Both the position numbers and the translations under genes were made by a program. A DNA stretch of 48,581 bases from Candidatus Brocadia sp. WS118 (GTDB lineage Bacteria; Planctomycetota; Brocadiia; Brocadiales; Brocadiaceae): assembly GCA_007618135.1 (NCBI GenBank), contig PHFX01000159.1:1-48581 (forward strand). Direction: 5' to 3'. Every line of letters starts with the position of its first letter. The first letter of the stretch is position 1. This document shows positions 1-48,581 of the stretch, one piece after another. The notes beneath the pieces were generated by a model. The model was given only the letters and a program-made list of their open reading frames with translations, ran no database searches and was not told the origin of the DNA.

Positions 1-259
1 GTTAAAATAAAGAAAAAATCAAGGGAAACGGGTAAAAGAACCGTATTTTAGCAAAAACCCAATCTCAAATTTTAAAATGATCTCTTGGTAAGGAAAAAAT
101 CGCCCGCGCACTTTTACAAAAAGTGCGTTTTCGTTCAGACACTACATAGTTTAGGATAAGTATGCTGAACATGCGCATGAAAGGTAGATGGTGGGTATGA
201 TTTTATACACCTTTTTTCTCCTTCATGCCTTTCCCTGAAAGGGGCAGATTTGCAAAACA
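1..259. other. leader region before the histidine kinase gene
   Basis: The window starts in non-coding sequence. I see no open frame with a convincing start, no clear promoter pair and no strong hairpin. A purine-rich stretch (GAAAGGGG near 236-243) lies about 15 bases before the kinase start and may include its ribosome binding site at poor spacing. Nothing else can be supported. Confidence 0.4.
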
Positions 260-1882
260 ATGTATGATTTAACAAAATTTACTTTAGAAGATATGACCCG
301 CTGCGGAGATGCTTTACAGCAATTTGGGCTTAAAGCAAGAAACCTGGAAGAGTTGGCTAATCTGATGGTTCACTATTTTTATGATAATCTTACTGAGAAA
401 CAAACAGGGGAAAAATCGTGTGTCCTGGTTCGTTTTTTCATGACGTATCCTTATGCAAGTCTTGACCCGGAATTACGTCAATTGGCCAACGAAATATTAG
501 TTGGACAGCCTGTACGGCAAGGGATGACGTGTATGATTCAATTAGCTACAGTAGGAATACGGCCGGAGTGGAATTCGACGAAGCTTTCCAAAGAACACCG
601 GGTTATTCCTTTGGTGAGTGAACATACCGTGGGACAAATTCCCATGATTTCCCAAATGATATACCAATTAGGAATTGATATCAGCAATGTTCTAAATCCC
701 GGCCCGGAACTTATCATAGAGTTGGGAAGCAAGGTTTTCAACATATTCCACGTACCCGATGCCCTTGGAAGCCCTTATATTCCAGATCAGAATAGATTTG
801 TAATCCCTTTTGGAATTAAGTCAGTTTTAGGATTTGGGAGCATATTGCCAACGGGAAATTTATTATCGCTAATTATATTCTCTAGAACGGAAATTCCTCG
901 TGAGATAGCAAATATGTTCAAAAACGTCGCCTTACATGTAAGGTTGGCGGTGTTGCCTTTTGTAACAGAAAAGATATTTGTCAGCGATAAAACCGAGATT
1001 AAAGAGGAAGAAAGGCTCAGGTCATTGATAGCAACTCAAACAAATTTACTGGACGTATACAAAAAAACTGCGGTTGAACAATCGAAGCATTTGGAAAGTT
1101 TGTATTTGAATCTTGAAAAGAAAGTGGAAGAAAGAACAAAGGAGCTTCGCCAGGCAAATATTGCACTTGAAAAGGCAAACAGACTGAAATCAGAATTTTT
1201 AGCAACCATGTCACACGAGTTGCGTACTCCGTTGAATGCAATTATCGGTTTTGCCGAAGTTTTAAGGGATGAAGTTATCGGTCCTCTCAGTGGAGATCAA
1301 AAAGGGTGTTTAGATGATATCCATAGTAGCGGACAGCACCTGCTCAGCATGATTAATAACATCCTTGACTTCTCAAAAATTGAGGCCGGAAAATTTGAGC
1401 TCAAATATGAAGAGTTTTCCTTAGAAGCGGTTATTGCTGAGGTATTAAATGCGATTTCCGAATTTTCTGACAAGAAAGGCATCAGCATACACACACATAT
1501 CCACGCCGACATACCCCCTATCATTGCTGATAAAGTAAAATGTAAGCAAATCATGTTTAATCTTTTATCCAATGCCGTCAAGTTTACGCCAGAAAATGGC
1601 AGGATTACTATCAATGCAGAACTGGTGGAACAATATGTTCAAATTGGGGTAAGCGATACGGGAATTGGTATCAAATCTGAAGACATTGATAAACTATTCA
1701 AACCATTTCTTCAATTAGACGGCTCATATTCACGCCGTTACGAAGGAACAGGACTTGGCTTGGTCCTTACAAAGCATCTGGTGGAATTACAGGGAGGAAA
1801 AATTTGGGTAGAAAGTGAATATGAGAAAGGGAGTACCTTCACCTTTACGTTACCCATAAAACTTAGAAAGAACGATGATTAA
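260..1882 (+). CDS. soluble sensor histidine kinase
   Basis: A two-component signalling kinase that autophosphorylates a histidine and should pass the phosphate to a response regulator. The N-terminal 240 residues have no membrane segment and form an unassigned sensor region, perhaps GAF-like. A coiled coil (about 245-310, ending KKVEERTKELRQANIALEKA) leads into the HisKA motif SHELRTPLNAI, which puts the phosphorylated His at about residue 319. The HATPase domain follows with N box NLLSNAVKFTPENG, G1 box SDTGIGI and G2 box GTGLGL. There is no receiver domain and no adjacent response regulator, so the partner is elsewhere. The next gene starts 8 bases before this stop, so the two are probably co-translated. 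The kinase assignment is firm; the signal sensed is unknown. Confidence 0.93.
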   Translation: MYDLTKFTLEDMTRCGDALQQFGLKARNLEELANLMVHYFYDNLTEKQTGEKSCVLVRFFMTYPYASLDPELRQLANEILVGQPVRQGMTCMIQLATVGIRPEWNSTKLSKEHRVIPLVSEHTVGQIPMISQMIYQLGIDISNVLNPGPELIIELGSKVFNIFHVPDALGSPYIPDQNRFVIPFGIKSVLGFGSILPTGNLLSLIIFSRTEIPREIANMFKNVALHVRLAVLPFVTEKIFVSDKTEIKEEERLRSLIATQTNLLDVYKKTAVEQSKHLESLYLNLEKKVEERTKELRQANIALEKANRLKSEFLATMSHELRTPLNAIIGFAEVLRDEVIGPLSGDQKGCLDDIHSSGQHLLSMINNILDFSKIEAGKFELKYEEFSLEAVIAEVLNAISEFSDKKGISIHTHIHADIPPIIADKVKCKQIMFNLLSNAVKFTPENGRITINAELVEQYVQIGVSDTGIGIKSEDIDKLFKPFLQLDGSYSRRYEGTGLGLVLTKHLVELQGGKIWVESEYEKGSTFTFTLPIKLRKNDD

Positions 1883-2360
1883 GATACGGAAGGCAAAGGG
1901 TTCTGATTTTGAAGATATCTGGGGTATTTTTCATCAGGTAGTGAAAAGAGGGGATACCTTTGCCTTTGATCCAAAGGCAAGCAAAGATGATTGCAGAATC
2001 TTGTGGGTGTCGCCGCCTGTTCATACCTTTGTTGCAGAATCCCAGAATAAAATCCTTGGGACCTATATGCTGAGGAAGAATCAGCCTGGTCTGGGCGAAC
2101 ATGTTGCAAATGCGGCTTATATGGTGCATCCTGTGGCACGAGGTCAGGGAATTGGCAAGGCTATGGGGAGTCACTCCATAAGGCAGGCAAGGAAACTGGG
2201 CTTTACAGCAATACAGTTTAATTTTGTGGTGAGCACAAATATTGTCGCAATTCAATTATGGTTAAAACTTGGATTTAAGATTGTCGGTACCGTGCCAAAG
2301 GCATTTAACCACAGGAAACTTGGCTTGGTAGACGTTTATATTATGCACAGATTTGTGTAA
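1875..2360 (+). CDS. GNAT-family N-acetyltransferase
   Basis: A 161-residue single-domain acetyltransferase of the Gcn5-related fold, which moves an acetyl group from acetyl-CoA to an amine. The acetyl-CoA pyrophosphate loop is visible as VHPVARGQGIGKAMGSHS (about 93-110), preceded by the strand ANAAYMV. The later stretch FNFVVSTNIVAIQLWLKLGF matches the usual N-x-x-A-x-x-L/W-x-x-x-GF end of the fold. Its ATG lies inside the last codons of the histidine kinase gene in another frame, so translation is likely coupled. The substrate cannot be read from sequence; small molecules such as amino acids, polyamines or antibiotics are all possible. Confidence 0.9.
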   Translation: MIKIRKAKGSDFEDIWGIFHQVVKRGDTFAFDPKASKDDCRILWVSPPVHTFVAESQNKILGTYMLRKNQPGLGEHVANAAYMVHPVARGQGIGKAMGSHSIRQARKLGFTAIQFNFVVSTNIVAIQLWLKLGFKIVGTVPKAFNHRKLGLVDVYIMHRFV

Positions 2361-2633
2361 AGCTGTTTTATCGTTTTAAATAATTTTTGGATTGCAAAGT
2401 CTATTTTTAATACCAAAGCTCACCCGCCTCTCCAAAGCGTAGCAGAATAGCAGTCAAATGGAGTATCTTGTTAGGCATGTTTTATCTTTGCTCTACGCCT
2501 TTTGGGGAGCAGGGGAATTAAGCACCGCAAAGCATTATTCACAGGTCATTTCTTGACATAGCAGATGTCAAATATAATTAACAGGATTACACTGAGAGCT
2601 GAAAGGTAATTTGGTATTTTCGTAAAAAATCTC
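2361..2633. other. intergenic gap between convergent genes
   Basis: The gap separates the rightward acetyltransferase gene from the leftward MetE-like gene. I find no coding frame and no clear rho-independent terminator here. Confidence 0.4.
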
Positions 2634-3683
2634 TTATCCGCTGTCTCTCATGGTTAAAGAAATATCGTGTGTCAATGTCATTACCCTTTCTGCCTCTTCT
2701 ATAGTCAATGTCCCCGTCCCGCAACTGGGTGTGATGATAGATCTGTCATGAATCAGGGTTTTTGATATACCTTTCCCGACGAGAAATTGTATACCTTCTT
2801 CCAATTTCTTTACTAGATCGTTTAGGGATGTGGTGTTTATCTTTGAAGAAGTTGGAACAATGCCCCACGCCAGATAGCCGCCTCTGTTAAGAAATGCCTG
2901 TATTTCGCGCCAGTACATCAGGTACTTGTCCATAAACTCATAAGCATCAAAACTAATGATGTCCACCTTCGAGCCCATAAGCATAGCCCAGTCCGTGTTG
3001 CCGCAGCAATGGGTGCCGGTGAGTCCGCCATGTGATTGAACTGTTTCGTAGACCTCGTTGAGGGCGCTGATTGCCCTTTCCCGGCTGATGTTCATAAAGG
3101 CAGAACCAAAGCTCGTAAGATACGGTTCATCCGCAAAGATAATAACCGGCAGGCCATAACGTGATAATTGTTTAAACTGCCAATATGCCTTCATAGACAT
3201 CAGTTTGATGATTACATCAAAGAATTCCTCGCTGTATAAGGCTGTAATACCGGTAGAAAGCTTTAAGGAGCCGGCCAGGGTGATCGGGCCAACGACCTGC
3301 CCTTTGAGTGCACGCAGAGATTTTTGGGGCGATTTATTGAGACGGTCAATCATTGCGTAAAATCCTGCTGAGCATGCAGGACTTATTTGAAAGAGGTCAG
3401 GTTCATTTTTTAGATAGGTTTCGTAAAAAGCAGCCAAGGCGCCGGATGTGTCACCTGATGCATCGATGCTTACGGTTTTCCCGTCTGCATGAATGGTAAG
3501 GCAGGGGAGTCCTTCCGTGTATTGAATGCACATCTCTTCTCTGGTACTGATCCTGGGTAGCTGAGGCCAGCAGGGTATTTCCGGAAGCGATTTGAACATA
3601 AGCTCACACGCTGTTTCGACGTTTGTATGGGGAAGACTTCCAATGGCGGTTGCTGAGAAATTACCTTCAAAGTTTATTGACAT
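2634..3683 (-). CDS. MetE-like (cobalamin-independent methionine synthase / UROD superfamily) protein
   Basis: A 349-residue TIM-barrel protein related to the catalytic half of cobalamin-independent methionine synthase and to uroporphyrinogen decarboxylase. The N-terminal TAIGSLPHTN is typical of this group. Zinc ligands expected for MetE-type methyltransfer are recognisable: H-x-C in GTHCCGNTDW and a late cysteine in TPSCGTGTLT. At about half the length of full MetE it lacks the N-terminal barrel, as archaeal and core-MetE proteins do. Such proteins can take methyl groups from corrinoid or folate donors to thiols, so true methionine synthesis is only one option. It stands alone, leftward, with a weak ribosome binding site. 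Confidence 0.8.
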   Translation of the reverse strand: MSINFEGNFSATAIGSLPHTNVETACELMFKSLPEIPCWPQLPRISTREEMCIQYTEGLPCLTIHADGKTVSIDASGDTSGALAAFYETYLKNEPDLFQISPACSAGFYAMIDRLNKSPQKSLRALKGQVVGPITLAGSLKLSTGITALYSEEFFDVIIKLMSMKAYWQFKQLSRYGLPVIIFADEPYLTSFGSAFMNISRERAISALNEVYETVQSHGGLTGTHCCGNTDWAMLMGSKVDIISFDAYEFMDKYLMYWREIQAFLNRGGYLAWGIVPTSSKINTTSLNDLVKKLEEGIQFLVGKGISKTLIHDRSIITPSCGTGTLTIEEAERVMTLTHDISLTMRDSG

Positions 3684-3752
3684 AAGTGCTATTTATTTTT
3701 CCATAATAAAAGGACCTAGGGCCACGGACTATATAGCATGCAAAAATACGAT

Positions 3753-4307
3753 TTAATTGGTTTCATCCACATCTATCAAAATCAACTTTACTGGAACGGC
3801 GGGAAAATGCCGTTTCAGCCGTTCAATATCATATACCAATTGTTCTCCATAGGATACTCCAGTTGACATGTGTTTGTGTAATGCGTGACAGGGAACAATT
3901 TCAACACCAACATCGGCTTTGTTTTCGTTAAAGAAGTACTGGAACTTGGCCATGTCGTAAAACATAGCAAAATATTTCCCAAATTGTACTTCAACCAGTA
4001 CCCTGTCTTTCACAAAATCAATTTGTTTGAATGCGCCAGGAATTGTTACATCACTATTGGGTATAGTAATTGTATATGTATCACGCAACTCGGTATATCC
4101 TCGTGCTGTAAATGCAATATGAAACTGCTGGTTCATATCTGCTGGAGCATATAGTGTTTTTCCTTTCATAGTTTTTTCTTTGCTTACTTTAGTTCTTTTC
4201 GCAGTTATTTCAGCAATTACTTGGTAAATTTCACTTTGGTGATCTGGATAACGTACTTGTAATATTTCTGTACCTCCCAGGTGGGAATATTCATATGCGA
4301 TCCGCAT
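3753..4307 (-). CDS. type II restriction endonuclease, BglII-like
   Basis: A 184-residue protein that reads as a type II restriction endonuclease of the BglII family. The key sign is QIDFVKDRVLVEVQFGKY, giving D97, E106 and Q108. The D-x8-E-x-Q spacing equals that of the BglII active site (D84, E93, Q95). BglII is about 40 residues longer, so the periphery differs. The gene lies 28 bases downstream of a DNA methyltransferase gene on the same strand, as expected for a restriction-modification pair. BglII-fold enzymes cut sites with a GATC core (AGATCT, RGATCY), so a related palindromic site is plausible but not shown. I am sure of the enzyme class, less so of its specificity. Confidence 0.8.
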   Translation of the reverse strand: MRIAYEYSHLGGTEILQVRYPDHQSEIYQVIAEITAKRTKVSKEKTMKGKTLYAPADMNQQFHIAFTARGYTELRDTYTITIPNSDVTIPGAFKQIDFVKDRVLVEVQFGKYFAMFYDMAKFQYFFNENKADVGVEIVPCHALHKHMSTGVSYGEQLVYDIERLKRHFPAVPVKLILIDVDETN

Positions 4308-4335
4308 CTTGTTGTCCTCGAATAGTGTGTTACTT

Positions 4336-5295
4336 CTACATGAGTAACTTGAGCTGACGTGGGTTTGATCCTAGTTTTACAATCTGTGGTGGAACATTTG
4401 CCTTAGGAGCGTCAGGATTATAAACTGATCGATCCATAGGTCTTATGGACAGTGATCCTTTTTCTGCTAAACGAATACGTTCCTTTGCGATTTTTACATA
4501 TTCTGGCATAATTTCAGCACCAATAACTTTTCGATTATGCATTAATGCTGCAATTGCTGTTGTCCCCACGCCAATAAATGGATCTAATATCCAATCAAAC
4601 TCATTCGTCATCGAGAGTACCAGACGTTCAATCAATTCGACAGGAAACTGACATGGATGAATAGTCTTTTCTATATGGTTAGCCTTTACGTTAGGAATTT
4701 CCCATACATCTCCAGGATTTTTTCCTAATGGATTACCGCTGAGTTCTCCCTTTTTTGGCCCCTTGAAGTATTTTTTCTGTGGATACTTTTGTGGTACACG
4801 AACGGGGTCAAGATTAAAAGTATATTCATTGCTTTTCGTAAACCAAAGAATAACTTCATATCGACCGGAAAACCGTTTTGAGGCATGCAAACCATGTCCA
4901 AAGTACCATACGATACGATTACGTAAATGAAGCTGCAGCGAAGCAAATATAGGGTATAAAAAGGTGTCAAGTGGAATAATTTTCCCGTTATCAACGTAGT
5001 TGCCAACCTGCCAACAAATACTTCCTCGGTCATCCAGTATGCGTACACATTCTTTAATTATTTTTTCTTGTTGAGTTAAATACTCATCCATTGTAATACG
5101 ATTTTCATATTGCTTACCAAGATTATAAGGGGGGGAGGTTACCACTAACTTGATGAAATTATCAGGTACGTGGAAAAGTAAATCGAGGCAGTTGCCCTGA
5201 TAAAGTACTAGGTCTGCTGATGGGTCAAATTCCGATGCTATTTTTACTTTATTCACAAAATATTTACCTTTGTTTAAGGTATGAAAAGGCAACAT
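4336..5295 (-). CDS. DNA (cytosine-N4 or adenine-N6) methyltransferase, beta class
   Basis: A 319-residue modification methyltransferase that transfers methyl from S-adenosylmethionine to an exocyclic base amine. The catalytic motif IV, VVTSPPYNLGKQYEN, comes first (about residue 50) and the SAM-binding motif I, WILDPFIGVGTTAIAA, comes near the C-terminus. That is the beta-class order. TSPPY is the form usual for N4-cytosine enzymes such as M.BamHI, which fits the BglII-like nuclease encoded 28 bases downstream. The central region (about 90-210) is the likely target recognition part. The first codon is followed by about 15 residues outside the family core, so a later start is possible. Its job is to protect host DNA from the partner nuclease. 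Confidence 0.88.
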   Translation of the reverse strand: MLPFHTLNKGKYFVNKVKIASEFDPSADLVLYQGNCLDLLFHVPDNFIKLVVTSPPYNLGKQYENRITMDEYLTQQEKIIKECVRILDDRGSICWQVGNYVDNGKIIPLDTFLYPIFASLQLHLRNRIVWYFGHGLHASKRFSGRYEVILWFTKSNEYTFNLDPVRVPQKYPQKKYFKGPKKGELSGNPLGKNPGDVWEIPNVKANHIEKTIHPCQFPVELIERLVLSMTNEFDWILDPFIGVGTTAIAALMHNRKVIGAEIMPEYVKIAKERIRLAEKGSLSIRPMDRSVYNPDAPKANVPPQIVKLGSNPRQLKLLM

Positions 5296-5364
5296 TTGAA
5301 TTCAAATAATACTGGAGAACTGGATTCAGGTCAAGAAAAAGTCCTTTTGTAACTTGGCAAATAT

Positions 5365-6558
5365 TTATTTTGGTATTTTCTTGACCAACAGAAGCAGTGG
5401 GACTGATGCAAGCTGTGTTACGACCGAAAACACGATGAGAGTCATTAAAGAAAAGTCATAAAGAATCCCCATCAAAGCGCTGCCGAGAAACCAGCATATG
5501 CCATAACCGGTATTGAAAATACCATATCCCGTGCCACGTCTGTTTACCGGGACCATCGCTGCAATAGCTGCACGCATGACGGATTCCTGCGCCCCCATAC
5601 CTATGCCCCAGAGCGTCACTCCAATTATAACAGCTGAGAAGTTTCCTAAAAAGACCAACGGTGCAAAGAGCATGGAAATGAGTGAGGCGATGATGAGTAT
5701 GGAAATCCCGTTGCGGTCAAACAGGTATCCAAAAAAGAGCGCAGCAATGGCATCGACTCCCATGGCAATAGCGTAAAAGAGTGGAATCCAGGTGTCTGAA
5801 GCAACGGATATTTTTTTGAAGTGATATGCAATCAGCGGAAAGTCCGCATAACCAGCGGCAATCAGTCCAACGGCAATGAGATAAAGCCAGAATTTTTTGG
5901 GGAATCCCTTTGTCTCCAGCTCAGGTTGAGACACTTCTAAATTTCGCGGTTGAGGATATAACCACCGGGCCGTTACAAGCACGCTTATTGCCATAAGGGC
6001 AGGTACAAGCAGGATAATGTATCCCGTCCGATAACTCTCCCGGTAATAAAGTACTCCCGCAAGCGTGAGAGGGCCGAGCACGGCACCAATCTGGTCTAAT
6101 GCCTCGTGTAATCCGAAACCCTTTCCCCTGCCGATCTCCTTTGTTGCATGAGAAAGCATTGCATCACGAGCCGGGGTTCTGATCGCCTTCCCTATGCGCT
6201 CGGTGATCATGAGGATAGCGGCGATCTCCCAACGACCCGCCAGTGCGAGGGCAGGTACAGCTAACATATTCAGCAAATAGCCAAATATCGTGATTGCCCA
6301 GTATCTTCCTATCCTGTCGCTCATATAGCCTGAGACAAGCCGCAGGCTATGTCCGATCAACTCCCCAAGCCCTGCAACAAATCCAACCGTTGTTGCGCTT
6401 GCCCCAAGCAAGGCCAGATAGGGGCCATTGATACTCCGGGCGCCCTCGTAGGTTACGTCCGCAAAGAGGCTCACGACGCCAAGCAAAACGATGAATTTTA
6501 TGGCAGTTGCCTTTGGACTGTTGCCTTTGTACGCAGTTGGCTTTGATTGGTTTTTCAT
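5365..6558 (-). CDS. MFS transporter
   Basis: A 397-residue inner-membrane carrier with about 12 hydrophobic helices. The MFS loop-2/3 signature appears as SGYMSDRIGRYWAI (about 78-91), and a second half-repeat as FFGYLFDRNG near 270. The sequence ADVTYEGARSINGPYLALLGAS near the start occurs in a broad family of uncharacterised drug- or metabolite-type MFS proteins. It is transcribed leftward, upstream of the restriction-modification pair, but the 69-base gap and different function argue against a shared role. Substrate unknown. Confidence 0.85.
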   Translation of the reverse strand: MKNQSKPTAYKGNSPKATAIKFIVLLGVVSLFADVTYEGARSINGPYLALLGASATTVGFVAGLGELIGHSLRLVSGYMSDRIGRYWAITIFGYLLNMLAVPALALAGRWEIAAILMITERIGKAIRTPARDAMLSHATKEIGRGKGFGLHEALDQIGAVLGPLTLAGVLYYRESYRTGYIILLVPALMAISVLVTARWLYPQPRNLEVSQPELETKGFPKKFWLYLIAVGLIAAGYADFPLIAYHFKKISVASDTWIPLFYAIAMGVDAIAALFFGYLFDRNGISILIIASLISMLFAPLVFLGNFSAVIIGVTLWGIGMGAQESVMRAAIAAMVPVNRRGTGYGIFNTGYGICWFLGSALMGILYDFSLMTLIVFSVVTQLASVPLLLLVKKIPK

Positions 6559-6694
6559 GTCTGATTTAGTAATAAAGACACATACTAATAAATTTAAAAT
6601 GTTGAGTCAAGCAAGTTAAAGATGTTATAGTATATTTTTGTGAAGATTTTGCTAAATGTTAAAGAATCTCAATCTTATATAATTCCCCTCTATC

Positions 6695-6752
6695 GGTAGG
6701 ACAAGCATCCCCGCTTGTCAATATGATGTCAACCGGGGACGGTTGACCTACC
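6695..6752. repeat. compound palindromic repeat
   Basis: Outer arms GGTAGG (6695) and CCTACC (ending 6752) enclose two small hairpins: GACAAGC/GCTTGTC around ATCCCC, and GTCAACC/GGTTGAC around GGGGAC. The layout suggests a dispersed intergenic repeat rather than a gene control site. Copy number elsewhere cannot be seen from this window. Confidence 0.6.
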
Positions 6753-6781
6753 TTAATGTATAGGAATTTCAAAGTTTCAGA

Positions 6782-6899
6782 GTTGGTTCACTCGTCCACG
6801 ATTGAACCGAAACGTTTGGCATGTCTCATACGTTTGGAGTAAAGCAAAACGTACAGACATGTGCTAAACGCATGGTTCAATCTACAAGATTGAACCAAC
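6782..6899. repeat. 118-bp imperfect palindrome (MITE-like)
   Basis: Terminal arms GTTGGTTCA (6782) and TGAACCAAC (6891-6899) are exact complements. Next inward, GATTGAACC (6800-6808) pairs with GGTTCAATC (6874-6882). The inner arms CGTTTGGCATGTCT.. (from 6813) and ..AGACATGTGCTAAACG (to 6870) also pair. The whole would fold into one long hairpin. It has no coding capacity, so it resembles a miniature inverted-repeat element or a large intergenic repeat unit. Confidence 0.7.
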
Positions 6900-6954
6900 C
6901 GTAGTCACTGCAAACAAAGTCGCCGAAGGGCTAATTAAATCGTGTAGGAATATT

Positions 6955-7881
6955 ATGGGTGAATTTTCGTTCATACAATGGATTCGGAAACGGCAGAAAA
7001 GGCGTAAAGACGTTATGCTGGGAATCGGGGATGATTGTGCCGTTATAGACGTCTCATCGGATACGGTGTGTCTTATTACGACAGACATGCTGGTAGATGG
7101 CACCCATTTTGACTTGAAAAAGTGCACCGTTCAGGATGCAGGCAGGAAGGCAATTGCCTGCAGTATCAGTGATGTGGCTGCTATGGGGTGCCAGCCTACC
7201 GTTGCTGTAATTTCCGTATGTTTTCCTGATCATACTCCTGAGAAATTTGCAAGGGAACTCTATAAAGGTATATGGGGTATTGCAGATAAATATGCCATCG
7301 AGATTGTGGGTGGCGATATTATCAGTGGCCGCAGTCCTTTCTGTATCAATGTTACCATGCTGGGACGAGACGATGGCCTGAAACCCATCAGGCGTTCAGG
7401 TGCAAGGGCAGGGGATGCGATCCTGGTAACCGGGACGCTGGGAGGGTCTATTCTTGGCAAACATCTTTCTTTCGAACCTCGACTGAAAGAGTCACTTGTC
7501 TTGAATAAGAACTTTACGATACATGCTATGATTGATGTCAGCGACGGGTTGACGGCGGATTTGAATCACATCTTAGAAGAGAGTAGTGTGGGTGCCGTCT
7601 TGTATGAAGATCGTATTCCCGTCTCTCATGCAGCGGTGGAATTATCGAAAAAAACGGGACATAAGCCGCTTTATCACGCATTATCAGACGGTGAAGATTA
7701 CGAATTGTTAATGACATTATCAAGAAATCAGGCAAAAAGACTCTTATCATTCGGTTTGCTTAAAAATGTAAAGGTAAGTTGCATTGGGGAAATCGTGAAA
7801 GAGCACGGCATTCGGATGAAGTCTTCCGGTGGTAATATCCGGCATATAAAGCCACGCGGGTATGAGCATCTGAAATCATAG
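6955..7881 (+). CDS. thiL: thiamine-monophosphate kinase
   Basis: ThiL phosphorylates thiamine monophosphate with ATP to give thiamine diphosphate, the last step of the pathway, in the cytoplasm. The 308-residue length fits the family. The N-terminal metal/ATP site GIGDDCAVID (about 23-32) is diagnostic, as are TTDMLVDGTHFD, a glycine-rich ISDVAAMGCQP stretch and the later MIDVSDGLTADLNHI and SDGEDYELLMTL motifs (PurM/ThiL superfamily). It stands alone with no other thiamine gene nearby. The start was chosen because the family begins just before the F-x-x-I/W segment seen here (GEFSFIQWI). Confidence 0.93.
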   Translation: MGEFSFIQWIRKRQKRRKDVMLGIGDDCAVIDVSSDTVCLITTDMLVDGTHFDLKKCTVQDAGRKAIACSISDVAAMGCQPTVAVISVCFPDHTPEKFARELYKGIWGIADKYAIEIVGGDIISGRSPFCINVTMLGRDDGLKPIRRSGARAGDAILVTGTLGGSILGKHLSFEPRLKESLVLNKNFTIHAMIDVSDGLTADLNHILEESSVGAVLYEDRIPVSHAAVELSKKTGHKPLYHALSDGEDYELLMTLSRNQAKRLLSFGLLKNVKVSCIGEIVKEHGIRMKSSGGNIRHIKPRGYEHLKS

Positions 7882-8009
7882 CATGAATAACTATCTTTTA
7901 TCTGACTAACCAGAAAGAGCGGGTTGAAAATGACTATTCGCTTATTATTGTATATTACGTTTGCAGATTACTAAAATATAAAACTTTTCAAACTCGTTCG
8001 GGTCAGGAA

Positions 8010-8141
8010 TCAATACAACAATACAACATTCGTTGATATTCTGGTTTTTAGAAGACGAAAGAATGTTGTGTTCAAGCTCTTATTCATATGTGCATCAGAG
8101 AAATTCACACCTGACAATTCCTCAATTGTCCATGGGGCCAT
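8010..8141 (-). pseudogene. truncated IS4/Tn5-type transposase N-terminus
   Basis: A 43-codon frame starts MAPWTIEELSGVNFSDAHMN and has a good ribosome site (GGAGGT) just upstream. The W-x-x-E-E-L-x-x-x-N-F-x-D-A-x-x-N pattern resembles the DNA-binding N-terminal domain of IS4/Tn5 transposases (usually ..DARLNRRL..). The frame stops after 43 codons and no later transposase domain follows, so only the 5' end of an element remains. The call rests on a short match. Confidence 0.5.
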
Positions 8142-8290
8142 TGCACTACCTCCGTCAATTTCCAAGTAAATCCTGGATTACCTGGTTCACAAATACGGTT
8201 TTCGTGTGAACTCCCATCCCTTTTCTTGGCTTATCTGATATGGGGTCCGGCTGAAAACCCATATCCCATTCTTTCTGAGGGGATTCATTG

Positions 8291-8552
8291 ATGAGAAGAT
8301 TAATGAAATTCATAGGCATTGCAGTTCTTTTCCCTCTTTTAATTGCAAAATCGAATCTTACCTATATAAAAGTTTGTTGATATAAAAGAGGATATTGTTA
8401 CAATAATAACATTATGTTATATATATAACATATATTAAATATCTTTTTCAGAGGTAAAGGATTCAACTTTTCCAGAGGTTGGCCAGATTGGTTTATGGAC
8501 AAAGGCCGATGCACAGACGCATTTTGATAATCTCATGCTTAATGATACATAG
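8291..8552 (+). pseudogene. decayed secreted protein gene (signal peptide plus DUF1080/LamG-like tail)
   Basis: At 8291 an ATG preceded by TGAGGGGA begins MRRLMKFIGIAVLFPLLIA, a textbook signal peptide, but the frame ends at 8378-8380. In another frame, 8439-8552 encodes a typical C-terminal tail with VGQIGLWTKADAQTHFDNLM, as found at the end of DUF1080/concanavalin-like secreted proteins (VGLWTKADS..FDDL). The simplest reading is one gene that has lost its middle. The tail's stop lies immediately before the region of the next gene. Confidence 0.6.
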
Positions 8553-8591
8553 TTGTCTGAATCACCGTACCAAGAGTTAAGTATTTTACCA

Positions 8592-9401
8592 GTGGACAAG
8601 GTAAATAAAAAAATATCATGGTTCATAATACTACTCTGTGCTTTGGGAGGAATTGTTCCCCCTAAAAATGTCTTGGCACTGAGGCCTTTCGTTACAACAG
8701 ATGCCGATGTCGTTGAACCCAATATTGTGGAGATAGAATTGGGAATATTTGGATTGCATGAGCAAAAGCACTCGGGTCCTGACGAATTCGTATTAGACGT
8801 ACCGAGTATCCGTTTTAACTATGGGTTGCCATGGGATAGCGAAATTGTGCTTGAGACTGTAGGTGAATTAATCGATAGCGAATATGCAGGAACGCTGGGC
8901 GTAAAGGAGAAACAGTTTGCGGATACGGCAGCCTTTTATAAGAAGGTCTGGTGGCGTGGCAGCGGCCCGATACCTAATTTTGCCACAGAGACAGGTTTTG
9001 TGTTTCCTACAGAAAAGGGAACCTCAGGATTAGATTTTGAAGGTGCCGGTATCTTCTCGTGGTACTTGGAGAAACTAACATGCCACATCACCCTTGGTGG
9101 AGGTACAAAAAAAGAGGCATTTGAGCATAATACGCGAGGACTTTTTATTTATGGTATTATAGTGGATGTCCCCTTACCCCAATATAAAGGACTTCATCTT
9201 GTATCCGAATACAGCGGAGAAAAGGTAGAGAATACTATCCTGGATCATCAATTGTTGGGTGGGGTGGTATGGGAGGGACCGCTCAGTATAGATTATGATA
9301 TTGCAGGGTTTACAGGCTTAAACAACGAAAGTGTGGATTGGGGCGTAACAATGGGTATAACTTTTTTTATCGGTAAGAGGAGAGGCGGAGGTAAGTCATA
9401 A
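8592..9401 (+). CDS. predicted outer-membrane beta-barrel protein
   Basis: I do not recognise a named family with certainty. With the GTG at 8592 the protein starts VDKVNKKISWFIILLCALGG, a signal peptide ending near NVLA-LRPF. A TTG at 8553 would add 13 residues and spoil the signal. The mature part (PFVTTDADVVEPNIVEIELGIFG...) consists of alternating amphipathic strands rich in G, Y, W and F and ends in a strand-like segment (VDWGVTMGITFFIG), typical of small outer-membrane barrels. The gene is 33 bases upstream of chrB and probably in the same transcript, hinting at passage of a metal, oxyanion or organic substrate. Function is otherwise unknown. Confidence 0.65.
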   Translation: MDKVNKKISWFIILLCALGGIVPPKNVLALRPFVTTDADVVEPNIVEIELGIFGLHEQKHSGPDEFVLDVPSIRFNYGLPWDSEIVLETVGELIDSEYAGTLGVKEKQFADTAAFYKKVWWRGSGPIPNFATETGFVFPTEKGTSGLDFEGAGIFSWYLEKLTCHITLGGGTKKEAFEHNTRGLFIYGIIVDVPLPQYKGLHLVSEYSGEKVENTILDHQLLGGVVWEGPLSIDYDIAGFTGLNNESVDWGVTMGITFFIGKRRGGGKS

Positions 9402-9434
9402 ATGTTTGCTTACGTAGTGTCATAATAAATATTC

Positions 9435-10415
9435 ATGAATAAATGGATACTCCTAACACATCAAATTGCGCAAGATGCGCCAAACCTTAGAGTAAAGGTC
9501 TGGCGAAATCTGAAAAAGCTGGGGGCAGTACTCTTCAAGAATGCCGTGTATCTACTCCCTTATACGAAGGAACATGAGGAGTGTATGCAGTGGATTTGTA
9601 AACAAATTATAGACAGTGGAAGTGATGCATCACTCTTTATTACTGAATCAATGGACAAAAAACACAATGAAGAGATTATAAAAACCTTTCAAGAATCCTG
9701 TAATAAGGAGTATGTTCCACTCATTGATCAATGCAGTGATGTATTAAAACAAATAGAACAGATAGAAGGGACAGAAGGCATAACAGACCGATTTGTAGAA
9801 GATTTGAAAAGGAAATTAAGCGAGATAGTAAAAAGTGCTGATGAGATAGCAAAGATCGATTTTTTCCATGCCCCCCAGAGAGATGAGTTCCTGAAAAAAA
9901 TTGAATCTATACGAAAGAGGATAGAAAAATGGTCTAAAAAAATGAAAGAAGAAGCACCGTTGGTCAATAAAGTTTATCAAAAAAAGGATTTCCTGGGTAA
10001 AAAATGGATGACGCGAAAAGATATTTATATCGATCGTTTAGCATCTGCCTGGCTTATCAGAAGATTTATCGATCCAAAGGCAAAGTTCGTCTTTATATCC
10101 AAAGGAGAAAATAACCTGCCAAAAAATACGATACCTTTCGATATGTATGGTGCAGAATTTACCCATCATGGCGATGCCTGTACCTTTGAAACCTTAATCA
10201 GGGTGTTTGATTTAAAAGATCCTGCTTTACAACCAATTGCAGAAATTGTGCATGATATAGATTTGAAAGATAATAAATATAATCGCAAAGAGGCCGATGG
10301 AATAGCTCAAATTATTACCGGGCTTAGCAAAAAACTCAACAACGATAATAAGTTATTGGAGAAGGGTATGGAGATATTTGATGCCATTTATCAAAATTAC
10401 TTTTCAACTATATAA
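9435..10415 (+). CDS. chrB: ChrB-like chromate-resistance/regulatory protein
   Basis: A 326-residue protein matching ChrB in two parts. The N-terminal domain (MNKWILLTHQIAQDAPNLRVKVWRNLKKLGAV, with LPYTKEHEECMQWI) and the C-terminal ChrB domain (MTRKDIYIDRLASAWLIRRFIDP, then FDMYGAEFTHHGDACTFETL and EIVHDIDLKD) are separated by a charged coiled coil (about 90-180). In proteobacteria ChrB activates or regulates the chromate exporter gene chrA. Here no chrA is present and an MFS gene follows instead, so a role in sensing chromate or a similar oxyanion for that carrier is an inference. It sits in a rightward cluster with the outer-membrane protein before it. Confidence 0.8.
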   Translation: MNKWILLTHQIAQDAPNLRVKVWRNLKKLGAVLFKNAVYLLPYTKEHEECMQWICKQIIDSGSDASLFITESMDKKHNEEIIKTFQESCNKEYVPLIDQCSDVLKQIEQIEGTEGITDRFVEDLKRKLSEIVKSADEIAKIDFFHAPQRDEFLKKIESIRKRIEKWSKKMKEEAPLVNKVYQKKDFLGKKWMTRKDIYIDRLASAWLIRRFIDPKAKFVFISKGENNLPKNTIPFDMYGAEFTHHGDACTFETLIRVFDLKDPALQPIAEIVHDIDLKDNKYNRKEADGIAQIITGLSKKLNNDNKLLEKGMEIFDAIYQNYFSTI

Positions 10416-10416
10416 G

Positions 10417-10497
10417 GGTGGATTAAGGTGTTGGTTTTTACGCCGAATCCACCTTCGCTGTATTTATAAATGGTGGGTTCGCTCCGCTTAACCCACC
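10417..10497. repeat. two stacked palindromic repeats
   Basis: GGTGGATT (10417) pairs with AATCCACC (10446-10453). GGTGGGTT (10472) pairs with AACCCACC (10490-10497) around CGCTCCGCTT. Both belong to the type of GGTGGGTT/AACCCACC intergenic palindromes common in environmental bacteria. They sit between chrB and the MFS gene and might attenuate or stabilise the transcript. Confidence 0.65.
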
Positions 10498-10552
10498 CTA
10501 CCGTAAACCCGCTTAAATAAAAGGAAAATCTGCAATATTTTGGGATATTCAA

Positions 10553-11785
10553 ATGACAAACAGATTACTTTCCTCTTTTGCTGTCCTTTGTACCGTGGGT
10601 TTCTTTGCGCGGATGAGTTACGCCATGGCAAGGACCCCGCTCCTTCCCCTCTTTGCACTGTCATTAGGTGCAAGTCCAAAGGCAATCGGGTTTGTCGTTG
10701 GTGCATCTACCATAACGGGTATCTTCTTCAAATTACCTGCAGGCACCCTTTCTGACATCTACGGCAGATACAGGATGCTGTTTCTCAGCATCCTGGTTTT
10801 TGCATTCACCCCTTTTGTCTACTATCTGGTAACAGATTACTGGCAACTGGTAGGGATCAGATTTTTCCACGGTCTGGCTACTTCTGTTTATGGTCCCGTA
10901 GCCATGGCGATGATTGCTGATACCGCCGGCGATCAAAAGGGCGCGAAACTTTCCTTATTTTCCTCTGTTACGATCATTGGAAACCTCATTGGCACTCCTT
11001 TTGGCGGATACATACTCAATTATTTATCCGGCAACGGAGGCAATTCTTTACAGCATTTTCATATTGCATATCTGGCTTGTGGAATTATTGGTCTGATCTC
11101 TTTTGGTTTTACCATAAAGCTGATGGCTACAGGAAAGACATATACCGTACAGACTAAAAACTCCATGGGCGAAGTATGGCGGAGGTTTTTTAAAGGCATC
11201 AGGGAGGTCATCAGTGACTATCGGATTATCATCACCAGTAATATGGAAGGTATACAAAATCTGTCGGTTGGCGCCCTGGAGGCTTTTTTGCCTATTTATG
11301 CCGTTACTGTGGCAAAATTGAATCCATTTCTGGCTGGAATTCTGTGGGGAGCACAGGTAGTTACCACCATCCTTGCAAAACCGGTTATGGGCAAGATATC
11401 TGATCAATACGGGAGAAAGCCTATAATCTTCTCCGGGATGTGGATAGGTGCTGTTTCTTTGGCGTGTATCCCTTTGACGCAAAATTTTTACTTTTTGATC
11501 CTTTTAGCGGCCGTCTTTGGTGTTGGTGAGGCATTTGTGACCTCTTCTTCGGCTGCTCTGGTCGCCGATTTCTGTAAGGAACAGAACTACGGCGCTGCCA
11601 TGGGGACGTTTGGAAGTATCTTTGATGTCGGTCATGCCTCAGGTCCCATTTTAGCTGGATTCCTTTTGTCGCGTCTGAGTTATCAACATTCGTTTGTTAT
11701 TATTGCCCTTTTGCTGATAGTATCGTCATTTATTTTTGCACTGAAGGTGCCCGAAAAAACGCATGGAATAAAACAGGAGGTTTGA
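10553..11785 (+). CDS. MFS transporter
   Basis: A 410-residue inner-membrane carrier with 12 predicted helices. The loop-2/3 signature is seen as GTLSDIYGRYRML (about 65-77) and its C-terminal echo as GKISDQYGRKPII (about 280). The N-terminal ARMSYAMARTPLLPLFALSLGASPKAIGFVVG is of the drug/proton antiporter type. It follows chrB and is followed one base later by the haem-domain gene, so all are likely one transcript. It may be the transport partner controlled by ChrB. Substrate unknown. Confidence 0.87.
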   Translation: MTNRLLSSFAVLCTVGFFARMSYAMARTPLLPLFALSLGASPKAIGFVVGASTITGIFFKLPAGTLSDIYGRYRMLFLSILVFAFTPFVYYLVTDYWQLVGIRFFHGLATSVYGPVAMAMIADTAGDQKGAKLSLFSSVTIIGNLIGTPFGGYILNYLSGNGGNSLQHFHIAYLACGIIGLISFGFTIKLMATGKTYTVQTKNSMGEVWRRFFKGIREVISDYRIIITSNMEGIQNLSVGALEAFLPIYAVTVAKLNPFLAGILWGAQVVTTILAKPVMGKISDQYGRKPIIFSGMWIGAVSLACIPLTQNFYFLILLAAVFGVGEAFVTSSSAALVADFCKEQNYGAAMGTFGSIFDVGHASGPILAGFLLSRLSYQHSFVIIALLLIVSSFIFALKVPEKTHGIKQEV

Positions 11786-11786
11786 T

Positions 11787-12665
11787 ATGAGAATTTTCTT
11801 TGTACTCTTTATTGGTTATATTTCATTCTTGTGTGCTGACTGTGGTTGGTGTGAGGAAACTTCACGCCTTATCTGGGAGTCCTCATACACGAAAACAACT
11901 CCTACTATTGATGGAAAAATGGAGAAGGCGTGGGAACAGGCTAAACCCTTTACTGTAGTGGTGAGAGAGGCTATGGGAGGCGATAACCCGGCAGAAGTTG
12001 TTTTACGCACCCTTCATACCGATGATACCTTATATGTAATGGCTCAATGGCCTGATGCTACAAAAAGTGACATGCGCGACCCTTATATTTGGAATGCTGA
12101 TAAGAAGGAGTATGAGCGCCCTTCGAAACCTGACGACCAGTTTGCGTTAGAATTTCCTCTGTCGGGAGATTTTGATATCCGCATGATAACACTTACCCAT
12201 GAATATAGTGCCGATGTATGGCATTGGAAGGCAGGACGGGGTAATCCTGTTGGCTGGGTAGACGACAAAAAACACATTATCAGCCAGAAGCCAATTCAGG
12301 GTGGAATTGAATATTCAATGGGTGGCCATGGAATTGCCTATATTGCACGTCTCATGGATGAAGGAACAACATCTTACTTCTTAAAACCAAAACCTGCCAG
12401 TTTTGAGGGGAACGTAGTGGATTCCTTTGAACAGCGACAACCTCTGGGCAGTGTGGCTGATGTCCGTGGAAAAGGAATACATGATGGGAAGGGCTGGACG
12501 CTGGAGATGTCACGCAAGCTCAATACAGGACATAATGACGATGCGGTGATTGATCCAAACAAAGACAACGTCTGTGCCATTGCAGTGCTCAATGATGAAC
12601 TTTATTGGGACCATTCAACCTCAGCAGAAATTACCTTGCGGTTTGTGAATCATGCGAAGAAATAG
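11787..12665 (+). CDS. ethylbenzene-dehydrogenase-type haem b-binding periplasmic protein
   Basis: A 292-residue exported protein with a signal peptide (MRIFFVLFIGYISFLCADCGWC, cleaved near CGWCEE). The mature part matches the gamma-subunit/haem domain family of ethylbenzene dehydrogenase and related DMSO-reductase-type enzymes: TPTIDGKMEKAWEQAKPF, TLYVMAQWPDA, a DQFALEFP strand, and RMITLTHEYSADVWHWKAGRGNPVG. In the family a Met and a Lys or His hold a b-type haem that passes electrons to or from a partner. No molybdenum catalytic subunit is nearby, so the redox partner is missing from view. A strong ribosome site (AGGAGGT) precedes the ATG, which lies one base after the MFS stop. Confidence 0.8.
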   Translation: MRIFFVLFIGYISFLCADCGWCEETSRLIWESSYTKTTPTIDGKMEKAWEQAKPFTVVVREAMGGDNPAEVVLRTLHTDDTLYVMAQWPDATKSDMRDPYIWNADKKEYERPSKPDDQFALEFPLSGDFDIRMITLTHEYSADVWHWKAGRGNPVGWVDDKKHIISQKPIQGGIEYSMGGHGIAYIARLMDEGTTSYFLKPKPASFEGNVVDSFEQRQPLGSVADVRGKGIHDGKGWTLEMSRKLNTGHNDDAVIDPNKDNVCAIAVLNDELYWDHSTSAEITLRFVNHAKK

Positions 12666-12737
12666 TTGAGAGAAAGAATTTAGGAATTTAAATAAATAGC
12701 TAGTTAAGTACTTGGAAAAACAGAGAGAGGTGAAATT

Positions 12738-13736
12738 ATGAGATTTATTACCTTGATGATTTTCGTTCCGTTACTCTTCCTAAAAATATGCCTTGGAGGA
12801 GAGGTCATTGTTTATACCTCAGAAGATAAGATCTTTTCGGAGTCTATTCTTCAACAATTCGAGAAAAAGACAGGGATAAAGGTTCGTGCTATTTATGATA
12901 CGGAAGAGACAAAGAGTACCGGTTTGGTTAACCGCTTGATTGCTGAGAAGAATAATCCACAGGCAGATGTGTTCTGGAGCGGGGATCCGGTACGACCTGT
13001 ATTACTTGAGATGAGAGGTATTACAACACCGTATATTTCAAGTGCTGCGGCGGATATTCCAAAGATATACAAGGATGAAGAGGGGCATTGGGCTGGTTTT
13101 TCAGCACGTGCCCGCATTATTCTTTATAATACAAATCTTGTAACCGCAGGTGAGAAACCGTTGTCTCTTTTTGATCTTACAAAACCAAAATGGAGAGGCC
13201 AAGTTGCCATTGCAAACCCATTATTTGGTACTACCTCCATACATGTGGCATTCCTATTTATCACATTGGGCGATGAGAAGGCAAAGAAATTTCTCCAAGA
13301 CTTGAAAGCAAATGGGGTAAAAATCGTCTCATCGAACGGTGAGGTAAAACGACTTGTTGCAAGGGGAGAGGTTGTGGCGGGTCTTACCGATACGGATGAT
13401 GCGAACGTTGCTATTCGGGAAGGAAGTCCGGTAAAGATCGTATTTCCTGACCAAACCAGTATGGGGACGCTTATTATGCCGAATATGGTTTGTCTCATAA
13501 AAAATGGGCCTAACCAGGAAAATGGGAAAAAACTGATTGATTATCTCGTCAGCAAGGAAGTTGAAAAGAGTCTCGCGTGGGCACCGTGTGCACAGATGCC
13601 ACTGAGATACGCTGTACGAGCACCCGCAGATGTATTGACAATTGATGCCATAAAAGGCATGGATGTTGATTACAAGGCAGTTGCACAAAAACTCGACGAG
13701 ATCAGTGAATTTCTCAAGCAATGGGCGGGTTATTAA
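12738..13736 (+). CDS. ABC transporter solute-binding protein (iron(III)/Fbp type)
   Basis: A 332-residue periplasmic binding protein that should deliver its ligand to an inner-membrane ABC importer. It has a signal peptide (MRFITLMIFVPLLFLKICLGG) followed by EVIVYTSEDKIFSESILQQFEKKTGIKV, the classic start of FbpA/AfuA-like proteins, then LIAEKNNPQADVFWSGDP and WAGFSARARIILYNTN. The paired tyrosines that bind ferric iron in FbpA are not obvious, so the ligand may differ (another metal, a phosphonate or thiamine-like compounds). The matching permease and ATPase genes begin at 23171, beyond the leftward defence block, which suggests a split operon. Ribosome site GAGAGAGGTG. Confidence 0.85.
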   Translation: MRFITLMIFVPLLFLKICLGGEVIVYTSEDKIFSESILQQFEKKTGIKVRAIYDTEETKSTGLVNRLIAEKNNPQADVFWSGDPVRPVLLEMRGITTPYISSAAADIPKIYKDEEGHWAGFSARARIILYNTNLVTAGEKPLSLFDLTKPKWRGQVAIANPLFGTTSIHVAFLFITLGDEKAKKFLQDLKANGVKIVSSNGEVKRLVARGEVVAGLTDTDDANVAIREGSPVKIVFPDQTSMGTLIMPNMVCLIKNGPNQENGKKLIDYLVSKEVEKSLAWAPCAQMPLRYAVRAPADVLTIDAIKGMDVDYKAVAQKLDEISEFLKQWAGY

Positions 13737-13775
13737 TAAACAAATCGGAATATACTCATTATCTGCTATATTTTC

Positions 13776-16700
13776 TTAACAAACAAAATCAATAGTAATC
13801 AACTTTAGCAATGCAGGATTATAGGGTGGGATTTCTTCTCTTTCCATAGCCAGCTTTCCTTCGAGGAATTCTGATATCTCCCCAAGAAGTCTTTTCCAGC
13901 TTTTATGATTATTCTTATAGTTTTTCCACACAGCCCTCAACTTTTGAAGCCTCTTTTTGGTAAGACTTATTGTTAATAACTTTTCATTTGCCATTTCCCA
14001 TTTCTCTTCACTTTTTTTGTCCTCAGCAAAGTCGAGAAGATACTCATCTATTCTTAAATCTATCTCTCTGATAAGCGTGGATACAAATTTCTTGCTTTTG
14101 TCTGAGTTTAATTCGCCGAAAGTAGAATCAACTGTTTCTCGTTGCTCTACTTCCTTATAAATTAACTCTATCTCTTTGATTGTTTCTGAATTCAAATTAT
14201 AAACCTTTTCAAAGAAATTTGGTATTTCTCTTACCTCGCCTGGAAGACAGGAAATATAATCCAGTATCTTTGTCTTATTGGTAATTTTTTCACCTCTTAT
14301 AAAGTCGTAAAAAAACCAGAAATGGAAAGCATCACCGTATTTATAATACAAAAATATCCCTTTTGTCCCTTTCTTGAGACCACTGTATATCCCCAATGGA
14401 ATTGATTCCAGTTCCTGTATAGCCCTTGCTTTTAAATAATCCTTCAACGGCTGATAAAACTTTTCTCCGCCGCCAAAGACCTCCTTTTCTAACTTATCAA
14501 ATATGGTTGCGTCCTGTTCCTTTATCCTTCTTATAACGCCGAACACTTTTGGGTTAACCTCTTCTCCAAGGACAGTAACATCAAGGCCGACAGCGCTATC
14601 AATATTTCGAATCTTATTCTGAAGGACTTCTACAAGGCGCAAGAGGTCTTCCAGTTCTTCTTCCGGAAAGAAATTATACACATAGATTTCCTTAAACGGA
14701 GAGCCGATTCTGTCAATCCTACCCGCTCTTTGAATCATCCTGGTCGGATTCCAGTGGAGGTCGTAATTTATCAGATAGCGAGCTTTCTGGAGGTTCATTC
14801 CCTCCGAAAGCACGTCAGTACTCATAAGAATATTGATCTTCCCATCCATAAAGTTGGATACAATTTCTGTGCGTTTAGCAGCCGAAGTTACCCTTCCGGA
14901 AATCTTTTCAATACTTATTTTGGAAAATAAGGAATCTTCAGAAATCTTCTCGTAGATGTAATCCAGGGTATCGGCGTAATAGGTAAAAATAACCACTTGT
15001 CCTTTTGTGCTAAGTTCCAGCAATCTTTTTTTCAATTCTTTTAGCTTAGCATCGGCTTCTGCATTAATCTCCTCAACCTTTTTGCCCATCTCTTTAAAAA
15101 GAGTTATGTCCTTTTCTATATCCCTGAAAAACTTTTCTTTTCTGTAATTATCAATGTTTATATCTTCCAACTCGTCTATAAATTCCTCTGGTGTTTCCTC
15201 ATCCTGGCTTGACACATATTTATAAAAAGAATTTTTTGTTAGGAACTTGCCCTTCCCCAAATACTCGTTGAACTTTAGCAAGAAATTTACATGATTTGAG
15301 ATGCTTTTACGAAATGCGTCAACACTGCTTTCGAGTCTCTTTAAGAGGATAGTTCTGAAAATGCCTTCTAACGCCACCATTCGTCCTAACGCCATTTCTT
15401 CTTCTTTCGATAGTTTCTCTGTTCTGTATTCAGGATCAAGAATCCTGTAATATGCCATTGTTAATTCTTCAGTAATTGTGCGGGATATATCCCTGTACAG
15501 TCCCTGGTACGCCTTATCGAGTTGATAATCGATATTTTCCAGTATCCTTTCAGGAAATAGAATCTTTTTGCCATTTACCTCTGCATCTGGATAATTCTGC
15601 TTGATATAGTCCCGCGTCCTCCTTATTGATATCTCATTCATAAGATCATTCAACAGGTTAGGGTCTTCTTCCTTATCAACGTCTTTAAAAAATTTAAAGA
15701 GGTCTAATATGCCCTCTTTCATAAAAGTTTTCTGGTCAGTCAAGGTAAGGAGCATTATTTGCCAGTAAAGGTCCCATATCGTATTGTTGATGGGTGTGGC
15801 TGTAAGGAAGAGGATATAGGGCCTTTCTCCACCCTTTGTTATATGATCCGATATGAGGGTAAAGAAATTCTCCCACCGGTTGGAAAGAGGATTCCTAAAA
15901 TTATGGCTTTCATCGACCACTAGTAAAGAGACCTCTGTCATATCACCGCCGATAGCCTGTCGTGCCTTTTGAAGAAATTCTTCAGTAGCAAGCTCCTCCT
16001 GTGACAGTATGCTTTCGGAAAGCAACAAGTCTTTAACCTCATCTCTCCACATATTTCTCAACTGAGCCGGACAGACGACGAGAAACCTCTTTCTCTTGTA
16101 AAATCCAAACTCCTCTATGATTTTTTTTGCAATCCATGTCTTGCCCAAGCCAACTGAATCCGCGACCATACAGGCTTTATACTTTTTAAGTCGGGTAAAA
16201 ACCCTTCTTACGGCATCGTCCTGAAACTCTGCAAGGTTAACCTTTGAATCTGGTAACGTTTCTTCTCCCCCCTTTTTTTCTTCGTATTCCGATTGAATAT
16301 CGTCTTTTTGAAGTTCGTAAAGGGATTTTATATAAACCTCATAGGGTGTATATTCCCTCGTCCCAAACCGTGAGGCTTCAAGAATCTTAATAAGTTCAGC
16401 TTTAAAATCTACCGCTTCATTCCAGAATTTATCAAACCACTTTTCCCTTACATACTTAGCCTCAGCCTCAAGGGAAACTGAGTTAAGTTCTGTGTTGTGA
16501 GTCAGCCCTGAAGGGGTAAAGTTTGAAGAACCTACAACAATGAGCTGGTCAAAGATATATGCCTTCCCATGAAGGAATTCCTTGTCATAGAGTTTTACCT
16601 CTACGTTATCTTTATTGAGAAATCGTATGAATTCCTTGACCAGACTATCCTTCTCTTGAGAAAGGTCAAACCCCTCAACCTCTTCCCGAATCATTTTTGA

Positions 16701-16925
16701 AAGTACTTCACCCAACGTAACCTCATTTTTTATCTCCGGTGTCTTTCCCAGAAGCAGGCGAAAATGTCTAACACCTTGAATATTGTCCTTTATAAAAGCA
16801 AACGCCTGGATGTTAAAGAAGGCGGTAGCAATATCGAATTGTGTATTGGGAATTTCCTTCAGGACATCGTTAAGGAATGTAGATAACTTTACATCGCTGT
16901 TGTCTATGATTTTTTTGGGGATCAT
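13776..16925 (-). CDS. PLD-domain SNF2-family helicase (defence type)
   Basis: A 1049-residue protein that joins a phospholipase D-type nuclease domain to an SNF2/DEAD-like helicase. The PLD motif is [20 protein letters not shown] (H119, K121, N135). The ATPase part shows Walker A DSVGLGKT (about 256-263), motif II DESH (338-341), LTATP (374-378) and the C-terminal helicase motifs [11 protein letters not shown] and [10 protein letters not shown] (about 700-745). The C-terminal 300 residues are unassigned. Proteins of this build occur in restriction-like defence loci next to large methyltransferases; here one is encoded at 19270-23082. Its ATG overlaps the stop of the toxin-like gene by four bases (ATGA), so the two are translationally coupled. 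It may scan and cleave unmodified DNA. Confidence 0.88.
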
Positions 16926-17314
16926 GGCTTACTCGTTCTTTTTTCACCACTTATCGGTAAGGGGCGAATGCGTATGCGGGTCTGTTCAAAGACGACGGCA
17001 CTTCCTTGCTCTAAAACTTCCTGTATGGCAGGAAGATTTGCAAGCAAAAGTATTAATTGTCTATCAGGACTTCGTTCTGTGCTTCGGCGGAATAAGATTA
17101 TGGATGGCTTGCTCTCTTCGCGCAGAGCCAGCAATGTTCCAAAATCTGTGTCTGCAGAAACGAGTATGCGGTTTTCTTCAGATGCTCTGGAAAAAATGGT
17201 AACATCATCGGATGCTTCTAATCCATAATCGCGAACATGTACGGTATCATGACCAGCTTTGCAGAGTCCCTCAGCAAGTAATGGCGAGAGTGCGTTATCT
17301 ATCAAAAATTTCAT
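16922..17314 (-). CDS. DUF5615 PIN-like toxin candidate
   Basis: A 130-residue protein of the DUF5615 (Mut7-C/PIN-like nuclease) family. It starts [23 protein letters not shown] and contains [13 protein letters not shown] and [13 protein letters not shown], giving the acidic residues expected of a PIN-type metal site (D6, D43-D44 region, D75, D77). These proteins are usually encoded right after a DUF433 gene, as here, and are thought to be RNase toxins. The gene overlaps its upstream DUF433 partner and its downstream helicase by four bases each. The usual length is near 110-120, so the C-terminal tail ([10 protein letters not shown]) is slightly extended. Confidence 0.85.
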
Positions 17315-17541
17315 GGTAATGTAACCAGAGGGATTTCTCGTTCTCGCACAGCTTCAGAGGCATACTGTAATGCCTCCTGAATATCCCCTAGTTCCAGATC
17401 AGGAAATGCCTTTAGAATGTCCTTTTCTGACATACAGTCGGCAATCATACCCACAACAGTTGCAACTGGAATGCGAAGCCCACGAATACATGGAACACCA
17501 CCCATCTGGTTGGGATTAACTGTAATACGGGTAAATTTCAT
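17311..17541 (-). CDS. DUF433 antitoxin candidate
   Basis: A 76-residue protein of the DUF433 family, a small winged-helix-like DNA-binding fold that pairs with DUF5615 proteins. Diagnostic are [21 protein letters not shown] and [33 protein letters not shown]. It is the first of three genes chained by ATGA overlaps (this one, the DUF5615 gene and the helicase) and has a strong ribosome site, AGGAGGT, six bases before the ATG. It likely neutralises the DUF5615 protein and represses the set. Confidence 0.88.
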
Positions 17542-17599
17542 TTATCCACCTCCTATATTTGTTTTAGTTTCAGTATTGGAGATAACATTTACTTAATGC

Positions 17600-18430
17600 T
17601 TAAAACTCATTCTGGAGAAAAGTTCCAATATTAACCCACTGGTCAATAAGCTTTTTAGCATCTTCATCCTTCTGACGGACGTCTTTAGGTTTTACAAACA
17701 TCTGGCAATATACCTTTATCATATTTGCCATTACAATCATTATAAGTTTCATTGTAGCAACACACAGGTCTTTCTGAGTCTCTGCGGTTTCTGCATTACC
17801 TACCTGCTGAGCGCTTTGGCATCCTGAATGTGCATATATGCATAAAAAGCTATAAAACTGTTTAGCAAGAATTTCGCTCAAACCGGCAGACATACCTATG
17901 TCCGTCCATGACTGAAGCCTCCACTGTCCCTTTTCAACTAATTTCTTTTTTTTCTTTTCATCAAGCTGTTTAAAGACACTGTTATTGTTAATCTTTTCCT
18001 TCAAGGCATCAATGATTTTCTTCTCATCATTAAGCTGCTTTTTCCCGTCTTCAGACCGCGTTAGAAATTTTTGCCTGTCGAGGTAGCTTGCATGAAGCCA
18101 TAAGTAATACCTAAAGTCTTTTTCATCATCTGACCGAGGTTCTATGAAAACATAATGAAAAACCAAGAAGGACTCAAGTGCTGCCCTGCCTAAAACATTT
18201 ATCGATCCCGGATCAAAGAAGCTGATTCCTCTATCTGTAACCTTGACACTTGGCAAGGTCGTACTTTCAAAAAGATACAGTGCCGATGCAGCATGCCCAA
18301 TAAATTTCTTACAAAGCCCTTCAGCATCTAAAAACCGATTGTCCTCTCCTAAGGTAACGCCTTTATTTGCGTCTGCAATTTTGATTAATGTCTCAAGTAG
18401 CTTTATATAATCTTCTTGGAAAGTGGGCAT
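17600..18430 (-). CDS. unknown protein in defence block (DUF5677-like?)
   Basis: About 276 residues, mostly helical, with no signal peptide and no clear catalytic motif. Segments such as LGRAALESFLVFHYVFIE, LWLHASYLDRQKFL and LAKQFYSFLCIYAHSGCQSAQ recall DUF5677-type and HEPN-like helical proteins seen in defence loci, but I cannot assign it. A lysine-rich stretch lies at about 150-170. ATGs at 18439 and 18430 and a GTG at 18448 are possible starts; 18430 has AAGGG at good spacing. The GTG overlaps the stop of the methyltransferase relic upstream, so this gene was once directly downstream of a methyltransferase gene in the same operon. It could be a coupled accessory or abortive-infection component. 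Confidence 0.7.
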   Translation of the reverse strand: MPTFQEDYIKLLETLIKIADANKGVTLGEDNRFLDAEGLCKKFIGHAASALYLFESTTLPSVKVTDRGISFFDPGSINVLGRAALESFLVFHYVFIEPRSDDEKDFRYYLWLHASYLDRQKFLTRSEDGKKQLNDEKKIIDALKEKINNNSVFKQLDEKKKKKLVEKGQWRLQSWTDIGMSAGLSEILAKQFYSFLCIYAHSGCQSAQQVGNAETAETQKDLCVATMKLIMIVMANMIKVYCQMFVKPKDVRQKDEDAKKLIDQWVNIGTFLQNEF

Positions 18431-18444
18431 CTCATTCATCCCTT

Positions 18445-18564
18445 TCACACGCTCCTTGCCTTATCCAGCCTGTTTTTCACCAGTGCGCACACCGTCCAGC
18501 AGCCATCGTTTCGTTTGACCTCCGTTATGTTAATGATGTCAAAAATAGTGTCATCGAGGGTATT
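18445..18564 (-). pseudogene. relic of a second methyltransferase C-terminus
   Basis: The last 39 or so codons read NTLDDTIFDIINITEVKRND and end VCALVKNRLDKARSV-stop. The intact methyltransferase at 19270-23082 ends KALDDVVFDILGLTQDEQNE.. and VCELVKNRLDKARSV. The tails are clearly homologous but diverged, so this is the 3' end of a related, separate gene and not a recent copy. The rest is missing; a palindromic repeat and the RAYT gene lie where it should be. Confidence 0.75.
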
Positions 18565-18572
18565 GCAGTTTT

Positions 18573-18600
18573 GTAGTGGCAATTCATGAATTACCACTAC
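18573..18600. repeat. RAYT-associated palindrome, downstream copy
   Basis: A 28-bp near-perfect palindrome, GTAGTGGCAATTCATGAATT followed by ACCACTAC. It shares the core AATTCATGAATT with seven other copies in the window. The RAYT stop codon TGA (18584-18586) is formed by this repeat, so the gene's last codons are repeat-derived. Confidence 0.85.
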
Positions 18601-19204
18601 ATTTCGATTCATTTTTATCGTCTTTTAGATTTTCAAATATTTCATCTTCTAACAAGTCATTTCCTGTTCTTTCAGGATTTTCTCGATCAAGGTGCCATTT
18701 TAATGGATTATTCTGAATATATTCCCTGATCTTGTTCAATTTATCTACATTCCGTATGATGTGCTCGTAATAATTATACTGCCAAAAAGGAATGCCTGTT
18801 GCGTTTCGTGCGATGTTTCCCTGTTTTGCCGCATTCATTTTGAAATATCCAATAGCTTTGGGAATGAGCATCCTGCGCCTTTCAATTTGTTGATTCGTGC
18901 AATCTTTCCCCTGTAGGGGCAATTCATGAATTGCCCCTACACTATCGATAATCTTAATGATTCCGTGAATATGGTTGGGCATTACAACAAATTTGTCTAA
19001 TCCAATATTGGCATAACGTCCTGTCAAACTATTCCAGCATTCTAAAACAGTCTTGCCGAATTGATTTAAAATCATTTCCCTATCAGTTACGTCCCCCAGT
19101 ATGCATTCCCTGTTGTAAGTGCATATTGTTATAAAATACGCACCTGCCCGTGAGTAATCATAGTCTTTAAGCCGTATAGATTTTCTAAACTTTGGATGGT
19201 TCAT
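18584..19204 (-). CDS. REP-associated tyrosine transposase (RAYT, Y1/HUH)
   Basis: A 206-residue single-strand transposase of the IS200-like Y1 group domesticated with REP palindromes. The N-terminus RKSIRLKDYDYSRAGAYFIT and ICTYNRECIL is typical. The HUH metal-binding pair is in VMPNHIHGI (H78, H80), and the likely nucleophilic tyrosine is in WQYNYYEHIIRN (Y146). The gene is bracketed by palindromes at 18573-18600 and 19235-19264. A third copy (18913-18940) is inside the gene, in frame, adding VGAIHELPLQ at about 89-98, just after the HUH loop. It stands between the large methyltransferase and the methyltransferase relic. All catalytic residues are present, so it may be active and may have spread the repeats. 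Confidence 0.9.
   Translation of the reverse strand: MNHPKFRKSIRLKDYDYSRAGAYFITICTYNRECILGDVTDREMILNQFGKTVLECWNSLTGRYANIGLDKFVVMPNHIHGIIKIIDSVGAIHELPLQGKDCTNQQIERRRMLIPKAIGYFKMNAAKQGNIARNATGIPFWQYNYYEHIIRNVDKLNKIREYIQNNPLKWHLDRENPERTGNDLLEDEIFENLKDDKNESKCSGNS
18913..18940. repeat. palindrome copy inside the RAYT gene
   Basis: A perfect 28-bp palindrome with outer GTAGGGGC and core AATTCATGAATT. It adds codons for VGAIHELPL in frame between the HUH motif and the next helix of the transposase. Confidence 0.9.
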
Positions 19205-19234
19205 AATATGTTCGTTTGCAAATTTTATTGTATT

Positions 19235-19264
19235 TGTAGATGCAATTCATGAATTGCATCTACA
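19235..19264. repeat. palindrome copy upstream of the RAYT
   Basis: A perfect 30-bp palindrome, TGTAGATGCAATTCAT then its complement, filling most of the 65-base gap between the methyltransferase stop (19270) and the RAYT start (19204). Its arms use GATG in place of GGGG, a sub-family also seen at 20383-20406. Confidence 0.9.
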
Positions 19265-19269
19265 GAACA

Positions 19270-22200
19270 TCATACCGACCGTGCCTTATCAAGCCTGTTT
19301 TTTACCAGCTCACACACTGCCCAGTAGACCTCGTTTTGTTCATCCTGAGTCAGTCCGAGGATGTCGAATACAACATCGTCTAAAGCCTTGCGGTCGGGAA
19401 ATGGATTGGGTTTTTGTTCACGAATCGGAAGGTTTGGATTAATACCGCATTGCTCATAAAACGACATGTTGCATTTTTCAGAAAAATTATCCAAAATATT
19501 TTTTAACATCTTTTCTTCACTATTAATATTATCTGGAGAAAGGGTTAATAAATCTGACACCTCATAAGTTTGAATCTTTAAAAGTCCTCCACCAAAATTG
19601 GACCGTCCTATCATATTTATAAATAATTGTGAAATAATACTGTTTAGATATATGGAAAGTGCAATCGTATTTTTTGTTGTATGGATTTCCTGAAAATTGT
19701 CACTAACCCACATTCCTTCCCGACTATAATAAAAACGCATGTAATCGTTAACCAGATAATTGCAAGCTAATAAAGACGCTGGTCGACCAGCTATTGCCCA
19801 CCATTTATCACGAGATTTGCAAGATGGCCGCCTATTAATTTTCTGCTGTTTACCCCACTGTAAATAAGTTCTTAAACCATTCTGCGGTTTATGTTTCGCA
19901 TCAAGCATTAGCAAGTGCTTTTTTAAAATAGAGGATTTAACATTAAGAGTTTCGACATCCCTCGGGCTAAGAAATGCGCATGCCAAATATTCTTCCTCAA
20001 TCCTGATTCCTTCTGGCAACCCATCATATTTTGGTATAAGCTCACAGAATTTACCATCTTTTTTGATATCAAAATGCTTACTTGGCAGATAAAAAAACTC
20101 ATTGCACCCTGTTTTAATTCCAAACCTTACCTCTGCAATATCTCCAAGCCTTACCAGTTTACCTTTTCCTTTTTCAAGGATGGTAAAGAATATATCCGGC
20201 GCCCGGAGGTATTTGCCACCCCATTTGTTCCCTTCATATCTGCCTGTCAGAAATTTATCTTTTATGAGGGATTTTTGTTTTGGTTTTTGTAGGGGCGATT
20301 CACGAATCGCCCCAATATTTTTGGGCAGTTCATGAACTGCCCCTACAGATTTAGGTAATGCCTGGTTTGTTTTCATATCTTTGGGCAATTCATGAATTGC
20401 ATCTACATCTTCCGGGCACTCCCATCCCTCTTCTAAAAGGGTCTCCTGTTTTACGGGAAAGACCCTGTATGTGTCGGCCTTTACTATGTCGTTTGCCCTT
20501 TCTATTTCAAGGAGGTTTCTTGTATTGATTACCTCCTCAAAGGGCCTTTTGAACATGACAAATCTTGCAATGTTTTGTAGGGGCAATTCATGAATTGCCC
20601 CTACATTCGGCGCACTGAAAATGGCAATAATGGTGTTAACGTCTGCATGTTCAAAGCTTCTCTTGCTCTGGTTGTCGTAGATGGCCTTTATGTGGCAATA
20701 TTTTATGAGAAATTCTTGCAGGTCTTTACCATAGCCCACGTCAAGCCATGAGTTTGAGGTGATGAAACAGAACGTGCCTTTGTTGTTAAGAAGCGCCAAG
20801 CCGTGGAAATAAAAGTAGATGTAATAGTCGCTTTTCTTATCAATCTTTTGTATGAATGGGAAATGGGCATGAACAGAGTTGAAAAGCCTTTCCTTATAAT
20901 CCTTCTTGTCTTCCAGCGTTACCTCGGCCTTTAATTTATTGGGAGGCGCTATCTTCTCCTGTCGCACATACGGTGGGTTGCCGATGACAATATCAAAACC
21001 TCCCTTGTCTCCAAAAATCTCTGCAAAGTCAATGTCCCATACAAAGGGTTTGTGACCGGGTTCCCTAATCTTTCTTTTCACCTCTTTTGTCTCTTCTATT
21101 TTTCGATTCAAAACCTTTATTTGTTCCTCGAAAAGCCCTTTTTGTTCAGGCTCTACTCTTTCCGCCTCTTTTAATAATTTGCGCTGCACAGGTTTCTTTT
21201 CTGTTCCCAGTGTCTGAATCTTTTTTTGATGGATAATGATTCTCTCATCCAGTATTTCCGTGAAAATCCTGAGTTCTTCCTGGATGAGGGATTTCGGGTC
21301 CTTGAATTTTGCCGTAGGGTCATTGTTGTAATATTTCTCTTTTTCGGTCTTAAGGGATGATAGCGTTCTTTTTAAAGCGGGGGAAATTTCCATATCCTTT
21401 ACACGGAGGCTTATTCCTTCGACCTTTTGAACCAGAGAATCACCAGCGCGCAGATTCAAATCCAGATTTGGAAGCAGCGGAAAGAGTTTTCTCCGTTCAT
21501 AGGGAATGTCCTCTTCAATGATAAGCTGTAACCACAGCCTGAGTTCAGCCGAATGAACCGCCCAGGGCATGACGTCCACGCCGTAAAGGGAATTTCCTAT
21601 GATCTTCTTTTTAAGCTCGAATTCTGTCATTTCTCTCCGGATGTGGTTATACGTGAGTCTATATAGCTCTACAAGGACGTGAAGCATTCCCACAAGAAAT
21701 GCGCCGCTTCCGCAGGCAGGGTCAATCACTGCAAGATTATCAAGGGCTTCCTCGATGCGATACCAGAGTTTATGCCTTGTAAAATATCCCTCAACCTCTT
21801 TTTTGTCCGCATCAAAGAGCAGCCGGTAAATCCATTCCTTGGGTAGGGGCAATTCATGAATTGCCCCTACACGATTGGCAATATACTCTACAAGGGATCT
21901 CCTGCACATGAAGTCAACCTCCACTGCCGGCGTATAAAAGATGCCGAGGTCTTGTCTCTCATATATCTCCTCTGCTACATTGGAGAGTGATTCATAAACA
22001 TACCCGATCATCTGCGGGTCAACAGCAACCTCAATATCTAAGGGAAGTTCTTCACGAATGGTAAAGTTGTATTGCTCAAGGAAATTGAACACCTCTTCAA
22101 AGAGGTTGTCGCTGATTTTAAAAGGCAGATCATCCAGGTCATTTCTATGAAAGAGACCTCCATTCAGATATGGGGCATTGGCAAGGATGGAGTTTACATC

Positions 22201-23082
22201 TTTAGGGTGAAAGAGCGGGTGACTATATTGGTTATTGAATGCTTCCAGGAAAAGTATTCTTAACCAATTTTCGTAAAAGGTGTCTTCTTTTGCCTTACCG
22301 TTTCTCCTTTCCTCTTTATATCTATACCAGTACCACTTAATAAACTTAGGGTCATTATTGAGCCATCTCTTTTTAGAGACAAAGTAGAGGAACATGAGCC
22401 TGCTCAGGCACTGCAGGGCAAGTTCATGCGCATGCTTGACGGGTATTTCCTGACTTTCAAAGGCCTTCCTGAGCTTGAAAAATGCATTTTTGTACTCATC
22501 AAAAAACCTATCGGTAACCTTCTCAACGCTGAAGGCGTCCTTCCACCGACGCCAGATATCCCTCCAATTTTCTTCTTCACCGGTAAGGACAAGGTTGGAA
22601 ATGGTAAGAAGGTCTGTATGATAAGTATTCTCCCTGTCAAGAATAAGCCGGGTCAGCTTAAGCTTGTGTTTGCCTTCCTCAATACGTTCGAATTCAGGAA
22701 AGATAAAAATGTATCCTTTGTAATCTGCGGTGAGGATAAGAAGGAAATTCAAATACCTGTCTGAAAGGCGTTTTGCAAGGTATCGTATAAGAGGGTTTGA
22801 AACGGTTTTCGTTTCTATCAGGAATACCTGAAGCTTACTGTCATAATTAAAAACGGTAAAGATATCTTTAACCTTTTCCCGTTCTTCTCTGGCAAAATCA
22901 AACTCTTCTAATTTTCTTTTATAGGTAGGATCAAGCAACTTACCGTCAGGATATCCAAGTATCCGAAAAAGCCCATAGACCTTTTCAGGTAAATCCATCC
23001 CTGGAATAAATTCTTGAACAGTCCCTCTTATGTCCATATAATAGTCCTTATACAAGTGGGAGTAGTTCTGCTGGCCTTTCAA
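19270..23082 (-). CDS. type IIG-like restriction/modification enzyme (nuclease-methyltransferase-TRD)
   Basis: A 1270-residue N6-adenine methyltransferase of the Eco57I/PglX kind. The N-terminal part has a PD-(D/E)xK-like motif, FNYDSKLQVFLIETKT (D81, E90, K92), suggesting a fused nuclease. SAM-binding motif I VIDPACGSGAFLVGM is near residue 453 and catalytic motif IV IVIGNPPYVRQEK near 702, the gamma-class order. The region from about 950 to 1200 looks like a TaqI/Eco57I-type target recognition domain. Five palindromic repeats sit in the gene in frame, encoding VGAIHELPL, VGAIHELPLQ, DAIHELPK, VGAVHELPK and IGAIRESPLQ. The likely partner is the PLD-SNF2 helicase at the other end of the leftward block. 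The 3' end is homologous to the relic at 18445-18564. Confidence 0.88.
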   Translation of the reverse strand: MKGQQNYSHLYKDYYMDIRGTVQEFIPGMDLPEKVYGLFRILGYPDGKLLDPTYKRKLEEFDFAREEREKVKDIFTVFNYDSKLQVFLIETKTVSNPLIRYLAKRLSDRYLNFLLILTADYKGYIFIFPEFERIEEGKHKLKLTRLILDRENTYHTDLLTISNLVLTGEEENWRDIWRRWKDAFSVEKVTDRFFDEYKNAFFKLRKAFESQEIPVKHAHELALQCLSRLMFLYFVSKKRWLNNDPKFIKWYWYRYKEERRNGKAKEDTFYENWLRILFLEAFNNQYSHPLFHPKDVNSILANAPYLNGGLFHRNDLDDLPFKISDNLFEEVFNFLEQYNFTIREELPLDIEVAVDPQMIGYVYESLSNVAEEIYERQDLGIFYTPAVEVDFMCRRSLVEYIANRVGAIHELPLPKEWIYRLLFDADKKEVEGYFTRHKLWYRIEEALDNLAVIDPACGSGAFLVGMLHVLVELYRLTYNHIRREMTEFELKKKIIGNSLYGVDVMPWAVHSAELRLWLQLIIEEDIPYERRKLFPLLPNLDLNLRAGDSLVQKVEGISLRVKDMEISPALKRTLSSLKTEKEKYYNNDPTAKFKDPKSLIQEELRIFTEILDERIIIHQKKIQTLGTEKKPVQRKLLKEAERVEPEQKGLFEEQIKVLNRKIEETKEVKRKIREPGHKPFVWDIDFAEIFGDKGGFDIVIGNPPYVRQEKIAPPNKLKAEVTLEDKKDYKERLFNSVHAHFPFIQKIDKKSDYYIYFYFHGLALLNNKGTFCFITSNSWLDVGYGKDLQEFLIKYCHIKAIYDNQSKRSFEHADVNTIIAIFSAPNVGAIHELPLQNIARFVMFKRPFEEVINTRNLLEIERANDIVKADTYRVFPVKQETLLEEGWECPEDVDAIHELPKDMKTNQALPKSVGAVHELPKNIGAIRESPLQKPKQKSLIKDKFLTGRYEGNKWGGKYLRAPDIFFTILEKGKGKLVRLGDIAEVRFGIKTGCNEFFYLPSKHFDIKKDGKFCELIPKYDGLPEGIRIEEEYLACAFLSPRDVETLNVKSSILKKHLLMLDAKHKPQNGLRTYLQWGKQQKINRRPSCKSRDKWWAIAGRPASLLACNYLVNDYMRFYYSREGMWVSDNFQEIHTTKNTIALSIYLNSIISQLFINMIGRSNFGGGLLKIQTYEVSDLLTLSPDNINSEEKMLKNILDNFSEKCNMSFYEQCGINPNLPIREQKPNPFPDRKALDDVVFDILGLTQDEQNEVYWAVCELVKNRLDKARSV
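20289..20406. repeat. cluster of three palindromes inside the methyltransferase gene
   Basis: Copies at 20289-20313 (GGGGCGATTCACGAATCGCC type), 20323-20346 (GGGCAGTTCATGAACTGCCC) and 20383-20406 (GGGCAATTCATGAATTGC, ending ATCTAC). All preserve the reading frame and encode IGAIRESPL, VGAVHELPK and DAIHELPK. The first two carry paired changes that keep the palindrome (CAGTT/AACTG, CGATT/AATCG), as if the hairpin had been maintained by selection or the copies came from different source repeats. Confidence 0.85.
20577..20604. repeat. palindrome copy inside the methyltransferase gene
   Basis: A perfect 28-bp copy (outer GTAGGGGC, core AATTCATGAATT) in frame, encoding VGAIHELPL between FSAPN and QNIARFVMF. 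Confidence 0.9.
21843..21870. repeat. palindrome copy inside the methyltransferase gene
   Basis: A perfect 28-bp copy in frame, encoding VGAIHELPL between EYIANR and PKEWIYRLLF, upstream of the SAM-binding domain. Confidence 0.9.
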
Positions 23083-23170
23083 ATACGATGACTTCCATTT
23101 TTCGACCTAGTTTATCATATATGCTATCTTCCCACAATTTGATTTTCTCTTAAAATTATAAAATCCAAAG

Positions 23171-24799
23171 ATGCAGAAGAAATTGACATTGGGATTTTTC
23201 TTTGCACTCTTTCTCTTTACCACCTTTCTGCCGATTGTGTGGATGTTCGGAAGCTCTCTTTCTGAGGACGGTGGGTTTTCATTTGTTTATTATAGGGATA
23301 TTTTTTTAACACAAAGGTATGTAAGGGTTATCCTCAATAGTCTTATCCTTGCCACTATCACAACTGCGTTGTCTTCGCTTGCCGGTATTCCCGCAGGATT
23401 TTTTTTGGCGAAAACAAATCTTCCCCTGAAAAATGTCTTTAAGATATGTTTTCTTATCCCATTTATTATCCCATCGTACATAGTAGGTATTGCGTGGGCA
23501 AATTTATTAGGAAGGACAGGATTTTTGAATACCCTCCTGTCTCACTACACGCCACTCTCACCTGAGTCAATCTCAAACTTTATGTATAGTTTATATGGTG
23601 CTTCGTTTATCCTTTCCATAAATCTCTTTCCTGTTGTAATGTTAATGACTGAATATGCTCTAAAAAATATAAATCCACGGCTTGAAGAGAGCGGGCTTAT
23701 AGCAGGGAGTATTTTTCAGGTAGTACGACAAATTACATTACCTTTAATTGCCCCTGCCATTCTTTCCAGTATGATGATTGTTTTTATACTGTCGCTTTCT
23801 GAGTTTGGGATACCGTCATTATTGCAGGTTAATGTACTTACCACCCAGATATTTACCCAATTTAGCGCCTTTTATAATGAGAAAGCTGCAACAGCAATTG
23901 CCTTCCCACTCATTGCAATTACCATCATGCTTATGATAGTAGAGCAGGTTTATTTCAGAGGAAAGTCGTTTGAGATATTGGGAAGAAGGGCTTCACATGG
24001 TACGATACGCTATCAAGAAAGATGGCTTACGGTGATAGGCATACTCTTCTGTACCTTTATTTTCATTCTCTGTGTTGTTGTGCCCCTTACTACCCTTATG
24101 GTAGGCAGTAAGACAGTATCGGCGTATTATGATGCATTTAATCTTGCGAAGAATGGTATCAAAAATACTATCCTTTACGGTTCTCTCGGAGCTACATTTC
24201 TTACCGTTGTGGGTTTCTTTTTGGGTTATCTTTCGGAAAAAGTCCAATCAAAATTGAGAAACAGCATAGCGCCGTTTATTTGGCTATTCTTTGCAGTGCC
24301 TGCAACGGTGATAGGTGTCGGACTCATCAAGGTCTGCAATAGGCCTGAAGGTATATTCCAGTTTATCTATGGTTCCTTATGGATCATTATTTTGGGGTAT
24401 GGGGCGCGTTTTTTGCCATTATCGAGCCGTATCATGGCGAATTATTTTAAACAAATTTCCAATTCAACAGAGGAAGCAGGCATAGTAATGGGTGCCTCAT
24501 GGTTCCGTATTTTAAAAAAAATTGTCGTACCTTTACAAGGCTATGGGATAGTCGCTGCATGGTTGATTTCCTTCATCTTTTGTGTTGGAGAGTTGGGTAC
24601 AACGATATTGGTATATCCACCAGGACACGAAACGCTTCCGATAACACTATTCACGGTGATGGTAAATAGTCCGGCAGACATCGTTTCAGCGCTTTCTCTT
24701 ATCATTGTGGGAATGACATTATTACCGCTCGGTATTTTCCTTGCGATCTCAAGATATTTCCTGACAATGGAAGCAAAGGTTAGCAGAGTCCTGCGGTAA
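23171..24799 (+). CDS. ABC transporter permease, fused FbpB-like
   Basis: A 542-residue inner-membrane protein with two permease units in one chain, about 12 helices, as in FbpB/AfuB-type metal importers. The EAA-loop that docks the ATPase is present twice: NPRLEESGLIAGSIFQVVRQ (about 175-195) and NSTEEAGIVMGASWFRILKK (about 430-450). The ATPase gene follows 86 bases downstream and the likely binding protein is encoded at 12738-13736, on the other side of the defence block. There is no good ribosome site before the ATG and no clear promoter in the 88-base gap, so expression may have been altered by the insertion. Confidence 0.88.
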   Translation: MQKKLTLGFFFALFLFTTFLPIVWMFGSSLSEDGGFSFVYYRDIFLTQRYVRVILNSLILATITTALSSLAGIPAGFFLAKTNLPLKNVFKICFLIPFIIPSYIVGIAWANLLGRTGFLNTLLSHYTPLSPESISNFMYSLYGASFILSINLFPVVMLMTEYALKNINPRLEESGLIAGSIFQVVRQITLPLIAPAILSSMMIVFILSLSEFGIPSLLQVNVLTTQIFTQFSAFYNEKAATAIAFPLIAITIMLMIVEQVYFRGKSFEILGRRASHGTIRYQERWLTVIGILFCTFIFILCVVVPLTTLMVGSKTVSAYYDAFNLAKNGIKNTILYGSLGATFLTVVGFFLGYLSEKVQSKLRNSIAPFIWLFFAVPATVIGVGLIKVCNRPEGIFQFIYGSLWIIILGYGARFLPLSSRIMANYFKQISNSTEEAGIVMGASWFRILKKIVVPLQGYGIVAAWLISFIFCVGELGTTILVYPPGHETLPITLFTVMVNSPADIVSALSLIIVGMTLLPLGIFLAISRYFLTMEAKVSRVLR

Positions 24800-24885
24800 T
24801 ACGGTCGTTTATAATAATATCTTCCAAAAAGATTTTTTTAACCCTGTCAGGGTTTCCTGTCCGACTTGATCCGGTTAGGTTTATT

Positions 24886-25914
24886 ATGAATGTTCTTGAA
24901 GTAAAACACGTAATAAAAATCCTCGGCAAAAAGGAGGTTGTAAGAGGTGTTTCCTTTGAGGTTGAGAGAGGGCAACTGCTGGCCATCTTAGGCCCTTCCG
25001 GATGCGGAAAGACGACGACGTTAAGAATGATTGCAGGTTTAGAAGTACCCGATTATGGTGAGATTTGGATAGATGGGGCGCTTGCCAGTCGCAACCAAAA
25101 GATCGTGATGTCTCAGAAAGAGCGCCACATCGGAATGGTATTTCAAGACCTCGCCCTTTGGCCGCATATGACGGTGTATAAGAATATAGAGTTTGGATTA
25201 AAGACAATTGGGCTTACAAGGGCTGAGAGACAAAAGAAGATTGAGGCTGTTCTCGATAAGGTTAATATGAAAAAATATGCCAACGAGTACCCTGCAAGAC
25301 TTTCAGGGGGACAACAACAGCTCATTGCCATTGCAAGGGCTATTGTTACAGAACCCAAGTTACTCCTCATGGACGAGCCCTTATCGAATATTGATGTGCA
25401 GTTGCGTGATGATATTAGAAAGGAAATAAAGCGTATTCAGCAGGAGACAGGAATTACAACCGTTTATGTAACGCACGATCAGGAAGACGCATTTCTGTTA
25501 GCAGACAAGATAGCCGTAATGAATGAGGGAGTAGTGGAGCAGATCGATAGTCCCGAGGAGATTTATTTTTCTCCGGGATCACTTTTCGTGGCTAATTTTA
25601 TTGGGGAATCGAACACGATACCGGCAAGAATAGTAGACAGAGATAAAGTAGTAACTCCATGGGGTGAGTTGTCATGCAAGACAAATGGCCATGAGAGGGG
25701 AGATGCCTTTCTTTTTTTCAGACCCCATCAGGTACAGATTGAGCAAAATGGTTTTTATGAAGGGGTAATTATGAAACAGGAATTTATAGGCGGAAGGTAC
25801 CGTTATTATATCGGGATACCTCAAGGCGAAATTAAATGCTACAATCAAAAAATTTATAGAATAGGTGAATTAGTCAGGTTTTCTATCAAGGAAGCAAAGT
25901 TATTATTTTCTTAA
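24886..25914 (+). CDS. ABC transporter ATP-binding protein, FbpC/PotA-like
   Basis: A 342-residue importer ATPase. Walker A is GPSGCGKT (about 36-43), the signature LSGGQQQLIAIARAI, Walker B LLLMDEPLSNID and the H-loop VTHDQEDAF, all intact. The C-terminal 100 residues form a TOBE-like regulatory domain (VANFIGESNTIPARIVDRDK and FFRPHQVQIEQNGFYEGVI), usual for iron, spermidine or thiamine importers. It follows the fused permease in the same orientation and powers that importer. The long C-terminal part favours the FbpC/PotA class over exporters. Confidence 0.9.
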   Translation: MNVLEVKHVIKILGKKEVVRGVSFEVERGQLLAILGPSGCGKTTTLRMIAGLEVPDYGEIWIDGALASRNQKIVMSQKERHIGMVFQDLALWPHMTVYKNIEFGLKTIGLTRAERQKKIEAVLDKVNMKKYANEYPARLSGGQQQLIAIARAIVTEPKLLLMDEPLSNIDVQLRDDIRKEIKRIQQETGITTVYVTHDQEDAFLLADKIAVMNEGVVEQIDSPEEIYFSPGSLFVANFIGESNTIPARIVDRDKVVTPWGELSCKTNGHERGDAFLFFRPHQVQIEQNGFYEGVIMKQEFIGGRYRYYIGIPQGEIKCYNQKIYRIGELVRFSIKEAKLLFS

Positions 25915-25960
25915 AAGACCCGATCCAAAATTTAATTAATAATAAAAGATATTCGCTAGC

Positions 25961-26431
25961 ATGAAAGAGAATAAATTAACTTTTAAGAGTGCGGGTGTGG
26001 ATGAAACCACAAGGTTTGGTGCAAAACTGGGGATGCTATTATCGCAAGGAGATGTTATTGCCCTGATCGGAGAACTTGGCGCCGGAAAGACTACGCTGGT
26101 AAAGGGTATTGTCCGGGGATTGGGCGTTACAGATAGGCGTGTAGTGAAAAGTCCAACATTTTCGTTGGTGCATAAATATAAAGGGCGCATCCCGGTGTAT
26201 CATTTCGATGCGTATAGGCTTGAAGATGGCGAAGAAATGCTGGACATCGGAAGTGATGAGATGATCTATGGAGACGGTGTGGCTCTTGTGGAATGGGCAG
26301 ATAAAGTATCCGGATGCCTGCCGGAAGAATACCTGAAAATAACTTTACGTGCGGTTTCTGAAAATGAGAGAAGTATTGAGATATGTGGTTACGGAAAGCG
26401 TTATGATAAAATAATGGGTAATCTCATATAG
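25961..26431 (+). CDS. tsaE: tRNA threonylcarbamoyladenosine biosynthesis ATPase
   Basis: TsaE works with TsaB, TsaD and TsaC to place threonylcarbamoyl on A37 of tRNAs that read ANN codons. The 156-residue length fits. Walker A is GELGAGKTTL (about 33-42), followed by the family marks VKSPTFSLVHKYKG and VYHFDAYRLEDGEE, and a Walker-B-like VALVEWADK. It lies 46 bases after the ABC ATPase gene but is unrelated in function. No other tsa genes are nearby. Confidence 0.93.
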   Translation: MKENKLTFKSAGVDETTRFGAKLGMLLSQGDVIALIGELGAGKTTLVKGIVRGLGVTDRRVVKSPTFSLVHKYKGRIPVYHFDAYRLEDGEEMLDIGSDEMIYGDGVALVEWADKVSGCLPEEYLKITLRAVSENERSIEICGYGKRYDKIMGNLI

Positions 26432-26463
26432 TAGTAGTAACAATTTAGTTATTTGAAAAAGTA

Positions 26464-26529
26464 GGGGCGAAGCATTTGTTATAATCGACATAAATTCGTT
26501 CATAACCAAACCAACAAATGCTTCGCCCC
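26464..26529. repeat. inverted repeat between convergent genes
   Basis: GGGGCGAAGCATTTGTT (26464-26480) and its exact complement AACAAATGCTTCGCCCC (26513-26529) are separated by 32 bases. It lies between tsaE and the convergent exporter gene, so it could act as a two-way terminator, but there is no T-run. It more resembles a dispersed palindromic element. Confidence 0.7.
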
Positions 26530-26591
26530 AATAATGTGTGGAGGACATCATTATTATTGGAATTTTTCAATAACGAAGCTGTAAGACAAAC

Positions 26592-28355
26592 CTAACCAAG
26601 CCTTTCTTCCAGTACTTCTTTTGTGTATAAGGAAGTATACAAGCCATTAACGGTGATAAGGTGTTCGTGTGTGCCTTTTTCAACGATCATACCGTCTTTC
26701 ATTACTACAATCATATCAAACCCTCTGATTGCGGGTAATCTATGAGTAACAACGATTAAGGTCTTGCCGGGAAAATTTTTCAGGATATTTTTCATAATGG
26801 TATCTTCTACCCGTGCATCTACGGCAGAAAGGCAATCATCCAAAATAATAATTGAGGGATTGATAGCCAGCGCCCGCGCTATAGTTATCCGTTGTTTTTG
26901 TCCACCTGATAAATTGACCCCCCGTTCGCCCAGATAACTTTCAAATTTATGGGGGAGTTCATGAATCTCACCTTCAATACCGGCAAAACTGGCAAATTGC
27001 CGTGAGGTGTTATCGTCACCTTCTCTTTCATCTCCGAATAATATATTGTCGGTAATCCGCTCGGAAAACAGGAATGTGTCCTGCGGCACAAAACCAATAT
27101 GCTGCCGCAATATCTTGATATCTATCGTATTAATATCAACGTTGTCGATAAAGATGCTCTGATTGTTTACCGGAACAATGCGGGGAATCATATTTACCAG
27201 GGTTGATTTTCCACTTCCTATGGGGCCTACAAGAGCGATACGCTGTCCTGCGGATATCTTGAGATTTATACCCTTTAATATCAATTCTTTTTTGGGATCA
27301 TATCGAAAATTTACATCCCTGAATTCGATATCACCCGCAGGGATAAATGGCTTTACTCTAATATTGTTTGCGACGATCTCAGGTCTCTCTTCCATGATTT
27401 CATCAATGCGTTTCATAGAGGCTTTTCCGCGCTGCAGAAGAGATAAGCACCACCCTATGGCTGTCATAGGCCAGACCATCATAGAGATATACCGCTGAAA
27501 AGCTACGAGAGTGCCCAGGGTAATTGCTCCATCGATAACCATCTTTCCGCCCATAAAAAGCAATATAATAATCCCCGTATAGGTAATATATTCGAACGCA
27601 GGTCCCAGGAGGGACTGAGGGATGGCGAGTTTGAGATTTTTTGTCACAAAATCTTTACATAGCCCCAGAAATATCCTTTCCTCCTGCCGGGACATATTAA
27701 ATGACTTTACCACACGGATACCGGATATATTTTCCTGTACCTTTTCGCTGATCCTCGAAAAATCTTCCTGTACGGCACGGAACCGTCTGTCAATGATATC
27801 TTTGATTTTATAAGCAATGAACGGCGTCAGCGGCATCAGCAGGAAGGTATAGAGAGACAATTTTGGAGATAAATAGATAATCACCGGAGGTATTACAAAA
27901 AAATAGAATATGGCATCGAGTCCGATCAGGAGTCCTGGTCCCACGGCCATACGAACGGCGCCGATATCATTGGTCGCCCGTGACATGAGATCACCCGTCT
28001 TGTACTTCTGGAAAAATTTCTGGGAGAGCGTCTCGATGTGTTTAAAGAAGGCCATCCGAAGGTCGTAGTCACATCGGAAGGACGTCCCGATAAAATTCAT
28101 TCGCCACAGGTATCGACAGACCCCCTGGCAAAGACTCACCAGTATAAATAATCCGGCAAAGATTGCAATCCTGGTAAGATTTGTCTCTTTTGGAAGGATA
28201 TCAATGGCCTTCTTGATAATGAGCGGTGGAAAGATATTGATGATGTCTACGGCGATCAGCGATATCGTACCGAAAATAAAGTAGCGCTTATATTTCTTTA
28301 CAAAAACCCGGTAAATAACGCTCTTTTCATAAAGTACCCTTAGTTTCTGAAGCAT
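26592..28355 (-). CDS. ABC exporter half-transporter (membrane domain plus ATPase)
   Basis: About 587 residues from the ATG at 28355: six membrane helices (about 20-310), then an ATPase with Walker A GPIGSGKST, signature NLSGGQKQRITIARAL and Walker B IIILDDCLSAVD. The residue after the Walker B aspartate is Asp where most exporters have the catalytic Glu, a change typical of one half of heterodimers such as MdlA or TM287, yet no partner gene is adjacent. An ATG at 28481 would add 42 residues (MNAAVQYPFHVCLGC..) not expected in the family, so I favour 28355. It is the last gene of the leftward run below YajQ. It probably exports lipids or drugs. Confidence 0.88.
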   Translation of the reverse strand: MLQKLRVLYEKSVIYRVFVKKYKRYFIFGTISLIAVDIINIFPPLIIKKAIDILPKETNLTRIAIFAGLFILVSLCQGVCRYLWRMNFIGTSFRCDYDLRMAFFKHIETLSQKFFQKYKTGDLMSRATNDIGAVRMAVGPGLLIGLDAIFYFFVIPPVIIYLSPKLSLYTFLLMPLTPFIAYKIKDIIDRRFRAVQEDFSRISEKVQENISGIRVVKSFNMSRQEERIFLGLCKDFVTKNLKLAIPQSLLGPAFEYITYTGIIILLFMGGKMVIDGAITLGTLVAFQRYISMMVWPMTAIGWCLSLLQRGKASMKRIDEIMEERPEIVANNIRVKPFIPAGDIEFRDVNFRYDPKKELILKGINLKISAGQRIALVGPIGSGKSTLVNMIPRIVPVNNQSIFIDNVDINTIDIKILRQHIGFVPQDTFLFSERITDNILFGDEREGDDNTSRQFASFAGIEGEIHELPHKFESYLGERGVNLSGGQKQRITIARALAINPSIIILDDCLSAVDARVEDTIMKNILKNFPGKTLIVVTHRLPAIRGFDMIVVMKDGMIVEKGTHEHLITVNGLYTSLYTKEVLEERLG

Positions 28356-28557
28356 GAGGTCACGACCATTTCTCAGATTTCGAAATGTATAATTGTTGAG
28401 ATAGCCGGAGGAAGACAATCGAGGCGTCGACAGGGCACATCCAAGGCATACATGAAAAGGGTATTGCACTGCGGCATTCAAAGACGTGGCATACGAACGA
28501 CTGAGAAGAGATGCGATTTTTGTAAAATATCGTTATTTTTATGGAAACATCCCTTCG

Positions 28558-29052
28558 TTATTTATAATTTAGAAATTGCATTGCAAAGTCATAATTTTGA
28601 TCCTTAACTGCCTTGATAATTGCCTGTAAATCATCGATCTTCTGCCCTGTTACCCGAATCTTATCTTCCTGGATTTGCGACTGTACTTTCAGCTTTAATC
28701 CTTTTATAAATTTTACGATTTCCTTAGCCTTTTCCATGGGGATACCAGATTGAAAGGTAACGACCTGACGTATCGCGCCTCCTAATGCATTCTCTTGTTT
28801 TCCGAAATCAAGCGCCTTCAGAGGGACGCCTCTCTTTTCAAGTTTTTCTTTTAAAATCTCTGTCAGACTCCCAAGCTTATAATCGTCATCTGCAATTAAT
28901 GTTATAGAATTGTCACTATTTAACGTAATTGACGATTTACTCCCTTTAAAGTCGTATCGTACTGCGAGTTGTTTTTTTGCCTGGTCAACAGCGTTATTTA
29001 CCTCATGCATTTCGACCTTACATGCAATATCAAATGAATGCGTTTCTGCCAT
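28558..29052 (-). CDS. yajQ: YajQ-family nucleotide (cyclic-di-GMP)-binding protein
   Basis: A protein of about 164 residues made of two ferredoxin-like halves (DUF520/YajQ). It starts MAETHSFDIACKVEMHEVNNAVDQA and continues VRYDFKGSKSSITL, then FGKQENALGGAIRQVVTF and a C-terminal IRVTGQKIDDLQAIIKAVK, all typical. In Xanthomonas a member binds cyclic-di-GMP and acts with a transcription factor; elsewhere it has been linked to RNA or phage biology. AAGGAG lies nine bases before the ATG at 29052, while the ATG at 29061 directly abuts it, so 29052 is the better start. Confidence 0.93.
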   Translation of the reverse strand: MAETHSFDIACKVEMHEVNNAVDQAKKQLAVRYDFKGSKSSITLNSDNSITLIADDDYKLGSLTEILKEKLEKRGVPLKALDFGKQENALGGAIRQVVTFQSGIPMEKAKEIVKFIKGLKLKVQSQIQEDKIRVTGQKIDDLQAIIKAVKDQNYDFAMQFLNYK

Positions 29053-29121
29053 AAAAGGCATCTCCTTAAAATATAAAATGAAACATCCATGAGCCTCTGA
29101 CTCACAAGAGATAATAAAAAT

Positions 29122-29185
29122 GTCACCCTGAGTCGAAGGCGAAGGGTCTCGTTAAGACCAGATTCTTCGCTTCGCTCAGAATGAC
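29122..29185. repeat. palindromic repeat (CTGAG-CGAAG type)
   Basis: GTCACCCTGAGTCGAAGGCGAAG on the left pairs imperfectly with CTTCGCTTCGCTCAGAATGAC on the right, around GGTCTCGTTAAGACCAGATT, which itself contains GGTCTC..GAGACC-like arms. This is a common dispersed intergenic repeat form in environmental bacteria, placed between YajQ and the zincin gene. Confidence 0.65.
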
Positions 29186-29277
29186 CGTGGGTTGTTGTTT
29201 TTAGGTGAAAACGTACTAAAAAGAGAAGATTTTGCAAGATAAAGATTCATGAGCCACGGAGCTCTGGAACCCTGAGT

Positions 29278-30009
29278 TTAATAACCCAATCCTCTAATTT
29301 CATCCTCGGTAAAGCCAACAAAATGTGCAACCTCGTGACGTACCACCTCTTTGATCTTTTGTTTGATCTCCTCGTCAGAATGGCAAAGGGTTTCAATGTT
29401 TTTCTGGAAAATTGTAATCCTTTCCGGCATTGATGCGGATTGCCATACACTTTTTTTATTCAGTGGGATGCCCTGAAAGAGTCCAAGCAAGGTTCGGTTC
29501 TTCATGAGTCCCAATTTTTCCAACACGGAACTACTTGGCCGGTCTTCGATCACAACGGACACGTTGGACAAGCGAATCTTTAAACTTCCGGGCAATTCAT
29601 TCATCGCATCAGCGACTAACTGATCGAAAACAGCAACCTGCCCAGAAACCTGATGATCGGGAATAAATTCACCCACTATCTGCTCATGTATGCGGCTGAT
29701 CGAATATTTCCCCATAAACACTTTTGCAGTTAAATAAATTATTCCTCCAAGCATGACAAAGGTGACCCAGAAATTCCAGCCATGTACCACCATAATTCCA
29801 CCCAGCGCTCCCACAAGGGCAATGATGCAAAAATACCCCAACAAGACATAAAACGCGTTCGCGCCGCTTGTGATCGTTTTGTCAGCAACGAGAGGAATCA
29901 ATTCCATACCGCAGCCAAAACATTTCACCCTTTTATTCTCATGAAGCGCATCAGTGCGATATGCTTCACCACAATGCCAACATTTTTGTAATTCCCAACC
30001 ATCTGTCAT
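29278..30009 (-). CDS. membrane-anchored zincin-like metallopeptidase with zinc ribbon
   Basis: About 243 residues from ATG 30009. The front has a zinc ribbon, CWHCGEAYRTDALHENKRVK then CFGC (two C-x-x-C pairs), followed by two membrane helices (ANAFYVLLGYFCIIALVGALGG and FWVTFVMLGGIIYLTAKVF). The C-terminal 110 residues match the small zincin-like family (DUF1025/COG3824): RPSSSVLEKLGLM, GLFQGIPLNKK, ERITIFQKNIETL and the active-site HEVAHFVGFTEDEIRGLGY (H-E-x-x-H). The usual family protein is about 120 residues, soluble and without ribbon or helices, so this looks like a fusion. An earlier ATG would overlap the upstream DUF481 gene. Confidence 0.85.
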   Translation of the reverse strand: MTDGWELQKCWHCGEAYRTDALHENKRVKCFGCGMELIPLVADKTITSGANAFYVLLGYFCIIALVGALGGIMVVHGWNFWVTFVMLGGIIYLTAKVFMGKYSISRIHEQIVGEFIPDHQVSGQVAVFDQLVADAMNELPGSLKIRLSNVSVVIEDRPSSSVLEKLGLMKNRTLLGLFQGIPLNKKSVWQSASMPERITIFQKNIETLCHSDEEIKQKIKEVVRHEVAHFVGFTEDEIRGLGY

Positions 30010-30025
30010 ACAGAAAAAGCAATCT

Positions 30026-31252
30026 TTAAAAATTATACCCCACACTGCCAATAAACGTCCTGTCTTCCTTCTCTTTAGACTCAGCAGGGGTGTTGTCATA
30101 CTGATCAAGGAATTCAAGACTCACGGCAATGGATTTTGTCAGATTATGCCGCACACCCAAGCCGGTATCCACGCGCCAGTCATTGGTATCTTCAACACTC
30201 TGTACATATTCTGATTTTGCATAAAATTTTGTATCACGCCAGAAGAGCCAGTCCAAATATTGACCTACCCTTAGACCCATATAATCGTCGGTAATTCCAC
30301 CATGAAACCTTTCGTACGTATACGCTGGCCCTGCTTCAGCTCTGTATTTCAGGCGTTCTTTATCGATAAATCGATAACCAGCGCCTGGCGATGAGATGGA
30401 CCGATAGTTTAAGCTTTCAAGCTCATCATGTTCAAAGTACTGGTTAAAAAATGAGTAAAATCTGGGTGTATGTTTGTATTCATATTTTCCGGTAGCTCTT
30501 TGTTCGTTGACTGTTTCCTCATCTACATCAGTATCATTATTTGTGACGGTTTCATATAAAGCAAGAGCGTCAAAGTAAATATTATCCCGTGTTCTTTCGT
30601 TTGCATAGGCGCCCTTGAGATGGGTTGTTGTTGATTCCGTATTTCCGTCTTTCGTGTTGACACCCGCATCAACATTCCCTTTCCATGTCTTTGACGGTGG
30701 TGTCACTGTTATTGCCTCTATCTGAACCTTTTTTTCGCTACTGGGAGCCGGCGGTTGCCCTGCATCACTTTTTGCTTCTGGTGCGCTTACCTGTGCAGCA
30801 ACATTTGCCGTTTCCGTGCTAAGATCTTGCAAGGTTAATGCCTCTGTCGTTGTTGAAACGATATCTTTCATCGAAAAATGTTCTGGCTTCGGCATTCTCA
30901 GGACAGAAAACTTTTTCCCTTCTCGTTGTATAATACAGATCTCACTTCCCCTCGAAATAAGGCTTACCGCCTCCAGTTGAAGATCACTTACAATGCCATC
31001 ACTTTTCCGGAGAGAAATTGAATTTGCAGTAACTTTGATTATCTCTCCTTCCATAACTACACCGTCAATCGTTTTTATCTCATCTGAATATGACATTCCG
31101 ATAAGAAATATCCATGTCATGAAAAAAGCTGTCAGAGATACCATGCAAAAACTTCTTTTACTGTCAAATATTTTTGACCCTTCGCTTCTTCCTTTTCCTA
31201 GACGGAAATGGTACCGTTTGTTGTTTTCCCTATAACACAACTGCCTTTTCAT
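30026..31252 (-). CDS. DUF481-family outer-membrane protein
   Basis: About 408 residues. A hydrophobic segment (SLTAFFMTWIFLIGMSYSDE) near residues 40-58 acts as signal. Next comes a small SH3-like part (KTIDGVVMEGEIIKVTANSISL), a Pro/Ala/Ser-rich linker, then a DUF481/YdiY-type barrel starting KTWKGNVDAGVNTKDGNTES and ending in a strand with a terminal aromatic (RTFIGSVGYNF), as outer-membrane barrels do. DUF481 proteins are often acid- or salt-induced. The start at 31252 has AAGGAG seven bases upstream; the 30 residues before the signal are unusually long and basic, so a later start is possible. Neighbours suggest an envelope-stress group with the MscS channel. Confidence 0.85.
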   Translation of the reverse strand: MKRQLCYRENNKRYHFRLGKGRSEGSKIFDSKRSFCMVSLTAFFMTWIFLIGMSYSDEIKTIDGVVMEGEIIKVTANSISLRKSDGIVSDLQLEAVSLISRGSEICIIQREGKKFSVLRMPKPEHFSMKDIVSTTTEALTLQDLSTETANVAAQVSAPEAKSDAGQPPAPSSEKKVQIEAITVTPPSKTWKGNVDAGVNTKDGNTESTTTHLKGAYANERTRDNIYFDALALYETVTNNDTDVDEETVNEQRATGKYEYKHTPRFYSFFNQYFEHDELESLNYRSISSPGAGYRFIDKERLKYRAEAGPAYTYERFHGGITDDYMGLRVGQYLDWLFWRDTKFYAKSEYVQSVEDTNDWRVDTGLGVRHNLTKSIAVSLEFLDQYDNTPAESKEKEDRTFIGSVGYNF

Positions 31253-31301
31253 CAATATCTCCTTATTTTACCTGACATATTACCCAAAACATATTACTCT
31301 T

Positions 31302-31487
31302 CTATAAACCACAGTACAAAACAGGGAGTTTATACCACACCGACATGAAAAATGTCAATTGGATTCCCATGAGAATACAAGAGAGAAAAAACATCCATCT
31401 CAATATCAGCAAACCGTACAAAGAGTCCCTGATAAAGTCGTTTGGTTTTATCCAAGGGATATACCTTCTTAAATTACCATATTCCAA
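31302..31487 (-). CDS. possible small membrane protein
   Basis: A 61-residue frame (MEYGNLRRYIPWIKPNDFIR...) with one or two hydrophobic helices (LLILRWMFFLSCILMGIQLTFFMSV). It lies between the MscS stop and the DUF481 start in the same orientation, with GAGGG eight bases before the ATG. A family is not recognised. An overlapping frame on the other strand makes this uncertain. Confidence 0.35.
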   Translation of the reverse strand: MEYGNLRRYIPWIKPNDFIRDSLYGLLILRWMFFLSCILMGIQLTFFMSVWYKLPVLYCGL

Positions 31488-31508
31488 TCCCTCAAGGAAT
31501 ATGAGGTA

Positions 31509-34500
31509 TTACCCATTGTCATCTTTTTTTACATGCAGATGGTCCTGTACCATTTCATTCATATAAGGTGTGATAGAACGGATATGAACGTCGCGCAGAG
31601 GGAAGGCGAATTTGATATGATTTTTTTTGAATATCTCATCGATAGCAAAATTGAGTTCACTCATAGTAAACCAACGTTTCCCCGGATCATCTGCCCAGAA
31701 ATATAATTCAAATTTCAGCGCACTATCACCAAATTCGGAGAACCGCACGAAAGGCTCCGGATAGGTCCTTACATTCTGATTTTGCCGGGCAATTTCCAGC
31801 AAACACTTTTTGACCAATGCGGCATCGGAACCATACGCGACTCCCACCTTTACTGAACCTCTCATACGGGATGATGGATGTGTTAAGTTGTTTATCCTGC
31901 TCTCGACAAACTTTGAATTGGGTACCGTTATGGTGACCTCATCAGGGGTAATAAGCGTCGTGCTCCTTGCACTGATCTTATCGATGGTACCCAAGGTGCC
32001 ATCCTCCAGGGTGATAACGTCTCCAACGCGCATGGGACGCTCAAAGAGCAGGATGATGCCACTGACGAAGTTGCTGATGATGTTCTGCATTCCAAACCCG
32101 ATACCAATACCAAAGGCACCTGCAAAAAATGCCAGACTTCTTAAGGGAATTCCGGCTATACTGAGACCGATAAGTGCTGCGATACCAATGATGACATAGC
32201 GTGTCAGGGTAGAGAGTGTTTGCTTCAGTCCGCGTTCCATACGAAGCTTAAAAAATACCTTTTCCTCAAACAGTTTTTTTATGTGCCGTGCGGCAAAAAA
32301 GGATATAAACAGCACAAATAATGCTATGATAATCTTTATCGGTGTTGTATATCTCCCTTCTTCCAGGAAGAAACGATACCGTAGTCCGCTGCCAATAGCC
32401 CCTAAAATTATCCCTATCTGCTCAAAGGATTTTTGCACCAGATAAGGTGCAGCCGGAGAACCTACCGCATCACGAAATGTCCGGATCAATATGCGGATAA
32501 TAATTATTGCCGCAATAATTGAAATGAGATAGTTCAGCGAAATATGATAGATTACCGTAACCGCATGAAATCTTTTTTCCTCAGGAGTGCCTTTTTTGAA
32601 ATTTTCTCTCTTGAGACACTTTTCTCTTATGTGAACCAAACGATGATACAAATATTTCCATACCCAGAAAGCGATAAACACGATGATAAAACTCTTTATA
32701 CATGTCCTTAATAAGACATAGGAGAGTACCGGATATCCCAGTGTCCTTATCGCAAATAACAAAACAACAAAGGTGATGAAAATTGGATAGATTATTGTTA
32801 TGATGCGATGAATAAGTTTCCCAAATTGAGTTTCGGCGCTCGGCAATAATTTGAATATCAGTGTTTTCTGTGTTGCGAGCCACAGCAAAAGAATTAAAAT
32901 CCCCACCCGGTATACAAACCAGAGCAATTCGACTACGTCATTCCTGTACTTGAATGTAGTTAGAACAGCGATTAGAGATAAGGAAACAAAAGAAAATAAC
33001 AAAATAATATTCAATGATTTGTAAAGATGTGTGCGAGAAATATATGCCAAAGGGGTAACTAACTTTCTATCCCCTTTTTCCGGGCTAAAAGACTCAAAAA
33101 GAAGGTGTCGTAGGATTTTATATACTGCAAAAAAAGTTAATACATATATTGTCCCTGTTATTACGGGAGCTTTTATACCCAGAATGCCGGGTATAGATAT
33201 GGAAAGGATAGCCAGCCATAGGGCATTTATACTCTTCTGAAGCACGAGGAAAAGGCTGGGAAACAGCCTTGATTTATAGTAGGATAAGTCTGCTGCTTCA
33301 TACAATGCCTGTATTTTGAACGTGCTCCACCGGCGAAGGTATTTTTGTGAAAAATACCACACGGCAATGAGCCCGATTAACTCACAGAGCCTTAACCATA
33401 GAGCAACCGTATGTTTTTCCCAGGAGAGATATGATATGAAATTCTTCAGGTTTGTCAGAATTATGTTATAGAATGAATCCCGTCGGTTATAACAATCCAC
33501 AAAATCCTTAAATACCGATTGTATCGTCTGGAAAGAAATCATGCTTTCTACTCTCATCCAAACATTGGCGGCCTTCATGGTAATCAATTTTTCTCTGGTC
33601 TCTTCCAGCAGGGTCAGCGCATTATTTTTGATTCCCCATCGCTCCTGCAGTCTGTCCAGTCTCGTTGCGATAAGACCCGTTTGTTCTTCTATCGCGTTCA
33701 TGATTTGGTTTGCATACTCTTTTGCCTTGCGTTGCAATTCCTTATCCGTAAAAGAAGACGCCTCTTTTTGCACTTTTGCTATTTCTTCTTTGGACTTGGC
33801 CAAATTTTCAGAAAGAAGTTTCCTTTCCTCATTTACCGATGATGTGAGGCTTTCCACTGCTGCAATCGACTCTGAGAACCGTTTTATGTCTGCCTCTATA
33901 TTTTTTAGTGATGCATCAATCTCTTTTATTGTCTCCTCCCTGCTTAATAAAAGGCCGATATCTGCCTCCAGCTTTTTGTATTCGGTAAAGTCTTTATATC
34001 TCTGAGAGCCTTCTGTAATAAGCTCATCTTTTCTTTTGGCAATGAGCCCGACTTGTTTGTGCATCTCAGCCTCTAGCTCTAATACCCGCTTTTTTTCCGG
34101 GGAGGTGGTTGTCATTTGTTCCAGGGTAATTTCCTCACTTTTCCTTGCCGCTTCCTGTAAGGTCTTTTCAACTTCAGCCTTAGTGCTTTCAGCAATTATT
34201 CGGCTTTCCTCCTCGGCCTTTTTCGCCGCATCTAACTCTTCCTGTTTCTTAGCTAATTCTTCCGTTTTCACTTTTTCTTCCAAACGCTTTGCCTTTTCAG
34301 CTAAAAACGCCGCATTGAATTCTGCATTCTTTAATTCCATCAGCGCCTTATCGTACCGGATCTTAGACGTACCCAGCCGTGTTTCAAATAGGGTAATCCA
34401 CTGAGCGTCAACGGCTTTTTTCCACAGTAAAATACTCTCAATCTTTTCCTGTAACGTAGTAACACGTCCGGTATCTGCTATTTCCGTTTTCAGAGATTCT

Positions 34501-35222
34501 AAATACGCAGCAAGATTCCTTTCATCTTCAGACACCTTTGATTTAATCTCCTCCAGCCTATTCGTAAAAAAGGTAATCACTGATTCCTTCTCTTTAATAC
34601 CGGCTTGCACCGCGGTAATGTAATTTTTTGCAATATCCGACTCCTTTTTCACAATCGGAGCGTGTTCATGGGAAGTCAAAAGTATCTCCTCCAGTCCGAG
34701 GATTGACTTTAACAATACCACGATCTCGTCATGGGCTTTTGACTGATCATGGAGCACTCCGATCCGGTCTTTATAAGTCTCTATCTGCTCGTGGTCGATA
34801 TCAATCTTTTCCTCCACAACGGCAATTTCTTTATCCAGTAATTCTAATAAGTTTTGACTGACTCCCTTCCCCACAAAATCCAATTTTTCCTGCTTGAGAT
34901 TTTCAAGATGGGTACTCATGGTTTTTACATCCCGCTCTACATTGGCAATAGAAGAATTTATCTCTTCTATCGACTTTGAGGCCGCAGCCTTGACCTCCTC
35001 ATCTCTTATTTTCGCCTTCTGAAAATCCTCGCCCGTTACAATGACACTCTTTTCCGAAAGCGTGATTTCAACATCCTTTTTTTCAGGACTTTGTGTCTGG
35101 GCATTCACATATGCACATAACCATAACAAGCAGACGCTCAAAGAGATGATGAATCTTATTTGAGAAAGAGAAACAAGGACAAGACGAATTTCTCTTTTAC
35201 GCATGACAGGCTTCCAAACCAT
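31509..35222 (-). CDS. large MscS/MscK-type mechanosensitive channel
   Basis: A 1237-residue inner-membrane channel that opens under membrane tension to release solutes. After a signal peptide (about 1-42, ending YVNAQT) there is a periplasmic coiled coil of about 500 residues rich in E, K and A, then some ten helices, and the pore domain AFFAGAFGIGIGFGMQNIIS near 1020-1040 followed by the MscS beta domain (FERPMRVGDVITLEDGTLGT and PNSKFVESRINNLTH). The layout is that of MscK/KefA/YjeP. GGGGGAG precedes the ATG by eight bases. Leftward, upstream of the DUF481 gene. Confidence 0.92.
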   Translation of the reverse strand: MVWKPVMRKREIRLVLVSLSQIRFIISLSVCLLWLCAYVNAQTQSPEKKDVEITLSEKSVIVTGEDFQKAKIRDEEVKAAASKSIEEINSSIANVERDVKTMSTHLENLKQEKLDFVGKGVSQNLLELLDKEIAVVEEKIDIDHEQIETYKDRIGVLHDQSKAHDEIVVLLKSILGLEEILLTSHEHAPIVKKESDIAKNYITAVQAGIKEKESVITFFTNRLEEIKSKVSEDERNLAAYLESLKTEIADTGRVTTLQEKIESILLWKKAVDAQWITLFETRLGTSKIRYDKALMELKNAEFNAAFLAEKAKRLEEKVKTEELAKKQEELDAAKKAEEESRIIAESTKAEVEKTLQEAARKSEEITLEQMTTTSPEKKRVLELEAEMHKQVGLIAKRKDELITEGSQRYKDFTEYKKLEADIGLLLSREETIKEIDASLKNIEADIKRFSESIAAVESLTSSVNEERKLLSENLAKSKEEIAKVQKEASSFTDKELQRKAKEYANQIMNAIEEQTGLIATRLDRLQERWGIKNNALTLLEETREKLITMKAANVWMRVESMISFQTIQSVFKDFVDCYNRRDSFYNIILTNLKNFISYLSWEKHTVALWLRLCELIGLIAVWYFSQKYLRRWSTFKIQALYEAADLSYYKSRLFPSLFLVLQKSINALWLAILSISIPGILGIKAPVITGTIYVLTFFAVYKILRHLLFESFSPEKGDRKLVTPLAYISRTHLYKSLNIILLFSFVSLSLIAVLTTFKYRNDVVELLWFVYRVGILILLLWLATQKTLIFKLLPSAETQFGKLIHRIITIIYPIFITFVVLLFAIRTLGYPVLSYVLLRTCIKSFIIVFIAFWVWKYLYHRLVHIREKCLKRENFKKGTPEEKRFHAVTVIYHISLNYLISIIAAIIIIRILIRTFRDAVGSPAAPYLVQKSFEQIGIILGAIGSGLRYRFFLEEGRYTTPIKIIIALFVLFISFFAARHIKKLFEEKVFFKLRMERGLKQTLSTLTRYVIIGIAALIGLSIAGIPLRSLAFFAGAFGIGIGFGMQNIISNFVSGIILLFERPMRVGDVITLEDGTLGTIDKISARSTTLITPDEVTITVPNSKFVESRINNLTHPSSRMRGSVKVGVAYGSDAALVKKCLLEIARQNQNVRTYPEPFVRFSEFGDSALKFELYFWADDPGKRWFTMSELNFAIDEIFKKNHIKFAFPLRDVHIRSITPYMNEMVQDHLHVKKDDNG

Positions 35223-35798
35223 AATAAATTCTCCCCCTAATTTAGGATATACCCTCTTTTTTCTATTTCAGATCATTCGACGTAAAAGCTTTACCGTTCG
35301 CATACCCTGGTTTTCCGGGTAAGGAATAATGTGAATCACGAAACCCATTTTAAACCAGCACCATATCGTTATGAATAAATTTTTATTGTATCATTTTAAT
35401 TGAAATATGCAATATCATGAAACAATCCGGCGTATCTTTCGTAGGAGAAAAAACTTAACAAGTCGATATTTATTGTTTGACATTCAACATTTAAATGTAC
35501 AGGAATTTCAAGCCGGTTTATCCCCCGGCCTTTGTAGAGCGACCAGTCTGGTCGCCTAACAATAGTGGGAGCTTAAAGTCGCTGCGGAAGGCAACCTGAT
35601 TTAATGTTCAGGAATTTCAATTACCCCCCCCCGTTTACGGAGGGAGAGGGGGGGGTAGTCAGTGTGGTTGCGGTTATGTTGAGGTATGTTCTCTATCCCT
35701 GTACTGAAAAGTTTTACAATTTCATTGCATCATTCACAAAACCGCATTATTATATCGTGACTATTTTTGCAAACTTCATTTTCTTTTCAGGTATCAAT
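35223..35798. other. repeat-rich intergenic region
   Basis: The gap between the leftward MscS gene and the rightward SBBP gene holds a small palindrome GCGACCAGTCTGGTCGC (35541-35557), an inverted C/G tract (ACCCCCCCC at 35623, GGGGGGGGT ending 35656) and two copies of AATGTnCAGGAATTTCAA (35494-35511 and 35603-35620) that also occur at 6755-6772. The frame of the next gene is open back to 35604 but codes for repeat-derived residues, so I treat this as non-coding. Confidence 0.6.
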
Positions 35799-38222
35799 AT
35801 GTCAATAAAAATTACCGGCTTTATTATTGCTATGATTATCGTGCAGCGCGCATGTGGAGGTATACCTCACTTAGTTGTTCAGGCAAGTGGGAACAGTCTG
35901 TTTCATAATGACTTCATCCAGAAGACAGAACAGTTGCACCTGCCTTTTATTGCCAATGCAGGACAAACCCATGAGAAAGTAAAGTATTATGCCGATACCT
36001 TCGGGGGCAAGGTATTCGTCACAAGAGACGGAGAAATTGTCTATTCCCTGCCAGCAAGGAACGAGAAGAAAGAAATACGGAACTGGGGACAGAAACCAGA
36101 AATCAGGGAAACGGATTTCGAGCAGCAAATACATGATAGCAGTATTTGCTTGAAATCCGAAATTCCTGATATATCCTTGATTTCGTGCCATGATCCAATA
36201 TTCAAAATTGTTGCTCCCTATAGTAAGTGCACAATTCCACCATCCACCATCCACCATCCGGATTCTCAGACAAGAGGGCTTGCCCTAAAAGAGGTTTTTG
36301 CCGGTGGGAATATTGATACCATACAGGGTGAGGGAAAGTCCGTGGCACAGGTAAGCTATTTTAGAGGAAATAATCCTGCCCAATGGAAAAAAAACATCCC
36401 TGCCTATGAGGTGGTAAATCTTGGAGAGATATACAAAGGAATACAAGTAAAGCTGAAGGCTTATGGCAACAATATTGAAAAACGATTTTACCTGAAACCA
36501 TACGCAGACCCTGAGGCAATAGCCATAAGACTCAGCGGAGCACATGCAATCAACTTAGATGATGCAGGACAGCTTGAGGTTACAACAGATTTGGGAACGG
36601 TCAAATTTACAAGGCCTATGGCTTATCAGGAAATTGATGGTAAAAGAGTGGAAGTTCATGTTGATTATCAAATTCAGAATTCAGAGGCTGAAGGTCAGCA
36701 TACAGAAATAAGTTTCTCCTGCCAGAAATCCGAAATCCGAAATCCAAATCATGAAAGCGAAAATGGTTACGGTTTTAAGGTTGCCGCCTACGACAAAACG
36801 AAGGAGCTTGTTATCGACCCCCTCCTTGCTTCCACCTATCTTGGCGGAGTTGAATCTGACTATGGCAACTCCATAGCTATAGATGCAGCTCAGAATATTT
36901 ATGTCGCCGGTTATACCACATCACCAAACTTTCCCATAACTACCGGCGCCTTTGATGTTTCCTATAATAAGGATGATATATTTATATCAAAACTCAATGC
37001 GGATCTCACGCAACTGCTTGCATCTACTTTTCTGGGGGGATCATCTGAGGACTATGTGCGTTCTATCGTACTCGATCAGAAAAACAATGTTTATCTAGCC
37101 GGACAGACTTCATCGTCAGACTTTCCAACAACCGATGATGCCTACGATACATCCAGAAATGGTTCCTGTGACGTTTTTTTATCTAAACTCAGCGGGGATT
37201 TGACAGATCTTTTGGCATCCACGTTTCTGGGAGGTTCTTCAGACGATTCTGCGAATGCTATAACCTTCGGTCCAAGCGGAATTATCCTGTGCGTCACGGG
37301 CAGGACATTATCGCCAAACTTTCCGACAACTCCCGGCGTTTATGATACCGGTTTCAAAAATGGAGATGTCTTCATCGCAAAGCTCGATTGGAATTTAAGC
37401 CGCCTCATTGCTTCCACCTATTTGGGCGGAACTTCAAATGATTATGGAAACGCCATTGCTATAGACTCACAGAGAAATATATACGTAGCCGGCGATACCT
37501 GGTCGTTTGACTTTCCCGTCAGCATCGACGCCTATAGTATTTCCTTTGGCGGTGGATTTGGTGATGCCTTTCTTACAAAATTAAACTGGGATTTAACACA
37601 TGTTCTCGCATCCACGTATTTAGGGGGTGTTACAGATGATTTCGCAACTGCTATTGCCCTGGATGCACATGATCATATTTATGTGGTTGGTCAAACTGAG
37701 TCGTTAGACTTTCCCACGACTCCTTCTGCGTATGACACTGGTTTTCATAATGGTGATGCCTTTGTGTCAAAATTTAATGGTAATTTAACAAACCTTCTTG
37801 CGTCTACCTTTTTGGGAGGAGCAGATGATGATATTGGTAATTCCATCGCTTTGGGTCCTGATGGCAATGTTTATGTGGGCGGTTACACCGGATCGTCTGA
37901 TTTTCCAACAACCGCGGGCGCTTATAATACCTCTAAAGGCGTCCTTTTTGATGCATTTCTCACAAAGCTTGATGAGAGGTTAACGAAGATACTTGCTTCC
38001 ACCTTTTTAGGCGGAAATTACCGGGATATTGCCCGTTCTTTTGTTATCGACCGGAAGGGAAATATTTATACAGTCGGTGAGACACGGTCTTCAAACTTCC
38101 CTGTAACACCTAACGCTTATGATACTTCTTATAATAGCGATGCCAGGATTTCCATTTCGTATGATGCCTTTGTGTCAAAACTCAACGGTAATCTTTCCTC
38201 GCCGTCTGTAAAAACAAAATGA
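35799..38222 (+). CDS. secreted SBBP-repeat beta-propeller protein
   Basis: About 807 residues from the ATG at 35799, which begins a signal peptide (MSIKITGFIIAMIIVQRACG). The first 380 residues have the domain that usually precedes SBBP repeats (LPFIANAGQTHEKVKYYADT, GKVFVTRDGEIVYSL, SYFRGNNPAQWKKNIPAYE). From about residue 345 seven repeats of roughly 57-60 residues follow, each LASTYLGG..D..N.I..D...NIYVAG.T.S..FP.T..AYDTS....D.F..KL...L, enough for one seven-bladed propeller. No membrane anchor or sorting tag is seen after the last blade. An upstream start at 35604 would add 65 residues partly encoded by repeats. Likely an extracellular or cell-surface protein; its ligand is unknown. Confidence 0.87.
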   Translation: MSIKITGFIIAMIIVQRACGGIPHLVVQASGNSLFHNDFIQKTEQLHLPFIANAGQTHEKVKYYADTFGGKVFVTRDGEIVYSLPARNEKKEIRNWGQKPEIRETDFEQQIHDSSICLKSEIPDISLISCHDPIFKIVAPYSKCTIPPSTIHHPDSQTRGLALKEVFAGGNIDTIQGEGKSVAQVSYFRGNNPAQWKKNIPAYEVVNLGEIYKGIQVKLKAYGNNIEKRFYLKPYADPEAIAIRLSGAHAINLDDAGQLEVTTDLGTVKFTRPMAYQEIDGKRVEVHVDYQIQNSEAEGQHTEISFSCQKSEIRNPNHESENGYGFKVAAYDKTKELVIDPLLASTYLGGVESDYGNSIAIDAAQNIYVAGYTTSPNFPITTGAFDVSYNKDDIFISKLNADLTQLLASTFLGGSSEDYVRSIVLDQKNNVYLAGQTSSSDFPTTDDAYDTSRNGSCDVFLSKLSGDLTDLLASTFLGGSSDDSANAITFGPSGIILCVTGRTLSPNFPTTPGVYDTGFKNGDVFIAKLDWNLSRLIASTYLGGTSNDYGNAIAIDSQRNIYVAGDTWSFDFPVSIDAYSISFGGGFGDAFLTKLNWDLTHVLASTYLGGVTDDFATAIALDAHDHIYVVGQTESLDFPTTPSAYDTGFHNGDAFVSKFNGNLTNLLASTFLGGADDDIGNSIALGPDGNVYVGGYTGSSDFPTTAGAYNTSKGVLFDAFLTKLDERLTKILASTFLGGNYRDIARSFVIDRKGNIYTVGETRSSNFPVTPNAYDTSYNSDARISISYDAFVSKLNGNLSSPSVKTK

Positions 38223-38274
38223 TCAGCGTGATTTTTCGTATTATTAGTAGGTTTATGAAACAGTTTATCGGTGA

Positions 38275-38637
38275 ATGATGAAAGAGGTAACGCACGTTGT
38301 TAATACCATACTCTATTGCCGACGCTGGAAAGAAATGGTCTCTTTTTATCGGCATAGGTTAGCTTTTCCGGTTACGTTTGAAAACGACTGGTTTGTAGAG
38401 TTTAAAGTAACCGATCATGCACGGATAAGTATTGCTAATGAGCAACGTGCAACAATCAAGAGCTCCGGGGGGCAGGGGTTGACTCTGGCCTTTCAAGTAG
38501 ATAAGGCAGATGAGACGTGGCAGAATTTGAAGGCGCAAGGGGTCGACGTGGGCAAAATTAAGGACCATCCATGGGGCGGGCGTGCCTTTTTTTTGTTCGA
38601 TCCGGAAGGAAATCGCCTTGAGGTATGGTCAGTTTAA
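38275..38637 (+). CDS. VOC (glyoxalase/bleomycin-resistance) family protein
   Basis: A 120-residue single-domain protein of the vicinal oxygen chelate fold: VVNTILYCRRWKEMVSFYRHRL at the front, ENDWFVEFKVTDHARISIANE in the middle, and GRAFFLFDPEGNRLEVWSV at the end, with the family's D-P-x-G-N motif and final Glu. Metal ligands fit a glyoxalase-like site (E near the C-terminus) but the reaction cannot be told. It is convergent with the TetR gene, four bases apart. Confidence 0.87.
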   Translation: MMKEVTHVVNTILYCRRWKEMVSFYRHRLAFPVTFENDWFVEFKVTDHARISIANEQRATIKSSGGQGLTLAFQVDKADETWQNLKAQGVDVGKIKDHPWGGRAFFLFDPEGNRLEVWSV

Positions 38638-38641
38638 AACT

Positions 38642-39244
38642 TTACGTATCAGACGAAGCTCCTATTCCCTGGCAATAAACATTCCATATATGAGCGTGGA
38701 TTATTTGAGGAACAAAGTTGAAATTTTTATAAGACCACACCGTTATGGTAGATTGAATGAGCCCCATAAATACAATAGCAGATATCTTAGGGTCAATATT
38801 TCGTTTTAACAACCCGAGTCCTATTGCACTCAGAAGCAACTTTTCTATTCGCCTGAGATACTTCTGTATCAGTTTTAAAATCTTTTTCCGTATAAATGGA
38901 TCACTAAATTGCATAGCTCCCATGATAACAACAAAGGATGTTTTGCGTCGGTTTTTTGCTAAAATAAGTTGAGCAAACAGAATATTTTTAAGATTTTGTA
39001 TTGGGTCCTTTTCTACCATTGCGCTATCCAGTGCCTCCATGAGAGTTTCCTCAATATTATCTATGAGCAGGCTTAATATATCTCTTTTGCTCTTAAAATG
39101 TCGATAAATAGCACCTTTGGTAGTTCCTATTTTTTTTGCTATTTCGCTTATGGTAACATGTTCAATCCCACTGGAAGAAATAATGTTCCGAATAATATCT
39201 ACAATCTGCTGCCTCCTGATCGCTGTAGCTTTTCTAACCTGCAC
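38642..39244 (-). CDS. TetR-family transcriptional regulator
   Basis: A 200-residue repressor-type protein. The N-terminal helix-turn-helix is plain: RQQIVDIIRNIISSSGIEHV then TISEIAKKIGTTKGAIYRHFKSKRDIL (about 11-58). The C-terminal part is helical with a ligand pocket typical of the family. The start is GTG with AGGAGG four bases upstream. No divergent target gene is adjacent: the nearest upstream gene on the same strand is an unknown membrane protein beyond a 370-base gap. Confidence 0.92.
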   Translation of the reverse strand: MQVRKATAIRRQQIVDIIRNIISSSGIEHVTISEIAKKIGTTKGAIYRHFKSKRDILSLLIDNIEETLMEALDSAMVEKDPIQNLKNILFAQLILAKNRRKTSFVVIMGAMQFSDPFIRKKILKLIQKYLRRIEKLLLSAIGLGLLKRNIDPKISAIVFMGLIQSTITVWSYKNFNFVPQIIHAHIWNVYCQGIGASSDT

Positions 39245-39617
39245 GGTACCTCCTTTTTCTAAACGTAATCAAACTCAATACATTATTTGGTATAGGCAAA
39301 AACAAATGAACAAATAAATACTATATTATAAACAAAAATACTGTCAATTTGAAATAAAACTTGAAAATTAATCAAAGAGTATTGAGTGTATGTGCTGTTC
39401 AGAATAGACGCGAAACAACTTTTACACGAGTACGGAGCGGCTAAAAAAGAACGAGAGAATTCGGTGTGTCTGGTGATCGAAAAAATTCCTTCAGAACTTC
39501 GAGAATGAAGGATATGGAATACAAAGAAGTTACCAAAAGTTCAAAGGCTTATTGGTATGTGGGGTATTGCACAACAGCAGCAATATCGTAGTGAATATTG
39601 AACTCGACACCTTCCTG
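39245..39617. other. intergenic region upstream of the TetR gene
   Basis: The part next to the TetR gene (39270-39370) is A+T-rich and is the likely promoter and operator region, but I cannot mark a clear palindromic operator. From 39390 a short open stretch (VLFRIDAKQLLHEYGAAKKE.., ending near 39510) gives about 38 residues of no recognised family. It may be a relic. Confidence 0.4.
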
Positions 39618-40328
39618 TCAGATCATAATTAGACTAATCACGGAATAAATAATCAAAATGGGTGTTAAAAAATCCAAAATAGAAGCACAGGTATATAAAT
39701 CATATGTATTGATGAATTCGAGCATGTTGCTTGCAAAGAGGAACCGTGTAAAAAAGAAAACATAAAGTAATAATGCACTGGTTCTTTTCAAAGACAGATA
39801 TCTGCAATAAACAGTAACAAAAGCAAAAACTGAACATAGCCTGACCAAGTAGTTTGCAATATGCAAAATAACTGAAATGCCAGACCCCTCATTTTCTTCA
39901 AAAAATGTCTCCATTTCTATAGACAAAAAATATTTTGAAAAAAAATACAAACCAAAACCGATGATGCTTATAAAAAAGAGGTTTTTTTCCCAAGATATTG
40001 ATTCTTTCATGGACTGCATATCCTGATCATTCTTTCCGGAAAAATTATCAGAGATACCATTTACTAGTTTCTTTACAGAGCCAGCTGTAATGAAAAAATA
40101 TGCAGAGGCAAAAACCATCATTATTGCAACATCTCCGCACATATCTGGCAGATTTGGTACGTGCACCTCATACCTATGTTCATGATTTCCAGATTGAAGA
40201 AAATTAAAATAGATAAGGCCGTGAATTATGTTTCCTACGACAAACCTTAGATTAACGCCAATGAATGTTAATAATGCACCTAATTTTAAATCTTTTGAAG
40301 CAGTTATTGCCAAGTTACTTTGATTCAT
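39618..40328 (-). CDS. unknown multi-pass membrane protein
   Basis: About 236 residues from the ATG at 40328 (a TTG at 40340 is the only in-frame start beyond it). Six or so hydrophobic helices can be seen (LGALLTFIGVNLRFVVGNII, VAIMMVFASAYFFITAG, NLFFISIIGFGLYFF, ILHIANYLVRLCSVFAFVTV, SALLLYVFFFTRFLF, ILDFLTPILIIYSVISLI). A histidine-bearing loop (SGNHEHRYEVHV) follows the first helix. I recognise no family. No neighbour is close enough to suggest a role. Confidence 0.65.
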   Translation of the reverse strand: MNQSNLAITASKDLKLGALLTFIGVNLRFVVGNIIHGLIYFNFLQSGNHEHRYEVHVPNLPDMCGDVAIMMVFASAYFFITAGSVKKLVNGISDNFSGKNDQDMQSMKESISWEKNLFFISIIGFGLYFFSKYFLSIEMETFFEENEGSGISVILHIANYLVRLCSVFAFVTVYCRYLSLKRTSALLLYVFFFTRFLFASNMLEFINTYDLYTCASILDFLTPILIIYSVISLIMI

Positions 40329-40453
40329 ATAATTTGTCAATGCTAAACATCAAGCATCCCTCTCCTATTTAAAGCGCCTATGAATGATTCCGTGCTAGTT
40401 TAAATTTCCCGATTTATTAAAAAGAATCCTGTCTCTTGCCCTCATTTCATCGC

Positions 40454-40480
40454 AACCAGAAGAAAACACTCTGGTTTTAT
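40454..40480 (+). terminator. possible rho-independent terminator
   Basis: AACCAGA (40454-40460) pairs with TCTGGTT (40470-40476) across a nine-base loop and is followed by TTATTATT on the plus strand. No rightward gene lies just upstream, so its use is unclear. Confidence 0.35.
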
Positions 40481-40787
40481 TATTAATAAATAATTTGTTG
40501 TATATGAAGTATCAGTTTAAAAAATTTTTAATATCCAAGCCGCAAAGATGCCCTATAGTGACATAGCAAGAGTTTATTCTCTGACCATATGTGGTTCGAC
40601 AAGCGTTCAACAAATCCCGCGCAGAAGGCTAACCAAAAACGGTTTTGCAAGTATCTCGTTTTCATCCTGAACCTTGCTGGGGGGATAAATGCCTTTGGAA
40701 TTAAAGAAGCAACCTTGTATTATTTAAGTATGTCTTTTGATTTGAGCTATCTCGCATACGGGAACCCATACGAAATTAGACATATTT

Positions 40788-40823
40788 GCATTCGAGCCGT
40801 CTGATATCAGACGGCTCGAATGC
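40788..40823. repeat. perfect 36-bp palindrome
   Basis: GCATTCGAGCCGTCTGAT followed by its exact complement, with no unpaired centre. It lies 61 bases downstream of the narK stop. It could end narK transcription or be a protein binding or mobile palindrome; there is no T-run beside it. Confidence 0.85.
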
Positions 40824-40883
40824 TGCCCAGCTCCCATCATTACTCCGATGTGCGTCAAAATCTTCCTTTTCCACCTCATGCCG

Positions 40884-42104
40884 TCATTGCATTGCGTTTG
40901 CTACTTTTCTTTGAGTAGTCATTAGGGTTTTTTCTTCCATAAATGAAAGACACATGAGGCAAACGAGGGATACAAAGATAAATCCGAGGGAATAGTTGTT
41001 GGTATAATCCTTAATCGTGCCTAAAATTATAGGAAGAAAGAAGCCTCCAAGGCCTCCTGCGGCTCCTACCAGCCCACCCACAGCCCCCGTATCCTTCGAA
41101 AAGTATTCTGCCACGAGTTTGTAAACGACACCATTACCAATACCAAGACAAGTTCCCATAACATAAAACACCATGAGCGAGGTTGTTAGTGTCAGGTTTA
41201 AATTGAGGAATACCGCTACGACAAGTACAATTACGGTGAGGAGTACCATTATTTTTCTTCCGTTGAATCTGTCACCCAGATAACCACCCAGAATTCTGGT
41301 AAACGCCGAAAGAAATACAAATATGGAAGTGAAACTACCGGCCTTTACCGGTGAAATATTATAAAAATCACATAAATACGATGGTAACCATACCGAAAAG
41401 CATACGAAGAATCCAAAAAACATAAAATAAAACAGGCAAAAGATCCATGCCAGCCTGGAAGATTTAAAGAGTTTTAGTTTGTCACCCAGTGTTGAAACCT
41501 TTACATTAGCCGGCTTTGGGGCATCTGAGGTGAAAAACCAGTAGATAAATGCCATGAAAAGTAATGGAAATGCATAAAAAATAAATGCCTTATCCCATCC
41601 CATGGATTCTGCGATGAGTGGCGCTCCAAATGCAGAAAGGGCAGTGCCCGCGTTTCCCACACCATAAACCCCTAATGCAAGGCCTTGTTTTTTCTTCGGA
41701 TACCATCCTGAAACATGCGGAATTCCAACAGCAAAGGAAGAGCCTATTAAACCATAAAAGAGTCCACACACTAACAAAAGACCATAACTATGGGCAAAAC
41801 CGGTAAAAAATAGAGATACGAACCCAAACAGGAGCATAATCGTAAACACGAGTCTTCCCCCAAACTTGTCTGTCAGTATACCCATAGGAATTTTTGCAAG
41901 GGAACCAAGCAATACCGGGGTTGCAAGTAATAATCCCACCATCGTGGAAGACAGGTTAAATTCATCCTGAAAATATACTGCTAAAGGAGCATACAGGGTC
42001 CAACCGGCAAAGCATAGTGCAAATGCTACGGTTGCAAGTATCATTACCCTCGTATTGCCATTGGGTGTTTGCGTCGGTTCGTTCACTGATATATTCATAT
42101 TCAT
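40884..42104 (-). CDS. narK: nitrate/nitrite transporter, NarK type (MFS)
   Basis: About 406 residues with 12 helices. Marks of the nitrate/nitrite porter family are FAGWTLYAPLAVYFQDEFNLS, the loop motif GILTDKFGGRLVF, the glycine-rich GVYGVGNAGTALSAFGAP and its C-terminal twin GLVGAAGGLGGFFLPIILG. It carries nitrate and/or nitrite across the inner membrane by exchange or symport with protons. The ATG at 42104 has AGGAGA six bases upstream. A frame open to 42179 would include the promoter and is rejected. It is divergent from a PII gene, with an unusually ordered palindromic control region between them. Confidence 0.88.
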   Translation of the reverse strand: MNMNISVNEPTQTPNGNTRVMILATVAFALCFAGWTLYAPLAVYFQDEFNLSSTMVGLLLATPVLLGSLAKIPMGILTDKFGGRLVFTIMLLFGFVSLFFTGFAHSYGLLLVCGLFYGLIGSSFAVGIPHVSGWYPKKKQGLALGVYGVGNAGTALSAFGAPLIAESMGWDKAFIFYAFPLLFMAFIYWFFTSDAPKPANVKVSTLGDKLKLFKSSRLAWIFCLFYFMFFGFFVCFSVWLPSYLCDFYNISPVKAGSFTSIFVFLSAFTRILGGYLGDRFNGRKIMVLLTVIVLVVAVFLNLNLTLTTSLMVFYVMGTCLGIGNGVVYKLVAEYFSKDTGAVGGLVGAAGGLGGFFLPIILGTIKDYTNNYSLGFIFVSLVCLMCLSFMEEKTLMTTQRKVANAMQ

Positions 42105-42133
42105 AAAAAATCTCCTATATTTCCTTTTGTAAA

Positions 42134-42209
42134 TGTAAACGATAATATACTTGACATAGTATACATCATAAAGTAACATATGTCAATGATAAGTATACAA
42201 TTGTTTACA
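42134..42209. promoter_or_regulatory. palindromic divergent promoter of narK and the PII gene
   Basis: Outer arms TGTAAACGATAATATACTT (42134-42152) and AAGTATACAATTGTTTACA (42191-42209) are inverted copies with three mismatches. Inner arms TTGACATA (42151-42158) and TATGTCAA (42179-42186) are exact. Leftward, TTGACA (42186-42181), 17 bases and TATACT give a near-consensus sigma-70 promoter for narK. Rightward, TTGACA (42151-42156), 17 bases and TAACAT give a weaker one towards PII. The outer boxes therefore bracket both promoters, one over the narK start point and one above its -35. Confidence 0.7.
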
Positions 42210-42390
42210 TAATGAAATCAGAGAAGGCATGAATACGGATGTGCGATGGGAAGATAATCTTAAGGAAAAGCTTGACTGTTGGATATGGATAATACGGCAA
42301 TACGGTAAATAGGGGGTTAGACCCTATAGCAATGTTGTTAGCGCAACCAATTAGGCATCAGACAAAGTTCAATGGATTGGAGGCTTTATT

Positions 42391-42729
42391 ATGAAAAAAG
42401 TAGAAGCAATAATCAGGCCGGATAAATTTGATGTTGTGAAAGATGCTTTATTAGAGTCGGGTTATCCTGGAATGACTGTTACCATGGTTACCGGACATGG
42501 TACTCAAAAGGGCATAAGTCAGGTATGGCATGGAAGGAGATTTCGGATTGATCTGTTGTCAAAAATCAAAATTGAAATAACCGTAAGAGATATTGATGTG
42601 GATAATATCGTAAATACCATCATCAACGTATCTCAGACGGGGAGTATTGGCGATGGGAAGATATTTGTTTATCATGTGGAAAACGTTTACCGTGTTCGTA
42701 CTAATGAGTCAGGCGAGGTTGCAATCTAG
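42391..42729 (+). CDS. PII nitrogen-regulatory protein (GlnB/GlnK family), atypical T-loop
   Basis: A 112-residue PII signal protein, normally a trimer that senses 2-oxoglutarate and ATP/ADP and controls transporters and enzymes of nitrogen use. The whole family frame is present: MKKVEAIIRPDKFDVVKDAL, GMTVTMVTGHGTQKG, KIKIEITV and TGSIGDGKIFVY. In the T-loop the residue equal to Tyr51 is Phe (WHGRRFRIDLL), so uridylylation cannot occur, and Tyr46 is Trp. A strong GGAGG precedes the ATG. It is divergent from narK, not next to amtB or glnA, which suggests control of nitrate or nitrite transport. Confidence 0.92.
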   Translation: MKKVEAIIRPDKFDVVKDALLESGYPGMTVTMVTGHGTQKGISQVWHGRRFRIDLLSKIKIEITVRDIDVDNIVNTIINVSQTGSIGDGKIFVYHVENVYRVRTNESGEVAI

Positions 42730-42757
42730 AATGAGCAGCACACCATAGATGTCTGGT

Positions 42758-42820
42758 AATTTTCATTTTAGGCATGCAGAATTTACATTGATATGGACAA
42801 ACGGAGTTTGTCCATGTTTT
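42758..42820. repeat. conserved hairpin element, copy A
   Basis: AATTTTCATTTTA (42758-42770), an ATGCA block, then a hairpin GGACAAAC-GGA-GTTTGTCC (42795-42813). The same order with the same 37-base spacing occurs at 47480-47542. It lies downstream of the PII gene and the convergent rubredoxin gene, so termination or a small mobile repeat are both possible. Confidence 0.6.
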
Positions 42821-42933
42821 CCCCATCTTCCTGTTTCCTTGTGAATCGGTTGTCACAACAACCGGGAAATGTGCTAAGCCACGATTTACGAAAGACAAAA
42901 ACAATTCAGTTTTGTTCATGCAACTCACAGTTG

Positions 42934-43092
42934 TCAAATTTGCTCGAATTGTTCCTTTGAAGCACCACATTGAGGACAGAGCCAATTATCTGGTAAATTC
43001 TGAAAACTGGTTCCAGAATTGATCCCATAGTCGGGATCACCAAATTTTGGGTTGTAGATATAGTCACAGATTATGCATTTGTAACTTTCCAT
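42934..43092 (-). CDS. rubredoxin
   Basis: A 52-residue electron carrier with one iron held by four cysteines. It reads MESYKCIICDYIYNPKFGDP, then PDNWLCPQCGASKEQFE, giving the two C-x-x-C pairs (C6, C9, C39, C42) and the aromatic core (Y11, Y13, W37) of rubredoxins. AAGGAG lies about ten bases before the ATG. It is 32 bases downstream of the Kef-type antiporter gene on the same strand. It may pass electrons to an oxygen- or superoxide-scavenging enzyme elsewhere. Confidence 0.92.
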   Translation of the reverse strand: MESYKCIICDYIYNPKFGDPDYGINSGTSFQNLPDNWLCPQCGASKEQFEQI

Positions 43093-43124
43093 GTTCTTAA
43101 CTTCTCCTTATATTTCTGCGTAGA

Positions 43125-45530
43125 TCATTCCCGAACGGTACTTTTAAATTGTACAGAAATTTCTTTTGTTTTTTCATCAACGGTGACGCGGAAATTTTTA
43201 GAAAGACGCCTTTTGTGCCGAACCAGGGATGCCTTCAATAGAGAGGGGCAGGTAATAGAAGTAAACACGATTACCATAATAATAGAGGAAAACACAACAT
43301 CATTCAATATCCCAATATCTCTGCCTATTCCAGAAAGAATCAAGGTCCCTTCCAGCTTCATTGCCATCCCTATTCCTATGGCCATACGATTTATACCTTT
43401 CCCAAAGGGGCAAATACTGCAAAACAGCTTCCCCACAACAGCAGCGCCCGTTATTGCAAGACCGAGGAGTGCCGCCTCCATATTCAAGATACTCTTCAAA
43501 TCCACCTGTGCCCCTACCCGCACAAAGAGTATCGGCACAAGAACCATATAATATGGCCGAATAACCCGTTCCACGGTGCTATATTCTTTGTCATCAGAAT
43601 CTTTAAACTTTACATTTCTGAGCAGCAATCCAGCAGCAAATGCCCCAATTACGCCATGGAGTCCAATCGAACCGGAAATAAAGGCAAACAGAAGTGATAC
43701 CGTTATCACGATAGAAATCTTTAATCCCTCTGCCGCTCTGCTCGTTAGGAAATTGCCGAATCTCTCTCCGTATTTTAAGACAATTATCAAAACAACTACC
43801 AAAAAAGAAAATGCTATACCTGCAGTAACTAATAGATTCGTCACAGACACTTCACCCTTCGTGGCAATTCCGCTTGCTATGCCAAAGGTCAATATGACAA
43901 TAATTTCGGTAAGAAGGGTTGCGCCTGTTATAATTCTGCCTTCGATGGTGTTCATTGCCTTTAATTCAGTCAGGATCGCAAATAATAATCCCGTGCTTGT
44001 ATTGCAAATAATAATAGCCAAAAGAAGCTTTGAACTAAATGCAGAGTCGGAGAGGAGGAAATGGCCTACGATAAGACCTAGTCCGGCTGGCGCTATAATG
44101 CCTCCGAGGCTTACCAGAAATGAGGAAGCCCCCACCCGCAATAATGCCCTGATGTCTGTGTGAAGACCGGCCGTTAAAAGAAGTAACAATGTTCCAAAGT
44201 AGGCTATCATCTTTAAAAATGGCATTGTCGTCAGAAAATTAAAAAACTCAGACCCTGTTACAAAAAAGAAATTACCCAGAACTATCCCCAAGATTAATTG
44301 TCCAACCACCTCTGGAAGCGCCACCAAACTAGCCAGCCAGCCACCTGTTTTGGCTGCAATAAGAGTAATTGCAACTGCGATGATCACACTGAGAGTCGGA
44401 TTCGTATGCCATATATCCCACGAGGATTTTAAATCTTCTGCCTCTTTTCCTGTCTCTGTTAGAGGTTCGGGTGCGGATGTTCTCTTTTCAGGTTCTTTTG
44501 CCTCATCAATACGTATGTCCTGACTCCCTTTCGTCGCTGCAGAAGAAGAATCCTCTGAGGGAGTGAAAGTCGATCTGCTCTCATCTGTTATCTGGTGGGA
44601 TTTATCTTCCGCCCCAAGTGTTTGAATTCCCATTGTCTCTGTGGGCGATGATTCCCCGCCAGCAATAGTCTCACTCTGAAGTTCAGGTGTGGCTATTGCC
44701 ATTGCCATTGGTGTGCTTACTCCTAGGGTTTCTTGCAGGGTCTCTGAAAAAGAGGTGCCCGGCTGATGACGCTCACCATTCAGATATTTTTCCAGATAAC
44801 TCTTTTTATCCACAAAGATTGGAAATAAGGATTCTTCCCCGGCTAAAGGCGGATGAGACTTGCTATCCTCCAGGCGCGTTTGAGCCACGCTTTCATCAAT
44901 TGCAGGAAATTGTTGTTCATCAGCAAGCGTGGTTGCAGAACCTGGTATTGTTGGTGTTGAACTGACATCCGTTTTTTGAATGTCAGGAGGTATTTTCTTT
45001 TCCGTGATCTTCGAAGAGGAACCTTCAGCAGACAGCGTGTCCTCATGGCTACCTTTTTCCGCCACAACGGACGGAGGAGAAGGAGATTTCTGCGCTGTAA
45101 CAGTCTGGCGAGATGTATTATTCACGGCCGGTGTTTGTGTGCCTTTCTCCTCTCCAGCGGGGGATTGTTCTCCGGCAACAGAAGTTGTGGCATCTCCGGT
45201 GGGAGAAACAGCCGGGCGGCTATCATTTTCCCCGGCATTTGAAGATGTCTCATTCTCAACGACAAATTGCTGATTCTCCGTATCCGGAGATATCTCCCGG
45301 AGACCTTCTTTCTTTTCGGTCTCCAAATATCTCTTTAAATATTTCTTTGGAGAAAGTATTTCCTCAATAGTCAGCGACTCGGCTTGCTCTTTAATAGTTA
45401 TGGCAACTGGCCTGATATCCCTGGAAGGTGATGAATGCTCTGCTCCTGATAGAGGCGAGCCAATTGCAACAGAGCAATAAAATGAGATAACGAAGATTAT
45501 AAAAACCAGGTTAGGTTTGTAAGTCTGCAT
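43125..45530 (-). CDS. Kef-type (CPA2) cation/proton antiporter with long low-complexity N-terminal region
   Basis: An 801-residue protein. A signal-like helix (PNLVFIIFVISFYCSVAIGS) is followed by about 330 residues rich in S, T, E and P with no helix, then a CPA2 exchanger core of about 12 helices from residue 377 (IAAKTGGWLASLVALPEVVGQLILGIVLGN, GLHGVIGAFAAGLLLRN and MAIGIGMAMKLEGTLILSGIG). No NAD-binding RCK domain follows. The linker repeats K-K-x-Y-L-x-x-Y-L (KKYLKRYLETE near 60, KKSYLEKYLNGE near 245), perhaps a binding motif. The linker should be periplasmic or lie in the anammox-type inner compartment. It exchanges Na+ or K+ for protons. Confidence 0.87.
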   Translation of the reverse strand: MQTYKPNLVFIIFVISFYCSVAIGSPLSGAEHSSPSRDIRPVAITIKEQAESLTIEEILSPKKYLKRYLETEKKEGLREISPDTENQQFVVENETSSNAGENDSRPAVSPTGDATTSVAGEQSPAGEEKGTQTPAVNNTSRQTVTAQKSPSPPSVVAEKGSHEDTLSAEGSSSKITEKKIPPDIQKTDVSSTPTIPGSATTLADEQQFPAIDESVAQTRLEDSKSHPPLAGEESLFPIFVDKKSYLEKYLNGERHQPGTSFSETLQETLGVSTPMAMAIATPELQSETIAGGESSPTETMGIQTLGAEDKSHQITDESRSTFTPSEDSSSAATKGSQDIRIDEAKEPEKRTSAPEPLTETGKEAEDLKSSWDIWHTNPTLSVIIAVAITLIAAKTGGWLASLVALPEVVGQLILGIVLGNFFFVTGSEFFNFLTTMPFLKMIAYFGTLLLLLTAGLHTDIRALLRVGASSFLVSLGGIIAPAGLGLIVGHFLLSDSAFSSKLLLAIIICNTSTGLLFAILTELKAMNTIEGRIITGATLLTEIIVILTFGIASGIATKGEVSVTNLLVTAGIAFSFLVVVLIIVLKYGERFGNFLTSRAAEGLKISIVITVSLLFAFISGSIGLHGVIGAFAAGLLLRNVKFKDSDDKEYSTVERVIRPYYMVLVPILFVRVGAQVDLKSILNMEAALLGLAITGAAVVGKLFCSICPFGKGINRMAIGIGMAMKLEGTLILSGIGRDIGILNDVVFSSIIMVIVFTSITCPSLLKASLVRHKRRLSKNFRVTVDEKTKEISVQFKSTVRE

Positions 45531-45599
45531 GATATTTTAAGGTCTAGGTTTATTAATGAAAATATTTATCTCGTATAGACACATAAAAAACTACCGATC

Positions 45600-46040
45600 T
45601 TAAGGAACCAAAAAAATATTTTCCTGCCTGGCATTGTCGTTGAGATACGTCTCGCTGGGTACTTTTTCCAATTCTGCCCGTATCGTATAAGTATCTTCTG
45701 TTAGCCCGCTGGTATCCCAGCTATAAACGATTCTTTTTGAAGCCATGCCATCCAATGTTTCCGCCTCGCGTCCAATGAGTTGTTTTGTTGTAAGGCAGGT
45801 TACGGTCAATATCGTTGTCACCTTTGTTGTCCTCTCGTTTCCTATAACAACATCAACAGTAACCTTGTTCCCAATAGTTTCAAGCAAAGGGATATTCATT
45901 GATACGATCATTACCCCATGCACTATTGGCTCGTATTTTTTCTTCTCGTCGGCGAGGCAGTTAGATAATCCGCATGCTAAAAAGCACCATAAAATAAACA
46001 CAAACTTTATTCCATCACCATTTATATAATATTTCATCAT
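45600..46040 (-). CDS. small secreted protein with CARDB-like fold
   Basis: A 146-residue exported protein. A signal peptide (FVFILWCFLACGLSNCLADE) leads to a mature part of about 115 residues that looks like one immunoglobulin-like CARDB domain: IVSMNIPLLETIGNKVTVDVVIGNE, a middle strand TTILTVTCL and a final TEDTYTIRAELEKVP followed by LNDNARQENIF. A good ribosome site (GGGAGG) precedes the start. It is transcribed in the same direction as the antiporter gene, 69 bases upstream of it, and from a promoter that contains the box shared with narK. Function unknown. Confidence 0.7.
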   Translation of the reverse strand: MMKYYINGDGIKFVFILWCFLACGLSNCLADEKKKYEPIVHGVMIVSMNIPLLETIGNKVTVDVVIGNERTTKVTTILTVTCLTTKQLIGREAETLDGMASKRIVYSWDTSGLTEDTYTIRAELEKVPSETYLNDNARQENIFLVP

Positions 46041-46153
46041 AATGGCCTCCCTTTTTGTAAAATATTACATGGTACATACCTTTCTTTAGTATTACTGCTC
46101 CGGGTAATGATGAATACCAATTACGTATGGATAATTAAGAATGCCTTACTTTA

Positions 46154-46181
46154 AGTATATTATCGTTTACTGTTAAGTCAA
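46154..46181 (-). promoter_or_regulatory. promoter of the small secreted-protein gene with shared box
   Basis: On the minus strand, TTGACT (46181-46176), 16 bases and TATACT (46159-46154) form a sigma-70 type promoter. The spacer and -10 hold GTAAACGATAATATACTT, identical over 18 bases to the box in the narK/PII control region. Confidence 0.55.
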
Positions 46182-46221
46182 TATATAAATATTGTGTAAA
46201 TACTGCTGATTCATAAAATAA

Positions 46222-46252
46222 AAAAAGGCCAGCTATGTGAAGCTGGCCTTTT
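46222..46252. terminator. bidirectional rho-independent terminator
   Basis: AAAAAGGCCAGCT (46222-46234) and AGCTGGCCTTTT (46241-46252) form a strong stem with a six-base loop, A-run on one side and T-run on the other. It lies downstream of the FocA-type gene and separates it from the small secreted-protein promoter. Two more small palindromes (TTTCTAACG/CGTTAGAAA, and TTTGGTGCACCAAA) lie between it and that gene. Confidence 0.85.
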
Positions 46253-46363
46253 CAGCACTGAGACTATTTCTAACGCTAAAGGGGTGACGTTAGAAAGTCT
46301 TTGGTGCACCAAATCTCTATTAAAAATATGCTCGTTGTTCCCTGATAAGGAATCGGTTCTGAA

Positions 46364-47257
46364 TTATGATTTCATTTTTATCCTGACATCTTTAATTTCT
46401 TCAGGTGATCCACCGGCTCGCGGTAAGCTTCCCGCTCCGGAACCACCTTTTATGCCCTCCATCTTCCTGGCTCCCCTTTCATCCATATACGTGGCGAACC
46501 AATACAGGAAGGTAACGAAGAACGTGCCACCGACGATATTACCGAGGGTCACTGGAACAAGGTTCCAGCCAAACATCTTACCCCAGGAAATTGCCGCCGG
46601 GTCATGGGGCAACATATTAGCAATCGCCAATAAAGTCATATTTGCCACGCTGTGTTCCATTCCGGTAGTAACAAAAAGGAACAAGACCCACCAGCACATT
46701 ATTATCTTGGCGCTGTCGCTGGTAACACGAAAGGTACTCCATATGCCCAAACACACGAGCCAGTTGCAAAAGATACCCCTGAAAAATAATTCCCACCATG
46801 GTGCATTGCATTTATAAGTAGCCACCTTGTTCAAAAAGGTATGCCATGGATCGGGGGCGAACACACCGGACATATAAATTAAAAGCGCAAAGATCATGGA
46901 GCCACCCAAATTACCTAAGTAGGTCCAGAACCAGCCCAACATTGAATCGCCAAGTGTCACGGTGCCCCGCAAAGAACCTTTAAATATCAGTAAGTTATAT
47001 CCGGTAAACAACTCAGCCCCGCTAATAACCACGAATATCAAAGCGATAGGAAATACGGCACCGCAAGCTACTTTCCCAATTCCGGGATTTATCGCAGCAA
47101 CAGGAGCAGCTGCAATAATCATGACAAGGACGCCAAATCCAATATAAAAACCTGCTATCACTGAAAGTGTCAAGAAGCCAATCAGGCTGTGTTTCATTGC
47201 AGTGGCTTTCTTTAAAGATACCGCTGCAATTGCATCTACATTTCCAGTATATAACAT
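46364..47257 (-). CDS. formate/nitrite channel, FocA/NirC family
   Basis: A 297-residue pentameric channel of the FNT family, with about six helices. The family marks are KATAMKHSLIGFLTLSVIAGFYIGFG, FPIALIFVVISGAELFTGYNL, WTYLGNLGGSMIFAL and the histidine-bearing MEHSVANMTLLAIAN, where the histidine gates anion passage. In a cell with NarK and PII nearby, nitrite is the likely cargo, formate the alternative. AGAGGAGA precedes the ATG. A five-base tandem tract begins 55 bases upstream and a shared regulatory box lies about 420 bases upstream. Confidence 0.92.
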   Translation of the reverse strand: MLYTGNVDAIAAVSLKKATAMKHSLIGFLTLSVIAGFYIGFGVLVMIIAAAPVAAINPGIGKVACGAVFPIALIFVVISGAELFTGYNLLIFKGSLRGTVTLGDSMLGWFWTYLGNLGGSMIFALLIYMSGVFAPDPWHTFLNKVATYKCNAPWWELFFRGIFCNWLVCLGIWSTFRVTSDSAKIIMCWWVLFLFVTTGMEHSVANMTLLAIANMLPHDPAAISWGKMFGWNLVPVTLGNIVGGTFFVTFLYWFATYMDERGARKMEGIKGGSGAGSLPRAGGSPEEIKDVRIKMKS

Positions 47258-47312
47258 TAATTGTTCTCCTCTAAAATGTTGTATACATTAATATAAAACA
47301 ATACGTATTCTT

Positions 47313-47373
47313 TCTTCTCTTCTCTTCTCTTCTCTTCTCTTCTCTTCTCTTCTCTTCTCTTCTCTTCTCTTCT
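47313..47373. repeat. pentanucleotide tandem repeat (about 12 x TTCTC)
   Basis: A clean five-base repeat, TCTCT on the plus strand and AGAGA on the minus, running 61 bases without interruption. It begins 55 bases before the start codon of the FocA-type gene. Simple tracts of this kind gain or lose units by slippage and can switch promoter spacing. Confidence 0.9.
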
Positions 47374-47479
47374 AAAGCTCAATTTAACAACTCACTTCAA
47401 TCTTATAGATTATTATTTAGTACACCCCCTTTCCTGCATGAATTCATGGGTTTCACCGTAGTTAATTCCATGGTATATG

Positions 47480-47542
47480 AATTTTCATTTTAATTATGCA
47501 AGTATCAGAGTGGCACGGACAAACTTTGTTTGCCCGTGTTCA
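47480..47542. repeat. conserved hairpin element, copy B
   Basis: AATTTTCATTTTA (47480-47492), ATGCA, then GGACAAAC-TTT-GTTTGCCC (47517-47535). Matches copy A at 42758-42820 in order and spacing while the loop and linker differ. Confidence 0.6.
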
Positions 47543-47664
47543 TCTTAACTTTACAAAATTATATGTGAATTCCACAAGTATCCTGTTGTATACATGCACG
47601 AAATACATGCCAATGTTGTAAAGAAAATCAATGTGTTGCTCTTATTATAGATAAGGGTTTCCAA

Positions 47665-47694
47665 TTGACGTACTTATGTAAACGATAATATACT
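47665..47694 (+). promoter_or_regulatory. promoter-like site with shared box
   Basis: TTGACG (47665-47670), 18 bases and TATACT (47689-47694) face right, and the spacer contains TGTAAACGATAA, the box also present near narK/PII and at 46153-46170. No protein gene follows; a stable hairpin does. Confidence 0.5.
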
Positions 47695-47710
47695 AACCAA
47701 TATACACCTT

Positions 47711-47741
47711 GGAGAAATAGCTGGCTTGCCAGGTATTTCTC
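47711..47741 (+). ncRNA. possible small RNA start with stable hairpin
   Basis: GAGAAATA and TATTTCTC enclose CTGGC-TT-GCCAG, forming a stem of about 12 pairs starting some 15 bases after the predicted start point of the promoter at 47665-47694. This would make a transcript with a strong 5' hairpin. No end signal is obvious, so it is only a candidate. Confidence 0.25.
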
Positions 47742-48161
47742 ATTATGCAATGGTGATTTCATAATTGAATGTCTCCTGCAAAATCAAATACTATGTAATC
47801 AGAAGGATACTAACGGGCAGGACATCCAAATATATCCAGAGAATTATGTGCCGGATTCACAAAGAAGTTTGTATATTAAACCAAAAGAAATAAACATTTT
47901 GTTGACAAAAAGATGGAAGTACGCCATTAAACAATCAGAGCGCAGAGCTTAGTACATCTGCAACCAAATGAACTCTACAATCCCATCCTTGCGAAGGCCG
48001 GGATTGTTGCATTGTAAAAAACGTATAAGAAAAGAAGTATGTCTACAGCACTCCGAGCGTTTCTTACAAAAAATATTTTAATTAAAAACCGGAATATCTG
48101 GTAATATTCGGATTTATAAGTTAATATGTGATGTAACAAGCTTTTAAAGTATTTTAGAAGT

Positions 48162-48323
48162 CTAACCCGAATGAGTCGGAAGTGTATTTATGACAGGAGA
48201 TGCTGAAAATAGGCGTGTCCCCGTGAAAATCAGGATTCAGCATGACATTTACGATTTGTCATTCCGAGCTTGTTTCGGAATCTCAGGTATTATAATAAAA
48301 TTCTTCCGACTCATTTGGGTTAG
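48162..48323. repeat. inverted repeat next to insertion sequence
   Basis: CTAACCCGAATGAGTCGGAA (from 48162) and its complement at 48303-48323 match over 21 bases with one change, 120 bases apart. The right arm ends exactly where the IS3-type left end begins (TGTCCCC). Inside lies a further small palindrome, TTCCGAGCTTGTTTCGGAA. Confidence 0.7.
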
Positions 48324-48581
48324 GTGTCCCCTCTGTGTCAATAATAGTTGGACACTTTCCCTCATATAGTTTAGTGTAGGGTGGGAAGGAGAAAAGCTAT
48401 GAACAATAGTAGTACAATAAACCTGAAAACAGATAATATGCCAGTGGAAACGGAAGGAGCCCGTAGGGCGACTGGAGTTTCCACTGGCAGCGCAATTCAA
48501 AGCAGTCGTTTTCCTGATCCTGAGGTAACAGAGAAGGCTGTTCGCAGAAAATTCAATGCGAAATACAAACTCCGCATTCTT
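48324..48581 (+). mobile_element. IS3-family insertion sequence, left end
   Basis: The end GTGTCCCCTCTGTGTCAATA is followed by AGTTGGACAC and then by an OrfA-type transposase gene. The rest of the element lies beyond the window. Confidence 0.6.
48399..48581 (+). CDS. IS3-type transposase OrfA, partial at window end
   Basis: The first 61 codons of a transposase gene cut by the window edge. The stretch FPDPEVTEKAVRRKFNAKYK followed by LRIL is the standard start of the helix-turn-helix of this OrfA group (P-D-P-E-V-x-E-K, then R-R-K/R-F-x-A-x-Y-K). A good ribosome site (GAAGGAG) lies eight bases before the ATG. The first 40 residues (MNNSSTINLKTDNMPVETEG..) are low complexity. It would bind the element's ends; the catalytic DDE part should be in OrfB beyond the window. 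Confidence 0.8.
   Translation, partial: MNNSSTINLKTDNMPVETEGARRATGVSTGSAIQSSRFPDPEVTEKAVRRKFNAKYKLRIL

Follow-up and report, generated by a model that had tools for sequence, protein, structure and literature searches.

REPs and the RAYT transposases linked to them are among the most widespread repeats of bacteria, and what ties a RAYT to its REP family and limits its activity is a standing question. In TnpA-REP subclass 2.4, as presented in the main text of Quentin 2018 (PMC6006769), "double-foot" REPs are inserted in frame in the transposase's own genes. Several features in that text are shared with the locus analyzed here: the RAYT motifs NH[IFV]H, WQ and YIxNNP, REP ends of GT[AG]G and C[TC]AC, in-frame REPs between the HUH and Y motifs of tnpA-REP, and a scattered distribution across phyla. 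The main text of Di Nocera 2013 (PMC3733652) describes GTAG REPs and TIRtrons, including REPs within ORFs, the residues that they encode and their neutrality in linkers and loops. GTAG-tagged palindromes, an association with RAYTs, in-frame copies in protein genes (often genes of DNA metabolism) and REP ends that give stop codons are common to that account and to our locus. In contrast to the units of that account, ours is symmetric and carries a foot at either end, and its host is a type IIG-like methyltransferase gene with five copies, next to a RAYT. A preliminary description of this DNA had pointed to the palindromic elements of Rickettsia as a precedent. Those elements are also short palindromes read in frame within genes, but as covered in the main text of Di Nocera 2013 they are of the CGTC type and have no linked transposase, whereas here there is a presumed mobiliser with a cognate copy in its gene; the closest precedents are the two systems above rather than Rickettsia alone.

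A hairpin within its own transposase gene (Quentin 2018) and REPs in other ORFs (Di Nocera 2013) have already been described. The additions made here are the cognate match between internal and flanking palindromes and their codon-level conservation, which were not found in the main text of either paper; the paired-arm test and the copies in a neighboring methyltransferase were likewise not found in that of Quentin 2018. A literature search for the peptide VGAIHELPL or for the palindrome returned no match.

Eight palindromes within 3.3 kb

The window, a stretch of 48,581 nucleotides from Candidatus Brocadia sp. WS118 (contig PHFX01000159.1), belongs to a draft genome of 299 contigs and 5.04 Mb. 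Eight palindromes of about 30 bp, GTAGGGGCAATTCATGAATTGCCCCTAC and variants, lie within 3.3 kb of it: a RAYT gene has one at each end and a third inside, and the other five are in the methyltransferase gene. All of these were found where the preliminary description had placed them, around and inside the RAYT gene as well as in its neighbor; for the four copies listed below with 30 bp, the 28-bp units are 18573-18600, 18913-18940, 19236-19263 and 20577-20604. The core that it had taken to be common to them is not universal: AATTCATGAATT gives way to ATTCACGAAT in the copy at 20289 and to AGTTCATGAACT in the copy at 20319. The features are as follows (the palindromes have no strand).

18572-18601: REP palindrome at the RAYT 3′ end, TGTAGTGG type, with the RAYT stop codon inside
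18584-19204, reverse strand: RAYT (TnpA-REP, Y1/HUH transposase), 206 aa, HUH motif MPNHIH, Y motif YIQNNP
18912-18941: REP palindrome inside the RAYT gene, read VGAIHELPL, in the loop that follows the HUH strand
19235-19264: REP palindrome that separates the RAYT start from the methyltransferase stop, GATGC type
19270-23082, reverse strand: type IIG-like / Eco57I-type N6-adenine methyltransferase, 1270 aa (Pfam Eco57I, 1.4e-33; PADLOC REase_MTase_IIG, 1.8e-53)
19446-19993, reverse strand: variable C-terminal (target-recognition) segment of the methyltransferase, no palindrome inside
20289-20316: REP copy in the methyltransferase, IGAIRESPL, outer member of a three-copy cluster
20319-20346: REP copy in the methyltransferase, VGAVHELPK, middle of the cluster, one broken arm
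20379-20406: REP copy in the methyltransferase, VDAIHELPK, other end of the cluster
20576-20605: REP copy in the methyltransferase, NVGAIHELPLQ, 30/30 identical in G217 and G248 (two relatives, below)
21843-21870: REP copy in the methyltransferase, VGAIHELPL, in the loop ahead of methylase motif I

As DNA, the full units form hairpins with a 13-bp stem (three units tested). Each unit ends in GTAG on one side and CTAC on the other, and the two pair with each other within the stem. GTAG thus stands at one end of a stem-loop, as in the GTAG REP superfamily, but the GTAG foot is paired, which makes the unit a double-foot variant rather than the canonical form. The copies at 20289, 20319 and 20379 make up one cluster of 118 bp with unequal arms, and the copy at 18573 overlaps the RAYT 3′ end and supplies the RAYT stop codon in another phase.

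The consensus 28-mer has a single open phase of three, which reads VGAIHELPL, and stops in the other two. Because of these stops, the copy in the RAYT gene and all five in the methyltransferase gene lie in one phase, a survival effect, and the uniform phase is therefore no evidence for selection on the peptide. The preliminary description was right that the genic copies are translated in frame in both genes, but the uniformity of that frame is forced.

When the whole genome was searched with the full 28-mer, allowing up to 3 mismatches, 9 sites were found; the 18-bp core gave 22 sites, 8 of them in the 3.3 kb. The reversed-pattern control of the 28-mer search and the control of the core search both gave 0 across the 5.04 Mb, so eight copies per 3.3 kb are a strong local concentration for which chance is excluded. 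We did not accept the bare 12-bp core as a key for searching: with 2 mismatches it is not significant alone in the window.

The RAYT and its internal palindrome

The RAYT matches Pfam Y1_Tnp at the cut-off and NCBIfam REP_Tyr_transpos below it (E 3.8e-16; bit score 59, cut-off 80), and the best match of its predicted fold is 4er8, a RAYT bound to a REP hairpin. The NCBIfam and fold matches bear out the identity first proposed for the protein. It has the Y1 HUH fold and family together with the HUH motif and the Y...NP tyrosine motif of RAYT/TnpA-REP (class 2 TnpA-Y1) proteins, and residues H78, H80, Y162, N166 and P167 are invariant across 55 homologues. The palindromes at 18572-18601 and 19235-19264 flank the gene in the manner of inverted REPs, although the "inverted" part is uninformative because a near-perfect palindrome has no orientation. 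In the predicted structure the translated palindrome is a low-confidence coil between the strand at residues 78-85 and the helix at 102-110. A double-foot REP and an in-frame REP between HUH and Y are both features of TnpA-REP subclass 2.4, and the architecture fits that subclass; membership is putative and is based on a match to the NH[IFV]H / WQ / YIxNNP motifs.

The same arrangement recurs in other RAYTs. Among 74 distinct RAYTs from the window's family and from genomes of many phyla (part of them from genomes picked for holding the 28-mer, with kinship ignored in the tests), there are 49 in which the stretch from HUH to Y holds a near-perfect palindrome. A foot-pair test was positive in 47 of 73, compared with 1.0% in codon-shuffled controls, and several of the remaining RAYTs have inverted REP pairs or worn copies in the same loop. 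Altogether 19 palindrome classes occupy this loop, and the class tracks the RAYT tree, with 21 changes for the 19 classes. The internal palindrome is that of the gene's own flanks in 28 of the 32 RAYTs in which this could be tested, against a mean of 5 and a maximum of 13 in 20,000 shuffles of the internal/flank pairings (kinship again ignored). The palindrome is conserved at the level of nucleotides: in nine RAYTs that belong to the window's class and come from several phyla, four of them members of the window's own family found by protein search, the same residue is given by the same codon in 97.4% of cases inside the palindrome and in 49.8% elsewhere. In copies that depart from the consensus, 60 arm changes are paired so that complementarity is kept; the null gives a mean of 4.2 and a maximum of 11.

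On these sequence comparisons, the palindrome within the RAYT gene is the cognate element, preserved as DNA rather than protein. Since most RAYTs of this group have their own cognate REP, or a pair of REPs, in the same loop, conserved at the nucleotide level, we take the internal copy to be an inherited part of the element, and it is more likely a nucleic-acid site (for recognition, mobility or self-regulation) than a peptide. An in-frame cognate REP in a transposase gene, kept as DNA across phyla, is a concrete and testable candidate for the link between RAYT and REP.

Seven RAYTs (L264, L267, L268, L269, L270, L286 and L244) have in this loop, instead of a single palindrome, two REP hairpins in inverted orientation whose outer feet are GTAG and CTAC.

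Copies in the methyltransferase gene

By its sequence, with an Eco57I-type methylase domain, NPPY and a C-terminal recognition segment, the methyltransferase is type IIG-like. The preliminary description expected its inserts to fall in loops, and they do: they lie in length-variable stretches of the homologue alignment and are coils in the predicted model, which is poor (mean pLDDT 49, with low confidence over most of its length) and served only to place three insert sites in coils. All of the inserts are outside the target-recognition segment.

Two relatives help to place these copies. In G217, a genome of the same genus assembled as a single contig, all eight copies and the RAYT are present, at about 96% identity. 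G248, from another genus at about 82% identity, has an identical 20577 copy; at the place of the window's cluster of three it carries one symmetric GATGC copy, and behind the methyltransferase, at the place of the window's RAYT, it has a solo palindrome of GACGC type with both arms changed. Its locus thus holds two methyltransferase copies and one behind the gene, and no RAYT. This comparison indicates that the copies are real, unevenly spread among relatives and independent, today, of a RAYT at the locus. That the mobiliser sits next door, as first proposed, is plausible; G248 carries its methyltransferase copies with no RAYT there.

The 30 bp of the 20577 copy are unchanged while the flanks differ by about 17% from those of G248, which could reflect constraint, renewed copying or chance. 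At this site the other genus has the DNA palindrome intact, and no case of the peptide persisting there without the palindrome was seen. The preliminary description had also looked to homologues that lack exactly the repeat residues. None was found, and there was no clean empty site for the 21843 copy, the copy on contig C250, the type III restriction gene of this genome or any other of the loci compared, so that no occupied/empty comparison among those sites gives an exact insertion length. The C250 site sits in a larger rearrangement, and the methyltransferase and type III loops exceed those of distant homologues by fewer residues than a full unit.

The segment of about 180 aa that corresponds to target recognition is completely different in the window, G217 and G248, although the arms on either side of it are conserved. 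This has the look of TRD exchange, and it shows no connection with the palindromes. At the site in G248 that matches window position 21843 (L179, G248:C1), an unrelated palindrome-like repeat, read PPLQKGGEGGF, occupies the same methyltransferase loop. In G217 (L180, G217:C1), opposite window position ~20809, a one-base deletion breaks the methyltransferase frame, a pseudogene or a sequencing error.

Spread in this genome and in other bacteria

The exact 28-mer is present in at least 114 stretches of named genomes. The record titles, among the matches listed, name Cyanobacteria, Nitrospirota, Omnitrophota, Planctomycetota, Zixibacteria and Spirochaetota, along with Bacteroidota/Balneolota, Chloroflexota, Binatia, Terriglobia, a gammaproteobacterial symbiont and an Uhrbacteria bin. 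Most copies lie outside long open frames (14 of 115 are inside, among the matches listed), in agreement with the main text of Di Nocera 2013 (PMC3733652). Genes that match FabF, YchF, ArgS, SelA and a P-type ATPase are among those with the 28-mer in a long open frame. When these five were aligned with PDB entries, the copies fell in variable regions or beyond the part that aligned, and no clean length difference of +9 or +10 residues was found in the five alignments. An identical 28-bp unit in many phyla, housekeeping genes included, means that a mobile hairpin can become protein sequence.

Other repeats were noticed in the window genome. Worn palindrome copies lie in frame in a type III restriction subunit (G000:C58:51514, L189) and in a methyltransferase-like frame (G000:C256:76322, L182). 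Four copies of another class, GTAGGGACACGGTGCTCCGTGTCCCTAC, occur within 10 kb of one contig (G000:C236:737-9957). The GTAGTGGC variant belongs to a longer repeat of about 64 bp that is found on G000 contigs C250, C286 and C158 and in other genomes of the family, with many occurrences across it.

Interpretation and alternatives

We read the locus as a whole as a REPtron, in which a subclass-2.4-type TnpA-REP and its cognate double-foot REP (GTAG...CTAC) are accompanied by translated passengers, and we put the probability of this reading at about 0.8. It builds on the family and fold of the RAYT, on the positions, frame and arm pairing of the palindromes, on their sharing among genomes and on the cognacy, as observed here. 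By analogy with the IS200/IS605 and TnpA-REP enzymes, the HUH transposase would bind the hairpin in single-stranded DNA and cut at the GTAG foot, and the RAYT could in this way have placed copies nearby. A copy that landed in a gene would persist only in the sole open phase and in a loop, where it would add about nine residues with little effect. Because survival within a gene has these requirements and so few residues are added, near-neutral passengers are the most likely reading of the methyltransferase copies.

The copy within the RAYT gene might itself be such a passenger, a functionless result of repeated self-hits in a permissive loop that happens to be close to the transposase's own gene. 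Copies do exist in host genes, the RAYT loop is length-variable and modeled with low confidence, and a few RAYTs with a short loop have no palindrome at all (L283, L259, L256). However, in five RAYTs (L141, L143, L145, L222, L224) the internal palindrome is perfect although the scanned stretch has no flanking copy, and the codon-level conservation of 97% across phyla and the way the classes follow the RAYT tree also speak against it; we give this explanation somewhat less than an even chance. Selection for the VGAIHELPL peptide as a functional part of the RAYT or the methyltransferase is a very different matter. Its phase is constant within a class and the copy at the 20577 site is old and shared, but the phase is forced by stops, the peptides that other RAYT classes have at this position are unrelated (GRDTVHRVPT, VETHGRASLP, VGAGFKPAPT), and what is conserved is the codons and the pairing of the arms. 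On the codon and pairing evidence we reject selection on the peptide itself and consider it highly improbable. At the other extreme, the in-gene cognate hairpin of RAYTs of this group could be an obligatory nucleic-acid switch, with the transposase binding to or nicking the gene or mRNA that encodes it. We find this doubtful as it stands. On this reading the hairpin would set RAYT dosage and tie the enzyme to its REP family through evolution, and when the REP specificity of a lineage shifted, the flanking and in-gene copies would change together.

The preliminary description had proposed that the methyltransferase was a target because it bears specificity, and that insertions alter that specificity. 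Five copies in a single restriction-type gene, and further copies in the methyltransferase-like frame (C256) and the type III subunit (C58) of the same genome, speak for such diversification. Yet the copies in the methyltransferase avoid the target-recognition segment, relatives exchange that segment while the palindromes stay, and elsewhere the 28-mer also sits in fatty-acid, tRNA-charging, selenium and GTPase genes. On these grounds neither part of the proposal is supported, and diversification of specificity by REP insertion is a very poor prospect. An artefact of assembly or binning is less probable still, to the point of being negligible. The window genome is a draft in many contigs, but single-contig G217 has the same copies and G248 part of them, with flanks of about 82-96% identity, and the unit is present in isolate genomes of cyanobacteria and of Balneola/Gracilimonas. 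The concern over assembly errors that accompanied the first account of the locus is removed because independent genomes share the copies.

Neighborhood of the locus

A large SNF2/PLD helicase is encoded near the methyltransferase (window 13776-16925, reverse strand; PADLOC HKD+Snf2, E 3.4e-60), a hint that this is a defence-like cluster. Behind the RAYT, at window 18454-18590 on the reverse strand, lies the remnant of a second methyltransferase C-terminus (LDDTIFDIINITEVKRNDGCWTVCALVKNRLDKARSV*), which shares its reading frame with the palindrome at 18573 (VVVIHELPLQNCN).
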